Assembly: GCA_016178705.1 (NCBI GenBank)
Contig: JACOST010000030.1
Span: 372,001-436,000 of the forward strand
Direction of reading: 5' to 3'
From: Deltaproteobacteria bacterium
GTDB taxonomy: Bacteria; Desulfobacterota; Binatia; HRBIN30; JACQVA1
Length of the DNA stretch: 64,000 bases
Shown here: piece by piece, positions 1 through 64,000 of the stretch
Position numbering within the stretch: the stretch's first letter is position 1
Layout of the letters: each line of letters begins with the position of its first letter
The notes under the pieces: model-generated
Told to the model about the DNA's origin: nothing
What the model saw: only the letters and a program-made list of their open reading frames with translations
The model's database searches: none
Position numbers and translations under genes: made by a program

Positions 1-2
1 AA

Positions 3-440
3 ACGCCGACCGGAACCGCGCATGGGTGTTCAGCAACCGCCCTCTCGGCCTGCGTCAACGAGAATCCTCCGAGCGATGGTGACACAACGACGCTGTCATA
101 CTCGACCGCGAACTGCACGTTCGCACATGCCCCGTTAGGGGTGGTGCCGGCGCCGGCCATCCATGCCGCCGAAACGTGGCTCAACGCGAAGCGCACGAGC
201 AGCTCGGGTATTCTGGGCCGCGTCTTGATTCCGCCAGGGTCAGCCCCGAACGTCAGTGCGCTTGGTACGTTTCCAACGGCCTATGGGGACTGGATAAGGA
301 CGGATCAGCGCAATCCGTTCACCGGGAACGCCTGGACAGCGCCCGAGATCGACAACACCTCATTTGGATACGCTCGGACATCCTCACTGGGGAGCGGGCG
401 TGTAACCGACGTGCGCTGGATCGTGGGCTACGAGCTATAA
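3..440 (+). CDS. C-terminal part of an unrecognised, possibly phage/surface-related protein
   Basis: The reading frame is open from the left edge of the window to a TAA at 438-440, so this is the last ~145 residues of a longer protein. The visible part has scattered aromatic/Gly/Pro residues, a TDQRNPFTGNAWT segment and an ending rich in Gly, Ser and Val. From memory, the spacing 'D..NP.TG..WT...I....FG' resembles a C-terminal beta-rich domain of phage structural or large secreted proteins, but this is only a similarity impression. No transmembrane segment or catalytic motif is visible. It is followed 10 bases later by a strong hairpin terminator and converges with the next gene. Function is unknown. 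Confidence 0.6.
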   Translation, partial: TPTGTAHGCSATALSACVNENPPSDGDTTTLSYSTANCTFAHAPLGVVPAPAIHAAETWLNAKRTSSSGILGRVLIPPGSAPNVSALGTFPTAYGDWIRTDQRNPFTGNAWTAPEIDNTSFGYARTSSLGSGRVTDVRWIVGYEL

Positions 441-450
441 ACCCAACAAT

Positions 451-490
451 TGGCGGCCGCCCGGAGCAGTCGGGCGGCCGCCAGCTTTTT
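451..490 (+). terminator. Rho-independent terminator
   Basis: A perfect 13-bp stem (451-463 paired with 471-483) with a 7-base loop is followed by GC and a run of five T (486-490). It ends the preceding + strand gene and lies just beyond the end of the convergent minus-strand gene at 503-937. Confidence 0.85.
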
Positions 491-502
491 CCGGCCTCTT
501 CC

Positions 503-937
503 TCACTTCAACTGCGGCGGCTCGTCGACTTCTTCGGCTTCGGTGGTGTCGCGGTGGACTTCCTCGCGGATGATGCGCTCGGTGGCGCTGTTGAGGTACT
601 CGTTGAGCGCCGCGTGCAATTGCCGAAACTCGGGCCACAGGATGCTCTGCACGAAGGAATCGGGGGCGCGCAGCATCACGGTGGTGTAGCGCTGGCGCTT
701 GTAGCGGTATGGATGCAGCTCGTAGCGCCGACACAGCGCCACGAACAACCGCCGCGCCCAGTGATCGGGAAACGTAAACTTGATCTCGACCGGACGCTCT
801 TCGCGTTGAGCCGCCTCGAGGCGCTCGCGAATCCGCCCCAACGCTGCGGCGGCGGCTGACCGTTCGCCTGCCGTGGCGGCGCCAGCGAATAGCGCCTCGA
901 TCTTGCGCAGCTTCGCGCGCAGCTCGGCATCGTCCAT
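503..937 (-). CDS. Conserved hypothetical protein, DUF2786-like N-terminus
   Basis: 144 residues, ATG start at 937. The first ~40 residues (KLRKIEALFAGAAT...) form an alpha-helical segment reminiscent of DUF2786 proteins, which begin with a 'KIRKLLALA' pattern. The middle contains an aromatic and basic stretch (HPYRYKRQRYTTVML) and a 'WPEFRQL' segment. The C-terminus is acidic (EAEEVDEPP). No catalytic motif, signal peptide or membrane segment is visible. It stands alone between a convergent partial gene and a divergent nucleotidyltransferase. It is probably a real gene given its codon use and absence of competing frames, but its function is unknown. Confidence 0.6.
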   Translation of the reverse strand: MDDAELRAKLRKIEALFAGAATAGERSAAAAALGRIRERLEAAQREERPVEIKFTFPDHWARRLFVALCRRYELHPYRYKRQRYTTVMLRAPDSFVQSILWPEFRQLHAALNEYLNSATERIIREEVHRDTTEAEEVDEPPQLK

Positions 938-1045
938 CGCGGCCTTGTGCCACGATTCGATGGACAGGGCGAGGCGGGCATTCCGGTCGCGGCACGCATT
1001 TGCTGGTCACCCGCGAGAGTGTCACAATCCGTTCGCAGGCAGGGT

Positions 1046-1405
1046 ATGGGAGTCAATCAACCTAACGCGAGCCGGCACGTGCGCCCACGAGGAACTGTCA
1101 GCGAAGGCATCTTGCAGGAGATTGTCCGTCGCATCGTCGAGGCTGTGCGCCCGGAGAAGATCATCCTATTTGGCTCGGCCGCGCGCGGCGAGATGGGACC
1201 GGACAGCGATGTTGATTTGCTTGTGGTGAAGGCCGGGGTAGACCGGCGTGCCGTGGCACAACTGCTCTACCGACGGCTGGCCGGTGTCGGCGTGGCGAAG
1301 AATATACTTGTAGTGACACCAGGGGACGTCGAACGCCACAAGGACAACATCGGTTTGGTGATCTCCCCGGCCCTGCGCGAAGGAAGGGTGATCTATGCCG
1401 CTTGA
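1046..1405 (+). CDS. MNT-type nucleotidyltransferase (antitoxin of HEPN/MNT pair)
   Basis: 119 residues from the ATG at 1046, which follows a weak AGGCAGGG ribosome-binding site; an in-frame start at 947 is less likely because it adds a non-conserved extension. The minimal nucleotidyltransferase signature GSAARGE...SDVDLLVV is intact at about residues 46-64, including the Gly-Ser and the two Asp of the catalytic triad. In characterised HEPN/MNT systems the MNT protein AMPylates and neutralises the HEPN ribonuclease encoded next to it. Its stop overlaps the HEPN gene start by 11 bases, so the two are translationally coupled. The role as antitoxin is inferred from family and context. Confidence 0.8.
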   Translation: MGVNQPNASRHVRPRGTVSEGILQEIVRRIVEAVRPEKIILFGSAARGEMGPDSDVDLLVVKAGVDRRAVAQLLYRRLAGVGVAKNILVVTPGDVERHKDNIGLVISPALREGRVIYAA

Positions 1406-1797
1406 TGATCTGGGTGAAGGGACCCCAGACGAGTGGTTGCGGCGCGCGAAGGGAAATCTCGCGCGAGCCCGACAACCCAAACCGACCGAGGCGTTCTGGG
1501 AAGATCTGTGCTTCGATGCGCACCAAGCGGCGGAGAAGGCAGTCAAGGCGGTGCTCATCTTCCGTCGCATTCGTTTCCCGTACGTCCATGACATCGGCGA
1601 GTTGTTGGCAACGCTTGAGCGAGGCGGGCAACAGATAGTTGCCGATCTTTACGACGCTGCGGCAGTACTCTCCCCGTACGCCGTGCAGACTCGATACCCC
1701 GGCGCTGCCCCGCCGGTGTTGGAAAGCGGATTATCGGCGCGCCGTCGCGCTTGCTGAACGCGTTGTTCAGTGGGCGGAGGAAATGGTCGGAACGTAG
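1395..1797 (+). pseudogene. HEPN-domain toxin gene, frameshifted near its 3' end
   Basis: The frame starting at 1395 encodes a HEPN protein: WLRRAKGNLARAR near the N-terminus, AHQAAEKAVKAVL in helix 2, and the catalytic R-x4-H motif (RFPYVH) followed by DIGELL. After RYPGAAPPV the frame runs into nonsense and stops at 1757. The +1 frame from about 1720 encodes the expected HEPN ending, ADYRRAVALAERVVQW and AEEMVGT, stopping at 1795-1797. One extra base around 1716-1730 therefore breaks the gene. The proposed RNase motif lies before the break, so the truncated product could keep part of the fold, or the extra base could be a sequencing/assembly error. Pairs with the MNT gene upstream. Confidence 0.75.
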
Positions 1798-1799
1798 CG

Positions 1800-2483
1800 A
1801 TGACATCCCTCATCCTCGCCGCAACCTTCTTTGTCGGGATTCACGTCTTCATCTCGGGCACGCGGGTGCGTGACGTCGTCGTGCGCGCGATCGGCGAGCG
1901 GCCGTTTCTCGGACTCTTCTCGCTGTTGTCGCTGGCCGGCCTCGCGTGGCTGGGCCGGGCGTACGCGCAGGCGCCGCTGATCACGCTGTGGGGAAAGGTC
2001 GACGGCCTTCGCTCGGTGGCACTGTTGGTGATGTTGGTGTCGGTCCAGTTCGTCGTCATCGGCCTCACCACGCCCAGTCCGACGGCGGTGGGCGGCGAGG
2101 CCCATCTGGATGAATCGGAGCCCGCACGCGGAATGTTGCGCGTGACCCGCCATCCATTTTTGTGGGGCGCGGCCATCTGGGCCGCGATGCACTTCGTGCT
2201 GAACGGCGACGCCGCCGGAGCGGTCTTGTTCGGTTCGATTTTGCTACTGGCTCTCGTCGGGCCGTTGTCGATCGACGCGAAGCGACGGCGTGCCTTCGGC
2301 GAGCGCTGGAACCGCTTTGCCGCGACGACATCCAACGTTCCGCTTGCCGCCATCGCACAAGGACGCAATACCTTCCAGCTCGCTGAACTAGGTTGGTGGC
2401 GCATCGCACTTGGGGTCGCCCTGTACGTGATCCTGCTGCTGAGTCACCGCTGGCTGTTCGGCGTCTCTCCGCTGTCGCTCTAG
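1800..2483 (+). CDS. NnrU-family integral membrane protein
   Basis: 227 residues from the ATG at 1800, chosen over an in-frame upstream start at 1770 because the hydrophobic first helix begins directly after it. There are about six hydrophobic segments. The features FVGIHVFISGTRVRD at the N-terminus and TRHPFLWGAAIWA near residue 120 match the NnrU family, whose founding member is linked to nitrite/nitric oxide metabolism; the isoprenylcysteine-methyltransferase-like 'RHP' motif is part of that family. No denitrification genes are nearby, so a specific role cannot be assigned. It starts 3 bases after the repaired HEPN reading frame ends. Confidence 0.75.
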   Translation: MTSLILAATFFVGIHVFISGTRVRDVVVRAIGERPFLGLFSLLSLAGLAWLGRAYAQAPLITLWGKVDGLRSVALLVMLVSVQFVVIGLTTPSPTAVGGEAHLDESEPARGMLRVTRHPFLWGAAIWAAMHFVLNGDAAGAVLFGSILLLALVGPLSIDAKRRRAFGERWNRFAATTSNVPLAAIAQGRNTFQLAELGWWRIALGVALYVILLLSHRWLFGVSPLSL

Positions 2484-2567
2484 CCCGGCGTTCGACCACT
2501 CGCGCTTCACCGACACGACTCATCATCTCCTTGCGCCACCGCGGCAAATGCCGTATTCGGCGCGCAT

Positions 2568-3572
2568 ATGCGCATCGGGGTTGTCGGCGGCGGTAGTTGG
2601 GGCACCGCTTTGGCCAAACTGCTCGCCGAGCTTGAGCACGAGGTCACGCTGTGGTTCCACAACCCCGAGGTCGAACGCGCCACGGCGGCCGCGCATGAGA
2701 ACACGACCTATCTGCCCGGCTTCCGCTTGCCTGACAACGTGCACACCACGGCCTCGCTGCGTGACGCGGTCGCCGACGCGCTGGTCGTCCTCTCTGTCGT
2801 GCCGTCGCATGCAACCCGGGAAGTCCTCGCCGCAGCCGCGCCGTTCGTTCACAAGGACGCGTTGCTAGTGAGCGCTTCGAAAGGGGTCGAGCAAGGAACT
2901 CTCAAGCGTATGTCGGAGGTGCTGGTCGACGTCATCGGTCATACCCGAGCGGGCCAGGTGGCATCGCTGTCGGGACCGAGTTTCGCGCGCGAGGTCGCGG
3001 CGGGCATGCCGACCGCGGTAACGCTCGCGGCCGCCAATATGACGGTGGCCGAGCGGCTGCAGAAGATCTTCCTCGCGCCGACGTTTCGGGTTTACGCGAG
3101 CAGCGATCTGATCGGTGTCGAGATCGGCGGCACGGTAAAGAACGTGATTGCGATTGCCGCCGGCGTCAGCGACGGGTTGGGGTTTGGTAGCAGCACGCGC
3201 GCGGCGTTGATCACGCGTGGCGTGGCCGAGATCGCACGGTTGGTTCAGAAGCTCGGCGGCGATCCGCGCACCGTGTCGGGGCTGTCGGGCGTGGGCGATC
3301 TGGTGCTGACCTGCACCGGCGACCTGAGCCGCAACCGCACCGTCGGCCTGCGCCTCGGGCGCGGCGAGAAGCTGCGCGACATCCTGGCCGATATGAAGAT
3401 GGTTGCCGAAGGTGTAAAGAACAGTGCGACCGTCTGCGAGTTGGCGCGCCGCGCGGGCGTCGAGCTGCCGATCGCCGAGCAGATCCGCCTATTGCTCCAC
3501 GAGGACAAGCCCGCTCGCCAGGTCGTGGGCGACCTGATGAGCCGCCAAGCGCGGCCAGAATTCTGGAATTGA
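2568..3572 (+). CDS. gpsA: Glycerol-3-phosphate dehydrogenase [NAD(P)+]
   Basis: 334 residues, the usual length. Reduces dihydroxyacetone phosphate to sn-glycerol 3-phosphate, the backbone for phospholipids, in the cytoplasm. The N-terminal dinucleotide-binding loop GGGSWGTALA is at residues 7-16, the family motif LSGPSFAREV is at about 134-143, and the catalytic lysine lies in GGTVKNVIAIAAG (Lys191). The C-terminal domain carries SGVGDLVLTCTGDLSRNR. The gene is separated by 84 bases from the upstream NnrU gene and is followed 23 bases later by a small zinc-knuckle protein gene. Confidence 0.97.
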   Translation: MRIGVVGGGSWGTALAKLLAELEHEVTLWFHNPEVERATAAAHENTTYLPGFRLPDNVHTTASLRDAVADALVVLSVVPSHATREVLAAAAPFVHKDALLVSASKGVEQGTLKRMSEVLVDVIGHTRAGQVASLSGPSFAREVAAGMPTAVTLAAANMTVAERLQKIFLAPTFRVYASSDLIGVEIGGTVKNVIAIAAGVSDGLGFGSSTRAALITRGVAEIARLVQKLGGDPRTVSGLSGVGDLVLTCTGDLSRNRTVGLRLGRGEKLRDILADMKMVAEGVKNSATVCELARRAGVELPIAEQIRLLLHEDKPARQVVGDLMSRQARPEFWN

Positions 3573-3595
3573 TCTGAGGAAAGGACGCAACGCGA

Positions 3596-3847
3596 ATGGG
3601 AAACAAAGGAACCTGCAAGGCCGCCGATTGCGGCAAGGACGTGAAGGCCAAGGGCTACTGCGAACGGCACTACAGCCAATGGCGCAAAGGCAAAATGGGT
3701 AAGCCGCGCTATAAGATCTGCCACGCCGAAAACTGCCGCAAGGCGATTACTCGGCGCGGCCTGTGTCAGGCGCACTTCGAGGCGCAGTTCACCAAGAAGA
3801 AGGCCGAAGCCACGGCACCGGCCGTCGAGGCACCGGCGGCATCATAG
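3596..3847 (+). CDS. Small double zinc-knuckle protein
   Basis: 83 residues with two tandem copies of a C-x4-C-x9-C-x2-H motif (CKAADC...CERH and CHAENC...CQAH), each followed by an aromatic/basic segment. This pattern suggests binding of two zinc ions. Similar small proteins have been annotated as 'vegetative protein' in myxobacterial and deltaproteobacterial genomes; this is recalled, not searched. The Lys/Arg-rich middle (WRKGKMGKPRYK) is compatible with nucleic-acid binding, and the last 20 residues are a flexible Ala/Pro/Glu tail. The start follows a GAGGAAAGGA ribosome-binding stretch. It lies between gpsA and the rpmH operon. Function unknown. Confidence 0.75.
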   Translation: MGNKGTCKAADCGKDVKAKGYCERHYSQWRKGKMGKPRYKICHAENCRKAITRRGLCQAHFEAQFTKKKAEATAPAVEAPAAS

Positions 3848-3885
3848 AGAAACTCCCTTCATCACGGAGAAACTCCCTTCATCAC
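3847..3885. repeat. Tandem 20-bp direct repeat
   Basis: The 19-base sequence gagaaactcccttcatcac occurs at 3847-3865 and again at 3867-3885, making two tandem 20-bp units immediately after the zinc-knuckle gene. It does not form a hairpin. It is probably a small local duplication; no function is apparent. Confidence 0.7.
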
Positions 3886-3901
3886 GCTGCGTACCTCCAA
3901 A

Positions 3902-3931
3902 TTGACTTGGCGGGCGCGGTGTGGTGTTAAT
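3902..3931 (+). promoter_or_regulatory. Candidate sigma-70-type promoter for the rpmH operon
   Basis: TTGACT at 3902-3907 is separated by 17 bases from TGTTAA (3925-3930), or by 18 bases from GTTAAT. It lies about 80 bases upstream of rpmH in the only intergenic gap preceding the rpmH-rnpA-yidD-yidC-jag run. Prediction from sequence only. Confidence 0.45.
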
Positions 3932-4009
3932 GCGCCTTTCCGCCAGGGGCACAACACCAGCAGCGGTCGCGGACGATGAGTACGAAAGCCCCGGGCCGCG
4001 GGGGAACCA

Positions 4010-4168
4010 ATGAAACGCACCTATCAACCCAGCAATACCCGACGCAAGCGAACCCACGGGTTTCTCACCCGCATGGCGACAGCGGGAGGCCGCGCCGTGA
4101 TCAAGCGCCGGCGGGCCAAGGGCCGCAAACGTCTGACCGTCAGCATCCCGCCGAAGCAACCGCGCTGA
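4010..4168 (+). CDS. rpmH: 50S ribosomal protein L34
   Basis: 52 residues beginning [18 protein letters not shown], with [22 protein letters not shown] following, which is the full L34 signature. It is a small, very basic protein of the large ribosomal subunit. The gene is located just upstream of rnpA, the near-universal arrangement. The C-terminus is slightly extended ([10 protein letters not shown]) compared with typical 44-46-residue L34. In many bacteria rpmH is adjacent to and divergent from dnaA; here dnaA is 37 kb downstream on the same strand. Confidence 0.97.
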
Positions 4169-4197
4169 GTCCGGCCACGCCGATCACGCGGCAGCGG

Positions 4198-4521
4198 TTG
4201 CCGCGGCGTTGGCGGATCCGCAATCGACGAGAGTATGTTTGGTTGCAACGCGACGGTCGCCGCCGGAGCACGCTGCACTTCATTGTTCTGTGGCGCGGGC
4301 GGACGGACGGTGTCAGCCGGCTGGGCCTTACTGTCAGCCGCAAGGTCGGAGGCGCGGTGATTCGCAATCGAGTGAAGCGTCGGGTGCGCGAATGGTTCCG
4401 CCGCCAGCGGCTGCAGCTCGTCCAGGCGCGCGACTTTGTCGTGATCGCCCGGCCGAGCGCAGCCATCTTGAGCGCCGCGGAGATCGCCGTCGAATTGACG
4501 CAAGCCGGACGCGCATCATGA
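4198..4521 (+). CDS. rnpA: Ribonuclease P protein component
   Basis: 107 residues if the TTG at 4198 is used; a longer in-frame extension back to 3976 would overlap rpmH and is not conserved. RnpA assists the RNase P RNA in 5' maturation of tRNA precursors. The RNA-binding RNR motif is intact in [18 protein letters not shown] (about residues 50-67), preceded by the [10 protein letters not shown] strand. The N-terminal [16 protein letters not shown] matches the family's usual beginning. It follows rpmH by 29 bases, and its stop overlaps the yidD start (ATGA at 4518-4521). Confidence 0.92.
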
Positions 4522-4775
4522 TCACTGTTCAGTCTCTGGCGACGCGCGGCCAGCGCCGCCCGTTCGCACGCGCGCTCATCGTCGGCGTGATTCAACTTTA
4601 CCGAATGTCTATCTCTCCGCTATTGGGACAACATTGCCGCTTCGCTCCCTCTTGCTCGGTGTACGCGCGCGACGCCATCGATCGGCACGGCTTCTGGCGC
4701 GGTGTTCGGCTCAGCCTGCGGCGCGTTGCCCGCTGCCATCCTTGGCACTCTGGTGGATGGGATCCGGTGCCTTAG
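4518..4775 (+). CDS. yidD: Membrane protein insertion efficiency factor YidD
   Basis: 85 residues. The family core is clear: [23 protein letters not shown], the [11 protein letters not shown] cysteine pair, then [21 protein letters not shown] and the ending [13 protein letters not shown]. YidD is a small amphipathic membrane-associated protein that helps YidC-dependent insertion. The start overlaps the rnpA stop by four bases, and its stop is directly followed by yidC. Confidence 0.95.
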
Positions 4776-4778
4776 GTG

Positions 4779-6407
4779 ATGGAGCGGCGCGCATTCATCG
4801 CAGTCGTCATCTCGATTGCGATACTTGTCTTCTATCAAGAAGTGGTGCTGAAGCGTCTGTATCCACCGCCACCAGCCGCGCTAGATGTGCCGGGCGAGCC
4901 ACCGAGCGCGGCGCCACGCGCCGAGACTGTGCCGCCGCCGGCCATCGAAGCTGAAACAGCGGCACCCGCGCCGCTTCCGATCGTCAATGATCACCCGATC
5001 GAGATCGACACCGATCTCTATCACGCCACCATCACCGCCACGGGAGCGCGTCTGACCAGCTTCCAACTCAAACGGCAGCGCACCAGCCTTGCGCCGGACT
5101 CTCCCCCGCTCGAAATGGTACGGGTCACCAGCGGCGAGTACCCGCTCGCGGTACAGCTCCGTGGGGCGAAGGAGTCGCTCAACGACGCGGCGCTGACGTA
5201 TCACGCCGATCGCGATGCGGTAGCCCTCCACGACGGTGGCGAGGGCACGCTAACGCTGACCACCACTTCGGCCGACACCACCATCACCAAGACCTTCAGC
5301 TTCCGCGACGATTCCTACCTCGTCGGACTCGACATCACGGTCGACGGCGGCGCGACGTTCAGCGAAATCGGCGTGGCCTGGCACAAGGGGATCGAGGCGG
5401 CAGCGCTTCCGGGCGTTGAACAGCTCTTCGACCAGATCTCGCTGCTGCAAGACAAAAAGCTGTTGCACGAAAAGTTCGACGCGCTGGCCGCCGGCAAAGT
5501 GATCGAGAAAAACATTTACTGGGCCGGCTACGACGGGCGCTACTTCATGGCGATGATGGTGCCGGGTGATCCGGCGCCGGCACGGGCGTGGCTTAAGCAA
5601 CGTGATCACAGCGTGGAAACCATGGTGCTCATGCCACGCGCGGAAGCCCGAGTCGCCACGCACATGGATGTGTATGTCGGGCCGAAGGACTACAACGCTC
5701 TCAAAGAAGTCGGCCACGAACTCGATCGCGCCGTCGATCTGGGCTGGTTTTGGTTCATCGCTTGGCCGCTCTTGCTGGCCATCAAGTTCTCCCACCGCAT
5801 CACCGGCAACTACGGCATCGACATCATCCTGCTCACCGTGACGATCAAGATCCTGTTCATCCCGCTCACTCAGCGCAGCTTCAAGTCGATGAAGGCGATG
5901 CAGAAGTTGCAGCCGCAAATGGCGAAAATCCGCGAGCGCTACAAGGACACGCCAGAGGAGATGAACAAGGAGATCATGGAGTTGTACCGGCGCCACAAGG
6001 TCAACCCGCTCGGCGGCTGCCTGCCGATGGTTCTGCAGATGCCGGTCTTCTTGGGCCTCTACGCGGCCCTCTCGCACGCCGTTGAGTTGCGCCACGCGCC
6101 GTTCTTTCTGTGGATCACCGATCTTTCCGCGCCCGATCGCTTGGGCTCGCTGGCCATCCCGTTCGTGTCGCCACCCGGAATCCCCGTGCTCACACTGTTG
6201 ATGGGCGGCAGCATGTTCCTGCAGCAGTGGATGACTCCGAGCACCGGCGACCCCCAGCAGCAACGAGTCATGATGATTATGCCGCTCATGTTCACCTTCA
6301 TGTTCGTCAGCTTCCCTGCCGGCCTGACGTTGTACTGGTTGGTGAACAACCTCTTGACCATCGGGCAGCAATACGTGATCAATCGTCCCGAGCGCCGATC
6401 CGAATAG
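4779..6407 (+). CDS. yidC: Membrane protein insertase YidC/Oxa1
   Basis: 542 residues from the ATG at 4779; a GTG one codon earlier abuts the yidD stop and could also be used. It inserts proteins into the inner membrane alone or with SecYEG. The N-terminal transmembrane anchor (about residues 5-22) is followed by a Pro/Ala-rich linker and a large periplasmic beta domain (about 65-310). The conserved 60-kDa insertase domain follows: GNYGIDIILLTVTIKILFIP, then the cytoplasmic helices MQKLQPQMAKIRERYKDTPE, then NPLGGCLPMVLQMPVFLGLY and the last helices (FPAGLTLYWLVNN). This is the long Gram-negative form with a periplasmic domain. Confidence 0.97.
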   Translation: MERRAFIAVVISIAILVFYQEVVLKRLYPPPPAALDVPGEPPSAAPRAETVPPPAIEAETAAPAPLPIVNDHPIEIDTDLYHATITATGARLTSFQLKRQRTSLAPDSPPLEMVRVTSGEYPLAVQLRGAKESLNDAALTYHADRDAVALHDGGEGTLTLTTTSADTTITKTFSFRDDSYLVGLDITVDGGATFSEIGVAWHKGIEAAALPGVEQLFDQISLLQDKKLLHEKFDALAAGKVIEKNIYWAGYDGRYFMAMMVPGDPAPARAWLKQRDHSVETMVLMPRAEARVATHMDVYVGPKDYNALKEVGHELDRAVDLGWFWFIAWPLLLAIKFSHRITGNYGIDIILLTVTIKILFIPLTQRSFKSMKAMQKLQPQMAKIRERYKDTPEEMNKEIMELYRRHKVNPLGGCLPMVLQMPVFLGLYAALSHAVELRHAPFFLWITDLSAPDRLGSLAIPFVSPPGIPVLTLLMGGSMFLQQWMTPSTGDPQQQRVMMIMPLMFTFMFVSFPAGLTLYWLVNNLLTIGQQYVINRPERRSE

Positions 6408-6415
6408 GAGCGTCC

Positions 6416-7180
6416 ATGGGCCACGTGGAGGTCGAGGGGAGCAGCATCGACGAGGCGATCGACAAGGCGCTGCAGCAACTGGGCGTCGCTCGCGATCAAG
6501 TCGCGGTCGACATTCTTTCCAGCCCGACGAAAGGTTTGCTGGGCATCGGCGGCCGCAAAGCCAAGGTGCGAGTCGCCCTGCGCGCACCGATCAGCATCGA
6601 GGAGGAGCCGCTGCCTGCTCCGCGCGCGGCCGCACGCCGTGCGGAGGCAGCCCCCTTACCCATCGATCCCGAATTGCTGTCGCGCGCCCGAGAGTTGCTA
6701 CAAGACATCCTGAACCGTATGGGGTTCGCGGTCACTGTCAACGCCACCGAGGACGACGGCATGATCCATCTGGCGATCGTCGGCGACAGCACGGGGGTAT
6801 TGATCGGCCGGCACGGTCAAACGCTCGACGCCTTCGAGTACTTTCTGCACCGCGCGCTCTCCAAGCAGGAAGACGGCGTGGGACGCATCATCGTCGACTG
6901 CGAGGACTACCGCGTGCGTCGCCGCGAGAGTTTGGAAGCGATGGCCAACCGCCTTGCCGAACAGGCGAAGATAAAGCGTAGATCGCTCTCGATCGAATCG
7001 TTGAGCCCGCGCGAGCGGCGCATTGTTCATCTCGCGCTGCAGAACCAGCCAGGGGTGACGACGCGTAGCTCGGGTGACGGGCACTACCGCGATCTGCTGA
7101 TCATTCCCGACGGCGCGCCCGCCGGTGCGCGTGAACGCGGGCGACCGCCGCGCACGAACCCAAGCGGCAGCACCCGCTGA
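6416..7180 (+). CDS. jag: Jag/SpoIIIJ-associated RNA-binding protein (KH-R3H)
   Basis: 254 residues from the ATG at 6416, preceded by TAGGAG at the right distance. Three parts are visible: a Jag_N domain (residues 1-55, ending GLLGIGGRKAKVRV), a KH domain (about 105-165, with the loop GVLIGRHGQTLDAFEYF) and an R3H domain (about 170-230, ESLSPRERRIVHLAL...). The C-terminus is a disordered Arg/Gly/Pro tail. The protein binds RNA and is nearly always encoded beside yidC, as here. In Gram-positive species it affects cell-envelope gene expression; its role in this lineage is not established. Confidence 0.93.
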   Translation: MGHVEVEGSSIDEAIDKALQQLGVARDQVAVDILSSPTKGLLGIGGRKAKVRVALRAPISIEEEPLPAPRAAARRAEAAPLPIDPELLSRARELLQDILNRMGFAVTVNATEDDGMIHLAIVGDSTGVLIGRHGQTLDAFEYFLHRALSKQEDGVGRIIVDCEDYRVRRRESLEAMANRLAEQAKIKRRSLSIESLSPRERRIVHLALQNQPGVTTRSSGDGHYRDLLIIPDGAPAGARERGRPPRTNPSGSTR

Positions 7181-7200
7181 CGCCGGCTCCCGCCGGCGTC
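7179..7200 (+). other. Intergenic hairpin after jag
   Basis: A 9-bp perfect inverted repeat (7179-7187 with 7192-7200) with a 4-base loop overlaps the jag stop and precedes mnmE. There is no T-run after it, so it is more likely an mRNA-stability or attenuation hairpin than a strong terminator. Confidence 0.4.
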
Positions 7201-7212
7201 TCAGTCAACGAG

Positions 7213-8583
7213 ATGTACGCCGTTGATACCATCGCCGCACTCGCCACTCCGCCGGGTGTGGGCGGCATTGGTATCGTACGCATCAGTGGGCCTGGCGCGC
7301 TCCAGATAGCGACGGCCATGTTCCAGGGCCGTCCGGACAACGATTGGGCGTCGCATCGGCTCTATCACGGTGCCGTGCGCGATTTGCACGGTCGAACGCT
7401 GGACGACGGGCTCGCCGCACTGATGCGTGCTCCGCACAGTTACACCGGAGAGGACGTCCTCGAGTTGCACTGCCACGGTAGCCCGGTGGTGCTGCGCCGA
7501 GTGCTGGCGACGGCATTGGCACTTGGTGCACGACTCGCCGAGCCTGGAGAGTTCACGCGTCGCGCGTTCCTCAATGGTCGGATTGATCTGGCGCAAGCAG
7601 AGGCGGTCATCGAGCTGATCCGCGCGCATACTGACGAAGGTGCAGCGCTGGCGACGGATCAACTACTCGGCCGCCTCTCTCACGCGCTGAGTGATGCTCG
7701 CGAGAACTTGATTCAGATTCGCGCCTCGCTCGAAGTACAGATCGACTTCAGCGAAGACGACGTCATGGTCGACCAAGTGGAGTTGTCCAACATGATTGAG
7801 GCTGCGCAGACGCATCTACTCGCGCTGCTGGAGTCATACCGCCATGGCCAACTGGTCCGCGACGGTCTGCAGGTCGTCATTGCCGGCAAACCCAACGTCG
7901 GCAAATCCAGTCTGCTCAACGCGCTATTGAGTCAGGAACGCGTGATCGTCACCGCGGTTCCCGGCACCACGCGTGACATCGTTGAGGAAAGTGTTGATTT
8001 TGGCGGGATTCCGGTGCGCCTCAGTGATACCGCCGGACTGCGTGATGCCGGCGATCCGGTCGAAGAGATCGGCGTTTCGCGGGCGCGTGCCAAGATCGTC
8101 GCGGTTGATGTGGTGATCGCCGTCTTTGACACCTCACGTCCGTTCGACGATCTGGACGAAGCAATGGTCGCGCTGCTGGCAAACCGTCGAGTCGTCGCCG
8201 CACTCAACAAGAGCGACCTGCCCAGCATCCTAGATGCGGCCGAAGTCACCAGGCGGCTGGGCAACGCTCGGCTCGTGCGGCTGTCGGCGCTTCACGGTGA
8301 GGGCTTGGATGATCTGCGTCGAGCCGTGCTCCGGATAGTCGAGGATGATGGGGAGCCGTCCACGGATCAGCCGACGGTGATACTGGCGAGGCATTTCGAC
8401 GCCCTCACCAAGGCCGCCGACAGCCTGAGGCTTGCACTCGGCAGCATCCGAGCGCAGGCACCTCCCGATTTGATCGCGATCGATGTACAGGCCGCCACCG
8501 ATCACATCGCCACGATCACTGGCGCGATCACGTCGGAAGATGTACTAGACCGGATCTTCGCCGAGTTCTGCATCGGCAAGTAG
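7213..8583 (+). CDS. mnmE: tRNA modification GTPase MnmE
   Basis: 456 residues. With MnmG it forms the complex that installs the carboxymethylaminomethyl group on wobble uridine 34 of certain tRNAs. The N-terminal folate-binding domain begins DTIAALATPPGVGGIGIVRI. The G domain has G1 GKPNVGKSS (about residue 225), G2/G3 in VPGTTRDIV and DTAGLRDAGD, and G4 NKSD. The C-terminal FCIGK holds the invariant cysteine. The partner gene mnmG starts 38 bases downstream, with a parS-like site in between. Confidence 0.97.
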   Translation: MYAVDTIAALATPPGVGGIGIVRISGPGALQIATAMFQGRPDNDWASHRLYHGAVRDLHGRTLDDGLAALMRAPHSYTGEDVLELHCHGSPVVLRRVLATALALGARLAEPGEFTRRAFLNGRIDLAQAEAVIELIRAHTDEGAALATDQLLGRLSHALSDARENLIQIRASLEVQIDFSEDDVMVDQVELSNMIEAAQTHLLALLESYRHGQLVRDGLQVVIAGKPNVGKSSLLNALLSQERVIVTAVPGTTRDIVEESVDFGGIPVRLSDTAGLRDAGDPVEEIGVSRARAKIVAVDVVIAVFDTSRPFDDLDEAMVALLANRRVVAALNKSDLPSILDAAEVTRRLGNARLVRLSALHGEGLDDLRRAVLRIVEDDGEPSTDQPTVILARHFDALTKAADSLRLALGSIRAQAPPDLIAIDVQAATDHIATITGAITSEDVLDRIFAEFCIGK

Positions 8584-8584
8584 G

Positions 8585-8600
8585 CGTTTCACGTGAAACG
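8585..8600. promoter_or_regulatory. parS: parS-like ParB-binding palindrome
   Basis: The perfect 16-bp palindrome CGTTTCACGTGAAACG lies between mnmE and mnmG. It matches the conserved bacterial parS consensus tGTTtCACGTGAAACa at the 14 central bases. parA and parB are encoded 2.6 kb downstream, and parS sites cluster near the replication origin in other bacteria, supporting a centromere role. Confidence 0.85.
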
Positions 8601-8621
8601 CCCGGCGCGCAGGAATCGCAC

Positions 8622-10496
8622 ATGGGCTCGTTCTCAAAACCGTTCGACGTGATCGTAGTCGGCGCCGGCCATGCCGGCATCGAAGCCGCGCTCGCCGCCA
8701 CTCGGATGGGCTGCGAGACGTTGATGATCACGCTCAACCTCGACCACATCGGGCAGATGTCGTGCAATCCGGCAATCGGCGGCATCGGTAAAGGGCACCT
8801 CACCAAAGAGATCGACGCGCTCGGTGGCGAAATGGCGCGCGCGATCGACGAGACCGGGATTCAATTCCGCCAACTCAACACTCGCAAGGGACCTGCGGTG
8901 CGCGCCTCACGCGCGCAAGCGGACAAAGCGGCCTATCGCCAGCGCATGAAGGCACGGCTGGAACGCACCGAACGGCTTACGATCTATCAAGGCAGTGTGA
9001 GTCACCTCCTATTGGACGATGGCGCAGTGTGCGGCGTCGCAACCCAAATGGGTGAAGAAATTGCGGGTTACCGCGTGATCCTCACCACCGGCACGTTCCT
9101 CAACGGCCTGATCCATGTCGGGTTGAAGAACTATTCCGGCGGCCGCGCCGGCGACGCGGCTGCGGTCGGTCTCAGCGGACAACTGGCCGAACTCGGCTTT
9201 CGGGTCGGCCGTCTCAAGACCGGGACCTGCCCGCGACTGGATGCGCGTACGATCGATTTCGCCGCCCTCGAAGTCCAGCTCGGCGACGATCCTCCCTTGC
9301 CTTTCTCATTCAGGACCGAGCGAATCACGCAGGATCAGATTCCCTGCCACATCACGTACACGAACACGCGCACACACGACATCATCCGTTCAGGACTTGA
9401 TCAGTCGCCGATGTACTCGGGGCGCATTCAGAGCCGCGGCCCACGCTACTGTCCGTCGATCGAGGACAAGGTGGTTCGCTTCGCCGACAAGGAACGTCAT
9501 CAGATTTTCCTCGAACCCGAAGGTCGCGACACCGTCGAGATCTATCCGAACGGCCTGTCGACCTCGTTACCGCTCGGTGTGCAGACCGCGATGGTCCACT
9601 CGATCCCTGGCCTAGAAGAGGCGCGCATCATGCGGCCGGGCTACGCAATCGAGTACGATTACGTCGATCCGACGCAGATCCAGCCCTCACTGGAGACCAA
9701 GCTGATTCGCGGCCTGTACCACGCGGGACAGATCAACGGGACGACTGGTTACGAAGAGGCCGGCGCGCAGGGATTGATGGCCGGAATCAATGCAGCCCTC
9801 AGCCTGCGTGGCGAACCACCGCTGATTCTCGGCCGCGCGCAGGCGTACATCGGGGTGTTGATCGACGATCTGGTCACCAAAGGCATTGCCGGCGAGCCTT
9901 ATCGCATGTTTACCTCGCGCGCCGAGCATCGCCTGCTGCTGCGTGAGGACAACGCCGACCTACGGCTCGCGGGGCTCGGCCGCCAAATTGGTGCAGTCTC
10001 TGAGCGCGACTATGCCCGTACGGGCGACAAGCTGCGACGCGTCAAGACGGAGGTGGCGCGGCTCGAAGGCACCATTCTCAACCCGACACCGGAGATCAAC
10101 GATCGACTCGCAACGCTACAGACCTCGCCGCTGCGCAGTCCCACGTCGCTGGCCCAGATTCTCCGGCGGCCAGAGATCCGCTACGAAGACATTGTGCAGA
10201 TCGGCGCGACGAGTGCACTCCCGGCCGATGCCGCCGCGCAGGTCGAGGTCTCCATCAAGTATCAGGGCTACATTGAGCGCCAGGAGGAAGCGGTGCGTCG
10301 CCATCAACGCATGGAGGACGCGCGCATCCCGAGTGACCTTAATTTCGCAGCCTTGGAAGGTCTGTCGCGTGAGGTTCGCGAGAAGCTAGTCGCGATCGCC
10401 CCGCTCACGCTTGGTCAAGCCGCTCGCATCGTTGGGGTCACTCCAGCTGCGGTAAGCCTACTGGCGGTGCATCTCAAGCGGCGCAGTCACAGTTGA
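8622..10496 (+). CDS. mnmG: tRNA uridine 5-carboxymethylaminomethyl modification enzyme MnmG
   Basis: 624 residues, the normal length. FAD-dependent partner of MnmE in wobble-uridine modification. The FAD-binding loop VVGAGHAGIEAALA is at residues 10-23, followed by CNPAIGGIGKGHL. The family motifs GLKNYSGGRAGD, LKTGTCPRL and CPSIEDKVVRF are present, as is the helical C-terminal MnmE-binding domain with KYQGYIERQ. The stop overlaps the rsmG start by one base. Confidence 0.97.
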   Translation: MGSFSKPFDVIVVGAGHAGIEAALAATRMGCETLMITLNLDHIGQMSCNPAIGGIGKGHLTKEIDALGGEMARAIDETGIQFRQLNTRKGPAVRASRAQADKAAYRQRMKARLERTERLTIYQGSVSHLLLDDGAVCGVATQMGEEIAGYRVILTTGTFLNGLIHVGLKNYSGGRAGDAAAVGLSGQLAELGFRVGRLKTGTCPRLDARTIDFAALEVQLGDDPPLPFSFRTERITQDQIPCHITYTNTRTHDIIRSGLDQSPMYSGRIQSRGPRYCPSIEDKVVRFADKERHQIFLEPEGRDTVEIYPNGLSTSLPLGVQTAMVHSIPGLEEARIMRPGYAIEYDYVDPTQIQPSLETKLIRGLYHAGQINGTTGYEEAGAQGLMAGINAALSLRGEPPLILGRAQAYIGVLIDDLVTKGIAGEPYRMFTSRAEHRLLLREDNADLRLAGLGRQIGAVSERDYARTGDKLRRVKTEVARLEGTILNPTPEINDRLATLQTSPLRSPTSLAQILRRPEIRYEDIVQIGATSALPADAAAQVEVSIKYQGYIERQEEAVRRHQRMEDARIPSDLNFAALEGLSREVREKLVAIAPLTLGQAARIVGVTPAAVSLLAVHLKRRSHS

Positions 10497-11146
10497 TGTC
10501 GGCGCCGAGCGGGGAGCACGCGCAGCTACGGCTGGCGGCCCAACGATTCTCGCTTGAGCTCTCGGAACATCAAGTCGAGGCGCTGGAGCGCTACCTCGAT
10601 CTACTGCTCCGGTGGCGCTCCTTCGCCCGCCTCGTTTCGCGACGGCAGACCCGTACCGAAATCATCCGCAAGCATGTCGCTGATTCGTTTGCCGTCGTCG
10701 AACACCTCACCAAGTGCCGGCGGATCGCAGACATCGGCAGCGGCGCAGGATTCCCGGGTATTTCGATCGCAATCGCCTTGAGCGACTCACGGATCACGCT
10801 GGTTGAGCCCAATCGTCGCAAGGCCAACTTCCTTCGCGAGGTTGTGCGCACGTTGTCACTCACGAACGTCAGCGTTGTCGAGACACGTGCCGAAGACGCC
10901 GTGATCGAAGCCGACGCCGCCGTGTCACGCGCCGTCTGGCCGTTGGCTGAGTTGCTCGATCGCGTGCGAGATCTCGTCGTTCCCGGCGGGCTGGTAGTCG
11001 CGATGAAAGGTCCAACCATCGAGGTTGAACTCGCCGAAGTTGAGACCGATGCATATGGTTTCAGCATTGAATCGAAGATCACGTACGGGCTAAAATCTGG
11101 CGAGCAGAGAGTCCTCGTATTGCTACGCCGGCAGCGTTCCACGTGA
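10496..11146 (+). CDS. rsmG: 16S rRNA (guanine527-N7)-methyltransferase RsmG
   Basis: 216 residues from the ATG at 10496. Methylates G527 of 16S rRNA using S-adenosylmethionine. The motif I loop IADIGSGAGFPGISIAI lies around residues 78-94, and VEPNRRKANFLREV and the AVSRAVWPL segment follow. It is immediately coupled to mnmG (one-base overlap), the common gidA-gidB arrangement upstream of parAB. A second parS-like site overlaps its last codons. Confidence 0.95.
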   Translation: MSAPSGEHAQLRLAAQRFSLELSEHQVEALERYLDLLLRWRSFARLVSRRQTRTEIIRKHVADSFAVVEHLTKCRRIADIGSGAGFPGISIAIALSDSRITLVEPNRRKANFLREVVRTLSLTNVSVVETRAEDAVIEADAAVSRAVWPLAELLDRVRDLVVPGGLVVAMKGPTIEVELAEVETDAYGFSIESKITYGLKSGEQRVLVLLRRQRST

Positions 11147-11150
11147 AACA
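11135..11150. promoter_or_regulatory. parS: Second parS-like site
   Basis: CGTTCCACGTGAAACA overlaps the 3' end of rsmG, ~50 bases upstream of parA. It matches the parS consensus except for one base in the left arm and the outermost left base. It sits directly before parAB, so ParB binding here could also autoregulate that operon. Confidence 0.75.
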
Positions 11151-11198
11151 GCTTTCCATCGCTTGGGGGGTGTGGTACGAGCTGCGCTAACGCGGGCG

Positions 11199-11999
11199 GT
11201 GGTGGTGGGGCGAATCATCTGTATCGCAAACCAGAAGGGTGGCGTTGGGAAAACCACGACGGCGGTGAATCTCTCCGCCAGTTTAGCGCTCTCCAAGCAC
11301 CCTACTCTCCTGATCGACATCGACCCGCAAGCCAGCGCAACAAGCGGTGTCGGACTCCGGCCATCTGAACTCAGCCAGACCGTCTACGATGTACTGATCA
11401 GTGGGCAGCCTGTTGCTGACGTGATCCGCCCGTCGGCCGTCGACTCCCTGTGGATCTTACCGGCGAATCGCGAGCTGATCGGTGCGGAAATCGAGTTGGT
11501 CCCGTTGCTCGCGCGCGAGTTCCGTCTCGCCGAAGCGCTGAGGAGCGTGCGCGACTCTTATGCCTACATCATCATCGACTGCCCGCCATCACTCGGCTTG
11601 CTGACAGTCAACGCGATGACCGCGGCCGACAGCATCTTGGTCCCGCTCCAGTGCGAGTACTACGCGCTCGAAGGACTCACTGCGTTAACCGAGACGGTCG
11701 AGCTGATTCGCCAACGCCTCAACCCCCGGCTGCAGATCGAAGGCTTGGTGCTGACCATGTTCGATACCCGTAACAGCCTCAGTCACCAAGTCGCCCATGA
11801 AGTGCGATCGCACTTCCCTGGCCAGACCCTTACCACGGTGATTCCTCGCAACGTGCGGCTGAGCGAAGCACCCAGCCACGGATTGCCCGCCGTCGTCTAC
11901 GATCCGGAATCGCGCGGAGCTGAGGCGTACGAAGAGCTAGCGCGCGAGATTGAAAGCCGCGTTGCCAAGCAATCATTGCAACAGGCGGAAGGAGGATGA
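11199..11999 (+). CDS. parA: Chromosome-partitioning ATPase ParA (Soj)
   Basis: 266 residues counting from the first of three successive GTG codons at 11199, 11202 and 11205; the family start is just before GRIICIANQKGG, so any of these is plausible and upstream codons are not conserved. It is a deviant Walker A ATPase that binds DNA non-specifically and moves ParB-parS complexes during chromosome segregation. The motif KGGVGKTTTAVNLS is at about residues 13-26, with the second motif DIDPQASAT and the Walker B-like YIIIDCPPSLG. It is followed 4 bases later by parB. Confidence 0.96.
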   Translation: MVVGRIICIANQKGGVGKTTTAVNLSASLALSKHPTLLIDIDPQASATSGVGLRPSELSQTVYDVLISGQPVADVIRPSAVDSLWILPANRELIGAEIELVPLLAREFRLAEALRSVRDSYAYIIIDCPPSLGLLTVNAMTAADSILVPLQCEYYALEGLTALTETVELIRQRLNPRLQIEGLVLTMFDTRNSLSHQVAHEVRSHFPGQTLTTVIPRNVRLSEAPSHGLPAVVYDPESRGAEAYEELAREIESRVAKQSLQQAEGG

Positions 12000-12003
12000 T
12001 GGG

Positions 12004-12846
12004 ATGGAGCGGAAGGCACTCGGACGAGGTTTGGGGGCATTGATACCCATAAATCGCGGCGATCGTTTTGGAGAGACGAATGACGTTCTTCTCTCCGAGA
12101 TAGTCCCGAACAGATTCCAACCGCGCGAGCAGTTTGACGAGACCGCACTGGATGAACTCGTCGCCTCAATCCGCCGTAAAGGGGTGTTGCAGCCCCTGGT
12201 GGTGCGCAGGGTCGCGGACGGCTACGAACTGATCGCGGGTGAGCGCCGCTTCCGCGCGGCGCAGCGCGCGGGCTTGCAGCGAGTGCCCGTTTTCGTCCGC
12301 GACGCTGACGACGACGAGTTGCTCGAGCTGGCGCTGATCGAGAACTTGCAGCGCGAGGACCTCAACCCACTCGAGGAGGCGCGCGCGTATCGCCGGCTGA
12401 TAGGCGAGTTCGCCCTGACCCAAGAGCAGGTGTCGGAAAAGGTCGGGAAAGACCGTTCCACTGTCGCCAACACATTGCGGCTGCTGCAGTTGTCGAACGC
12501 GGTACAGGAGCTGATTGCCAGTGGCAAACTAGCCGCCGGCCACGCGCGCGCCCTAGTGAACGTCAGGTCCGAAACCGAGCAACTGCGCATCGCCCGCGAG
12601 ATCGTCAGTCGCCGTCTCAGCGTGCGCGACACGGAACACCTCGTACGAGCGCAGCGCCGGCCGGCCACCGACCCCGATCACCGCGCCATTGAGGAACACC
12701 TCGCACGCAGCCTCGGAACCAAAGTGAAGATCCATCTCCGTCGCGGTGGCCGCGGAAAGATCGAGGTGCAGTTCTTTTCGCTCGCCGAACTCAACGGCCT
12801 GGTGGAGCGCCTGACGGATTCGGTGCGGGCTGCCACAAACTTTTGA
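12004..12846 (+). CDS. parB: Chromosome-partitioning protein ParB (Spo0J)
   Basis: 280 residues from the ATG at 12004, which has a strong GGAAGGAGG ribosome-binding site; upstream in-frame codons overlap parA. ParB is a CTPase clamp that loads at parS and spreads. The N-terminus has LGRGLGALIP; the CTP-binding region includes IRRKGVLQPLVVR and GERRFRAAQRAGL (about residue 79); the helix-turn-helix is around EQVSEKVGKDRSTVANTLRL. The C-terminal dimerisation region includes [17 protein letters not shown]. Two parS-like sites lie within 3.5 kb upstream. Confidence 0.96.
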   Translation: MERKALGRGLGALIPINRGDRFGETNDVLLSEIVPNRFQPREQFDETALDELVASIRRKGVLQPLVVRRVADGYELIAGERRFRAAQRAGLQRVPVFVRDADDDELLELALIENLQREDLNPLEEARAYRRLIGEFALTQEQVSEKVGKDRSTVANTLRLLQLSNAVQELIASGKLAAGHARALVNVRSETEQLRIAREIVSRRLSVRDTEHLVRAQRRPATDPDHRAIEEHLARSLGTKVKIHLRRGGRGKIEVQFFSLAELNGLVERLTDSVRAATNF

Positions 12847-12871
12847 CAACTCCAGAGGTGGGTGGTAGAAG
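12843..12871 (+). promoter_or_regulatory. Candidate sigma-70 promoter for the bactofilin gene
   Basis: A perfect -35 hexamer TTGACA (12843-12848), overlapping the parB stop codon, is separated by 17 bases from TAGAAG (12866-12871, four of six matches to TATAAT). The bactofilin gene begins 41 bases downstream. This is the best-scoring promoter-like sequence noticed in the window. Confidence 0.6.
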
Positions 12872-12911
12872 AACCGCGCTTTTTTCCATCCTAAAGTAAT
12901 GGGAGAGTGCG

Positions 12912-13433
12912 ATGGCCTTGTTTGGCAAAGACGACCGCGCCCAACGCCCCGAGGACGCCTACACAATGTCCTCAAGCCCACGGCTCGACGACCGCGCGAG
13001 TTCCACGGAACCCGCCGAAGCCCAGGTTCAAACGCACCTTGGCAAAGGCAGCCGAGTGGAAGGCAAGCTGACCTTCGAGGGCAGTGTCCGCATCGACGGA
13101 CAAGTCGACGGCGAGGTGCAGGCGCAGGAGACAGTAATCGTCGGCGAATCGGCGGTGGTCTCGGCCCAAATCATCGCCAATACGATTATCATCAAGGGAA
13201 AGGTGAGTGGTGACATTACGGCGCGCAAGCGCGTCGAGCTCAAGGCGCCCGCCAAGTTGCTCGGCAACATCATCACCCCTAGCCTCGTGATTCAGGAGGG
13301 CGTAGTCTTCGAAGGCCATTGCTCGATGGGTAGCGAGGCGAAGGCAGACAAGCCCGATAAGAAAGTCGCCCTGTTCTCCAAGGAGGACCGCGGTCCCGTG
13401 GCCGTCCGCATGTCGTCGGAGGCTATCAAGTAG
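12912..13433 (+). CDS. Bactofilin (polymer-forming cytoskeletal protein)
   Basis: 173 residues. The bactofilin beta-helix occupies about residues 38-140: KGSRVEGKLTFEGSVRIDGQ, then DGEVQ, and repeated short strands with VVSAQIIANTIIIKGKVSGD. The disordered N-terminus starts MALFGK and the C-terminal tail is charged. Bactofilins polymerise without nucleotide into filaments; in myxobacteria and relatives a bactofilin scaffolds the ParABS apparatus, so its place directly after parB fits a partition role, though that role is inferred. Confidence 0.93.
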   Translation: MALFGKDDRAQRPEDAYTMSSSPRLDDRASSTEPAEAQVQTHLGKGSRVEGKLTFEGSVRIDGQVDGEVQAQETVIVGESAVVSAQIIANTIIIKGKVSGDITARKRVELKAPAKLLGNIITPSLVIQEGVVFEGHCSMGSEAKADKPDKKVALFSKEDRGPVAVRMSSEAIK

Positions 13434-13565
13434 CGCTCGCGCCGCGAGCAGTTGCAATCACCGCGTTCCTTCGATAGCTCCCCGGTACCTCACGGTTAGT
13501 GGCTGATTCGGATCGCGCATCGCTTTCGTGGTGTGCCGCGACCGAGCGCCGAACACGAGCAAGGT

Positions 13566-14000
13566 ATGTTGACGTTTCCCCCAGACTTCTCGTTTGTCAT
13601 TCAGATCGTTTCGTTCTTGTTGCTGCTAGCCGCCTTGAAGCGTCTGGCCTTCGAACCCGTACTGCATGTGCTCGACGAACGGACCGCTCGTACGCAAGGC
13701 GCGCTCGCGCAGGCTGAGCGGCTCACCGCGCAGGCGCGCGAAGCTGAGGAAAAATACGCCACCTCGCTCCGCTACGTGCGCCAGCAAGTTCAGGTCGAAG
13801 CCGAATCGGCGCGCAAACGCGCGCAAGACGAGCAGCAGCGCGAGCTGACCAGCGCACGGGCCGCCGCCGACGCGGATCTCGCCACCATGCGCACCGACAT
13901 CGCGGCACAGGTCGCCCGCGCGCAAGCCACACTCGCCAACGAAGCGCGTACCATCGGCGCCCTGATGGCTGAACGCGTTAGCGGGAGACCTCTCGCGTGA
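13566..14000 (+). CDS. atpF': ATP synthase Fo subunit b'
   Basis: 144 residues from the ATG at 13566; an in-frame start at 13533 is less likely because the transmembrane helix should be near the N-terminus. One membrane helix (FVIQIVSFLLLLAALKRLAF, about 9-28) is followed by a long charged coiled coil (LDERTARTQGALAQAE... to the end), the layout of b-type peripheral stalk subunits. It is the first of two consecutive b-type genes, as in deltaproteobacteria and phototrophs. Its end overlaps the next b gene by four bases. Confidence 0.88.
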   Translation: MLTFPPDFSFVIQIVSFLLLLAALKRLAFEPVLHVLDERTARTQGALAQAERLTAQAREAEEKYATSLRYVRQQVQVEAESARKRAQDEQQRELTSARAAADADLATMRTDIAAQVARAQATLANEARTIGALMAERVSGRPLA

Positions 14001-14584
14001 GAGTCCGCGTGGTCACCGCCGCCCTTGCCTCTGCGTTGCTCCCGGCATTGGTGTGGGCGAGCGAGGAAGCCCACGAGCATGGCGCGCACGGCCACGAAGG
14101 TATTCCGTGGGGGACGCTTGCTTTCAATCTCGTCAACTTCCTCATCTTCTGCGGGCTGATCGCCCGCTATGGCATGCCCGTGATTCGCGACTACGTCCGC
14201 AACCGCCACCGCCGCATCGTCGACGAATTGGAAGCGGCGGCCAAGGCTCGCTCGGACGCCGAACAACTCAAAGCCGAGTGGGAGGCCCGCCTCGCCGGAC
14301 TCGACGCTGAGATCAAACAGATCCGCGCTGAGACCGCGGCCGATGTCGCGCGCGAACGCGACCAGATTCTCGCGGCCGCGAAGAAGACCGCCGAAACCAT
14401 TCGCAACGACGCCCGCCGCACCGCCGATCAAGAGGTTCGCCGCGCCGAGGCCGACCTGCGACAGGTCGTCGCTGAACAGGCCACCGCCGTCGCCACGCAG
14501 CTCGTGCGCGAGAAGCTCACCAACACCGACCAGGATCGCTTCACGAGCGAGTTTCTCAGCCACGTGAAGGAGACCGCCGCATGA
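13997..14584 (+). CDS. atpF: ATP synthase Fo subunit b
   Basis: 195 residues, GTG start overlapping the previous stop. The N-terminal hydrophobic segment (VVTAALASALLPALVWA, about 5-21) looks like a cleavable signal peptide, then a His/Glu-rich stretch (EEAHEHGAHGHEG), the membrane helix (TLAFNLVNFLIFCGLIARYG, about 43-62) and a long coiled coil. Signal peptide-bearing b subunits are known in deltaproteobacteria. It forms the peripheral stalk with b' and delta. Its stop overlaps atpH by four bases. Confidence 0.92.
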   Translation: MRVRVVTAALASALLPALVWASEEAHEHGAHGHEGIPWGTLAFNLVNFLIFCGLIARYGMPVIRDYVRNRHRRIVDELEAAAKARSDAEQLKAEWEARLAGLDAEIKQIRAETAADVARERDQILAAAKKTAETIRNDARRTADQEVRRAEADLRQVVAEQATAVATQLVREKLTNTDQDRFTSEFLSHVKETAA

Positions 14585-15129
14585 GCGGTCGCGTCGCCCG
14601 TCGCTACGCCAAGGCCCTCTTCACGTTGGCGCGCGACGCGCGCGCCCTCGATGTCGTCGCCGGTGAATTGGCCGGCCTGCGCGCGGCGTTCGCCGATCCC
14701 GCCACGATCGCCATGTTGGCGAGTCCGGCGATGACGGAAACCCGCCTCGGCGATCTCGCCCGCAATCTGTCCGCGCAGTTTCAATTGTCAGCACTGACCG
14801 CGAGCTTCCTTGGCGTGCTGGCGGACAATCGCCGCCTCGATCAGCTCGCCGGTGTCAGCGACAGCTACCGCGACCTGTACGACCGCGCGCTCGGACGCAT
14901 CCGCGTCACCATTCGCAGCGCCACGCCGCTCGACGTCGTCCGACAGCGCGAACTCGTCGCTGCCTTCGAACAGCGAACCGGCAAGACTGTGCTCGCGACC
15001 ATCATCATAGATCCCGAGCTACTCGGCGGCGTCATCGTCGAAGTCGAGGGCAAGGTCTTCGACGGCAGCGTGCGCACCCAGCTCGGCCGTCTCGCGCACG
15101 AGATCACCGGCGCTCGAATCCATTTGTAG
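14581..15129 (+). CDS. atpH: ATP synthase F1 subunit delta
   Basis: 182 residues. The N-terminal helical domain starts [15 protein letters not shown], which matches the family beginning, and the C-terminal half includes [40 protein letters not shown] and [11 protein letters not shown], the conserved ending. The subunit links the b/b' stalk to the alpha3beta3 head. It sits in the operon b'-b-delta-alpha-gamma-beta-epsilon. Confidence 0.95.
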
Positions 15130-15155
15130 ATCCACTCCGAGGAGGCTCAGCCGCG

Positions 15156-16664
<1,509 letters not shown>

Positions 16665-16682
16665 CGTTCGATTTTCGCCGCC

Positions 16683-18973
<2,291 letters not shown>

Positions 18974-19384
18974 ATGAGCGACACCTTCCAACTCCGCATC
19001 GTCACGCCGACGCGCCAACTGCTGGACGAGCCGGCGAACGAAGTCACCGCGCCCGGCACCGCCGGTGAGTTCGGCGTCTTGCCGGAGCACACCACCTTCC
19101 TCGGTTCGCTAGAGACCGGAACCTTGAGCTTCCGCGTCGGCCGCGCCACGCGCCGGCTGGTGATCCGCGGCGGCTTCGCCGAAGTCATCAACGACGTGAT
19201 GACCGTCCTCGCCGACGCCGCGCAGTTCGCCGAAGAAGTCGACGCCGCGAAGGCGCAAGAAGATCTGCGCACCGCCGAAGCTCGTCTCAAAGACCACACG
19301 CCCCTCGACGACGAATACATCCAAGCCGACACCGACCGCCGCTGGGCCGAGGCGCGGCTCGCGGTGGCGGGTACCAAACCGTAG
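18974..19384 (+). CDS. atpC: ATP synthase F1 subunit epsilon
   Basis: 136 residues. The N-terminal beta-sandwich begins FQLRIVTPTRQLLDEPANEV with PGTAGEFGVLPEHTTFLGSL and RLVIRGGFAEVINDVMTVLA; the C-terminal helical hairpin follows (AEEVDAAKAQEDLRTAEARL). It couples and regulates the rotor. It closes the operon; the Fo genes atpB (a) and atpE (c) are not in this window, consistent with lineages that keep them in a separate locus. Confidence 0.96.
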   Translation: MSDTFQLRIVTPTRQLLDEPANEVTAPGTAGEFGVLPEHTTFLGSLETGTLSFRVGRATRRLVIRGGFAEVINDVMTVLADAAQFAEEVDAAKAQEDLRTAEARLKDHTPLDDEYIQADTDRRWAEARLAVAGTKP

Positions 19385-19460
19385 TCTCACCAACCCTAGT
19401 CCCCGTGCACCTTCCGAACTTCGCGCCGGGTGTGGTAGTCACCGCGTGCGAAGACACACG

Positions 19461-22400
19461 ATGCACTGCCCGTCCTGCAACCACGACAACCGCGCTGACC
19501 GCCGCTTCTGCACGGAATGCGGCGCGACGCTCTCCGTCGCATGTCCCTCGTGCGGTGCGCCGGTCGAGGCTGGCGAGAAGTTCTGCGGCGGCTGCGGTGA
19601 GCGGTTGCGACCCATGGCGGCAGCGCCCGCCGTCTCGACGCAGCCCCGCGAGCCCGAAGTCGCATTGCCGGTCGGCGAGCGCCGTCAGCTGACGGTGCTC
19701 TTCTGCGATCTGGTGGGCTCGACGGCGATCGCCGCGCGGCTCGATCCCGAGGAGTGGGGCGACATCGCGGCACGCTATCAACGCACCGCCGCCGAAGCGG
19801 TCACGCGCTTTGGTGGGCACGTCGCAAAGTATCTCGGCGATGGACTGGTGGTGTACTTCGGCTATCCGCAGGCACACGACGATGATCCTGAACGCGCCGT
19901 GCGCGCGGGCCTGGCGATCGTCGAGGCTGTGCGGGCATTGAACGAGGGCCTGACTCAGATCCCCTCCTCTGCGAGCACTTCTGCGAGCGGAGGAGGGTTA
20001 GGGAGGAGGCCTCCTCTCTCCGTCCGCGTCGGTATGCACACCGGACCCGTCGTCATCAGCCAAGGGGGCGGGACCGATGTCGAGATCTTCGGCGACACGC
20101 CCAACGTTGCGGCCCGCGTCCAATCCGTTGCCCATGCGGATACGGTGTTGATCACCGCCAGTACGCAGCGCTTGGTCGCGGGGATCTTCGTCGTCGAAGA
20201 GTTAGGCGCACACACGTTGAAGGGCGTGCCCGAGCCGGTGCCGCTTTACCGCGTCCTGCAGCCGAGCGGCGTGCGCAGTCGTCTCGATGTCGTCGGCCAT
20301 CGGTTCACACCGTTTGTCGGCCGTGACCTCGAGCTGGGGGTCCTCCTGGACCGGTGGGAACGCGTCGAAGAGCGCGACGGCCAGTCGGTGGTGATCAGCG
20401 GTGAAGCCGGTGTGGGCAAGTCGCGGCTGATGCACACGCTGCGCGAGCGGCTGGCGGACGCGCCGCATACCTGGCTCGAATGCCGCTGCATACCATACAT
20501 GCAGGACAGTGCGTTTCGACCCGTGATCGAGCTGGTGGAGCAGGGCCTGGCATTCGCAGCCGCCGATACGACAGCCGAGAAGATCGGCAAACTCGAGACG
20601 GCCCTCGAACGCGCGGGATTGCTGGTGTCCGACACGGTGCCGTTGTTCGCAGCCTTTCTCTCCGTCCCGATCACCGATGCCTACACCCCATTGCAGCTGA
20701 GCCCGGATCTGCAGCGCAAGAAGACGATCGAGGCACTGGTCTCGTGGACGCTGGCGTTGGGCGAATTGCAGCCGCTGCTGTTGCTGGTCGAAGACCTACA
20801 CTGGTGTGATCCCTCGTCGCTCGAATTGCTCGGCCGCCTCATCGAGCAGAGCCGCACGACGCGGGTGATGATGCTGTGCACGACGCGGCCCGAGTTTCAG
20901 GCGCCGTGGCCGGCGCGCGCGAATCTCACCCTCATGCAGCTCAACCGGCTGACGAAACGGCAGGCGCGTGAGATGGTGGCGGCACTGAGCCCGGACCGCG
21001 CCCTGCCACCGGCGGTGGTCGAAGCGGTCGTGGCGCGCGCAGACGGCATTCCGCTGTATGTCGAGGAGCTGGGGCGCATGGTGCTCGAATCCGGCCTGCT
21101 GCGGGAACGGGAGGGACGCTACGAGCTGAGCGGGTCGTTGGACGACGCGATCCCGGCCACGTTGCAAGACTCGTTGATGGCGCGGCTCGATCGGCTGAGC
21201 GCGGCCAAGGACGTGGCGCAGCGCGCCGCGGTGCTGGGCCGGGAGTTTGCGTACGCTTTGTTGGCAGCGATCGCCGGCATCGATGAGCCGACCTTGCGTC
21301 AGGGGCTGGCGCAGCTCGTGGACGCGGATCTGCTGTTTCAGCGCGGCGAGCCGCCCGGGGCAACCTACACGTTCAAGCACGCGCTGATTCAGGATGCCGC
21401 GTACCAGTCGCTGCTCAAGCGCGCGCGCCAGCAGCTCCACGCGCGGGTGGTTGAGGTGCTCGTCGCGCTCCCCGAGCGCCTCGAGAGCGACCCGGGCATC
21501 GTGGCGCGGCACGCCGAGGCGGCGGGGCGGATCGACGACGCGATCGCCTACTACCAGCGCGCCGGCGAGGCGGCCAAGCGGCGCTCGGCTCACGAGGAAG
21601 CGATCGGCCAGCTGCGCACCGCGATCCGTCTCTTGGATGGGGTGTTGGAGACGGCTGAACGCGACGCGCGTGAGTGCGCACTGCAGATCGCGCTCGCCGC
21701 GTCGCTGCAGGCCGCGCGCGGCTATGCACACGAGGAATACGGCAAAGCCTGGGATCGAGCGGGCGCGCTCGCTGCGAAGTCGCACGACCAAGAGGCGCTC
21801 ACTATGGCGCTCCTGCAAGGATCGCTCGCCCCGCTGGCCCGCGGCGACCTGGTCCGCGCGGACGAGAGGAACACACGCGCGCTCGCCATCGCTCGCGCCC
21901 GGCGCCACGACGAGCACATGCTCCTCGGGTGCGTAAACCTCGGCATCTCGAAACTGTACCAGGGTCACTTCGTCGAGGCGCGAAAGCTGTGCGAGCAGAG
22001 CATCGCGCTGTACGATCCCGTTCGAGACGCCGATCTCGGGGTCAAGTACGGGACGGACGGAGGCGTTTCGGCGCGCTCCTATCGCGCATGGGCTCTTTGG
22101 TTCCTCGGCCATCCGGACCAGTCGGCTGAGGAAGGAAAGAAGGCGATCGGGCTGGCTCGTACCATCGGCCACCCGCACTCGCTGGCATTCGCACTGATCA
22201 TCGAGGCGAGCGCCGCATGGACCCGTCGCGACCTCGCATCACAGCGCGCACTCGCCGACGAAGCGATCGCTCTGAGCGAAGCGCAGGGCTTCCCGCTCTG
22301 GCTGGGCCTGGGACGGGCCATTCTGGCGGGCGCCGCGATTCAGGCCGGGGATGTCGAGGCACTCGCGGCGCTCACTGACGGCCTGGCCTTGGCCGGGAGC

Positions 22401-22826
22401 ACCGGTCTGCAGGCCGGCATGCCGGCCTTCCTCACAATACTCGCGCAGGCACAGGCAGCCGTCGGACGCCCCCAAGACGCGCTGAGCACGACCGAGATGG
22501 CGCTCACCGTGGCAGCCCAGACAACCCAAAAGTTCTTCGACGCTGAGCTGCATCGGCTGCGGGCAGAGATTCTCCTCAACATGGCCGGCGATGCGGTCGA
22601 GGAGGCCGAGGTGCTCTTCAACCAATCGCTGGAGACCGCCCGGCGGCAAAAGGCGAAGACGTTGGAGCTGCGCACAGCCACCAGCCTGGCGCGGCTCTGG
22701 CAGCGGCAAGGTAAGCGCGCCGAGGCCCGCGCCCTGCTCGCCCCGCTCTACGCCTGGCTCACCGAGGGCTTCGACACGCGCGACCTCATCGAGGCCAAGA
22801 CGCTGCTGGCGGAGTTGGGTTCATGA
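19461..22826 (+). CDS. Zinc-ribbon, class III adenylate/guanylate cyclase, AAA ATPase and TPR signalling protein
   Basis: 1121 residues from the ATG at 19461. The layout is: a double zinc ribbon (CPSCNHDNRADRRFCTECG and CPSCGAPVEAGEKFCGGCG, residues 3-50); a class III nucleotide cyclase domain (about 70-285) with the metal-binding FCDLVGST and YLGDGLVVYFGYP; an ATPase with Walker A GEAGVGKSR (about 314) and a LLLVEDLHWCDPSSLELLG Walker B; then a helical TPR-like region to the end. Such proteins are large soluble regulators, but their cyclase activity and targets are mostly untested. Residues about 167-187 (Ser/Gly/Arg-rich) come from a palindromic DNA repeat inserted in-frame into a cyclase loop. 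Converges with the RsbW-like gene. Confidence 0.88.
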   Translation: MHCPSCNHDNRADRRFCTECGATLSVACPSCGAPVEAGEKFCGGCGERLRPMAAAPAVSTQPREPEVALPVGERRQLTVLFCDLVGSTAIAARLDPEEWGDIAARYQRTAAEAVTRFGGHVAKYLGDGLVVYFGYPQAHDDDPERAVRAGLAIVEAVRALNEGLTQIPSSASTSASGGGLGRRPPLSVRVGMHTGPVVISQGGGTDVEIFGDTPNVAARVQSVAHADTVLITASTQRLVAGIFVVEELGAHTLKGVPEPVPLYRVLQPSGVRSRLDVVGHRFTPFVGRDLELGVLLDRWERVEERDGQSVVISGEAGVGKSRLMHTLRERLADAPHTWLECRCIPYMQDSAFRPVIELVEQGLAFAAADTTAEKIGKLETALERAGLLVSDTVPLFAAFLSVPITDAYTPLQLSPDLQRKKTIEALVSWTLALGELQPLLLLVEDLHWCDPSSLELLGRLIEQSRTTRVMMLCTTRPEFQAPWPARANLTLMQLNRLTKRQAREMVAALSPDRALPPAVVEAVVARADGIPLYVEELGRMVLESGLLREREGRYELSGSLDDAIPATLQDSLMARLDRLSAAKDVAQRAAVLGREFAYALLAAIAGIDEPTLRQGLAQLVDADLLFQRGEPPGATYTFKHALIQDAAYQSLLKRARQQLHARVVEVLVALPERLESDPGIVARHAEAAGRIDDAIAYYQRAGEAAKRRSAHEEAIGQLRTAIRLLDGVLETAERDARECALQIALAASLQAARGYAHEEYGKAWDRAGALAAKSHDQEALTMALLQGSLAPLARGDLVRADERNTRALAIARARRHDEHMLLGCVNLGISKLYQGHFVEARKLCEQSIALYDPVRDADLGVKYGTDGGVSARSYRAWALWFLGHPDQSAEEGKKAIGLARTIGHPHSLAFALIIEASAAWTRRDLASQRALADEAIALSEAQGFPLWLGLGRAILAGAAIQAGDVEALAALTDGLALAGSTGLQAGMPAFLTILAQAQAAVGRPQDALSTTEMALTVAAQTTQKFFDAELHRLRAEILLNMAGDAVEEAEVLFNQSLETARRQKAKTLELRTATSLARLWQRQGKRAEARALLAPLYAWLTEGFDTRDLIEAKTLLAELGS
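19962..20014. repeat. Palindromic dispersed repeat inside the cyclase gene
   Basis: ccctcctc (19962-19969) pairs with gaggaggg (19990-19997), and is followed by ttagggaggaggcctcctctc. It resembles the GGGAGAGGG-type dispersed palindromes at 56835 and 61422 and is read through in-frame as a Ser/Gly/Arg-rich insertion in a protein loop. Confidence 0.55.
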
Positions 22827-22852
22827 ACCGCATGCCACACGCGCGGCGCGCC

Positions 22853-23305
22853 TCATCCCCTCTTCGCGCTTCCATAATCGATCCGCTTCTTGATGCGGAG
22901 GTGATTGTGCCGGCCGGTGCGCCGATAGGTCATTTCGTCCATCGCGCGTTGGACGAAGTGCAGGCCTAGTCCACCGACCTTGCGGTGCTCCAGATCGGCC
23001 GCGAGATCGACGGCAGTAGGTTGGGTCGGATCGAATGGGCGGGCGTCGTCTTCCATTTCGACAACGACGTCACCCCCGGCCATCGACAGAGCTACCTGGA
23101 TCTCATGCTCGGCGTGGTCACCATAGCCGTGTACGATCACGTTGGTGACGAGTTCATCGAGCGCCAGAGAGAGGGCGAAGGCATCGTTGGACGGCAGGCC
23201 GCCGGCGTCGCAGAACTGCGCAACGAAGGGGTGCAAGCGGTTGAGCTCCTCGAGGTGATTGCGCAAGCGGATGACACGCGGAGGCGGATCGGTCTCAGGC
23301 GGCAT
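22853..23305 (-). CDS. RsbW-like serine kinase / anti-sigma regulatory factor (HATPase)
   Basis: 150 residues with a GHKL ATPase fold: N-box region LALDELVTNVIVHGYGD (about residues 47-63), the G1 segment VEMEDDARPFDPTQPTAVDL and the G2 segment KVGGLGLHFVQRAMDE. This is the form found in RsbW/SpoIIAB and in SpoIIE-associated kinases, which phosphorylate a serine in a STAS-domain antagonist and bind a target when the antagonist is phosphorylated. Its start overlaps the end of the upstream phosphatase gene by 11 bases. No sigma factor gene is adjacent, so its target may be something other than a sigma factor. Confidence 0.88.
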   Translation of the reverse strand: MPPETDPPPRVIRLRNHLEELNRLHPFVAQFCDAGGLPSNDAFALSLALDELVTNVIVHGYGDHAEHEIQVALSMAGGDVVVEMEDDARPFDPTQPTAVDLAADLEHRKVGGLGLHFVQRAMDEMTYRRTGRHNHLRIKKRIDYGSAKRG

Positions 23306-24593
23306 CGCGGTCTCCTCGATAGGTCACCGCCAGCAGCGTGATGTCATCGCTTTGTGTCGCCTCGCCGCTATGCTGTTTCACGTCGGCGATGATCCCGTCG
23401 ATCAGCGTGCGCGGCGAGTCCACAGGGTTGTGCAAGAGCTGTTGCAAGCGTTCCTCGCCGTACAGTTCGTCGATGCCGTTCATCGCCTCGGTGACGCCGT
23501 CGGTATAGAGCACCAATGTGTCCCCCGGCATGAGGGCGCTCGTGGCGTCGGCGTAGACGGCGTCGGCGAGAACGCCGAGCACGCATCCGGGCTTTGCGTC
23601 GAGGAACTCCGCACGGCCGCCGGCGCGGACGACCAGCGGTGGGTTGTGGCCGCCGTTGCTGAAGACGACGCGGCCGCTGCGCGTATCGAGAATGCCGTAA
23701 AAAAGGCTGACGAACATCTCGGCGCTGTTCTCTGCATTCAACAGCCGGTTGACCCGCTGCAAACACGCGGCCGGGGAGGGCGCGCTCAAGGCGGTCGCCT
23801 TCATCAATGTACGGCTGACGGCCATGAAGAGGGCGGCCGGGATGCCCTTCCCGGAGACATCGGCGATGACGACGCCGAGCTGCGACGGACTGAGCAGAAA
23901 GAAGTCGTAAAAGTCGCCGCCCACGTCACGAGCCGGGATCATCGCGGCATAGAGATCGAAGTCGTCGCGCTCGGGGAACGCCGGAAACGTGCGCGGCAAG
24001 ATCGACTGCTGGATCTCGCTGGCGATCTCGACCTCGCGCCGCAGCGCGCGCAACGCACTGCGCTCTTCGATGGCCCGCGCATTGTCGATGGCAATGGCGA
24101 CGCTGCCGGAAAGGGCTTCGAGAAACCCCAGGTCGTCGTCCGAGAAACCGGCGCCTCTCTCGGCCGAGCCGCGGCGGTTCACCGCCTGGATCACTCCGAT
24201 GGTCCCTTGCTCCGAACGCAGCGGTGCGGCGATGAGATTGCGCGTCGTAGTGCGGGATTTCTGATCGGCCCCCGAGTAGAAGCGGCTGTCACTATGGACA
24301 TCGTCGACGCGAATCGGCTGGCCGCTGCGCAGCACTTCACCGGCAATGCCGCGGTCAGCCGCGAAGCGCATTTGCCGCAAGCGTTCGGCCGCCTCCGGGT
24401 CTTCGTTGGCGACGTAGGGAAAGAACAGTTCCTGGGTCTTCGCGTCGAGCAGCAAGATGCCGACGCCTTCGGCATTCAGCGCCTCGCCGCATTTCGAGAT
24501 CACCAGGCGGCAGAGGTCTTCGAGCTCCGTGCGCGCCGCAAAGGCGCAGCCGAGTTCATGCAACAGACGGAGGCGCGTGCTGTCCTCGAACAT
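23295..24593 (-). CDS. GAF-domain SpoIIE-type (PP2C) serine phosphatase
   Basis: 432 residues from the ATG at 24593; a GTG at 24611 adds six residues. The N-terminal GAF domain (about 10-165: LLHELGCAFAARTELEDLCR ... IGVIQAVNRRGSAE) is a sensor; a helical linker (ALRREVEIASEIQQSILPRT) leads to the SpoIIE phosphatase domain (about 215-430). Metal-binding motifs are intact: ARDVGGDFYDFF, VVIADVSGKGIPAALFMA, NGGHNPPLV, LYTDGVTEAMN and SDDITLLAV. This enzyme class dephosphorylates STAS antagonists phosphorylated by RsbW-like kinases. It is transcribed with the kinase gene and divergently from an ABC transporter/STAS operon. Confidence 0.9.
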   Translation of the reverse strand: MFEDSTRLRLLHELGCAFAARTELEDLCRLVISKCGEALNAEGVGILLLDAKTQELFFPYVANEDPEAAERLRQMRFAADRGIAGEVLRSGQPIRVDDVHSDSRFYSGADQKSRTTTRNLIAAPLRSEQGTIGVIQAVNRRGSAERGAGFSDDDLGFLEALSGSVAIAIDNARAIEERSALRALRREVEIASEIQQSILPRTFPAFPERDDFDLYAAMIPARDVGGDFYDFFLLSPSQLGVVIADVSGKGIPAALFMAVSRTLMKATALSAPSPAACLQRVNRLLNAENSAEMFVSLFYGILDTRSGRVVFSNGGHNPPLVVRAGGRAEFLDAKPGCVLGVLADAVYADATSALMPGDTLVLYTDGVTEAMNGIDELYGEERLQQLLHNPVDSPRTLIDGIIADVKQHSGEATQSDDITLLAVTYRGDRDAA

Positions 24594-24695
24594 GGCGCGG
24601 TAGCTTGTCACAATCACCGGCTGAATGCTTGCGCGCGCCACGTGCCCACTACCTTGGTAGACGCCGCGACGCACGTGGGATATGCGGCGGCGAGG

Positions 24696-25709
24696 ATGCG
24701 GGCAGCTTTGCGGCGACTTGGTCTGGGTGTGGTGCTGATCCTCGCCGTGTCTCTCCTGCTGTTGCTCTCCGACAACGCCAAGATGCGCAGCCAGGTGCGG
24801 CCAGACGAGGCGCGCCGATTGTGGAAGGTCCACATCCTCGAGCTGGTGAGCTCGATCGACAGCGACGAGAACGAGCGCGGCATGCGCGAGGGCCTGGCAA
24901 GCCGGCTAGTCGAAGGTCGCGACTACACGGTGACCATCCGCAATGCACAAGGCGACATGCCAACTCTGAGCGGCATCGTCGATGCGGCGGTGGGCGATGG
25001 TGCCGATCTGCTCATGACCCTATCGACGCCAACCTTGCAGACCGCGGTGCAGCGCGTGAAGACGCTGCCCATCATCTTCTCGTTCTCGTCCAACCCGATC
25101 GGTGCCGGCGCCGGTCGCACCTACGATGATCACTTGCCCAACGTGACGGGCGTGCCCACGACGGCGGCGTACGAGGACATCCTCGGGCTCATTCACGAGC
25201 TGCTCCCCAACGTCCGTCGGCTCGGCACGTTGGTTGTACCCGCAGAAGTGAACTCGGTGTTCAACACCAAGCGGGTGGTCGAAGCGGCGGCGAAGCGAGG
25301 CTTCGAGTTTGCGACAGTTGCCGTGAACAGTAGCTCGGAGCTGTCGGATGCGACCCTGGCATTGCTGGCACAGAACGTCGATGCCATCTGCCAGGTAGGC
25401 AGCAACCTGACCATTTCGGGCTTTGCCAGCATCGTGCGCTCGGCCCAGCAGGCGCACGTACCGGTGTTTGGCTTTCTGACCAGTGATGCGAAGAACGGCG
25501 CGGTCGCGGTGATTGCCCGTGACTCGCACGAATCAGGCTGGGAGGCGGGCCTCTTGGCAGCCCGGGTGATCCAAGGGGAGTCGCCGGCGAACATTCCCTT
25601 CCACGAGGTGCCGAGCTCGAAGCTGGTCTTGAATCTCGCAGCCGCGAAGATCGCAGGGATCGCCGTGCCGGAGAGGCTGCGCCGACAAGCGGCGACGCTG
25701 TTGGAGTAG
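24696..25709 (+). CDS. ABC transporter substrate-binding protein (PF04392/TrpX-like)
   Basis: 337 residues from the ATG at 24696; an apparent longer frame upstream is antisense to the phosphatase gene and is not real. A hydrophobic N-terminal segment (about residues 8-25) acts as signal or anchor; no lipobox Cys is visible. The remainder resembles the ABC_sub_bind family (DUF534, TrpX-like): ILELVSSIDSDENERGMREG, ADLLMTLSTPTLQTAVQ, PIIFSFSSNPIGAG, LPNVTGVPT, LIHELLPNVRRLGTL and FGFLTSDAKNGAVAVIARD. It would capture a small solute in the periplasm for the permease and ATPase encoded two genes downstream. The solute is not predictable, although relatives bind aromatic amino acids. Confidence 0.85.
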   Translation: MRAALRRLGLGVVLILAVSLLLLLSDNAKMRSQVRPDEARRLWKVHILELVSSIDSDENERGMREGLASRLVEGRDYTVTIRNAQGDMPTLSGIVDAAVGDGADLLMTLSTPTLQTAVQRVKTLPIIFSFSSNPIGAGAGRTYDDHLPNVTGVPTTAAYEDILGLIHELLPNVRRLGTLVVPAEVNSVFNTKRVVEAAAKRGFEFATVAVNSSSELSDATLALLAQNVDAICQVGSNLTISGFASIVRSAQQAHVPVFGFLTSDAKNGAVAVIARDSHESGWEAGLLAARVIQGESPANIPFHEVPSSKLVLNLAAAKIAGIAVPERLRRQAATLLE

Positions 25710-25712
25710 CGC

Positions 25713-26930
25713 ATGGAGATCACCAAGACGTTCGAGGCAGGCGTCGCCGAGCTGGTCGTGGTCGGGCGCTTGGATGCCTATTGGGCCGATCACCTCACCA
25801 GCGCGATCGAGGACATCCTGCACGCCGGAACGCATCACCTGCGCGTCGACATGTCCAGCGTGCCGTACATGAGCTCGGCCGGCGTCCGTCTGCTGCTGCG
25901 CTTTCGCAAGCAGGCTCAACAACTATCCGGATCGTTCATCGTCATCGAGCCGTCCGTCGCGGTGCGCACCGTGCTGGAGATGGCTGGGCTGGTGGTGCTG
26001 TTTGGCGATGAGGTGACGCGCGCGCCGGCGCCGGTGGAGGGCCAGCGCTTCGAGATCGATGGCGCTGCCTTCGAGCGCTTCGTCCTCGACGCCAACGCTG
26101 CGTTGCGATGCCGCGTGCTCGGCGATTCGCTCAAGCTGCAGCGTGAGGGCTACGCCGACGCCGATTGCCGACCTCTCGATGCCGGGGTCTCGACCATTGC
26201 CCTTGGGTTGGGTGTCTTGGGTGGGGATTACGAGGGCTGTCGCGGGCGGTTCGGCGAGTTTCTGGCGGCCGGTGGTGCTGCGGCGTGCCAGCCGGCTGAC
26301 GGCACGAACCGTTCCGACTATCTCGTCTCGGCGGGAGCCTTGGTACCCACGCTGCAGGTTCTCTACGGCGTCGCGTGCGAGGGAACGTTTCAGAAGCTGG
26401 TGCGCTTTGATTGCGACGTGGCCAAGGGGCCGGTGACGCTCAGCCGCATCGTGCGCGGATGCTTGGATGGAGATGATGCCGCGGCCGTGGGGATCGTCAT
26501 CATTGCCGAGTCGGCGGGCCTCATGGGCGCGACACTGCGCCGCTCACCCGATACCGGGGACCGGTTGCACTGCGACATGCCCGCAGTGCGCGAATGGTTG
26601 TCGTTCACGCCCGAGCGCGTGCACAATATGGGAGTCGCCCTGGCCGTCGGTGTGGTTGCACGAGCCCCCTCCCGGCTGGATCCATTTCTCCGCCCCCTCG
26701 AGGTCCGCAGTTCGCTGACGGCGCACTTTCACGCCGCAACGTTTCCCTATCGGCCGCTGCGCAAGGGGCGTATCGACCTGCGCGAATCGGTGCAGGGCCT
26801 GTTCGAATCCGAGACGGTGCAGAGTGTGTTGCATCTGCTGAACGACGATCGCGAGATCGTGGGCGGCGGCGAGAGCGCCTTCGTCCGCGGCGCCTGCTGG
26901 GTTAGCCCTCTCAGCGAGATTTCTGGGTAG
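25713..26930 (+). CDS. STAS-domain protein with a ~300-residue unrecognised C-terminal domain
   Basis: 405 residues. Residues 1-105 form a STAS (anti-sigma-antagonist-like) domain: VVGRLDAYWADHLTSAIEDI, RVDMSSVPYMSSAGVRLLLR with the phosphorylatable serine position in SSAG, then FIVIEPSVAVRTVLEMAGL. Residues ~110-405 form a domain I do not recognise, with ALGLGVLGGDYEGCRGRFGE, GAAACQPADG, SDYLVSAGALVPTLQVLYGV and IIAESAGLMGATLRRSP. No membrane helix is seen. The gene sits 3 bases after the binding-protein gene and 10 bases before the permease gene, inside the transporter operon. It is a plausible phospho-controlled adaptor between the RsbW/SpoIIE switch and the transporter; this is inference. 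Confidence 0.75.
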   Translation: MEITKTFEAGVAELVVVGRLDAYWADHLTSAIEDILHAGTHHLRVDMSSVPYMSSAGVRLLLRFRKQAQQLSGSFIVIEPSVAVRTVLEMAGLVVLFGDEVTRAPAPVEGQRFEIDGAAFERFVLDANAALRCRVLGDSLKLQREGYADADCRPLDAGVSTIALGLGVLGGDYEGCRGRFGEFLAAGGAAACQPADGTNRSDYLVSAGALVPTLQVLYGVACEGTFQKLVRFDCDVAKGPVTLSRIVRGCLDGDDAAAVGIVIIAESAGLMGATLRRSPDTGDRLHCDMPAVREWLSFTPERVHNMGVALAVGVVARAPSRLDPFLRPLEVRSSLTAHFHAATFPYRPLRKGRIDLRESVQGLFESETVQSVLHLLNDDREIVGGGESAFVRGACWVSPLSEISG

Positions 26931-26940
26931 AGGGTCTGAG

Positions 26941-27873
26941 ATGACGCTCCTGGTTGGCGCCTGGACTGTCGGTCTCATTCTCTCGCTGTTGGCGTTGGGA
27001 GTGTTCATCAGTTTTCGCGTCTTCAAGTTTCCCGACATCACCACCGAAGGTTCGATCACACTCGGGGCAGCGACTGCGGCGGTGCTGCTCGTTCACGGGG
27101 TGCCGACGCCGCTGGCAACGCTGAGTGGATTCGCCGCCGGGGCGCTGGCCGGCACCGTGACCGGGGTGCTGCACACCAAGTTCAACATCAACGGCCTGCT
27201 CTCCGGCATCATCGTCATGACCGCACTCTACTCGGTCGACCTGCGGATCATGGGCCAGAGCAACATCCCGTTGATCAATGTGCCGACCTTGGCGACGGAC
27301 GCCGAGCGCTTGGGCCAGGCGCTTTTCGGCGTCGAGTCGTTGGCACTGTGGGGTTGGACGCTCGGTGTGCGCGACGCGCTGACGTTGGCGGCGAGCCTCG
27401 CCATTGTCGTCGTCACTGGCGGCATGTTGTACCTCTTCCTGCGCACGCATCTGGGAACGGCGATGCGGGCGACCGGCGACAACGACCAGATGATGCGTGC
27501 CCTCGGAGTGAATGTGGGCAACATGTTGATCCTCGGGCTGGCCCTGGCCAACGGATTGGTCGGGCTTTCCGGGGCGTTGCTCGTGCAGTATCAAGGCTTC
27601 GCCGACGTGCAGATGGGAATTGGCATGGTGGTGTGGGGTCTGGCGAGCGTGATCATTGGCGAAGCCTTAGTCGGTACTCAGCAGCTCGGGTACGTGATCA
27701 TCGGAGCCGTGATGGGCTCGGTGCTCTTCCGGCTGCTGGTGGCGGTGGCCCTGCGCGCCGGCCTGAGCCCGAACGATCTGAAGTTGATCACGGCGGCGTT
27801 CGTCTTTGCGGCGCTGGTGTTGCCGAACGCGTTGGCCCGTCTGCGGCGACACGCGGTGGAACAACATGCTTGA
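26941..27873 (+). CDS. ABC transporter permease (BPD_transp_2 / TrpY-like)
   Basis: 310 residues and about eight to nine hydrophobic helices. The sequence VFISFRVFKFPDITTEGSIT near residues 21-40 and GVLHTKFNINGLLSGIIVMT match the LivH/RbsC-type permease superfamily as found in DUF534-associated transporters. A cytoplasmic loop with FLRTHLGTAMRATGDNDQMM (around 165-190) contains the EAA-like ATPase contact. The gene overlaps the ATPase gene by 8 bases. It forms an importer with the upstream binding protein and downstream ATPase. Confidence 0.9.
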   Translation: MTLLVGAWTVGLILSLLALGVFISFRVFKFPDITTEGSITLGAATAAVLLVHGVPTPLATLSGFAAGALAGTVTGVLHTKFNINGLLSGIIVMTALYSVDLRIMGQSNIPLINVPTLATDAERLGQALFGVESLALWGWTLGVRDALTLAASLAIVVVTGGMLYLFLRTHLGTAMRATGDNDQMMRALGVNVGNMLILGLALANGLVGLSGALLVQYQGFADVQMGIGMVVWGLASVIIGEALVGTQQLGYVIIGAVMGSVLFRLLVAVALRAGLSPNDLKLITAAFVFAALVLPNALARLRRHAVEQHA

Positions 27874-28678
27874 GATCACGGGCATCGCCAAGACGTTCCA
27901 TCCGGGTACTCCCAACGAGGTGCTCGCCTTGCGCGGCATCGATCTGACCATCGAACCCGGCTCGTTCGTCATCGTCATCGGCACCAATGGATCGGGGAAG
28001 TCGACGCTGCTCAACGCGGTGGCCTGCACGTTCTTCGTCGATCGCGGTAGCATCCGGCTCGCCGGCCATGACGTGACGCGCTGGGCCGAGCACCAACGGG
28101 CTCGCTTCATCGGTCGGGTCTTTCAGAATCCATTTAGCGGCACGGCGCCGGAGATGAGCATTGCCGAGAATCTGGCGCTGGCGACGCGGCGCGGCAAGGG
28201 TCGCGGCCTCGGCTGGGCGCTGCCACGAAGCTTTCGCGACCAACTCGCTGATCGGGTCCGCGGCCTGGGAATGGGTTTGGAAGATCGACTCGACATTGCC
28301 ATCGGCAGTTTGTCGGGCGGGCAACGCCAGGCGCTGACTCTGGTGATGGCCACATGGGTGAAGCCGCAGTTGCTTCTCCTGGACGAGCACACCGCGGCGC
28401 TGGATCCAAAGAGTGCCGAGCAGGTCATTCGCCTGAGCGAAGGAGTGATTGCCCGCGATCGACTGACGACGTTGATGGTGACGCACTCGATGCAGCAGGC
28501 GACAGCGCTCGGCGATCGGCTGATCATGATGCACAAAGGCCGGCTGCTGCACGACTTCCGTGGCGCCGAGAAACAACGCATGCGCCCGGAGGATCTGTTG
28601 GCGCGCTTCGAGGAAGTCCGGCGCTCCGAGCAGCTCGACGAGTCGGCTGCGGAGATGCTGCGGCAGACGTACATCTGA
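27866..28678 (+). CDS. ABC transporter ATP-binding protein
   Basis: 270 residues from the ATG at 27866, overlapping the permease stop. Walker A GTNGSGKST lies at about residues 37-45, the Q-loop at VFQNPFSGTAPEMSIAENLA, the ABC signature LSGGQRQALTLVMA, Walker B LLLLDEHTAALD with the catalytic Glu, and the H-loop MVTHSM. All motifs are intact, so it should hydrolyse ATP. The last 25 residues (LLARFEEVRRSEQLDE...) are a short helical extension. It is followed 48 bases later by a second STAS gene. Confidence 0.94.
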   Translation: MLEITGIAKTFHPGTPNEVLALRGIDLTIEPGSFVIVIGTNGSGKSTLLNAVACTFFVDRGSIRLAGHDVTRWAEHQRARFIGRVFQNPFSGTAPEMSIAENLALATRRGKGRGLGWALPRSFRDQLADRVRGLGMGLEDRLDIAIGSLSGGQRQALTLVMATWVKPQLLLLDEHTAALDPKSAEQVIRLSEGVIARDRLTTLMVTHSMQQATALGDRLIMMHKGRLLHDFRGAEKQRMRPEDLLARFEEVRRSEQLDESAAEMLRQTYI

Positions 28679-28726
28679 ACGCGCGCCTTCCCCTTGCGCC
28701 GGCATGGTGATAGCGCTGCGTCGCAA

Positions 28727-29062
28727 ATGGAGATCGCCGAAACCAAGAGCGGTGGCACGTTGGTGATAACGCCGACGGGGCGACTCAATGCCGAGTCGGC
28801 GCAAGCGTTTCAGGAGCACCTGTTGAGTTGTATCGACGCCGGCGAGACTTGCGTGGTGTTGGATCTGGCGCAACTCGATTACATCAGCAGCGCCGGCTTG
28901 CGGTCGCTGCTGATCGCCGCCAAGCGCGTGCAGGCACGCGACGGGCGGTTCGCCATCTGCGCCCTCACCGCGAATGTGCGCGAAGTGTTTCGCATGAGCG
29001 GCTTCGACACGATCATCGACGTCCATCCCAACCGCGCCACGGCCCTGCGAAGTTTCGCGTAG
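28727..29062 (+). CDS. STAS-domain anti-sigma factor antagonist
   Basis: 111 residues, single STAS domain: GGTLVITPTGRLNAESAQAF, VLDLAQLDYISSAGLRSLLI with the phosphorylatable serine in SSAG, and GRFAICALTANVREVFRMSG. This is the classic RsbV/SpoIIAA size and shape, predicted substrate of the RsbW-like kinase and the SpoIIE-type phosphatase encoded divergently at 22.9-24.6 kb. It is the last gene of the ABC transporter operon. Confidence 0.9.
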   Translation: MEIAETKSGGTLVITPTGRLNAESAQAFQEHLLSCIDAGETCVVLDLAQLDYISSAGLRSLLIAAKRVQARDGRFAICALTANVREVFRMSGFDTIIDVHPNRATALRSFA

Positions 29063-29094
29063 GCCGTTTCAGAAATCGCTCCCCGTTTCGGCGG

Positions 29095-30486
29095 TCAGAC
29101 GATGTACATATCCTCGGCGGCACGCAGCAGTTCGTCGCGGAAGTCTGGGTGCGCCAGACTGATGATCGCCAGCGCCCGGTCGCGCGTCGACTTGCCCTTC
29201 AAGTTGGCGGTTCCGTACTCGGTGACCAGGTAGTGTGTGTCGTTGCGCGGCGTGGTGATCATGGTGCCACTTTCAAATCGCGGGACGATGCGTGAGACGG
29301 TTCCTTTGCGTGCCGTGGAGTGAAACGCGAGAATCGATTTCCCCCCCTTAGCGTCATAGGCACCGCGGACGAAGTCGAGTTGCCCGCCCGAGCCGCTGAA
29401 CTGATGACCGTCCATGAACTCGGCGTTGGCCTGCCCGAGGAGATCGACTTCGATTGCGGCATTGATCGAGATCATGTTGTCGTGACGCGCGATCACCGTC
29501 GGGTGATTGGTGTACGACACCGGGTGGCTCTCCACCGATGGGTTGTCGTGGATGAAGTCGAGAAGGCGCTGGCCGCCGGCGGCGATGGTGAAAAGGTGCT
29601 GCCGCGGGTGCAGCGTTTTCCTTTCGCCGGTCACCACCCCGGATTGAATCAGCTCGACCATCACCGGGGAAAAGAACTCGGTGTGGATGCCGAGCTGTTT
29701 GTGGTCCTTCAGGTAGCTGCCGACGGCGGTCGGTACATTGCCGATTCCGAGCTGCAGCGTGGCGCCGTGGGGAACCATCTCGGCGATGGTGCGGCCGATG
29801 AGCTCGTCGACGGGTTCAGGGACCGCGGCGGGGAACTCAAGCAACGGGGAGTGGTTCTCGACGACGTTGGTGACCTGCGAGATGTGGATGCGCGAGTTGC
29901 CATGGACTCGTGGCATGTACTCGTTGACTTCGACGATCAGGCGTTTGGCGCAGCGCGCCGCAGTGGAGATGAAGTCATTGGCGACGCCGAACGTGAAGAA
30001 ACCGGCGGGGTCCATTGGTGAGACGACCGTGGCGGCGACGTCCACATGCATGCCTTCCTCGATCAACCGAGGCACTTGATGGAAGTGAGTGGGTACGAAG
30101 TAGTTGAGCCCGACGCCGACGCGGCCGCGATCGCTCGCGCCGACGAAGAATGACTCGCGTTCGACACAATCGGCAAGATCGAGCGCCAATACCGAATCGA
30201 TCGAGTGCGGCGAGGCCGGTCCCGCAAAAATGCGCAGCTTCTTCAGATCCCCCGTGCGCAGCCGACTGGCGAAGGTCCAGAGCACCGCGGGTGGTTCGGC
30301 CAGCATGGCGCCATAGATCAGCAGACTGTTGTCGCCAACCGGAGCGACCGCGTCGTCGGCATCGCACAGCCTGTCCTTGTATTGCGAAGCGTAAGGATTG
30401 GAGGAATACATATCGCCCTCCCACGGCCCGAAACGCGTACGAGCCGGGTGATCTGCGTTCAGGTACGCGACGTGAGCTGGGGTCAT
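29095..30486 (-). CDS. Acetyl-CoA hydrolase / 4-hydroxybutyrate CoA-transferase family protein
   Basis: 463 residues from the ATG at 30486; an internal ATG at 30411, preceded by GAGGGCGAT, would give 438 residues and is a serious alternative. Family features: YKDRLCDADDAV near the start, IFAGPASPHSI, GVGLNYFVPTHFHQVPRLIE, VDVAATVVSPMDPAGFFTFG, the mobile loop LQLGIGNVPTAVGSYL, and LGIHTEFFSPVMVELIQSG, whose Glu is the expected CoA-thioester-forming nucleophile. It transfers CoA between short acyl groups such as acetyl- and butyryl-CoA or hydrolyses them. Not in an obvious operon. The exact substrate is unknown. Confidence 0.85.
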   Translation of the reverse strand: MTPAHVAYLNADHPARTRFGPWEGDMYSSNPYASQYKDRLCDADDAVAPVGDNSLLIYGAMLAEPPAVLWTFASRLRTGDLKKLRIFAGPASPHSIDSVLALDLADCVERESFFVGASDRGRVGVGLNYFVPTHFHQVPRLIEEGMHVDVAATVVSPMDPAGFFTFGVANDFISTAARCAKRLIVEVNEYMPRVHGNSRIHISQVTNVVENHSPLLEFPAAVPEPVDELIGRTIAEMVPHGATLQLGIGNVPTAVGSYLKDHKQLGIHTEFFSPVMVELIQSGVVTGERKTLHPRQHLFTIAAGGQRLLDFIHDNPSVESHPVSYTNHPTVIARHDNMISINAAIEVDLLGQANAEFMDGHQFSGSGGQLDFVRGAYDAKGGKSILAFHSTARKGTVSRIVPRFESGTMITTPRNDTHYLVTEYGTANLKGKSTRDRALAIISLAHPDFRDELLRAAEDMYIV

Positions 30487-30590
30487 GACCTACATCGATG
30501 GTTTCGGTCAAGGGTCAGCGCCCGATCAGGCCATCGGAACTCTCCCGACCAACACGAGCCACGAGCCCACCTCACGAACACGACTCATAA

Positions 30591-31901
30591 TCAACGCGGG
30601 CGCGCCCTTCCTCCAGGGTGATGTAAGCGGGCGTCCAAGCTGCGGCGTCCCGGCGCCGGCGTGTGACCCGCGCGTCGCTCCGCATTGATCTTGGCGCGGG
30701 CGCGGTCTTCGGCCTTCTTGGCGCGAATCGCAGCGATGCGCTCCGCGATCGGCACTTCGAGGCGCGCAGTCGGCCGCGCGTGGTAGTCGAAGTCCGGAAC
30801 CGTCACCCGCGGCAACGATTTGCCCACCGCGCGCTCGATCCGCCGGAGGTCTTCCTGTTCGTCGGGCGCGACGAAGGTGAAGGCGTCGCCGGTCAACTCC
30901 GCTCGCGCGGTGCGGCCGACGCGGTGGATGTAGTCGTCCGGCACCAAAGGTACGTCGAAGTTCACAACATGACCCAGTGCCTCGATGTCGATCCCGCGCG
31001 CCGCGATGTCGGTCGCCACCAGGACGCGATACTTCCCACTCTTGAATCCGGCGAGCGCCTCGGTTCGTTGCGCCTGGGAGCGGTTACCGTGGATTCGCTC
31101 GGCTTTCACTTGGTGCTCAACCAAATACGCCTGCACCCGATTGGCGCGGTGCTTGGTGCGAGTGAAGACGAGTGCCTCGCGGATCTCTCCGCGTTTGAGC
31201 AATGCAACGAGCAGGGCCGCCTTGAGGTCCTGCGAAACCGGGTAGACCGCCTGCGTGATCCCGACCGCTGGCGCCGCCTGACGTTGGAGATTGACCGTCA
31301 CGGGTGTGTGCAGCATCTCGCGGCTGAGCACCGCGATCGGTGTTGGCATCGTGGCGCTGAAGAAGAGCGTCTGCCGGCGCGCCGGAATGTGGCGCAGGAT
31401 GCGGCGGATGTCGGGCAGGAATCCCATGTCGAGCATGCGATCGGCTTCGTCGAGTACGAGGTGTTCGAGGCCGGCGAGTTTCGCGTAGGGAGATCGGAAG
31501 TGATCGAGCAACCGGCCGGGCGTGGCGATGATGACGTCGACGCCGCTGCGGAAGGCGTGCTCCTGCGGCCCCATCCCCATGCCGCCGAAGACGGCGGCGC
31601 CGGTGATCGGGGTGTGCACCGCGAGGTCGTTCAAGTCTTCGAGGATTTGCGCGGCGAGCTCGCGGGTCGGCGTCAGCACGAGTGCGCGTGTCGTCCCACG
31701 CGGCCGATCGATCAGCCGGTGCAGGATGGGCAGAAGGAACGCCGCGGTCTTACCGCTGCCGGTCATCGCACAGGCGAGCACATCGCTGCCCGCGAGCGCC
31801 GGCGGGATGGCGTCGGCCTGGATCGGCGTCGGGCGGCCGAAGCCGAGATCCTTGAGACCTTTGAGAAGGTTCGGATGAAGCTTCAGATTGGTGAACGGCA
31901 T
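30591..31901 (-). CDS. rhlE: DEAD-box ATP-dependent RNA helicase (RhlE type)
   Basis: 436 residues. The motifs occur in order: Q motif region GFGRPTPIQADAIPPALAG, I AMTGSGKTAAF, Ia PTRELAAQ, Ib ATPGRLLDHF, II VLDEADRMLDMGF, III FFSATMP, IV/V ALVFTRTKHRANRVQ, VATDIAARGIDIEALGHVVN and VI HRVGRTARAE. The C-terminus is short and basic (RAKINAERRAGHTPAPGRRS), a probable RNA-binding tail. Roles in the RhlE/CsdA/SrmB group include ribosome assembly and cold adaptation. RhlE is the best fit by domain layout, but the specific orthology is not proven. Confidence 0.88.
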   Translation of the reverse strand: MPFTNLKLHPNLLKGLKDLGFGRPTPIQADAIPPALAGSDVLACAMTGSGKTAAFLLPILHRLIDRPRGTTRALVLTPTRELAAQILEDLNDLAVHTPITGAAVFGGMGMGPQEHAFRSGVDVIIATPGRLLDHFRSPYAKLAGLEHLVLDEADRMLDMGFLPDIRRILRHIPARRQTLFFSATMPTPIAVLSREMLHTPVTVNLQRQAAPAVGITQAVYPVSQDLKAALLVALLKRGEIREALVFTRTKHRANRVQAYLVEHQVKAERIHGNRSQAQRTEALAGFKSGKYRVLVATDIAARGIDIEALGHVVNFDVPLVPDDYIHRVGRTARAELTGDAFTFVAPDEQEDLRRIERAVGKSLPRVTVPDFDYHARPTARLEVPIAERIAAIRAKKAEDRARAKINAERRAGHTPAPGRRSLDARLHHPGGRARPR

Positions 31902-31973
31902 GCAAGGGTCCTCGTCGTTAGAGCGCGTAGTGAGGCGCTTCGGAACAGGTGGTCGGAGACCAGAAACTAAAGA

Positions 31974-32636
31974 CTAGTCGGCGCGGAAGATCAGAACGTA
32001 TTGGTACCGTACCACATCGGGTTCGGCAATGAGTTCGTAGCCCGCTGTGTGCATCTCTTCGATCACCTGCTCACGCGCCAGCTTGTGTTCCGGTGGTGGC
32101 CCGATGGGGAGCGGCTCTTTTTTGAAGTCGACGATGGCGACGCGCCCGGCGGGTTTCAGAAAACGTTTCAGTCGACGGAAGTATCCTAAGCGATCGTCGA
32201 TGTGGTGGAACGTGTCGACGATCAGCACAACATCGACGCCGCCGCTCGGCATGCGGGGGTTGTCGGCCGACGCTAAGATTGTCACGACGTTGGCCGTCTG
32301 CTCCAGCTCCGCGCGCTGACGCAAATGCACCACTAGATTCGGCTCGCTGTCGACCGCAAGCACGGTCCCACTCTCGCCGACGGCCGCGGAGAGATAGCGA
32401 CTGAAATAGCCCGTACCGGCGCCGAGATCGGCGACGCACATCCCGGGCTGGAGTTGTAGCGCCTGCACGATGGCGGCCGGCTGCTGCCATGCATCGCGCG
32501 ATGGATCGTCGAACACGGCAGACCAGTGCGCCACGTCGGCGAAGGAATGGTGCGCCGTCGCGTCTTGATGTCCGTGTTTCGCGCCGGCGCAACTCAGCAA
32601 CGTTGCTGCCAGCGCGAATAGTGTGAGCTTCCGCAT
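31974..32636 (-). CDS. Putative lipoprotein with SAM-dependent methyltransferase domain
   Basis: 220 residues from the ATG at 32636, chosen because it gives a clean lipoprotein signal: MRKLTLFALAATLLSCAGA, with lipobox LLSC. The mature part holds a class I methyltransferase fold: VADLGAGTGYFSRYLSAAVG (motif I), VLAVDSEPNLV, ASADNPRMPSGGVDVVLIVD and KPAGRVAIVDFKKEPLPIGP. Such exported methyltransferase-like proteins occur in several proteobacterial lineages, yet SAM is cytoplasmic, so the function outside the membrane is unclear. It may bind another ligand or be tethered facing inward. A longer start at 32690 would hide the signal peptide. Confidence 0.8.
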   Translation of the reverse strand: MRKLTLFALAATLLSCAGAKHGHQDATAHHSFADVAHWSAVFDDPSRDAWQQPAAIVQALQLQPGMCVADLGAGTGYFSRYLSAAVGESGTVLAVDSEPNLVVHLRQRAELEQTANVVTILASADNPRMPSGGVDVVLIVDTFHHIDDRLGYFRRLKRFLKPAGRVAIVDFKKEPLPIGPPPEHKLAREQVIEEMHTAGYELIAEPDVVRYQYVLIFRAD

Positions 32637-32704
32637 CCGGGAGCATATATGGCATATTGCCCGTGTCCAACGATAGATCACTGGCGACACCTGGAAGGGC
32701 TTCT

Positions 32705-33742
32705 ATGCTGTTTCACGAACTCAATCGCGGCAAGTGCAAGACGTACCTCATCGCCTGCGAGGAGACTCGCATCGGCGCATTGATCGATCCGCTCAAGGAG
32801 AAGGTCGACCGCTATCTCGCGTTGCTGGCGTACTATGGTTGCCGACTCGAACTAGTGATCGACACTCACACGCACGCGGATCATCGCTCCGGGGTGTGGG
32901 ATCTCCGCGATCTGACCGGCGCGCAGGTCGTCATGCACCGGCGCGCACCGGCCCCGCATATCGACGTGCACATCGATGACGAGCAACACCTCCGCGTGGG
33001 CAAGCTCGACGTGCGCGTGCTCTATACGCCCGGGCATACGCCGGACGGGATCAGTCTCTACGCCACCGACCGCGTGTTCACCGGCGACACGCTGCTGATT
33101 CACGGCACGGGTCGCGCCGATTTTGCTGGCGGCGATCCTGGCGCCCAGTACGATGCGATCACGCAAAAACTCTTCACGTTGCCGGATGCGACCCTGGTCT
33201 TTCCCGCGCACGACTACCGCGGTCATACACAGTCGACCGTCGGCGAAGAGAAGCGCGCCAATCCACGCGTCGCGGGGCGCACGCGCGCGGCGTACGTGGA
33301 ATTGATGAACAATCTTGGGTTGCCGCTGCCAGACAAAATCCAGGAGGCGCTGCAGGCCAATCAGTCGGCCATTGAGGATGAATCGATTCAGTTTCCCGGC
33401 CTGGCGCAGCTCGCCCAGGTCCGACAGGCGACGGCCCAGGAGGTCCAGCGGCGGCTCGCGAGCGCCGCGCCACCGTTGCTGCTCGACGTGCGCGAACCCG
33501 ACGAGTTCAGCGGTGAACTCGGTCACATTGCGGGCAGCATGCTTGTGCCGCTGAAGGAACTCTCGTCACGCGCGGCGGAGCTCAATGCATTCAAGGAGCG
33601 CGACATCATCGTAATCTGTCGCGCCGGTGTGCGCAGCGCCACGGCAGCGGCGCTGCTGACCGGTCTCGGGTTCGAACATGTCGCCAACCTCAAGGGTGGC
33701 ATGCTCGACTGGACCGACGCGCAGTTCCCGGTCGATCGGTGA
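32705..33742 (+). CDS. Persulfide dioxygenase-like MBL-fold protein fused to rhodanese
   Basis: 345 residues from the ATG at 32705. Residues 1-220 form a metallo-beta-lactamase domain of the ETHE1/persulfide dioxygenase type: GKCKTYLIACEETRIGALID, the iron-binding THTHADH (about 54-60), YTPGHTPDGISLY, VFTGDTLLIHGTGRADF and PAHDYRGHTQSTVGEE. Residues ~255-345 form a rhodanese domain with LLLDVREPDEFSGELGHIAG and the catalytic Cys in IVICRAGVRSATAAAL (about residue 304). The fusion would oxidise glutathione persulfide and shuttle sulfane sulfur with thiosulfate. Converges with the next gene with no gap. Confidence 0.88.
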   Translation: MLFHELNRGKCKTYLIACEETRIGALIDPLKEKVDRYLALLAYYGCRLELVIDTHTHADHRSGVWDLRDLTGAQVVMHRRAPAPHIDVHIDDEQHLRVGKLDVRVLYTPGHTPDGISLYATDRVFTGDTLLIHGTGRADFAGGDPGAQYDAITQKLFTLPDATLVFPAHDYRGHTQSTVGEEKRANPRVAGRTRAAYVELMNNLGLPLPDKIQEALQANQSAIEDESIQFPGLAQLAQVRQATAQEVQRRLASAAPPLLLDVREPDEFSGELGHIAGSMLVPLKELSSRAAELNAFKERDIIVICRAGVRSATAAALLTGLGFEHVANLKGGMLDWTDAQFPVDR

Positions 33743-35182
33743 CTAGCGGACGTAGAGCGCCTGGTGATCGCGCACGGTGCGATTCGAGCGCGCGCTACGC
33801 TGGGATGTCCGGGCCGAAGTTGAATCGGCCAGTACGTTTGCGAGCGCGCGGGTGAGATCGGCCGGCGAAAACGCCAGCCCACGGATTGCCCGCTGCGCCT
33901 GTTGCTGGAAGTCGGCCGGGTCGACCGGCTTGCTGCAGAACAATCCCAGAGCAATCGCGGCGGTCTTCGGGTCGGACTTCAGCCGGTTGACCAACCGCAA
34001 CCCTTCGCCGCGCGGCAAGGCGAGGTCGATCAGCACCAGGTCCGGCTTCACCATCGGCAACAGCTCGAGTGCCTGACGGCTGTCGAACACCACAGAGGTC
34101 GAGCACTGTACGCGCCCGAGGGCTTCGCGCACAACGCCCATGGTTCCGATGTCTTCACTCACCGCAAGCATCCGTTCGATGCCGTCGGTGCGCGCGAGCA
34201 ATCGCGTCGCGCAGGTGTGCGGTTCGAATGGGTGCGGGAAGAAGTCCACCATGCCGAGCGCAAAGCCCGCAGTGCCGTCGGCGCAGTAGGCGAAGGCCCG
34301 CGGATCCTCGCCGCAGCGCGCGGCGGCGCGGATGATGGCTGTGAGCGGATCGGGGTCGAGTAGGTTGACGACGACGAATCCGTTGCCCGCTACGTCATCG
34401 CGATTGCTCGTGCTGTAGCGCGCCTGGCCATATTTTTCGGCGGCTTCTTGCGCGGCGATGCGAAACGCGGGGTGCCCGTCAAGATGCAGCAAGGAGAGCA
34501 CTTCCGGGCGACGCTCGGCCTGCGGTCGCACCGCTGGCGTGTGCGCGGTTGCACCACGCGGCGCGCTGGCGGTTGCGAGAACGGCGGCCTTGTGCGGGTG
34601 GGCTGCGAGTGCCGTTTCGAGCTGGTGCACTCGCGTTTCGAGTAGTGCGCGCTCGCGCCGTTCGTCCGACCAATGGAGACTAATCGTACTGCACGCCCGC
34701 TGTGACGCCGCCAGCTCCGCGCGCAGGACTTTCACTTCCGCATCGCGTGCACGCAGGAGTTCCATCCGACGATTGAGTTCGACCAAGTAGCTCTTCAGCC
34801 GGGCGGCCCCCGCTGGTTCTGCACCGTCACGGGCTATCCCTGACGGCTGGTGCGACGGGTCAAGCGCGGCGAGCCGCTCTTCGGTTGCGTGCAGGAGAGT
34901 GGTGAGTTCCACACACGTGATACGCTGGGCTTCGAGTTCTCGGTAGGTTTGCAGCAGTGCCGCCTCTAGTTGGCGTAGCCGTTCGCGAGGATCGGCAGGG
35001 GTGACGACCGCGTGCGGCGCCTCGCCTTCGAGGGTCACCCGCAACGCGGGCTTGCGCGGTTGGCTCGCTAGCGCCGGCTCGCGTTCGCTCCGACGCGTGT
35101 CGGGTGCGGTGCACAAGGGGCCAGCGGACTCCGTCGCCGGATCAGTCCATTGCGGGCGCGGCATCGTTTGTGTAGCGAGCAT
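33743..35182 (-). CDS. Response-regulator-like protein with N-terminal coiled coil
   Basis: 479 residues from the ATG at 35182, which has GGAG 8 bases upstream; a start three codons earlier is possible. The N-terminal third is low-complexity, then helical coiled coil (LEAALLQTYRELEAQ..., LNRRMELLRARDAEVKVLRA). A middle region (about 230-340, SLLHLDGHPAFRIAAQEAAE ... GFALGMVDFFPHPF) is unrecognised. The C-terminal ~115 residues resemble a receiver domain: RMLAVSEDIGTMGVVREALG, PDLVLIDLALPRGEG with the phospho-acceptor Asp, and a conserved Lys in FCSKPVDPADF. There is no DNA-binding or output domain after it. No histidine kinase is adjacent. Confidence 0.75.
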   Translation of the reverse strand: MLATQTMPRPQWTDPATESAGPLCTAPDTRRSEREPALASQPRKPALRVTLEGEAPHAVVTPADPRERLRQLEAALLQTYRELEAQRITCVELTTLLHATEERLAALDPSHQPSGIARDGAEPAGAARLKSYLVELNRRMELLRARDAEVKVLRAELAASQRACSTISLHWSDERRERALLETRVHQLETALAAHPHKAAVLATASAPRGATAHTPAVRPQAERRPEVLSLLHLDGHPAFRIAAQEAAEKYGQARYSTSNRDDVAGNGFVVVNLLDPDPLTAIIRAAARCGEDPRAFAYCADGTAGFALGMVDFFPHPFEPHTCATRLLARTDGIERMLAVSEDIGTMGVVREALGRVQCSTSVVFDSRQALELLPMVKPDLVLIDLALPRGEGLRLVNRLKSDPKTAAIALGLFCSKPVDPADFQQQAQRAIRGLAFSPADLTRALANVLADSTSARTSQRSARSNRTVRDHQALYVR

Positions 35183-35413
35183 CACTCTCACTCCAGTCGT
35201 CGGCGGCTCTTGGGCGCGACGACAATGAGCCGCTCACGTGCCAGCCAGTGGCACCCGACGCCTCATGTGATGTGCGCCGTTTCCCAGTCGATTACCTTGG
35301 CCGAAGCCAGCCTAGTTGGCTGAAATCAACCCGGTCTAAACCAACTGCTGAGCCGTCGTTGTAATCAAGAGTCTACGTGACTCAGCGACGCATCGCGCAT
35401 AGCATGCGCCAGG

Positions 35414-36211
35414 CTACTGTGCCTCGGGGAGTTCCATCGTCGGACCACGATGTCGGCGATAGATGTCCGCAGCCCAGAGGAAGCCGCGACGCTGCGCGAG
35501 CGAGTCGCGCAATCGCGCGGCAGGCGCGGGCAACGGTGTTAGCAGCGGATAAGGAAACTCCGGCGGCATAACCACCGGTGAAAACAAGGCTGCGGCGGTG
35601 AGATCGGCGACGGAGAAATGGTCGCCCACGAGATAACCCGAGGGTTGCAACTCCGCTTCAACACGGTCGAGCGCGGCGAGGATCTTGGTGCGGCCGATCT
35701 CCGCGCCGGCGGCGTCGATCTTCATGTCCATCTTCATGACCGCGCTGATCATCGGAAAAGCGAGGCGGAACATGCGTCGTGCGATCGGCGCGGCACCCGC
35801 GCTCAGCTGCGCCAAGCAATAGGCAGGATCGTGCAGCAACTCGAAGAACCAGGCCCGCCGCAAGTGCGGCCCCAACTCTTCATCAAAGAAGGCTTCGATC
35901 TCGACCGCGCGGCGGCGCGCCGATTCTTCACGCGGATACAACGGTGGATCGGGCCAGCGCTCCTCAACCGTTTCGATGATGCGGGTCGAGTCGACTATTG
36001 GCTTCCCGTCGAGCACTAGCACCGGCACCGCCTTCTGCCCAGTCAGCCACAGCATGCGCGGCGCGTGCGGCCCCGGTAGCACTGAGCGACGCGTATGCCG
36101 AATGCGCTTGAAGTCGAGCGCCCAGCGTACCTTCTCGTTGAAGTGAGAGTAACGGAACTGCCAGAGCACCGGCGCAAGTTGGGAACCGGGCTTCGATTCT
36201 TTGACGGCCAT
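35414..36211 (-). CDS. Glutathione S-transferase family protein
   Basis: 265 residues from the ATG at 36211 (GAGGCATCA precedes it); the longer ORF start at 36271 is not conserved. The thioredoxin-fold N-terminal domain has LWQFRYSHFNEKVRWALDFK, GQKAVPVLVLDGKPIVDSTR (Pro-containing glutathione-binding loop and DSTR) and IIETVEERWPDPPLYP. The helical C-terminal domain includes SGYLVGDHFSVADLTAAALF, the typical N-capping motif. Substrate and physiological role are unknown. The 231 bases between this gene and the response-regulator-like gene at 35182 hold no recognisable gene. Confidence 0.85.
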   Translation of the reverse strand: MAVKESKPGSQLAPVLWQFRYSHFNEKVRWALDFKRIRHTRRSVLPGPHAPRMLWLTGQKAVPVLVLDGKPIVDSTRIIETVEERWPDPPLYPREESARRRAVEIEAFFDEELGPHLRRAWFFELLHDPAYCLAQLSAGAAPIARRMFRLAFPMISAVMKMDMKIDAAGAEIGRTKILAALDRVEAELQPSGYLVGDHFSVADLTAAALFSPVVMPPEFPYPLLTPLPAPAARLRDSLAQRRGFLWAADIYRRHRGPTMELPEAQ

Positions 36212-36267
36212 TGATGCCTCCCGCAACCACGGGCCAGTATAGCGAAGGGGATCGGCTCGCGAACCAG

Positions 36268-37161
36268 TCACCGATGTGGTTGTCCCTCCGAGGTCGCCAC
36301 CCCACGGTTCTTCGTCTCCCAGCCACGTATGAGGGCGCGGGTCCGCCGAGCGCGCTGGTGATAGTCGATCTGTTGCTCGAGCGCGCCAAGCCAGCCGATC
36401 TCCGGCGGCGCCATCAGCGAACCCTCCCGAGAACGGACGGTGAAGACACCATGGTGCAAATCACCGCGAAGGATGAGTTGGCGCAGGTCGGTCGGTGTCG
36501 GCTCGTCGTGCAAGAGCACGGTGCTCGGTCCGTCCGCTGCCCCTACCAACGCCGCAGTCGCCAGCGCGTGAACCTCGATCACTTCCGGTTGCGGATCGGG
36601 TGCGGCGATCGGTGTGATGCTCGGAAAGCCATCGGCGTCGAGCGTGATCAGTGTAGCGTGGTTGTTGCCTGGCACGTCGTGCCAATTGCGCGGCGTGAAC
36701 TCCATGAACACACGCCCGAAGTACCACGAAAACAGCCACCGGTGCAGCGGGATGCGAACGAGATCGCGGGCTGGTGGATACTTGCGCAGCTCTTGGTCGA
36801 GAAAGCGCGTGACAAACTCATCGCCGGAGATGTCCGCGTGCACCGTCGCATCGCCCGTGATCAGCACCCCACTGGCCAACAGCGCGACACGGCCATCTCG
36901 GCGAACGTGCACGGCCTTCTGAATGTACGCCAGCGTTGACGTGATCGCGATCGTGTCGCCGTCGCGATACGGCGTCACCGGCCACGCCATCGGCCGCCCG
37001 CGCTGGTCGCGGAACGCGAAGATCGCCACGGTCGCGTCGTCGACGGCGCGCCGGGCTGACTGGATCGGCTGCTTGGCAGCAGGGGCCGCAGCGGCTCCCA
37101 GCACACTCCAAAGCAGCAGCGACGCCACCGTCACCACCGGGGTTTTCCGCTCGCGTCTCAT
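36268..37161 (-). CDS. Secreted pyridoxamine 5'-phosphate oxidase-like protein
   Basis: 297 residues from the ATG at 37161 (AGGGAC upstream); this start gives a clear signal peptide (KTPVVTVASLLLWSVLGAAA). The first ~170 mature residues contain features of the split-barrel flavin reductase/PPOX fold: TVAIFAFRDQRGRPMAWPVT, TIAITSTLAYIQKAVHVRRD and GRVALLASGVLITGDATVHA. The second half (RDLVRIPLHRWLFSWYFGRV ... WHDVPGNNHATLITLDADGF) looks like a second, degenerate copy. An export signal is unusual for this cytoplasmic family. Divergent from the aminotransferase gene. Confidence 0.6.
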   Translation of the reverse strand: MRRERKTPVVTVASLLLWSVLGAAAAPAAKQPIQSARRAVDDATVAIFAFRDQRGRPMAWPVTPYRDGDTIAITSTLAYIQKAVHVRRDGRVALLASGVLITGDATVHADISGDEFVTRFLDQELRKYPPARDLVRIPLHRWLFSWYFGRVFMEFTPRNWHDVPGNNHATLITLDADGFPSITPIAAPDPQPEVIEVHALATAALVGAADGPSTVLLHDEPTPTDLRQLILRGDLHHGVFTVRSREGSLMAPPEIGWLGALEQQIDYHQRARRTRALIRGWETKNRGVATSEGQPHR

Positions 37162-37298
37162 CGGGTTGTCCCTATAGATCGTCGCCATGAGTCGCGCCAT
37201 CGACGAGTTGTGCGTCGACTTGCTGCACCGATCTACACTCGCGACCTTGACGCCAGCGCCCCGGCGTGAATACCATTCGCCCACCGAGGAGGATTGCC

Positions 37299-38540
37299 AT
37301 GAGTCATCGCAGTTTCGCTCGCACACAGGAACTGTTTGAACGCGCCGCCCGAGTGGTCCCGGGCGGAATTTATGGACACCAGAGCCCGGTGATGTTAGTG
37401 CCCGGGGCGTATCCGTATTTCTTCGAGCGGGGCGACGGTTCGCACGTGTGGGACGTCGATGGCAACGAGTACATCGACTACATGTGCTCGTACGGCCCGA
37501 TCGTGCTCGGACACAATCACCCGAAGGTTGAAGAGGCGGCGGCGGCACAGCGCCGCAAGGGCAATTGCTTCAACGGACCGACGGAGCTGTGGGTCGAGCT
37601 GGCGGAGTACCTCGTGGGCCTGACGCCGTTCGCCGATTGGGCAGCGTTTGGAAAAAATGGCTCCGACGTGTGCACGTGGGCGATCGAGCTGGCGCGTGAG
37701 TACACGCAGCGACCGAAAATCGTCAAGGCCGACGGCGCCTACCACGGCACGCACGCGTGGTGCACGCCATTGCCCGGCGGCACCACGCCGGCCGACACCG
37801 AAAACGTCGTCACGTTCAGGTACAACGACCTCGCCGATCTACGCCGCGCCGTTGACGAGCACGCCGGACAAGTTGCGGGCATCATCGTCTCGCCGTTCCG
37901 CCATGAGGCGTTCCACGATCAGGAACTCCCGGTGGAGGGCTTCCTCCAGGGCATCCGCACGCTGTGCAACGAGAAGAAGATCGTGTTCATCCTCGACGAT
38001 GTGCGTGCCGGCTTCCGCCTTCACCTTGGCGGCTCGGGCGAGGTGTTCGGCGTGCAGCCGGACCTCGCGTGTTACTGCAAGGCGATCGCCAACGGTTATG
38101 CGCTGTCGGCGTGTGTGGGGCGGAACGCGCTTCGACCGGCGGCTGAATCGGTGTTCTTCACCGGTTCCTATTTCACGTCCGCCGTCCCAATGGCCGCGGC
38201 GCTCGCGTGTCTCAAGGAGCTGAAGGCCAGTGGCGGCATCGAGCAGATGCAGCGGACGGGTTCATTGTTGCGCCGTGGCCTCGAAGAACAATCGCGTTCA
38301 CACGGCACCGGCATCACCTATTCGGGGCCGGCGGCAATTCCGTTCATGAGTTTCGTCGCCGACGAAGGTGGGTTCGAGCGCAACCGCCGCTTCTGTACCG
38401 AGTGCATCCAGCGCGGCGTGTATTTCCATCCGGTGCACAACTGGTTTCTCTCCACGGCGCACAGCGAGGCCGATATTCGCCGGACACTCGCGGCAACCGA
38501 CGAAGTCTTCAAAATTGTGAAGAGCGAGTTTGGAAACTAG
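37299..38540 (+). CDS. Class III aminotransferase (glutamate-1-semialdehyde aminomutase-like)
   Basis: 413 residues from the ATG at 37299, preceded by GAGGAGGA. PLP-dependent enzyme with the pattern of HemL-like proteins: VPGGIYGHQSPVMLVPGAYP, VWDVDGNEYIDYMCSYGPIV, KADGAYHGTHAW, FILDDVRAGFRLHLGGSGEV and the PLP lysine in CKAIANGYALSA (Lys261). The Asp in FILDDV sits at the PLP pyridine-nitrogen position. The enzyme is not necessarily heme-related; it is paired with an acyl-CoA dehydrogenase gene 14 bases downstream, so it may act in amino-acid or amine degradation. Confidence 0.85.
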   Translation: MSHRSFARTQELFERAARVVPGGIYGHQSPVMLVPGAYPYFFERGDGSHVWDVDGNEYIDYMCSYGPIVLGHNHPKVEEAAAAQRRKGNCFNGPTELWVELAEYLVGLTPFADWAAFGKNGSDVCTWAIELAREYTQRPKIVKADGAYHGTHAWCTPLPGGTTPADTENVVTFRYNDLADLRRAVDEHAGQVAGIIVSPFRHEAFHDQELPVEGFLQGIRTLCNEKKIVFILDDVRAGFRLHLGGSGEVFGVQPDLACYCKAIANGYALSACVGRNALRPAAESVFFTGSYFTSAVPMAAALACLKELKASGGIEQMQRTGSLLRRGLEEQSRSHGTGITYSGPAAIPFMSFVADEGGFERNRRFCTECIQRGVYFHPVHNWFLSTAHSEADIRRTLAATDEVFKIVKSEFGN

Positions 38541-38554
38541 AGAGGACCGTTTAG

Positions 38555-39739
38555 ATGGACCTTTCGTACACACCCGAGCAGGAAGCCACGCGCCACACCG
38601 TGCGCCGGTGGTTGAAGGCGAATCTTCCACCGCGCGAGCGGACGGAGGAGTCACTCGAATACGGCGACCTGGCCCGCACCATCAATGCCAAGGCGTGGCA
38701 GCGCAAGCTCTACGCCGCCGGCTATGTCGCCATGGGCTGGCCGAAGGAGTCCGGCGGTCAGGGCGCCGACGTCATGACCCAGACCATCATCAACGAAGAG
38801 CTGGTAATGGCCCGGGCACCTGGTCTCATCGGCATGATGGGCGTGCAGATGGTCGGCCCGACGTTGATGAAATGGGGGACGGAAGAACAGCAGCGGCGCT
38901 ATCTTCCGAAGATCCTCACGGCCGACGAAATCTGGTGCCAGGGCTACTCCGAACCCGGCTCGGGTTCAGACCTCGCGTCGCTGAAGACCCGCGCCGAGCT
39001 GGTTGGTGATGAGTTCATCATCAACGGCCAGAAGGTGTGGACTTCGTCCGCGCAGATCGCCAACTGGATGTTCTGCCTGGTACGCACCGATTCCACGGCA
39101 CCCAAGCATCGTGGCATTTCGTACGTGCTCATCGACATGAAGACGCCGGGCATCACGGTGCGGCCGTTGATCCAGATGACGGGCGATGCCGGCTTCAACG
39201 AGGTCTTCTTCGAAGAGGTGCGCGTCCCGCGCAAGAATCTCGTCGGCGAACTCAATCAGGGCTGGCAGGTGGCGAACTCAACGCTGGCGCACGAACGCAA
39301 CATGCTGGGCTCGACCACGCGCTCGCAGCAGATGTTCAACGGTGTGCTGCGCCTGGCGCAATCGCGCCGGCGCTCCGGGCGGCGCGCGGTGGACGACCCG
39401 GTCATCCGACAACGTTTGGCCGACTTAGCAATTCGGGTCGAGTCGATGAAGCTGCATTCGCACCGCCAACTCACGGATGCGATGAAGGGACGCGCTCCAG
39501 GAATCGCGGCGTCGGTGAACAAGCTGGTGAGCACCGAGTTGAACCACGACATGGCGTCGCTGGCGTTGGATCTCCTAGGCTCGTACGGCCCGTTGGCCCG
39601 CGCGGCTGCGCGCGTGGTCGATCGTGGCATCTGGCCATGGGAGTTTATGTTCACTCTCGGCATGATCATCGGCGGCGGCACGTCGCAGATTCAAAAGAAC
39701 ATCATCAGCGAACGTGGGCTCGGGATGCCGCGCCAGTAA
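38555..39739 (+). CDS. Acyl-CoA dehydrogenase
   Basis: 394 residues. FAD-dependent dehydrogenase of acyl-CoA thioesters, cytoplasmic. The family signatures are visible: GWPKESGGQGADVMTQTIIN, the flavin/substrate loop CQGYSEPGSGSDLASLKTRA, DEFIINGQKVWTSSAQIANW, and the C-terminal domain with GTSQIQKNIISERGLGMPR. At the usual catalytic Glu position in the last helices the local sequence is LGMIIGGGTSQIQKN, without an obvious Glu, as in acyl-CoA dehydrogenases with the catalytic base elsewhere. Follows the aminotransferase gene closely; converges with the metallo-hydrolase gene at 39750. Confidence 0.93.
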   Translation: MDLSYTPEQEATRHTVRRWLKANLPPRERTEESLEYGDLARTINAKAWQRKLYAAGYVAMGWPKESGGQGADVMTQTIINEELVMARAPGLIGMMGVQMVGPTLMKWGTEEQQRRYLPKILTADEIWCQGYSEPGSGSDLASLKTRAELVGDEFIINGQKVWTSSAQIANWMFCLVRTDSTAPKHRGISYVLIDMKTPGITVRPLIQMTGDAGFNEVFFEEVRVPRKNLVGELNQGWQVANSTLAHERNMLGSTTRSQQMFNGVLRLAQSRRRSGRRAVDDPVIRQRLADLAIRVESMKLHSHRQLTDAMKGRAPGIAASVNKLVSTELNHDMASLALDLLGSYGPLARAAARVVDRGIWPWEFMFTLGMIIGGGTSQIQKNIISERGLGMPRQ

Positions 39740-39749
39740 TCTCGCGCGG

Positions 39750-40613
39750 TCACTCCGGGCAAGCAAAGACACGGCTCTCGCCGTGTTCCAAAATCGCGAC
39801 GCGATCCGTCAGGCCGCTGGTCTCTGCAAGTGTGCACAGCCAGCGCGGCGGTTCCTCGATCGGCTCATACGAGACTGCGAACGTGCCCCAATGAATCGGG
39901 ACAAGATGGCGAGCGCGCAGATCGACGAACGCTTGCAGGGCATCTTCCGGATTCATGTGAACGCGGCGGAACGCCGCTGGACTGTATGCGCCGATGGGGA
40001 GTAGCGCCACGTCGATCGCGTAGTGCTGGCCGTAGTCGGCGAATCCGGGGAAGTAGGCTGTATCGCCGGGGAAAAAAACGGTGCCGTCAGCGCTCTCAAT
40101 CAGAAATCCTGTGTAGCCGCGGTTGTCCGGCACCAGCGCACGGGTTCCCCAATGCCGCACGGGGAGGGCAGTAATGGTGACGCCGTGATGTACAACGTGC
40201 TCGCCCCATTGCAACTCGACGATGTCGCGATGCCCGCATGGCTTGAGGAGGTCGGCCAGGTTCTTCGCGCAGACCACCAGCGCCCCTTTGGGCAGCTGCT
40301 GGTGCGTTGGCACGTCCAAGTGATCCATGTGGCCGTGCGACACCAGCACCACGTCCAACGGTGGCAGGTCGGCCATCGCGATGCCAGGCTCGACGAGCCG
40401 CTTCGGGAGAATCAGCCGCGACGAGTAAACCGGATCGGTGAGCAGATTCACGCCCCCGAGCTGGATCAGCGTGGTCGCGTGCCCCACATACGTGACCGCA
40501 ATCTCCCTGGCACGCGGCGTTGGCACTCGGCCGTGCCGACGCACAGGCGCGGCCGGTAGAACATACGACCGAGCGAGTTGCCACAGCAGCTCGCCGGGCG
40601 AGCGGTTCGACAT
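39750..40613 (-). CDS. MBL-fold metallo-hydrolase (UlaG / NAPE-PLD-like)
   Basis: 287 residues. Metallo-beta-lactamase fold with VTYVGHATTLIQLGGVNLLT, the metal site VSHGHMDHLDVPT (HxHxDH), GTVFFPGDTAYFPGF and LPIGAYSPAAFRRVHMNPED, ending with the conserved LVPIHWGTFAVSYEPIEEPP. This pattern is typical of the UlaG/N-acyl phosphatidylethanolamine phospholipase D-like group, so a phospholipid or lactone substrate is possible. It starts 3 bases after the stop of the small gene at 40617-40898, so the two form a minus-strand operon. Confidence 0.87.
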   Translation of the reverse strand: MSNRSPGELLWQLARSYVLPAAPVRRHGRVPTPRAREIAVTYVGHATTLIQLGGVNLLTDPVYSSRLILPKRLVEPGIAMADLPPLDVVLVSHGHMDHLDVPTHQQLPKGALVVCAKNLADLLKPCGHRDIVELQWGEHVVHHGVTITALPVRHWGTRALVPDNRGYTGFLIESADGTVFFPGDTAYFPGFADYGQHYAIDVALLPIGAYSPAAFRRVHMNPEDALQAFVDLRARHLVPIHWGTFAVSYEPIEEPPRWLCTLAETSGLTDRVAILEHGESRVFACPE

Positions 40614-40616
40614 CGG

Positions 40617-40898
40617 TTAGCGCCTCAGAATCAAAAACGCTTCGCGCAGCCGCCCTACGAGATCCTGCATCGATGGAAGACGTTGGCCCTCGCTGACAAT
40701 GTGGAACACCTCGGCGTCCCCCGCTTCACCGCGCGACGCCTCACTGTCCTGCACGGCACTGAGAATGTCGTGAATGAGTCGTGGGATCTCTCGTTGGGGG
40801 ATAACCAGGTCACCACGGCCGAGCGTACCGCTCCAGTTGGACGCGAACGGCCGTAGCACCGCGACAATCCGCTCGGTGGCAGTGCGTTCCTCGGCCAT
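40617..40898 (-). CDS. Small conserved hypothetical protein
   Basis: 93 residues from the ATG at 40898, which has AAGGAG at the right distance; a longer start at 41009 is not supported by a ribosome-binding site. It has a helical N-terminus (ERTATERIVAVLRPFASNWS), LGRGDLVIPQREIPRLIHDI, an acidic middle and a terminal helix (RLPSMQDLVGRLREAFLILR). No motif recognised. It is the first gene of an operon with the UlaG-like hydrolase. Confidence 0.6.
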   Translation of the reverse strand: MAEERTATERIVAVLRPFASNWSGTLGRGDLVIPQREIPRLIHDILSAVQDSEASRGEAGDAEVFHIVSEGQRLPSMQDLVGRLREAFLILRR

Positions 40899-41301
40899 GG
40901 CGAAACTCCTTCCCGTGCATTCCTCAGAACGCGGGGCACCCCGCGATCGCTGAAGATAGCACGGGCCGTTTGCGGGTGGAAATTTGTTCTCGCACGAGTC
41001 ACCAGGCACGAACGGATGTAGCCACTAGCGCCCCCCCTGCTGCCCGCCTCATTCAACCTCAAGAATTTCCTTGCGCCCCCAAATGAAACGGGATAAATGC
41101 CTCATCACCAGAGGTCATTCGACCGAAGGGAACGCTTCCTTGCGTCGCATGCCAGAAGATCGTTTCAGAGAGCGGCGACAGCTTTCAAGTGTACGGCTAT
41201 GAAGCGAATGTGAACAGGCCGGGAGAGAATTCTGCAAGAGGCTGGTTTAACGATGGTTTTGGCGATACTCACAGCTGTTGATAATCCTGTTGATGGTGGG
41301 C
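40899..41301. other. Intergenic region upstream of dnaA
   Basis: 403 bases without a convincing gene. A GC-rich hairpin (cgcggggcaccccgcg, 40933-40948) lies near the left end. A one-mismatch DnaA-box-like TGTTGATAA is at 41276-41284, and a second similar TGTTGATGG follows at 41289-41297, immediately before dnaA. No cluster of perfect DnaA boxes was seen. It may hold the dnaA promoter and autoregulatory sites. Confidence 0.5.
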
Positions 41302-42636
41302 ATGGAACAAGCTTGGAAACACGTCCTTGCGACGCTCCGGCGGCGAGTTGATTCGGCGGACTATGACGGCCTAATTGCTCGCCTCCACCCCCTTGCTCAA
41401 CAAGATCGAAACTTCCTCTTCGAGGCGCCCAATCGACTGGCCATCGCAGTCATCACGCAACGATACGTCGGAGTTATCGAAGAAGTCTTGAGTGCGGAGG
41501 TGGGCCGCCCGGTACGGGTGATCCTGCAGCCACCGAATGCGATGCAACAGGAGCTGTTTCCACTTGTCGACCTGCCGCCGGAACCCGAGGCGGTTGTGGT
41601 GCCAAAGCGCCCGGCATCGCTGATTCCGAAGTATACGTTTGCGAATTTCGTTGTTGGGGCAAGCAATCAGTTTGCCCACGCTGCGTCAAAAGCCGTAGCC
41701 GGTCAGCCCGGCGTACATTACAACCCGCTTTTTATCTACGGCGGAGTGGGTCTCGGAAAAACTCATTTGGTCAACGCGATCGGCTTCGAAATCTTTGAGC
41801 GTAGCCAGAACGCGCGAGTGGTCTACTTGTCCTCGGAGTCGTTCATGAACGAGCTGATCGGCGCGTTGCGGCGCGACCGCATGGATGAATTCAAAGGGCG
41901 GTTCCGGCGTGTCGATGTCCTGATCCTCGATGACGTGCAGTTCCTCGCTGGCCGCGAGCGTACGCAGGAAGAGTTTTTTCACACCTTTAACTCGCTCTAC
42001 GAGGGCCACCGGCAAATCGTGCTCACCTCCGACAAATTTCCTAAGGAGATCCCCGATCTCGAGGAACGATTGCGCAACCGTTTCGAGTGGGGTCTGATCG
42101 CGGATATTCAACCACCCGATGTGGAGACTCGTGTGGCGATTCTCGAGAAAAAAGCTGAGGTCGAGCACATTGAACTGCCGTCGGATGTCGCCATGTTCCT
42201 GGCCTCCAACATCAGCTCAAACGTGCGCGAACTGGAGGGTTCTCTCACGCGTTTGGGGGCTTTTGCGTCGCTCAACAAGTGCGCCATTACCGTGGACTTC
42301 GCGCGCGAGGTGTTGCACACCATCCTGCGCGAGCATGACCGGGTTATCACGATCGAGTCGATCCAAAAGGCCATTTGCGAGTTTTACAATCTGCGCCCGA
42401 GTGAGCTGCGGTCGAAGAAGCGCACCAAGAACGTCGCTCTGCCACGGCAAGTTGCGATGTACCTTTGTCGGCGCCATACCTCCGCGTCGTTTCCCGTCAT
42501 CGGCGACCGTTTCGGCGGTCGTGACCATTCGACGGTCATTCATGCCACCAACACCGTTGACCGGCGCATGCGCGAAGATGCATCCTTCCGTGCCACAGTG
42601 GAGCGGATCGAGCGACTGATCGAAAATGTAGCGTGA
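41302..42636 (+). CDS. dnaA: Chromosomal replication initiator DnaA
   Basis: 444 residues from the ATG at 41302. The AAA+ initiator binds DnaA boxes and melts the origin. Domain I (residues 1-85) begins MEQAWKHVLATLRRRV; the AAA+ domain has the entry motif PKYTFANFVVGASNQFAHAA, Walker A GGVGLGKTH (about 147) and Walker B VLILDDVQFLAG; domain IV ends with the DNA-binding signature DRFGGRDHSTVIHATNTVDR. Upstream is a 403-base non-coding region, and a perfect TGTGAATAA box lies just downstream. dnaN follows on the same strand. Confidence 0.97.
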   Translation: MEQAWKHVLATLRRRVDSADYDGLIARLHPLAQQDRNFLFEAPNRLAIAVITQRYVGVIEEVLSAEVGRPVRVILQPPNAMQQELFPLVDLPPEPEAVVVPKRPASLIPKYTFANFVVGASNQFAHAASKAVAGQPGVHYNPLFIYGGVGLGKTHLVNAIGFEIFERSQNARVVYLSSESFMNELIGALRRDRMDEFKGRFRRVDVLILDDVQFLAGRERTQEEFFHTFNSLYEGHRQIVLTSDKFPKEIPDLEERLRNRFEWGLIADIQPPDVETRVAILEKKAEVEHIELPSDVAMFLASNISSNVRELEGSLTRLGAFASLNKCAITVDFAREVLHTILREHDRVITIESIQKAICEFYNLRPSELRSKKRTKNVALPRQVAMYLCRRHTSASFPVIGDRFGGRDHSTVIHATNTVDRRMREDASFRATVERIERLIENVA

Positions 42637-42643
42637 CCGTGGG

Positions 42644-42652
42644 TGTGAATAA
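42644..42652. promoter_or_regulatory. DnaA box
   Basis: TGTGAATAA (reverse complement TTATTCACA) fits the TTATNCACA consensus exactly and lies 8 bases after the dnaA stop. A weaker match CAATCCACA at 42776-42784 and an A/T-rich stretch at 42790-42830 lie in the same 212-base dnaA-dnaN gap. This makes the gap a candidate origin or regulatory region, though one exact box is weak evidence for oriC. Confidence 0.5.
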
Positions 42653-42848
42653 GATGCGGATGACGTGGGGACAGATGACCAAGTGCTATGGACACTCGAG
42701 GTGTCTGGTCAGTTTCGGTGCCGAGTGCTCCATCCCATCGTTACGCGCCCAGCGAGTGCTGGCGCGCTATCCCCACAATCCACAGCTTCTACTACGACTA
42801 GAAGATATCTAAAGATCAGATAAGAAGGAGTGTGGAGGGAACGGCGGT

Positions 42849-43961
42849 ATGGAATTCAGCATCGCACGGGAAGAACTACTTCGCGGACTCTATCTCACGC
42901 AGGGAATCGTTGAACGGCGAACGACAATCCCTATCTTGGCCAACGTCTTGATCGAATCGACCGCCGATGGCGTCATCGTTGCCGCAACCGACCAAGAGAT
43001 TGGCGTTCGCCGTCACTGCGCGGCGAAGGTGAAGAAAAAGGGAGCACTCACCACCGGTGCGCGGAAGCTGTATGAAATTGCGCGCGAGCTACCAGAGGGT
43101 GACATCGTGCTGCGCGCACTCGAGAACAACTGGATCGAGGTGTCAGCCGGGCGCTCACGCTTCAAGATGGTGGGGCTCGATCCCAAGGAGTTTCCGGCGA
43201 TGCCGGCCGCGTCGAAAGATGAGGACAAGCACGCAGCGGTGATTCCGGCCGCGACGTTGATGGAAATGGTCGAGCGGACGCTGTTTGCGGTGTCGACGGA
43301 CGAAACCCGAGTGAACCTCAGTGGCGTATATGTCGAGCGTGCACAAAAGGACCAATTGCGACTCGTGGCTACCGATGGGCACCGTCTGGCGATGATCACG
43401 CGGCCGGTGGAAGGGCTGGTACCGGCTGCTGGTGTGCTGCTTCCACGCAAAGGCATTCAGGAAATCACCAAGATGTTGGAGACCGGAGATGGGCCCCTGG
43501 CGATGGCCGTGCATGCCGGGATCGTTCACGTCAGTCGTGGCTCTGCGGAGTTGTCAATGCGGCTCCTCGAAGGAGATTTCCCGGACTACAAGCAAGTAGT
43601 TCCTGCCGAGTCTGAGCGCCGAGTCGTGATCAGCACGGCGGCATTTCTTGCAGCGCTGCGGCGCGTGTCCCTGGTATCGAGTGAGCGCACTTGTGGTGTT
43701 CGTCTCGATGTCGATGGCTCGCGCATGAACGTCTCGTCCATCAATCCCGATATTGGTGAGGCTAGCGAGGAAATCGAAGTGGAGTACGAAGCGGCGCCGA
43801 TTACTGTTGGATTCAATGCGCGATACATCATCGATGTTCTACAGGTGCTCGCGTCCGACAGCCGTGTCGAGATGGCGTTCAACGACGAGGTCAGCCCGGC
43901 GGTTTTGCGCTCGGAATCCGAAGCCGACTATAGCTGCGTCGTGATGCCCATGCGGCTCTGA
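42849..43961 (+). CDS. dnaN: DNA polymerase III beta sliding clamp
   Basis: 370 residues. Ring-shaped processivity factor for the replicative polymerase. The start MEFSIAREELLRGLYLTQGI is the family pattern, as are ESTADGVIVAATDQEIGVR, LVATDGHRLAMIT and the ending CVVMPMRL, whose methionine/proline/leucine form the protein-binding pocket rim. It lies 212 bases after dnaA. recF, which often follows dnaN, is absent; gyrB comes next. Confidence 0.97.
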   Translation: MEFSIAREELLRGLYLTQGIVERRTTIPILANVLIESTADGVIVAATDQEIGVRRHCAAKVKKKGALTTGARKLYEIARELPEGDIVLRALENNWIEVSAGRSRFKMVGLDPKEFPAMPAASKDEDKHAAVIPAATLMEMVERTLFAVSTDETRVNLSGVYVERAQKDQLRLVATDGHRLAMITRPVEGLVPAAGVLLPRKGIQEITKMLETGDGPLAMAVHAGIVHVSRGSAELSMRLLEGDFPDYKQVVPAESERRVVISTAAFLAALRRVSLVSSERTCGVRLDVDGSRMNVSSINPDIGEASEEIEVEYEAAPITVGFNARYIIDVLQVLASDSRVEMAFNDEVSPAVLRSESEADYSCVVMPMRL

Positions 43962-46597
<2,636 letters not shown>

Positions 46598-46601
46598 CGC
46601 C

Positions 46602-46653
46602 AGTGGAAAGCCAAAAGGTGAAAGCGCAAAGCGCGATGAGCCGGCTTTCCACT
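46602..46653. repeat. Imperfect inverted-repeat element between gyrB and gyrA
   Basis: AGTGGAAAGCC (46602-46612) is the exact reverse complement of GGCTTTCCACT (46643-46653), with a 30-base spacer containing ggtgaaagcgcaaagcgcg; it is followed by a short direct repeat of ttccac. The composition differs from the flanking genes, suggesting a dispersed repeat rather than a simple spacer. It may affect gyrB-gyrA mRNA processing. Confidence 0.5.
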
Positions 46654-46679
46654 TTCCACCTTCCACTTTGAGCTAAGCC

Positions 46680-49154
46680 ATGGACCCCATCGCCAAGGGC
46701 AACCGGATTCCGGTCAACATCGAAGACGAGATGCGGCAGTCCTACATGGACTACGCGATGTCCGTCATCATCGGCCGGGCGTTGCCCGATGCGCGCGACG
46801 GACTCAAGCCGGTGCATCACCGCGTGCTCTACGCGATGTACGATCTCGGCAACGACTACAATCGGGCGTACAAGAAATCGGCGCGTGTCGTCGGTGACGT
46901 CATCGGCAAATATCACCCGCACGGCGACACCGCGGTCTACGACACGCTGGTGCGCATGGCGCAGGACTTCTCGCTGCGCTACCCCCTGGTCGACGGCCAA
47001 GGCAACTTCGGCTCGGTCGATGGCGATGCCCCTGCGGCTATGCGTTACACCGAAGTCCGCATGGCTCGCATCGCCAGCGAGTTGCTCGCCGATCTCGATA
47101 AGGACACGGTCGACTTCGTTCCCAACTACGACGAGACATTGCGCGAGCCGGTGGTGATGCCCGCCCGCATCCCCAACCTGCTCATCAATGGCTCCTCCGG
47201 TATCGCCGTCGGCATGGCGACCAACATCCCACCGCACAACCTGGGCGAGATCGTCGATGCGTTGATCGCCTTGATCGAGAACCCAGCACTGACCGTCGCC
47301 GACTTGATGCAGTATGTTCCCGGTCCCGACTTCCCGACTGCCGGGTTTATCCACGGACGAGCGGCGATTCATGAAGCCTACCACACGGGCAAAGGCATCC
47401 TGCAGATGCGCGCCCGCGCGACGACGGAGACCAACAAGAAGACCGGCAAGATCTCAATCATCGTCACCGAGATCCCCTACCAGATCAACAAGGCTCGCTT
47501 GATCGAGCGCATGGCCGAGTTGGTGAACGACAAGAAGATCGAGGGGATCTCGGATCTGCGCGACGAGTCCGACCGCGACGGCATGCGCATTGTCATCGAG
47601 CTGCGGCGCGACGCGGTCCCCGAGATCGTCCTCAACCAGCTCTACAAACTGACGCCCATGCAGGAATCATTCGGCGTCATCATGCTCGCCATCGTCGACA
47701 ACCGGCCCAAACTGCTGAACCTCAAGGACGCGTTGCAGGTCTTTATCGGCCATCGCAAGGAGGTCGTAACCCGCCGCACCGCGTTCGAGCTGCGCAAGGC
47801 CGAGGCTCGGCTGCACATCCTCGACGGCCTCAAGATCGCGCTCGACAACCTCGATGCGGTGATCCGGCTCATCCGCGCCGCCAAGGACCCGGCCATCGCC
47901 AAGAGCGGCCTGATGCAGCAGTTCGGTCTCTCCGAGCTGCAAGCCCAGGCCATCCTCGACATGCGCCTGCAGCGCCTCACCGGGCTCGAGCGCGACAAGA
48001 TCCTCGAAGAGCGTGCCGAGGTGATCACCGAGATCGCCCGCTATAAGGAAATCCTCGGCGACGAACGCGAGGTCTACAAGATCATCGTCGCCGAGTCGCG
48101 CGAGGTGAAGGAGCGCTACGGCGATGCGCGGCGCACCGAGATCGTCGACGAGGCCACCGATATCTCCATCGAGGACATGATCGTCGAAGAGGACATGGTG
48201 GTCACCATTTCCCACGATGGCTACATCAAGCGCAACGCCGTCACCGAGTACCGCGCCCAGCGCCGTGGCGGCCGCGGGAAGATCGGCGCGACCACGAAGG
48301 ATCAGGATTTCGTCGAACACCTCTTTGTCGCCTCGACCCATTCGTACATCTTGTTCTTCACCAACAAGGGCAAGGTGTACTGGACCAAGGTGCATGAGAT
48401 CCCGCAGGGTGGGCGCACCACTCGGGGCAAGGCGATCGTCAACCTGTTGAACCTGGCCCCCAACGAAAAAATCTCCGCCTTCCTCTCGGTCCGCGAGTTC
48501 CAAGAAAATCGCTACGTCATGTTCGCCACCAAACGCGGCACGGTGAAGAAGACCGCGCTGATGGAATACGCCAACCCGCGCCGCGCCGGCATCATCGCCA
48601 TCGCGCTCGACGACGACGACGAGCTGATTCGTGTGCGTCTCTCGGAAGGCGACCAAGAGATCATCCTGTCGACACGCGAGGGCCAAGCCATCCGCTTCAA
48701 AGAGAGCGATGTCCGCCCGATGGGCCGCGGCACCCACGGCGTGCGCGGCATCACGCTCGATGATAACGACGAAGTGGTCGCGATGGACGTGGTGCAACTC
48801 GGCGCCACGCTCCTCGCCGTGGCGGAACACGGCTACGGCAAACGCACCGAGATGGACGAGTATCGGCTGACGCGACGCGGCGGCAAAGGCATCATCACGA
48901 TGAAGACCACCGACAAGACCGGTCCCGTGATCGGCGTCCGCATGGTCACCAACGACGATGACATTATGCTGATCACCGACGGCGGCAAGCTCATTCGCAC
49001 GCCGGTGCGCGGCATCTCGGTCATCGGCCGCAACACGCAAGGGGTGCGTCTGATCGACCTCACCGAAGGCGAGAAGGTCGTCGGCGTCGCCCGTCTCGCC
49101 GAAAAAGAAGAAGACGACATCGCTCAGACCCCGCCGGTTGAACCGGCATCGTGA
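46680..49154 (+). CDS. gyrA: DNA gyrase subunit A
   Basis: 824 residues. Breakage-reunion subunit. The start follows the usual pattern with [20 protein letters not shown]; the winged-helix region has [17 protein letters not shown]; the catalytic tyrosine is in [12 protein letters not shown] (Tyr123). The GyrA box QRRGGRG (about residue 527) begins the DNA-wrapping C-terminal beta-pinwheel, supporting gyrase rather than ParC. The Ser/Asp positions known for quinolone resistance lie in the region [19 protein letters not shown]; the Ser/Thr position before is occupied by the -GDT- stretch. Converges with the antitoxin gene. Confidence 0.97.
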
Positions 49155-49157
49155 GAC

Positions 49158-49436
49158 CTACGCCGCTCGTCGTTTCGGTTTGCGCTCGCGCCGTGACACC
49201 GCTCGCTCGACGGCGTCGAGCGACTGACCGCCACCCTGTGCCGCGCCGCGATCGATGAGCGCGCCGAGGCGCGGGTGATGCGCTATCAGGAAGGCCTCCA
49301 GATCATCGTTCTCTCCCAGCGCAACGAGCGCTGCACACGGCCGCCCGTTCTTTGTGATGATGACAGGCCCCTGCGGTAGCGTCTTGATCATCTCGCTCAA
49401 CCGCTCCCTCACTACCCGGACCGATTCAATTTTCAT
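49158..49436 (-). CDS. Phd/YefM-type antitoxin
   Basis: 92 residues from the ATG at 49436, four bases overlapping the stop of the toxin gene. The DNA-binding half is of the Phd/YefM kind: MKIESVRVVRERLSEMIKTL and GPVIITKNGRPCAALVAL. The disordered C-terminal part would wrap the toxin. Its order after the toxin is the reverse of the most common relBE/yefM-yoeB arrangement, as in HigBA-type loci. Confidence 0.8.
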   Translation of the reverse strand: MKIESVRVVRERLSEMIKTLPQGPVIITKNGRPCAALVALGENDDLEAFLIAHHPRLGALIDRGAAQGGGQSLDAVERAVSRRERKPKRRAA

Positions 49437-49732
49437 AAGGTGTACTCCTTGCCTGCCACGATGAGAGCGTTGCCGCGTTTGCGACCAACCACGGTGATCC
49501 ACACTTCCATTTCCACCACCCGGTAGAACACCCGTAGATCCTCAAGCCGCAGCTCGTAGTCGGCCAGAGCGCTGGTCCGACGCAGGCGAAACTTGTTGCG
49601 GGTCTCGATCAAGGGGTCGTTGTCGACCAGATGTCGGCGGATTCCGTCGGTGACCATTCTTTGCTCGCGAACCGGCAGCCGTCCGAGGTGATCAAGCGCC
49701 TGCGGCTTGAAGAGGATGACCCGCCGAGCCAT
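49433..49732 (-). CDS. RelE/ParE-family toxin
   Basis: 99 residues, short basic protein of the RelE/ParE fold: VILFKPQALDHLGRLPVREQ, RLRRTSALADYELRLEDLRV and FYRVVEMEVWITVVGRKRGN, with the C-terminal GKEYTL. The family cleaves mRNA on the ribosome (RelE) or poisons gyrase (ParE); this sequence alone does not decide which. It precedes its antitoxin with a 4-base ATGA overlap. Confidence 0.82.
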   Translation of the reverse strand: MARRVILFKPQALDHLGRLPVREQRMVTDGIRRHLVDNDPLIETRNKFRLRRTSALADYELRLEDLRVFYRVVEMEVWITVVGRKRGNALIVAGKEYTL

Positions 49733-49907
49733 TCAAGCGACGTTGTAGCGCCGATTGGCGCTACAAGCTATCCGGTGTTGGCTTCCTCTCCTGTCGGGAC
49801 TAAGACATGCCCGCATGCGAATCATCGCTCGACACGCCAGATCGATATTGCGAACGAGTGAAACGTCCGTTCGGCCCGCCTACACCTTCGATCCGCCGCG
49901 CCAAGCG

Positions 49908-50633
49908 ATGGGGGCGGCTATCGTCATCCTGCTTTTCTTGACCTCGTTTGCGCACGCCGGTGCCGCACCGTCGCTCGCGGCCACTCCCCACCAGCGGCGT
50001 ACGCTGGCGGCCGATAGCGGCTGGATAAAATTGTGGGACACGGCGTGGTGGATCACGCTGCGCGCCACACCCGCCGGGGTACCGCTCGCTCGGATCGAGT
50101 ACCACGCACGATTTGCTGACGATCACGATCCGCGCACTCTCGCTGGTCACTGGGACGTAGATGGCGAGGACCGCAACGGTTTTACCGGGCGCGTCCCGGT
50201 CACGTGCGCCACGCGGCCCGATTACGATCGGCGCTTGCGTGTGAAGGTGCGCGTGGTCGATGTCAACGACACTGCCAGCGACTGGGTCGATATGGTTTTC
50301 CCGGCCACCGAGTCGAGCGGCGACGACAGTGCACCGCCGCTCACTGCCGAGCCCAGCACCGAACGCCGGAGCGAATCGCTCGGAACCGTCCAGATCATTG
50401 CGAACGACGACATGACGATCGCCGACGCGAAGGCTGCGTTGCAGCGCCGGGCGCGCGACAAGGGCGGCGATGCCGCCATCGGCTTTCGTCTGGTTGAGAC
50501 CACCGGCAATCGCGTCACCTTTGCGGCCGATGTCATCCGTTACGTCGACGTGCCGGCGACGCCAACGCCAGCACGCACCGGCACTGCGCCCGACCGCGTG
50601 CTAGCTGAGTTGGCGATGCCCGGCGCGCGGTGA
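49908..50633 (+). CDS. Secreted protein of unknown function
   Basis: 241 residues from the ATG at 49908, selected for the signal peptide (AAIVILLFLTSFAHAGAAPS); an ORF start at 49755 is upstream of it and unlikely. The middle (LWDTAWWITLRATPAGVPLA, HWDVDGEDRNGFTG, VTCATRPDYDRRLRVKVRVV) suggests a beta-sandwich. The C-terminal part (SLGTVQIIANDDMTIADAKA, RRARDKGGDAAIGFRLVETT) resembles small stress-related YbjQ/heavy-metal-associated domains only in outline. The gene is flanked by a toxin gene (divergent) and a transporter (convergent). Function unknown. Confidence 0.65.
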   Translation: MGAAIVILLFLTSFAHAGAAPSLAATPHQRRTLAADSGWIKLWDTAWWITLRATPAGVPLARIEYHARFADDHDPRTLAGHWDVDGEDRNGFTGRVPVTCATRPDYDRRLRVKVRVVDVNDTASDWVDMVFPATESSGDDSAPPLTAEPSTERRSESLGTVQIIANDDMTIADAKAALQRRARDKGGDAAIGFRLVETTGNRVTFAADVIRYVDVPATPTPARTGTAPDRVLAELAMPGAR

Positions 50634-50655
50634 CGAAGGCGTCGGTGCTCTCCGT

Positions 50656-51873
50656 TCACGGCGTACCCAGCAAGAGCATTCCAACCATCAACGTAAACAC
50701 CGTCAGCGGCACGCCGACCAGCATGTAGGTGAGCGGACGGATCTCGACGCCACGCCGGCGCGCGGCTTCGATCACGATCAGATTGGCGACCGAACCAGGG
50801 ATCGTCAGATTTCCCGCCAACGTACTGCTCAGCGCCAGCAGCAACCACGCGTGGGTTGCGTTGGGGAACATCGGGACGACTCGCTTCAGCAGCAGCACTG
50901 CGGGGACGTTGCTGACCACGTTCGAGAGCGCGACACTCGCAGCCGTAAACCAGACGTCGGATACCAGGGCCGGCGATGACTGCAACTGCACGCGCAGCCA
51001 GGCGTCGAGGCCGCCGTGTTCCAAGCCACCGACGACGACGAACAACCCCGCGAACAGCACCAGCAACTCCCAATCGATCAGCGCGAACACTTTCGCCGGC
51101 TTGACCCGCCGCGTGAACAGCATCCACGCGGCGGCGGCCGCCGAGCTGAAGGCGATGGGCGCGCCGGCGATCAATGTGCCAAGCAGCAACACCGTGATCG
51201 CTCCGTTTTTCAGCGCCAGCCAGCGGTGCACGCGCACGATCGAACGCCGCGGGGGCGATGCAGGCACTCCGGTGGTCAAGTCGCGCCGAAACATCAGCGC
51301 GATCAATCCGTACGCGATGGCCAGTCCAACCAACGCCGGCAGCCACAACGCTCCGGCGAAGGAACGGTAAGGAATTCCCGACAGACTCCCGATGATCATA
51401 TTCTGCGGATTGCCGGTGATTGTCGCGACACTGCCGATGTTAGCCGCTGTGGCGAGTGCGATCAGATACGGGACCGGCTTGCGCTCGAGTGCGCGCAGTA
51501 CGTCGAGCAGCAGTGGCGCGAGTACGATGCACACCACGTCGTTGACGAAGCAGGCCGACAGCACGCCCGCCAGCAGCACCACGACGGCCAATAGCTGGTA
51601 CGGTCCGGCCGCGCGGCGCAGCACCAGGTCGGCGACGAGGCGAAACGCTCCCGACAATCGAAGGCACGCCGCCACGATCATCATCGAGAACAACAGTACC
51701 AAGGTGGGGAAGTCGATGGCCGTGAGCAACCGATCGGCCGGCAGCGCGCCGGATCCCACCATACAGACCGCGCCGATGAACGCCGCGCTGGTGCGATAGA
51801 CGCGAAAGCCCGGCAACTCGCCGATGACGAGGACGAGGTACGTAGCGGCGAAGATGATCAGGGCGACAGTCAT
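50656..51873 (-). CDS. Anion transporter (ArsB/NhaD-SLC13-like ion transporter)
   Basis: 405 residues and about ten to eleven hydrophobic helices. Key segments: TLVLLFSMMIVAACLRLSGA, FVNDVVCIVLAPLLLDVLRA, TAANIGSVATITGNPQNMII (the substrate-binding loop of the IT superfamily) and DWELLVLFAGLFVVVGGLEH, then NVVSNVPAVLLLKRVVPMF, giving two pseudosymmetric halves. It belongs to the ion transporter (ArsB/YbiR/CitM) superfamily in the inner membrane; the ion, such as arsenite, Na+/H+ or a dicarboxylate, cannot be told. Confidence 0.88.
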   Translation of the reverse strand: MTVALIIFAATYLVLVIGELPGFRVYRTSAAFIGAVCMVGSGALPADRLLTAIDFPTLVLLFSMMIVAACLRLSGAFRLVADLVLRRAAGPYQLLAVVVLLAGVLSACFVNDVVCIVLAPLLLDVLRALERKPVPYLIALATAANIGSVATITGNPQNMIIGSLSGIPYRSFAGALWLPALVGLAIAYGLIALMFRRDLTTGVPASPPRRSIVRVHRWLALKNGAITVLLLGTLIAGAPIAFSSAAAAAWMLFTRRVKPAKVFALIDWELLVLFAGLFVVVGGLEHGGLDAWLRVQLQSSPALVSDVWFTAASVALSNVVSNVPAVLLLKRVVPMFPNATHAWLLLALSSTLAGNLTIPGSVANLIVIEAARRRGVEIRPLTYMLVGVPLTVFTLMVGMLLLGTP

Positions 51874-51885
51874 GCATCAGTGGGA

Positions 51886-51904
51886 CACAGGCAAGATGCC
51901 TGTG
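51886..51904. repeat. Short dispersed palindrome
   Basis: CACAGGCA (51886-51893) and TGCCTGTG (51897-51904) form an 8-bp hairpin with a 3-base loop. It is followed by gattcttcgccttcggctcagaacg, a second motif of the kind that occurs repeatedly in intergenic spaces of uncultured deltaproteobacterial genomes (recalled, not searched). It lies in the gap between the divergent transporter and UbiA genes. Confidence 0.45.
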
Positions 51905-51991
51905 CCACCATCAACAGAGCGGAGTGAAACAGGCGGAGTGAGGGAGAGATTCTTCGCCTTCGGCTCAGAACGACAGCTTGCGGGCCACGGC

Positions 51992-52987
51992 TCAAAAGAG
52001 GCGGCCTGGAAGGATCAGATTGAGCACCAAGCCGAGGATGAACAACCCGCCGGCGAGCTTGGTGAGGTAGAACGCCGCCGCCACGTACCACAGTGGCCAC
52101 ACCGGAAAATTCTTCGGCGGCGCGTCCGGCTTCGGCTGCGAGTAGATTTTCAATACGCGGAACAGCCGCGGCAGCGAGAACACTACTAACAAGGTCCACA
52201 CGCCGAGCGTGCCCGCAGCGACCATGCCGAGCACGACGAAGTAGAACGCGATCATCAGCGCCATCGTCGCGTAACGAGCGGTGTCGTAGCCGAGAATCAC
52301 AGGCAACGTGTGGATGCCCTTGACCTTGTCCAACTCGAACTTGTCGAGATGTTTGCCCATCAGCACGGTCATGACCACGATGGCGTATGGGATCGACGCG
52401 ACAAACACCCACGCGGGAATGTTGCCGGCGGTGACATAGTAGGTGCCGCCAGTCATCAGCGGGCCCCATACTAGGAAGACGCCGATCTCGCCGAGTCCGA
52501 TGTGCTTCAACCGGATCGGCGGCGCGACGTAGAAAAAACTGATGAAGAAGCCGAGACCCGCAAACACCACCACCGGCCAGCCGCGCAATGAGACGAGATA
52601 CGCGGCGATCACCACGTCGATGAAGTTCACCAACAGGATCGCGTTGCGCAGGGTCGCCTTGGTGACTAGGCCCGAGAGAATCGGATGCGGCGCATAGAGC
52701 GCGCGCGGATAGTCGGCCGTGTCGACGCCGCCGGAGAGGTCGTAGTAGTCGTTGATCATGTTGTTGGCGGCGTGCGCCAGCAACAGCCCGGTGGTCGCTA
52801 ACAGAAACGGCGTCCAACTGAACGACCCGGCTGCGGCCGCGAGCAGCCCGCCGATGAGCGCCGACGTCAGCGTCATCGAAAACACTGCGGCGCGCACGAT
52901 GATGAGCCACTTGGAGACCGGATCCATCTCCTTGTCTTTGGAGAGGTTCGCGGTCTGAATCACTTCGATCCAGTTTTGCACGACCAT
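51992..52987 (-). CDS. UbiA-family prenyltransferase (MenA-like)
   Basis: 331 residues, nine hydrophobic helices. The first Asp-rich motif HAANNMINDYYDLSGGVDT and the second LMGKHLDKFELDKVKGIHTL (with DxxxD) are present, as expected for UbiA superfamily enzymes that transfer a polyprenyl group to an aromatic acceptor. The NDYYDxxxGVDT form is typical of 1,4-dihydroxy-2-naphthoate octaprenyltransferases (MenA), so a menaquinone role is likely; no other men genes are nearby. Confidence 0.85.
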   Translation of the reverse strand: MVVQNWIEVIQTANLSKDKEMDPVSKWLIIVRAAVFSMTLTSALIGGLLAAAAGSFSWTPFLLATTGLLLAHAANNMINDYYDLSGGVDTADYPRALYAPHPILSGLVTKATLRNAILLVNFIDVVIAAYLVSLRGWPVVVFAGLGFFISFFYVAPPIRLKHIGLGEIGVFLVWGPLMTGGTYYVTAGNIPAWVFVASIPYAIVVMTVLMGKHLDKFELDKVKGIHTLPVILGYDTARYATMALMIAFYFVVLGMVAAGTLGVWTLLVVFSLPRLFRVLKIYSQPKPDAPPKNFPVWPLWYVAAAFYLTKLAGGLFILGLVLNLILPGRLF

Positions 52988-53114
52988 GGCTGATCCTCCG
53001 CCGGGCTTGGGCTGTGATGATGGCTAGGTTTATCACCGCCACCCCGTCGGTCAACCGCATCGCTCTAACCAGCGGGGTTGTTCTCGCCGGGGCGGAGAGG
53101 ATAGAAGATCGCCG

Positions 53115-54230
53115 ATGGCGAAACAGTCCTTCAGCTACGACGAAGCCGGCGTCGAAACGCTGCAGGTCCACGGCGGCCTGCGCGAACTCGCCGATTGGAT
53201 TGGCAAGACCTTCGAGTTCAACGCCGTCCGGCCGCAGTTGCCGCTCGGCTACTTTGCCAACGTGCTGCCCCTGACGCCCGAGATCGGTCTCGCGATCTCC
53301 ACCGATGGCGTCGGCACTAAGTTGCTGGTGGCGCAAGAGCTGGAGCGCTACGACACCGTCGGCATCGACTGCGTGGCGATGAATGCCAACGACATCCTCT
53401 GCGTCGGCGCGCGCCCGATTTCGCTGGTCGACTACATCGCTGTGCAGCAGGCGAACCCAAACTTCTTGGGCGAGATCGCCAAGGGTTTCTACGAAGGCGC
53501 GTGTCGAGCGTGCATCAACATCCCCGGCGGCGAAGTCGCGCAGGTGCGCGAGATGCTCCACGGTGCGCGCAGCGGCTACGCGTTCGACCTCGTCGGCACC
53601 TGCATCGGCACGGTGCATCCGGCGCGCGTTTTGATCGGGCAGGACGTGCGCCGTGGCGATGTGGTGGTCGGCATCGCGAGTAGCGGTATTCACAGCAACG
53701 GATTCACGCTCGCGCGTCGCGTGCTGTTCGAACAGGCGAAACTGCGCGCCACCGATCACGTTACCGGGCTGGCGCGCTCGGTGGGCGAAGAGTTGCTCAT
53801 CCCCACGCACATCTACGTGCGCGAAGTGCTGCAGATGCTCGACGCCAACCTGGCGATCAAAGCGATGATCCATGTGACCGGCGATGGCTTCCTCAACCTC
53901 ACGCGAGTCGCGGCCCCGGTGGGGTTCGTGATTGATGCGCTGCTTGATGTGCCGCCGATCTTTCCAGTCATCCAGAGCCATGGCGGGCTCGACGATGCGG
54001 AGATGTTCCGGGTCTACAACATGGGCGTCGGCTTCTGCGTCGTCGTCGATCCGAAGGATGCGCCTCGCGTGGTCGAGAGCGCGCAGCACGAAGGCAAGCA
54101 CGCCGCGCCCATCGGCTACGCCGTCGCTGATCCCGAGCGGCACATTTGGATTTCGCCGCGTGGGCTGGTGAGTCGTGACGACGTGTTCACTCGGACCGCT
54201 GCCACACCACCACCGCGAATCGTCGCGTGA
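53115..54230 (+). CDS. purM: Phosphoribosylformylglycinamidine cyclo-ligase
   Basis: 371 residues. AIR synthetase, the fifth step of purine synthesis: ATP-dependent cyclisation of FGAM. Visible marks: FSYDEAGVETLQVHGGLREL, the motif ISTDGVGTKLLVAQELERYD, DCVAMNANDILCVGARPISL (ATP/metal binding), and GIASSGIHSNGFTLARRVLF. The ending GFCVVVDPKDAPRVVE matches the C-terminal AIRS_C domain. A stand-alone gene without neighbouring pur genes. Confidence 0.94.
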   Translation: MAKQSFSYDEAGVETLQVHGGLRELADWIGKTFEFNAVRPQLPLGYFANVLPLTPEIGLAISTDGVGTKLLVAQELERYDTVGIDCVAMNANDILCVGARPISLVDYIAVQQANPNFLGEIAKGFYEGACRACINIPGGEVAQVREMLHGARSGYAFDLVGTCIGTVHPARVLIGQDVRRGDVVVGIASSGIHSNGFTLARRVLFEQAKLRATDHVTGLARSVGEELLIPTHIYVREVLQMLDANLAIKAMIHVTGDGFLNLTRVAAPVGFVIDALLDVPPIFPVIQSHGGLDDAEMFRVYNMGVGFCVVVDPKDAPRVVESAQHEGKHAAPIGYAVADPERHIWISPRGLVSRDDVFTRTAATPPPRIVA

Positions 54231-54244
54231 ACCTCCGCGTGAAT

Positions 54245-54300
54245 CTCTGGTGGAACAGGCTTGCAGTCTGTTGCGCGCCGGCAAAGCGCCGGTGCCACCG
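54245..54300. repeat. Dispersed repeat-like spacer
   Basis: The 81-base gap between purM and ilvA contains ggtggaacaggcttgcagtctgttg followed by gcgccggcaaagcgccgg. Its form (GGCTTGCAGTCTGTT-type) resembles the dispersed tract at 51886 and is unlike the coding GC pattern on either side. Low certainty. Confidence 0.3.
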
Positions 54301-54312
54301 GTACAGTGAACC

Positions 54313-55530
54313 ATGAGCGCTGTGCGCATTTCCCTTGATCAGATCCGAGCCGCGCGCGAACGCGCGGCCGGCATCGTGAAGGTGACGCCGCTGGATCTCA
54401 GCGCGACCTTCAGCGCGCTGTGTCAGCGTCAGATCCATCTCAAACTGGAGAACCTGCAGAAGACCGGCTCCTTCAAAGTTCGCGGCGCGCTCAACAAGAT
54501 TCAACTGCTCGATGAAGCAACGCGCACGCGCGGTGTCGTGACCGCGTCGGCGGGCAATCACGCGCAAGGTGTCGCCTATGCCGCGCAACGCGCGGGGGTG
54601 CCGGTCACGGTCGTGATGCCCGAGACCGCGTCGTTCAGTAAGGTCACGGCGACCAGCGGCTACGGCGCGCAGGTGGTGCTCGCCGGCCGCGACTATAGCG
54701 AGGCGTACGCGAAGGCCATCGAACTCGCCGCGCAACAACACGCGGCGTTCGTCCATGCCTTCGACGATCGCGAGGTGATTGCGGGCCAAGGAACGCTGGG
54801 GCTCGAACTGCTCGAACAGCTTTCCGATGTCGATACGGTCGTGGTACCCGTCGGTGGCGGCGGATTGCTGGCCGGCATGGTCTCGGCGCTGCGCGGCGCC
54901 GGTTCGCGTGCCCGGATCATCGGCGTGCAAGCAGCCGGCGCGTCATCGCTGGTGCCGAGTTTGCGATCCGGGACGCGGGTCGAGCTGGCCGCGGTCGACA
55001 CCATCGCTGATGGCCTGGCAACCCGTGCGATCGGTGCGATCCCGTTCGACATCATTCGTTCAGGCATCGACGATGCGGTCGAAGTCAGCGACGCCGAGAT
55101 CGCCGACGCGGTGCTGCTGCTGCTGGAGCGCGCGAAGACCGTTGTCGAGGGTGCCGGCGCGGTTGGACTGGCCGCGTGTCTTGCCGGTCGGTTGCCGGCA
55201 CCGGCGGCAAAGGTTGCGGTACTCATCACCGGCGGCAACATCGACACCAACCTGCTCGACCGCATCATCAACCTCGGGCTGGTGGAAGAGGGCCGCCTCT
55301 TTCGATTCACCACGCGCCTCGCCGATCGCCCCGGTGAATTGCAGCGACTGGTCACCTGCATCGCAGCGTGTCGCGCCAACATCCATCAGATCAGTCACGA
55401 GCGCGCCCAGCCCGGGTTGGCGCTGACGCAAGCCTCGGTCACGCTCGAACTCGAAACCCGCGGTCGCGAGCACATCGCGGAGATCGAGCGGGGGCTGGCC
55501 AAAGCCGGCTTTGATGTCGATAGGCGGTAA
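54313..55530 (+). CDS. ilvA: Threonine ammonia-lyase with ACT domain
   Basis: 405 residues. PLP enzyme converting threonine to 2-oxobutanoate, entry to isoleucine synthesis. The PLP lysine is in LQKTGSFKVRGALNKI (Lys55); phosphate loop VVPVGGGGLLAGMVSAL; serine-rich VTASAGNHAQGVAYAA also matches. The C-terminal ACT-like domain (about 330-405: LADRPGELQRLVTCIAACRA, ISHERAQPGLALTQ) is short, as in the catabolic/TdcB-ACT type (~400 residues), so degradation rather than purely biosynthetic use is possible. Downstream are the convergent VapBC genes. Confidence 0.9.
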   Translation: MSAVRISLDQIRAARERAAGIVKVTPLDLSATFSALCQRQIHLKLENLQKTGSFKVRGALNKIQLLDEATRTRGVVTASAGNHAQGVAYAAQRAGVPVTVVMPETASFSKVTATSGYGAQVVLAGRDYSEAYAKAIELAAQQHAAFVHAFDDREVIAGQGTLGLELLEQLSDVDTVVVPVGGGGLLAGMVSALRGAGSRARIIGVQAAGASSLVPSLRSGTRVELAAVDTIADGLATRAIGAIPFDIIRSGIDDAVEVSDAEIADAVLLLLERAKTVVEGAGAVGLAACLAGRLPAPAAKVAVLITGGNIDTNLLDRIINLGLVEEGRLFRFTTRLADRPGELQRLVTCIAACRANIHQISHERAQPGLALTQASVTLELETRGREHIAEIERGLAKAGFDVDRR

Positions 55531-55548
55531 GCGGTTCGCAGCTGCGAC

Positions 55549-55929
55549 TCACACCCGCAGCTTCTTCACGTCGCGCATCGGGTAGTGGCGCAGATTCCGA
55601 CTGCACAGCGTTAGACCGTTTGCGTGCGCCGCCGCGGCGATCAGGGCGTCCGCAATCTCGACGCTGTGCGATCGCCCAAACGTCAGGCAATAGCTGCCGG
55701 CTTTCCGCCCGACGCGCTCGTCGATCTCGACGCAATGCAGGACGCGTTGAATGTCGGCGATGACGAACTCCTCGCGCGGGCGAATGCCGGCGTACACTTC
55801 GGCGATCGAGACCGGCGTCCAGCCGAGAAAATCCCCGGCCGCGTCGCGGGCGGCTAGCCACTCGACGATCGCCTCGGTGCCGCGCAACCACTCAATGATG
55901 ATGTCGCTGTCGAGAAGATACTTGGCCAC
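55549..55929 (-). CDS. vapC: VapC-type PIN-domain toxin ribonuclease
   Basis: 126 residues, GTG start at 55929. PIN domain: AKYLLDSDIIIEWLRGTEAI with the first catalytic Asp, VSIAEVYAGIR with the conserved Glu, and SVEIADALIAAAAHANGLTL with the third and fourth acidic positions. It cleaves specific tRNA or rRNA in characterised systems. The gene overlaps the 3' end of the VapB antitoxin gene by 38 bases, so translation is coupled. Confidence 0.87.
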   Translation of the reverse strand: MAKYLLDSDIIIEWLRGTEAIVEWLAARDAAGDFLGWTPVSIAEVYAGIRPREEFVIADIQRVLHCVEIDERVGRKAGSYCLTFGRSHSVEIADALIAAAAHANGLTLCSRNLRHYPMRDVKKLRV

Positions 55930-56191
55930 GTCGTCTCGCTACCGATCGCTGCGGACGCTCCGAGCGGCGCAAGTTGCGCACGTACGCGTACGAATCGGTC
56001 ATGTCGTCACGCTCCGCCCAGATCCCCGCCATCTGGCGGATCACGGCGGAGCGATCCTCGACGGCTCGTCCTCCGTACGTGGCGGCCACGGCCTCGCGGA
56101 CCAATTCGGAGATCGTTGTCCGACGGCGACGGCTCTCAGCCGCCAGGCGCCGGGCGCTGTCTTCGTCCAAGTACAACTGGGTCCTTTTCAT
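55892..56191 (-). CDS. vapB: VapB-type antitoxin (ribbon-helix-helix)
   Basis: 99 residues from the ATG at 56191. The N-terminal ribbon-helix-helix DNA-binding part is MKRTQLYLDEDSARRLAAES, followed by RRRRTTISELVREAVAATYG. The middle WAERDDMTDSYAYVRNLRRS is the likely toxin-contact strand and the C-terminus is basic and probably unstructured. The longer ORF that starts at 56293 is not conserved. It is upstream of and overlaps vapC. Confidence 0.8.
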   Translation of the reverse strand: MKRTQLYLDEDSARRLAAESRRRRTTISELVREAVAATYGGRAVEDRSAVIRQMAGIWAERDDMTDSYAYVRNLRRSERPQRSVARRRGQVSSRQRHHH

Positions 56192-56291
56192 CGGCGATGT
56201 ATAACATACATCGCCACACGAGCAAAGCATCTTGATCGACTGTCTGGGCGATCGTTCCCCTGCTGCGCGCTTTCGGCTAAGGGTCGAGACC

Positions 56292-56864
56292 ATGAATCAC
56301 GTGACGATCGAAGTCCTCGACCCCACCGCTCCATCACCTCACGGCGCGGCGCAGCCGACGGCCCGGCTTGCATCGCTACGAGGCAAAGTGCTCGGCATTC
56401 GCCGCGACCGGGTGTGGCATTCGTTCCACCACTTCTCCGACCGCATCGCCGAGGTCGCGCGCGAACAATGGGGCGCGCGCGACCTCGTGTTCTTCGATCC
56501 AGGTGTTCGGCTCGGAACCACGGAAGCGGAACGCGACAAATTGTTGCCCTTCGTGCAAGGAGTCGAGGCCGCCATTGTCGGCCTCGGTACTTGAGGGTCG
56601 TGCACGTCGTGGAGTGTCCACGACACGATTGAGTGTGAACGCGCCGGGGTCCCGACGGTGGTGGTAGTGACCGAAGTGTTCGCCAACTTGGCGCAGACCG
56701 CCGCGCGCGCGCGCGGCTACGATCATCTCGCAACGCTGGTGCTACCGCATCCGATGGAGACTCGCGATCGTGACGAATGTCGTCGCATCGCCGACGAGCG
56801 GGCGGCCGAACTCTTCTCCTCGCTGGTGTCCGCTCCCTCTCCCTCTGGGAGAGGGCAGGGGTGA
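56292..56864 (+). CDS. UGSC-family selenoprotein (in-frame UGA read as selenocysteine)
   Basis: One continuous gene of 190 residues with TGA at codon 101 (56592-56594). The TGA stands in VVGLGT-U-GSC-TSW, in the expected place of the selenocysteine in the UGSC motif (known UGSC-family redox proteins have U or C there, with Cys three residues later, Cys104). The frame downstream, TSWSVHDTIECERAGVPTVV and TEVFANLAQ, continues the family sequence without shift. A bulged hairpin directly after the UGA (56598-56628) is a candidate SECIS. The frame ends at 56862-56864 inside a GGGAGAGGG repeat, so the last ~10 residues may be non-native. Without recoding, a ~100-residue fragment and a second fragment would result. 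Probably a thiol/selenol-redox enzyme. Confidence 0.85.
56598..56628 (+). promoter_or_regulatory. Candidate bacterial SECIS element
   Basis: The mRNA 3' of the UGA can fold with a lower stem tcgt/acga (56598-56601 with 56625-56628), a 4-base bulge (56602-56605), an upper stem of 7 bp gtcgtgg/ccacgac (56606-56612 with 56618-56624) and a five-base loop agtgt (56613-56617). The bulged lower stem, 4-base distance from the UGA and G-containing apical loop agree with the general layout of bacterial SECIS elements that recruit SelB. Confidence 0.65.
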
Positions 56865-56868
56865 GGGC
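56835..56868. repeat. GGGAGAGGG dispersed palindrome at the end of the UGSC gene
   Basis: CCCTCTCCC (56835-56843), loop TCT, GGGAGAGGG (56847-56855), then caggggtgagggc. A perfect 9-bp hairpin that encodes the last residues and contains the stop codon of the selenoprotein gene and lies 16 bases before the next gene. Similar units appear at 19962 and 61422. Confidence 0.65.
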
Positions 56869-56883
56869 TCACTAGACACGACC

Positions 56884-57987
56884 ATGCGCGGAACATTGCT
56901 CTCTGAAGTTCACATAGTCGCGGCGGACGCCGAGGCGTTCTTCGAACTCGCGGAGCGTCAGGGCTGGGGCGATGGGCTGCCGCTGATTCCGCCAACGGCG
57001 GAGCGCGTGCAAGCGATGCTCGACTTCGTGGTCGAAGCGCCGGAGGCGATTGTCGGCGTTGTTGAGCCGCAGCGTGGCGAGGCAACGGCCGAAAAAATCG
57101 CGATCAACGCGGTGATGGCTGGGTGCAGCCCCGAGTCCTTTCCGGTCGTGATCGCGGCCGTGCGTGCGGTGTGCGATCCGCGCTTCAATCTCTACGCGCT
57201 CAACACCACCACTTGCTGCGCGACGCCAGCGCTGATGATCAACGGCCCGGCACGCCACGCTCTCGGCATCGAGTGCGGATACAGTTGCCTCGGCCACAAC
57301 GGGCGCGCCAACGCCACCATCGGCCGGGCGCTTCGATTGGTCATGCGCAACGTCGGCGGAGCCATCCCCGGCGCAGTCAGCAAATCCACCTTCGGACAGC
57401 CTGGCCGCATGTCGCTGTGCTTCGGCGAGTGGGAAGAGAAGAGCCCGTGGAACCCGTTCCATGTTCGACGGGGCTTCGAACGTGACGACAACGTCGTCAC
57501 CGTGCACTGCGCTACCGGCACCCAAGACATCGCCGATGTGTGGGCTGAGACCGGCGAGGAAATGATTTGGGTGCTGGCGCACTCGATCGATTGGATCGGC
57601 AACAACAAGGTGCTGGTGCCGCAGAAGGACGGCGAGATGCTGCTCCTCCTCTGTCCCGACTTCGCCTACAAGATCGCGCGCGACGGCTTGGCAATCGCCG
57701 ACGTGCAACGCATGCTATACGAGCAGACGCGCACGCCGATCGAACGCTGGCACCGGAACCACTGGCCGAAGTTGGAAATGCGCGGCTATGTCGAGGACGG
57801 CACCGTGCCGCTGTGTGAGCAGCCGGAGCAATTCCTTATTGCCGTCGCCGGCGGCGAAGGCGGACATCATGCCATCAGCTTTTGCAGCTTCGGTCTGACG
57901 ATGTCGGTGTCGCAGAAATTTTCACTCACCTCAGACATCACCGAGGGCGAGTCGTGTCCGCTGCCGGAGCGAACGCCCGGTATCTGA
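56884..57987 (+). CDS. Unrecognised Cys-containing protein, partner gene of the UGSC selenoprotein
   Basis: 367 residues from the ATG at 56884; an in-frame start at 56770 is inside the UGSC gene. A globular protein with several conserved-looking segments: AERQGWGDGLPLIPPTAERV, EAIVGVVEPQRGEATAEKIA, MAGCSPESFPVVIAAVRAVC, NTTTCCATPALMINGPARHA, ECGYSCLGHNGRANATIGRA. Paired cysteines (TTCC, ECGYSC) suggest metal or redox chemistry. The name and fold are not known to me. The gene follows the UGSC gene by 19 bases and precedes an aminotransferase gene by 2 bases, so the three probably form one operon. Confidence 0.7.
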   Translation: MRGTLLSEVHIVAADAEAFFELAERQGWGDGLPLIPPTAERVQAMLDFVVEAPEAIVGVVEPQRGEATAEKIAINAVMAGCSPESFPVVIAAVRAVCDPRFNLYALNTTTCCATPALMINGPARHALGIECGYSCLGHNGRANATIGRALRLVMRNVGGAIPGAVSKSTFGQPGRMSLCFGEWEEKSPWNPFHVRRGFERDDNVVTVHCATGTQDIADVWAETGEEMIWVLAHSIDWIGNNKVLVPQKDGEMLLLLCPDFAYKIARDGLAIADVQRMLYEQTRTPIERWHRNHWPKLEMRGYVEDGTVPLCEQPEQFLIAVAGGEGGHHAISFCSFGLTMSVSQKFSLTSDITEGESCPLPERTPGI

Positions 57988-57989
57988 TC

Positions 57990-59171
57990 ATGCGATCGGT
58001 CTCGCTCAAGTCGGAACAGTTCACCGAATCGGTCATCCGCGGCATGACGCGGTTGTGCGAGCAGCACGGCGGCATCAACCTCGCGCAAGGCTTTCCCGAT
58101 TTTCCGGCGCCGATGGAGCTGAAGGACGCGGCCAAGCGCGCCATCGACGACGAGTTCAACCAGTACGCAGTGACCTGGGGCGTGCGCGAGTTTCGCGCGG
58201 CGATCGCGGCGAAGATGAAGCACTACAACCGCGTACCGTGCGATCCCGAAACCGAAGTCACGGTGACCTGCGGCTCCACCGAAGCGATGATCGCGACGCT
58301 GTTGGCGGTGGTGAATCCCGGCGACGAGATCGTGATCTTCGAGCCTTTCTACGAGAACTATGGCCCCGACGCGATTATGAGCGGGGCGACGCCGCGCTAC
58401 GTCACGCTGCGACCGCCGGACTTCACCTTCGACCCGGCCGAGCTGCGCGCAGCATGCGGGCCGCGCACCAAGGCCATCATCGTCAATACACCGCACAATC
58501 CGAGTGGTCACGTGTTCGGCCGGGTTGAGCTGGAAACCATCGCGGCCGTCTGCCGAGAGTTCGATTGTCTCGCCATCACCGACGAGATCTACGAGTACGT
58601 CACCTACGACGGTCGCGAACATGTCTCGCTCGCCAGCCTCCCCGACATGCGCGAACGCACAATCACGATCAGCGGACTGTCGAAGACCTATTCGGTGACA
58701 GGCTGGCGCCTCGCCTACGCGATTGCCTCACCCGCGCCGACCACGGCGATTCGCAAGATGCACGACTTCCTCACCGTCGGCGCGCCGCATCCGCTGCAAT
58801 GGGCAGGCGTGAGCGCACTCGGCCTACCCGCCGGTTACTATCGCGACCTCGCGGCACACTACGCGACGCGGCGCGCAGTGTTGGCGGAGGCGCTCACCGC
58901 CGCCGGCTTTCGCATTCACGTTCCGGAGGGTGCGTACTACATCCTTGCCGACATCGGTGAAATTGCTGGCGTCACGATGATGAGCGACGTGGCGTTCTGC
59001 GAGTGGCTGATCCGCGATGTCGGCGTGGCTGCGGTGCCAGGGTCCAGCTTCTATCGTGATGGAGAGCGTGGACGGCGGCTGATCCGCTTCGCCTTCTGCA
59101 AGCGTGAGGACACCCTGCGTGCCGCTGCGGAGCGTCTGGCGCGCGTGCCGGACCTGCTGAGGCTACGGTGA
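57990..59171 (+). CDS. Class I/II aminotransferase
   Basis: 393 residues from the ATG at 57990, 2 bases after the upstream stop. PLP-dependent aminotransferase fold-type I: LCEQHGGINLAQGFPDFPAP, VTCGSTEAMIATLLAVVNPG, IFEPFYENYGPDAIMSGATP, VNTPHNPSGHVFGRVELETI, ITDEIYEYVTYDGREHVSLA, and the PLP lysine in ISGLSKTYSVTGWRLAYAI (Lys232). It resembles kynurenine/glutamine transaminase-like members of the family. As third gene of the UGSC operon it may process an amino acid derivative linked to the selenoprotein; this link is inferred from context only. Confidence 0.88.
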   Translation: MRSVSLKSEQFTESVIRGMTRLCEQHGGINLAQGFPDFPAPMELKDAAKRAIDDEFNQYAVTWGVREFRAAIAAKMKHYNRVPCDPETEVTVTCGSTEAMIATLLAVVNPGDEIVIFEPFYENYGPDAIMSGATPRYVTLRPPDFTFDPAELRAACGPRTKAIIVNTPHNPSGHVFGRVELETIAAVCREFDCLAITDEIYEYVTYDGREHVSLASLPDMRERTITISGLSKTYSVTGWRLAYAIASPAPTTAIRKMHDFLTVGAPHPLQWAGVSALGLPAGYYRDLAAHYATRRAVLAEALTAAGFRIHVPEGAYYILADIGEIAGVTMMSDVAFCEWLIRDVGVAAVPGSSFYRDGERGRRLIRFAFCKREDTLRAAAERLARVPDLLRLR

Positions 59172-59717
59172 CTACGCGCCGTCGGTGCGCAGAAATACCG
59201 GGAAGTCGGTGCCCCCCGGATCGTGACCAAGTTGAGAGAGCAACGTCGTCAGCTGCCCGCGGTGATGCGTCTGATGGTTAAAGAAGTGTGTGACCGCCCA
59301 CCACAGCGGGTGTTTGTATGGCACGCCCGCGCTCGTACGGTACGAGAGCGGTGCGTCGAAATCCGCGTCGCTGAGGCCGCGCAGCCAGGCCTCGATCGCG
59401 GCGTCCGTTTTGGCGCGCTCCTGCCGCAGCAAAGCGAAGTCGTCGTAGAGGACCTGATCCAGTTTGCCGGTGTACGGGATGGGCTGGCCGCTGTGATCGA
59501 GTGAGGTGGCAACCGTCGCATCACGGGTGAAACGGCCAAGCCAGGCGCGATCGGTGAGCAGCAAGTGATTCAAAGTACCGTGAATCGAGCCGAAGAAGGC
59601 TCCCATGCTGCGCTTCCGCTCTTCATCTGTGAGCGTTGCGCACAGAGCGTAGAGCTTGTCGTTCATCCAGCGGTTGTAACCCGCGAGCGCTTGGTACTGG
59701 CCGAGCAGAGTCGCCAT
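59172..59717 (-). CDS. DinB-family metal-dependent hydrolase-like protein
   Basis: 181 residues from the ATG at 59717 (GGAGG upstream); a longer ORF start exists at 59768. Four-helix DinB fold: LGQYQALAGYNRWMNDKLYA, GSIHGTLNHLLLTDRAWLGR with a His, and the terminal helix WWAVTHFFNHQTHHRGQLTT whose His pair completes the metal site. Members include thiol-dependent enzymes with bacillithiol, mycothiol or glutathione, and damage-inducible proteins. It converges with the aminotransferase gene without a gap. Substrate unknown. Confidence 0.88.
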   Translation of the reverse strand: MATLLGQYQALAGYNRWMNDKLYALCATLTDEERKRSMGAFFGSIHGTLNHLLLTDRAWLGRFTRDATVATSLDHSGQPIPYTGKLDQVLYDDFALLRQERAKTDAAIEAWLRGLSDADFDAPLSYRTSAGVPYKHPLWWAVTHFFNHQTHHRGQLTTLLSQLGHDPGGTDFPVFLRTDGA

Positions 59718-59808
59718 CACCGTACCTCCCCGGATCGGCATGGTGATGGACGCGCCTCGCCTGGGCAAGCGTGACGCGACATCTGTCGAAACGACCGGGT
59801 AGTCGCGC

Positions 59809-61242
59809 TCAACCGGTGATGCGGATCACGATCTGGCGCACCGCGCCCTCGCGGATGCGGGCACTCACGAGCGTCTCGCCACGTGGGAACCCATAGGCCC
59901 CGGAGATCGCGGCGCAGAACTGCACCGTCGACGTGTTGTCGACGAAGTGGAAGGTGCCGTCACCGAACAACGTACACGCATCCGCCTGCGCGCGCCCACT
60001 CGGATTGCCCGTGCCATCGTTGAAACGACAGCCGAGATCGTTGATTGCGTCCGAGGTTGCCTGGCGCTCGGCAAAGTCCGGCGGATCGACCGCGGGTACA
60101 CCGCCGAAGACCGGATCGCCATTGTCGCACACCGTCGGACTGCCATCGCCAAGAGGGCGCGACACAATCACTTGCAGATCGGGTCGCACGATCGGATCGA
60201 TCGGGTCGTAGTTGAAGGCGGAGTTGCCGATGGTGCGATGGCCGGTCAACGGCTTGCCCTCGACAACGAGAATGAAGCCCCGTCCGATGCGCCGTTCGAA
60301 CACTGGGCGCCCCTCGCTGTCGGTGCCGACCGATTGTAGCGGCATCGCGTCGGCCTGGGCGATCCCGAAATAGGAGATCTCGCCTGGTCCCCCCGGTGGT
60401 GGCACCGGCGTGGGAGTGCGGGTCGCCGTTGTCGACGGTTGCGGCATCCCGGTTGTGGTCGGAGTGCCGGCGTTCGGATTGACGCGCACGACAATCTGGC
60501 GGGTGGCGCCGACCACGCCCTGTTGATCACTCAGCCGCACGGTCGCAATGGTGTCGCCTTCGGGGAACCCGAAGGGCGACGCGACGCGGCCGCAGAACTG
60601 CGCCGTCGAGTTGGGGTCGACGAAGTGGAACTCGCCGTCCGGGAACAGTGTACACGCATCATCGGGGCCGCGGCCGCCAGGATTGCCGGTGCCGTTGTTG
60701 AATCGGCAGCCGAGATCGTTGATCGCGTCGGAGATGTGTTGCGTCAAGGCGTAGTTCGCCGGATCGACGGACGGAACCCCACCGAACATGTGCAGCGTGT
60801 TGTCGCAGACCGTGGTGCTGCCGTTACCCAGCGGTCGCGACACCAGCATCTGCATGTCGGGCCGCACGGCTGGATCGTCGGGGCTGTAGTTGAACGCGGA
60901 TAACCCCACCGGGCTGTGACTAATGCCGGGACGACCTTCGACGACCAGCGAGAAGCCCTGGCCGAAGCGGCGTTCGTAGATCAGACGCCCGTTGCCATCG
61001 GTGCCGATCGGTTGCAGCGGCATATCGTCAGCCGCGGCGAGTCCAAAGAAGGTGACGTTGGCCCCTGGCCCCAGCGGCGGCGCCGGTGTCGTGGTCGGCG
61101 TTGGCGTGTTGGTCGGCCGCCGCGTGCGCGTGTGCGTCACCGTCACGGTCGGCGTCATCGTCGGCACCCCGACAATGGTGCCACCGCATCCGGCCGCCAC
61201 AATCCCCAGAGCAACCCAGGCCCCCATCCACCGTTGCACCAT
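59809..61242 (-). CDS. Lipoprotein with two tandem ~190-residue repeats
   Basis: 477 residues from the ATG at 61242 (GGAGG upstream); an ORF extension to 61452 starts inside a dispersed repeat and is not real. A lipoprotein signal peptide (VALGIVAAGC, lipobox ending at Cys18) is followed by a Thr/Pro/Arg-rich linker (TRTRRPTNTPTPTTTPAPP), then repeat A (about 60-265, starting FFGLAAADDMPLQPIGTDG), another Pro/Thr linker and repeat B (about 300-477, starting YFGIAQADAMPLQSVGTDS). Both repeats share the same markers (FNYDP/SPDDP, SRPLG(N/D)GS, SDAINDLGCRFN(N/D)GTGNP, FHFVD, RQIV(V/I)R). It is a surface protein of unknown function. Confidence 0.78.
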   Translation of the reverse strand: MVQRWMGAWVALGIVAAGCGGTIVGVPTMTPTVTVTHTRTRRPTNTPTPTTTPAPPLGPGANVTFFGLAAADDMPLQPIGTDGNGRLIYERRFGQGFSLVVEGRPGISHSPVGLSAFNYSPDDPAVRPDMQMLVSRPLGNGSTTVCDNTLHMFGGVPSVDPANYALTQHISDAINDLGCRFNNGTGNPGGRGPDDACTLFPDGEFHFVDPNSTAQFCGRVASPFGFPEGDTIATVRLSDQQGVVGATRQIVVRVNPNAGTPTTTGMPQPSTTATRTPTPVPPPGGPGEISYFGIAQADAMPLQSVGTDSEGRPVFERRIGRGFILVVEGKPLTGHRTIGNSAFNYDPIDPIVRPDLQVIVSRPLGDGSPTVCDNGDPVFGGVPAVDPPDFAERQATSDAINDLGCRFNDGTGNPSGRAQADACTLFGDGTFHFVDNTSTVQFCAAISGAYGFPRGETLVSARIREGAVRQIVIRITG

Positions 61243-61421
61243 CGGGTACCTCCCCTGCGCGTTAGCCACCGCGCGCCCCGTTACACCGTACCGCCACAGG
61301 TAGCAAACCACGCGGCCCGATGGAATGGGCTGCGCGCGCCGAGCTGCCCCGGATAAACTCGTCTTCCGGTCGATCGGTTGATTGACATCCGCATGCGCGT
61401 CGCATAGAAATCCGCGGCGAC

Positions 61422-61436
61422 GGGAGAGGGTGAGGG
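61422..61436. repeat. GGGAGAGGG-type dispersed repeat half
   Basis: GGGAGAGGGTGAGGG at 61422-61436 lies in the 270-base gap between the divergent lipoprotein and SCP2 genes and matches the right arm of the palindrome at 56847. Apart from this unit the gap shows no gene. Confidence 0.55.
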
Positions 61437-61512
61437 TGAGTGCGGAGGGCAACAGATAGCTGAGAAACGGGCCCTACCAGGCCCCACATCCTTGAAAGGA
61501 GGAGAGTAAACA

Positions 61513-61848
61513 ATGGCAGTAGCAGATGATGTGAAGGCGATCTTCAGCGCGATGCCGGCGAACTTCAATGCCGATTCCGCGAAGGGGATGAACTCCGTCA
61601 TCCAGTTCAATCTGGGTGGCGACGGGGGCGGCAACTATCACGTAGTGATCAAGGACGGCGGATGCACGGTGGGCGAAGGGGCCCATGCCGCGCCGAACAT
61701 GACCATGACGATGGCCGCACAAGATTACGTCGACATGATCAGCGGCAAGCTCAACGGCCAGATGGCCTTCATGAGCGGCAAGCTGAAGATCGCTGGCGAC
61801 ATGGGGCTCGCAATGAAGATGCAGAGCCTCTTCAAGCGCCCGGCGTAA
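61513..61848 (+). CDS. SCP2 sterol-binding domain protein
   Basis: 111 residues, ATG preceded by GAAAGGAGGAGAG. Single SCP2/sterol-carrier domain: VKAIFSAMPANFNADSAKGM, FNLGGDGGGNYHVVIKDGGC, APNMTMTMAAQDYVDMISGK and LNGQMAFMSGKLKIAGDMGL. It provides a hydrophobic pocket for acyl chains or lipid-like molecules, in the cytoplasm. A perfect terminator follows. Confidence 0.92.
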   Translation: MAVADDVKAIFSAMPANFNADSAKGMNSVIQFNLGGDGGGNYHVVIKDGGCTVGEGAHAAPNMTMTMAAQDYVDMISGKLNGQMAFMSGKLKIAGDMGLAMKMQSLFKRPA

Positions 61849-61873
61849 AGCCGGACCGCGATCGAATCTGTTT

Positions 61874-61912
61874 GATGGGGCGAGGAGGCGACTCCTCGCC
61901 CCATCGTCGTTT
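61874..61912 (+). terminator. Terminator after the SCP2 gene
   Basis: A 14-bp perfect stem (61874-61887 with 61892-61905) closed by the GNRA-type loop GCGA, then GTCGTTT. A strong hairpin with a modest T-tract 26 bases after the stop codon. Confidence 0.75.
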
Positions 61913-62019
61913 CGGGGCCTACGTTCCTTCCACGCTCACTCGATCCGAGCCTTCGCGAGCGGATGAAGCAGCGCACTGGTTGACTCCGCCGCTGCCGCCA
62001 GCCACGGTGCCGCGGTTCC

Positions 62020-62874
62020 ATGACTCCGCTCGCCGTCGCGCTCGTGTTGGTGTCCGCGTTCCTGCACGCGGGCTGGAATCTGTTCGGCAAAGGCAGCCAA
62101 GACAAGTCGGCCTTCTTCCTTGCGCAAGGAGCGTGCACCGCGATCATTTGTTCGCCTGGATTGATTGCCTTCTGGTCGCCACCGCCGACACTGGGCTGGG
62201 TGTTCGTCGCGCTCTCGGCGGCGGCGCACGCCGGCTACGCGTTGTACTTGGTGAAGTCGTACGAAGCCGGTGATCTGTCGATCGCCTACCCGATCAGCCG
62301 CAGCGCTCCGGCGTTGGTGTTGCTGTGGGAGATGACCGCGGGACACCAACGACTGAGCGTCTTGGGCGTGAGTGGTGTGGTGCTCGCCGTCGTCGGTGCC
62401 CTGATGGTGCAGTGGCCGCTGCTGCGGGCGCGCGGGCTGCGGGGCGTGTTGCGTGCCGATGTCACGCGCTTCGCGCTCATCACCGCGGTGTTCATCGCCG
62501 CCTTCACCATCGTCGACAAACAGGGCGTCGGCCAAATGCACCCGTTCGTCTTCTTGGTGCTGATTCTCGCCGGCGAATTTCCGGTGTTCATCGTCCGTAT
62601 GGGAAGCGCGACGGCGACCCGCGTGCGTGCCGAATGGAACCGGACCCGCTGGACGATTCTCGCCACCGCGATCGTCGGGCCGTTTTCGTATCTGTTGATC
62701 CTGTGGGCGCTGAAGAACGCGCCCGCCACCTACGTGCTGTCGTTGCGCCAGACTAGCATCGTGTTCGGCGTGGTACTCGGGCGCTTCGTGCTGGGCGAAG
62801 TCGGCACCCGCTATCCGCTGATCGGCGCGGTTGTCATCACCATCGGCGGTTTGCTGATCGCCGCGGGTGGATGA
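62020..62874 (+). CDS. EamA/DMT-family transporter
   Basis: 284 residues with ten hydrophobic helices in two similar halves, the EamA (DMT superfamily) arrangement. Half 1: PLAVALVLVSAFLHAGWNLF, AYPISRSAPALVLLWEMTA. Half 2: FALITAVFIAAFTIVDKQGV, APATYVLSLRQTSIVFGVVL and LIGAVVITIGGLLIAAGG. An inner-membrane exporter or importer of a metabolite such as amino acids; the substrate is not predictable. No clear ribosome-binding site precedes the ATG. Confidence 0.88.
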   Translation: MTPLAVALVLVSAFLHAGWNLFGKGSQDKSAFFLAQGACTAIICSPGLIAFWSPPPTLGWVFVALSAAAHAGYALYLVKSYEAGDLSIAYPISRSAPALVLLWEMTAGHQRLSVLGVSGVVLAVVGALMVQWPLLRARGLRGVLRADVTRFALITAVFIAAFTIVDKQGVGQMHPFVFLVLILAGEFPVFIVRMGSATATRVRAEWNRTRWTILATAIVGPFSYLLILWALKNAPATYVLSLRQTSIVFGVVLGRFVLGEVGTRYPLIGAVVITIGGLLIAAGG

Positions 62875-62945
62875 CGAGCGCCACTCACCTTGACTCACTC
62901 CAGGCCCGCGCCTACGCTGCGGCCTTTCGTCACGGAGTCTGACGC

Positions 62946-63413
62946 ATGCGCACGACGGTCCTGTTCATCGCCTCGGTGGCATACATCGGCTACATCCCCT
63001 TCGCCTCGGGAACGTTCGGTTCGCTGGCGGCGATGCCGCTGTTTTGGGTCTTCGACAAATTGTGCACGGTGTCGGTGCCGCTGGCGCTCGCGACCTTCGT
63101 CGCCTTGGTTGTAGGCGCGTGTTGGGTGGCGGGTCTGGCCGATGGGTTTCTACAAGAGCACGACAGCCACAAAATCGTGATCGACGAAGTCGCCGGCTAC
63201 GTCGCGGCGACGCTGCTGCTGCCGCTGAGCTGGCCGGTCGCCATCGCCGCGTTCTTCATCTTTCGCGCGCTCGATGTCATCAAGCCATACCCTGCCGGAT
63301 ACATCGATGCGAACATGCCGGGCGGTCCCGGCGTCGTGCTCGACGATGTCGTCTCGGGTCTGTACACCAATCTGCTGCTACGCGGCCTATTGTTTCTTGG
63401 AGTGCTGTCATGA
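62946..63413 (+). CDS. pgpA: Phosphatidylglycerophosphatase A
   Basis: 155 residues. Integral membrane phosphatase converting phosphatidylglycerol phosphate to phosphatidylglycerol. Family motifs: YIPFASGTFGSLAAMPLFWV, DSHKIVIDEVAGYVAATLLL (with the metal-binding DE), FFIFRALDVIKPYPAGYID and PGGPGVVLDDVVSGLYTNL. Typical size. The stop overlaps cinA by four bases, so both genes are co-translated, as in many genomes. Confidence 0.95.
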   Translation: MRTTVLFIASVAYIGYIPFASGTFGSLAAMPLFWVFDKLCTVSVPLALATFVALVVGACWVAGLADGFLQEHDSHKIVIDEVAGYVAATLLLPLSWPVAIAAFFIFRALDVIKPYPAGYIDANMPGGPGVVLDDVVSGLYTNLLLRGLLFLGVLS

Positions 63414-64000
63414 TCGAGCGCGCCGTCATTCTCAGTTCGGGCGATGAATTGACCACCGGCCGCACGGTCGACACCAACGCCAATTTCATCGCCGACAAAT
63501 TGGTCGCGGCGGGACTCGACGTGGTCGCGGTGGTCGTGGTCGGGGACTATCACGAGCGCATCGCATGGGCGTGGCGCGAGGCGATGCGGCAGGCGGACGT
63601 GATCATCGGCACTGGCGGTCTCGGCCCCACGGCCGACGATCTCACCACCGAGGTGTTGGCGCAGGTCGCCGGGCGAACGCTGAAGATGGACACGGGCGTC
63701 GCCGACCGCATCCGCCAGATGTTCGCGGCGATGGGCCGCGTGATGCCGGAGAACAATCTCAAGCAAGCCATGTTTCCCGAGGGTGCGACGGTCATCCCCA
63801 ACCCGCTCGGCACCGCGCCCGGCTTCCGCCTCGATCTCGATACTGAGTGGGGGCGACGTCACTTGATTGTGTTGCCCGGCGTGCCGCGCGAAATGAAACC
63901 GATGATCGAAGAGCAGGTGCTGCCGTGGATCGAGCAGGAGCGTGGCGGTGAGGATGTGTATCGCAGCCACACCTTCCAAACCTTCGGCATCAGCGAGTCA
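63410..64000 (+). CDS. cinA: CinA-family protein (partial, runs off the window)
   Basis: The first 197 residues are visible, no stop before the window end. The N-terminal MoCF/CinA domain is clear: IERAVILSSGDELTTGRTVD, TNANFIADKLVAAGLDV, GTGGLGPTADDLTTEVLAQV, and NNLKQAMFPEGATVIPNPLG, PGVPREMKPMIEEQVLPWIE. CinA proteins are competence/DNA-damage-inducible in some species and include nicotinamide mononucleotide deamidase and ADP-ribose pyrophosphatase activities. ATG overlaps the pgpA stop. Confidence 0.9.
   Translation, partial: MIERAVILSSGDELTTGRTVDTNANFIADKLVAAGLDVVAVVVVGDYHERIAWAWREAMRQADVIIGTGGLGPTADDLTTEVLAQVAGRTLKMDTGVADRIRQMFAAMGRVMPENNLKQAMFPEGATVIPNPLGTAPGFRLDLDTEWGRRHLIVLPGVPREMKPMIEEQVLPWIEQERGGEDVYRSHTFQTFGISES

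Follow-up and report, generated by a model that had tools for sequence, protein, structure and literature searches.

The window, by which we mean the whole 64-kb stretch of DNA that was analysed (G000:C30:372001-436000), belongs to a 6.1-Mb, 33-contig genome and carries a short gene with one in-frame TGA, followed on the same strand by a longer gene. The features of this locus are as follows.

56292-56864, + strand: predicted gene for a 190-aa selenoprotein of the UGSC family, residue 101 being Sec; matches PF24696 at 126.8 bits over residues 7-178
56592-56594, + strand: putative Sec codon TGA, first residue of U-G-S-C; TGA stands at this column in 80 of 89 related domains, Cys in 15 of 20 plasmid homologues
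56596-56630, + strand: hairpin resembling a bacterial SECIS, within published constraints and with covariation across the family
56835-56855, + strand: one of 13 exact copies of a repeat that is dispersed through the genome, lying at the 3' end of the UGSC ORF
56884-57987, + strand: partner gene, 367 aa; the ATG start is our choice, the ORF list beginning at a GTG at 56770

The UGSC ORF opens with the ATG at 56292 and closes with a terminal TGA, and when TGA is translated as U its sole internal stop is the TGA at codon 101, which is directly followed by GSCTSWSVHDTIECERAGVPT; the read-through protein holds GLGT-U-GSC-TSWSVHDTIECERAGVPT. This translation bears out the first-pass annotation, which had put the TGA at the first position of U-G-S-C with the frame continuing beyond it. 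Its account of two ORF pieces joined at the TGA stands for the upstream piece, which ends at 56594, and needs correcting for the other, which is listed only from a GTG at 56658 and not from 56595. The protein matches the Pfam UGSC model PF24696 well above its gathering cut-off of 25 bits, over model positions 1-170 of 172, and carries the Sec/Cys-G-S-C motif at the conserved column. With the NCBIfam equivalog NF041046 it scores 86.5 bits over residues 80-172, below the cut-off of 125 bits, and we therefore file it as a divergent member under the Pfam family rather than under the NCBIfam equivalog. What it shares with the family (PF24696, NF041046) is the near whole-length Pfam match, the motif, the Sec/Cys column, a SECIS-like hairpin and a Sec-decoding host. 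The same genome has a second UGSC gene, likewise with one TGA (C32:143170-143673).

The repeat at 56835-56855 is palindromic and occurs at 33 distinct places in the genome with up to two mismatches; the final codons of the UGSC ORF are made up of this copy and the bases that follow it. A scan of 56200-57000 against Rfam gave five matches, all below the gathering score. Divergent from the UGSC gene lie two minus-strand ORFs (55549-55929 and 55892-56293), the first of which we take, from its look, to be VapC-like, the second having a CopG-type ribbon-helix-helix domain (PF01402); the two are likely a toxin-antitoxin pair. Other neighbours in the window are a threonine ammonia-lyase gene (TIGR01127) and an ORF that is presumably aminotransferase-like, again by look, and these neighbours do not point to a substrate.

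Selenocysteine at the UGSC column

The accessible text of the Global Ocean Sampling study shows that a UGSC-containing selenoprotein family has been known since 2008 and was among the most abundant selenoprotein families in those data (PMC2398784). Within the phylum of the present genome, the UGSC model matches 38 of 395 genomes, in 30 genera, with the best eight or fewer candidates per genome scored in most genomes; four genomes reached this limit, with eight scored UGSC places each. One of the 38 (G358) is counted for a match that turns out to be the tail of a GrdB gene (locus L156). From the loci of these genomes, together with locus L023, we collected 89 domains of at least 100 residues, having dropped 6 of 95 rows as shorter than this, both L156 rows among them. 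The Sec column holds U in 80 domains, C in one (L105, from genome G092), S in three, and T, L, G, N and M in one each. Plasmids of named organisms gave 24 records that match the partner protein, of which 21 were fetched (H5, H16 and H17 were left out). Twenty of these 21 loci hold a UGSC domain, with C at the column in 15, U in three (Acidovorax, Paracoccus ferrooxidans and P. versutus) and M in two (Sporomusa and Vibrio); the Haladaptatus locus has the partner without a UGSC domain. The alignment with homologues that had been proposed as a check on the TGA thus finds Sec or Cys in 81 of 89 domains and in 18 of 20 plasmid domains. At six of the Cys-form loci the NCBI annotation reads "UGSC family (seleno)protein". 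An alignment (A2) of 75 domains, which were chosen as Sec or Cys forms and are all Sec except one Cys, shows 90% or higher conservation of the second Cys of UxxC.

Annotation hides such genes. On the P. ferrooxidans plasmid pFER4 (L197) the annotation splits the U-containing UGSC stretch into two "hypothetical protein" CDS, just as the first-pass annotation had expected of a standard pipeline, and selB lies on the same plasmid about 3.3 kb from the partner gene.

The column lacks both Sec and Cys in 8 of the 89 domains and, on plasmids, in 2 of 20. Seven of the eight are fused to the partner, and the Gly form has its partner 817 bases away. Three UGSC-partner fusions (L200, L202 and L155) have Met within DMGTS or GDMGTS, and two of these, from Sporomusa (L200) and Vibrio (L202), stand near aconitase X and DUF126. 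Fused genes with Ser, Asn and Leu at the column occur in many-copy genomes (L117, L150 and L151), and in L151 two fused genes that lack Sec and Cys stand side by side.

Substitution rates suggest that the sequence beyond the TGA is coding and conserved. After the TGA, dN/dS is 0.28 against L023, 0.19 against L098 and 0.23 against L105, the last comparison having synonymous sites near saturation (pS 0.72); before it, the values are 0.40, 0.29 and 0.78. The codon at the column is TGA in L023 and L098, which share 65% and 59% protein identity with the window's UGSC protein, and TGC in L105. Since the TGA is also present in two other genomes, a base error is very unlikely.

Downstream of the TGA, the first-pass annotation had placed a hairpin at 56598-56628. 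The hairpin is real, and its limits were set slightly off: the element spans 56596-56630, with a lower helix of 56596-56601 with 56625-56630, an upper stem of 8 bp (56606-56613 with 56617-56624) and an apical loop at 56614-56616, closed as A-GUG-U. The bacterial SECIS model, as set out in the available portion of a 2026 review, has a loop of 3-9 nt, a stem of 4-16 bp, G in the first two loop positions, a distance of 16-37 nt from the UGA and an MFE of at most -7.5 (PMC13188914). The suggested comparison with this model comes out in favour of the hairpin, which has a loop of 3, a stem of 8, G in first place, a distance of 19 nt and an MFE of -16.2 kcal/mol.

A reader who takes the TGA for a genuine stop codon, a lesion in a pseudogene or a miscalled base may point out that this energy is ordinary (z -0.83; 40 of 200 shuffled sequences equal or better it) and that the same SECIS criteria are passed by 246 of the 1832 TGA triplets on both strands of the window (13%), so that the hairpin alone would prove little. 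What makes it convincing is covariation across the family. In 42-nt stretches, 53 of 80 Sec sites and one of nine non-Sec sites pass the criteria, and with a stricter G[GU] loop the figures are 41 of 80 Sec sites versus 75 of 1832 window TGAs; the 27 Sec sites that fail may use other structures. In an alignment (A3) of 79 distinct sites of the 80, the upper stem has 69.0% standard pairs compared with 24.5-47.2% in slid controls, and the covariation score is 0.364; slid structures score 0.203 or less and shuffles 0.200 on average, none of 500 shuffles reaching 0.364. At one pair of the stem, 31 rows have GC and 27 have CG. Two further measures in A3, changes on both sides and further pair types, were not above shuffles. 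Ranked by energy against other stretches of the same gene, the hairpin has a median rank of 0.09 and exceeds 0.5 in 10 of 80 cases.

The genome also encodes the means to read such a codon. All four genes that the first-pass annotation had proposed to search for (selA, selB, selC for tRNA-Sec, and selD) are found above their cut-offs, which together constitute the bacterial selenoprotein criterion of SelA, SelB, SelD and tRNA-Sec. The tRNA-Sec scores 74.7 bits, and ARAGORN reports a tRNA-SeC gene with anticodon tca; selB (389 bits) and selA (597 bits) are neighbours on the contig that holds the window, ~26 kb past the window's right edge; and selD (L020, G000:C14:751984-752913) scores 407 bits. 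The selD gene has its own in-frame TGA, with U in GAGUACK, and SelD is thus itself a selenoprotein candidate. We rely on scores above cut-off because matches below it turned up in 14 of 14 control genomes for tRNA-Sec, selD and one of selA/selB, and in 4 of 14 for the other.

With TGA in 80 of 89 domains, low dN/dS past the TGA, a covarying hairpin and complete Sec machinery, a stop or an error at codon 101 is scarcely credible; a pseudogene, a base error or two separate proteins are rejected on TGA conservation, covariation and dN/dS. The UGSC gene is almost certainly intact, its TGA being decoded as Sec by SelB and tRNA-Sec with the in-frame hairpin, as far as comparative evidence can tell. 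The Sec use that the first-pass annotation had put forward as a conjecture gains support from homologues, machinery, covariation and low dN/dS alike, and we infer that the protein would actually contain selenium.

A partner gene beside the UGSC domain

The first-pass annotation can be extended by a linked gene, 56884-57987, and by a relationship to GrdB that is taken up below. The ATG of the partner gene lies 19 bases after the UGSC stop, a spacing from which co-transcription is inferred. The partner is found in 24 of 198 genomes; 22 of these are also UGSC genomes, and the other two matches are weak (E 3.9e-7 and 8.7e-4). It stands within 2.5 kb on the same strand for 84 of the 89 UGSC domains: 53 are fused to it in frame with UGSC first, 12 are separate with UGSC first, and 19 are separate with the partner first. 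The window's UGSC gene is not fused to its partner; the same separate arrangement is seen for 31 of the 84 domains with a partner. Five domains have no partner in that range, one of them at a contig end, and the second-closest homologue, L023, has none within about 5 kb. In the plasmid loci the partner adjoins UGSC in 20 of 21. The domains are not independent events, the matching genomes falling in 30 genera. Adjacency and fusion are strong evidence for one functional unit, and on this basis it is strongly supported that the product of the second gene would work with the UGSC protein.

The partner family itself has little resemblance to described families. When 78 members were compared with Pfam and NCBIfam (alignment A1, which takes 78 of 84 partner domains >700 bases, from 88 partner domains in all), there were scattered weak matches, each in at most three members, the best at E 0.0073 and 0.0083, and PDB sequences gave no match. 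A search of viral contigs with the partner alignment confirmed 0 of 30 candidate stretches, and a single-sequence AlphaFold model (pLDDT 32.9) gave no usable fold. Section 9 of the Global Ocean Sampling study, in its accessible text, describes UGSC fused to a conserved domain, "Unknown_1", to which it assigns no function beyond a possible redox role (PMC2398784). Like the partner family, "Unknown_1" is a conserved, uncharacterised domain fused to UGSC proteins, and judging from that description the two are likely the same. We note that the Cys-form locus of genome G092 has an extra gene of 388 aa between UGSC and partner (L105:6533-7699), with no Pfam or NCBIfam match.

Likeness to GrdB and gene neighbourhoods

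Comparison of the UGSC profile with that of GrdB, read through its Sec, gives an hhalign probability of 96.4% over 74 columns, with Sec aligned on Sec (E 1.2e-9, for one comparison). From this profile match we conclude homology between the Sec segments of UGSC and GrdB. Single-sequence matches are much fainter: the window protein reaches 21.1 of the 602.2 bits of the NCBIfam GrdB model (E 1.2e-4) and does not match PF07355 (GrdB) at E up to 0.1. The UGSC profile has a weak match to GrdE (26.4%, E 7e-4, 15 sequences), and GrdE versus GrdB gives 6.7%. UGSC thus shares with GrdB (PF07355; glycine, betaine and sarcosine reductase) the Sec-bearing segment, and some of its relatives have thioredoxin-reductase genes nearby, but the window's UGSC protein has 190 aa where the GrdB sequences compared have about 430-460 aa, its partner is unrelated, and PF09338, the GrdE/PrdA-type subunit, has no match in the genome. 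The partner was also considered as a GrdE/PrdA or GrdB piece and rejected, with profile probabilities of at most 0.25%, and of 0.1% against the 15 GrdE sequences.

D-proline reductase, PrdB/PrdA, pairs a small Sec subunit that bears UxxC with a pyruvoyl partner. We liken the UGSC pair to it by layout, a small Sec subunit with a larger partner, and not by PrdB/PrdA sequences; it differs in that the UGSC partner has no PF09338 match in the profile comparison.

A second way to read a UxxC protein is as a general thiol or selenol redox protector, that is, a peroxidase or disulfide reductase, and the "likely Trx-like fold" stated in the accessible text of the 2008 study favours it along with the motif (PMC2398784). 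We think this improbable. The profile match is to GrdB, the window protein has no thioredoxin family among its Pfam and NCBIfam matches at E up to 0.1, four genomes have at least eight UGSC places each, the neighbours look catabolic and the partner is almost always present. A two-sequence model of UGSC (pLDDT 58.8) has alternating helices and strands, and Foldseek, with E limited to 0.001, gave no match; its best VIA match (Z 7.5, rmsd 3.5 over 119 residues) is within the common range, with no GrdB or thioredoxin among the matches listed. A sequence search of solved structures gave no convincing match.

Genes resembling thioredoxin reductase (TrxR) were sought with tblastn. They turned up in 11 of 21 plasmid loci and, among the 75 other loci, in four (L095, L110, L126 and L156), L156 being the glycine-reductase (grd) locus; none was found in the 64-kb window. 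The distance from the TrxR-like gene to the nearest UGSC or partner domain is 92, 538 and 1239 bases in L095, L110 and L126. In Arthrobacter, trxB and trxA lie directly upstream of the partner, and in Roseovarius trxB lies directly downstream of UGSC; these two copies score above the TIGR01292 cut-off, and those of Haloterrigena and Variovorax boronicumulans below it. In 20 related genomes there are zero to three TrxR matches >100 bits per genome, which puts 11 of 21 plasmid loci well above rough expectation. We attach no probability to this linkage because the plasmid loci come from other taxa than the 20 genomes and include related organisms (three Neorhizobium, several haloarchaea).

A Pfam scan of 20 chosen representatives of 538 neighbour proteins gave several families that handle organic acids: TctA, TctC, DctM, CaiB-type CoA-transferase, AMP-dependent ligase, MmgE/PrpD and a FAS1/MaoC-type dehydratase. 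Transporter and CoA-transferase genes also lie beside the UGSC homologues of named organisms. DUF6282, nitronate monooxygenase and luciferase-like monooxygenase families occur near relatives too, and DUF4352, glycyl-radical, cupin and SDR families are likewise among the neighbours. No third gene common to most UGSC loci was found.

A possible role for the pair

Taken together, these findings suggest to us that the locus encodes a two-gene selenocysteine unit that acts reductively on organic acids, a reading to which we give a probability of roughly 0.55. The more specific proposal, that the pair, coupled to thioredoxin, acts reductively on a small organic acid or on the corresponding CoA ester, falls a little short of even odds. 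The redox-active group would be the selenol of U101, paired with C104, following an enzyme logic like that of glycine or proline reductase; the selenol would be kept reduced by NADPH and thioredoxin reductase, the partner would bind the substrate, and UGSC would act reductively on the acid or ester. Several observations count against this explanation: the window lacks a TrxR-like gene, few non-plasmid loci have one, there is no third shared gene, the partner is unrelated to GrdE and GrdB, PF09338 is absent, L023 is partnerless and the partner has no modelled fold.

The domains with neither Sec nor Cys imply that some members cannot use the redox chemistry of U101, and they are the main evidence for another view, in which an organic acid undergoes a non-redox reaction (elimination, hydrolysis or isomerisation) with the selenol serving as nucleophile or acid-base group, the partner does the main chemistry and thioredoxin has no task but to keep the selenol reduced. 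The Ser, Thr, Asn, Leu and Met-type domains have kept their fusion, seven of eight in all, with the partner of the Gly form close by, and the aconitase X and DUF126 genes near the Sporomusa and Vibrio Met forms fit such a reaction. We nonetheless regard it as unlikely, since 81 of 89 domains retain Sec or Cys, alignment A2 shows the second Cys of UxxC conserved and TrxR is linked to the plasmid loci.

The family was already known and has Pfam and NCBIfam models; the links to GrdB, thioredoxin reductase and organic acids are our synthesis. These links do not appear in the accessible text of PMC2398784, PMC13188914 and PMC9312934, and the literature searched held no experimental study of UGSC function. 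In its available portion, the 2026 review describes the functions of selenoprotein families found by bioinformatics as largely uncharacterised (PMC13188914). The near-constant partner, the GrdB relationship and the TrxR and organic-acid neighbours amount to a testable functional hypothesis. More tentatively still, and with the odds somewhat against it, UGSC and partner may form a second, widespread class of selenium-dependent reductase parallel to glycine and proline reductase. If this were true, the GrdB-type Sec loop would have been cut down to a small subunit and paired or fused with a new substrate-binding protein that replaces the pyruvoyl subunit, thioredoxin reductase would feed the enzyme, copies would have multiplied in some genomes for different organic acids, Cys would have replaced Sec in haloarchaea, actinobacteria and rhizobia, and the Met branch would have turned non-redox.

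Apart from the UGSC genes, the genome has a 162-codon stop-free frame that matches the C-terminal part of PF07355 (G000:C2:43457-43876), and a similar short PF07355-like form is present in many genomes of the phylum.
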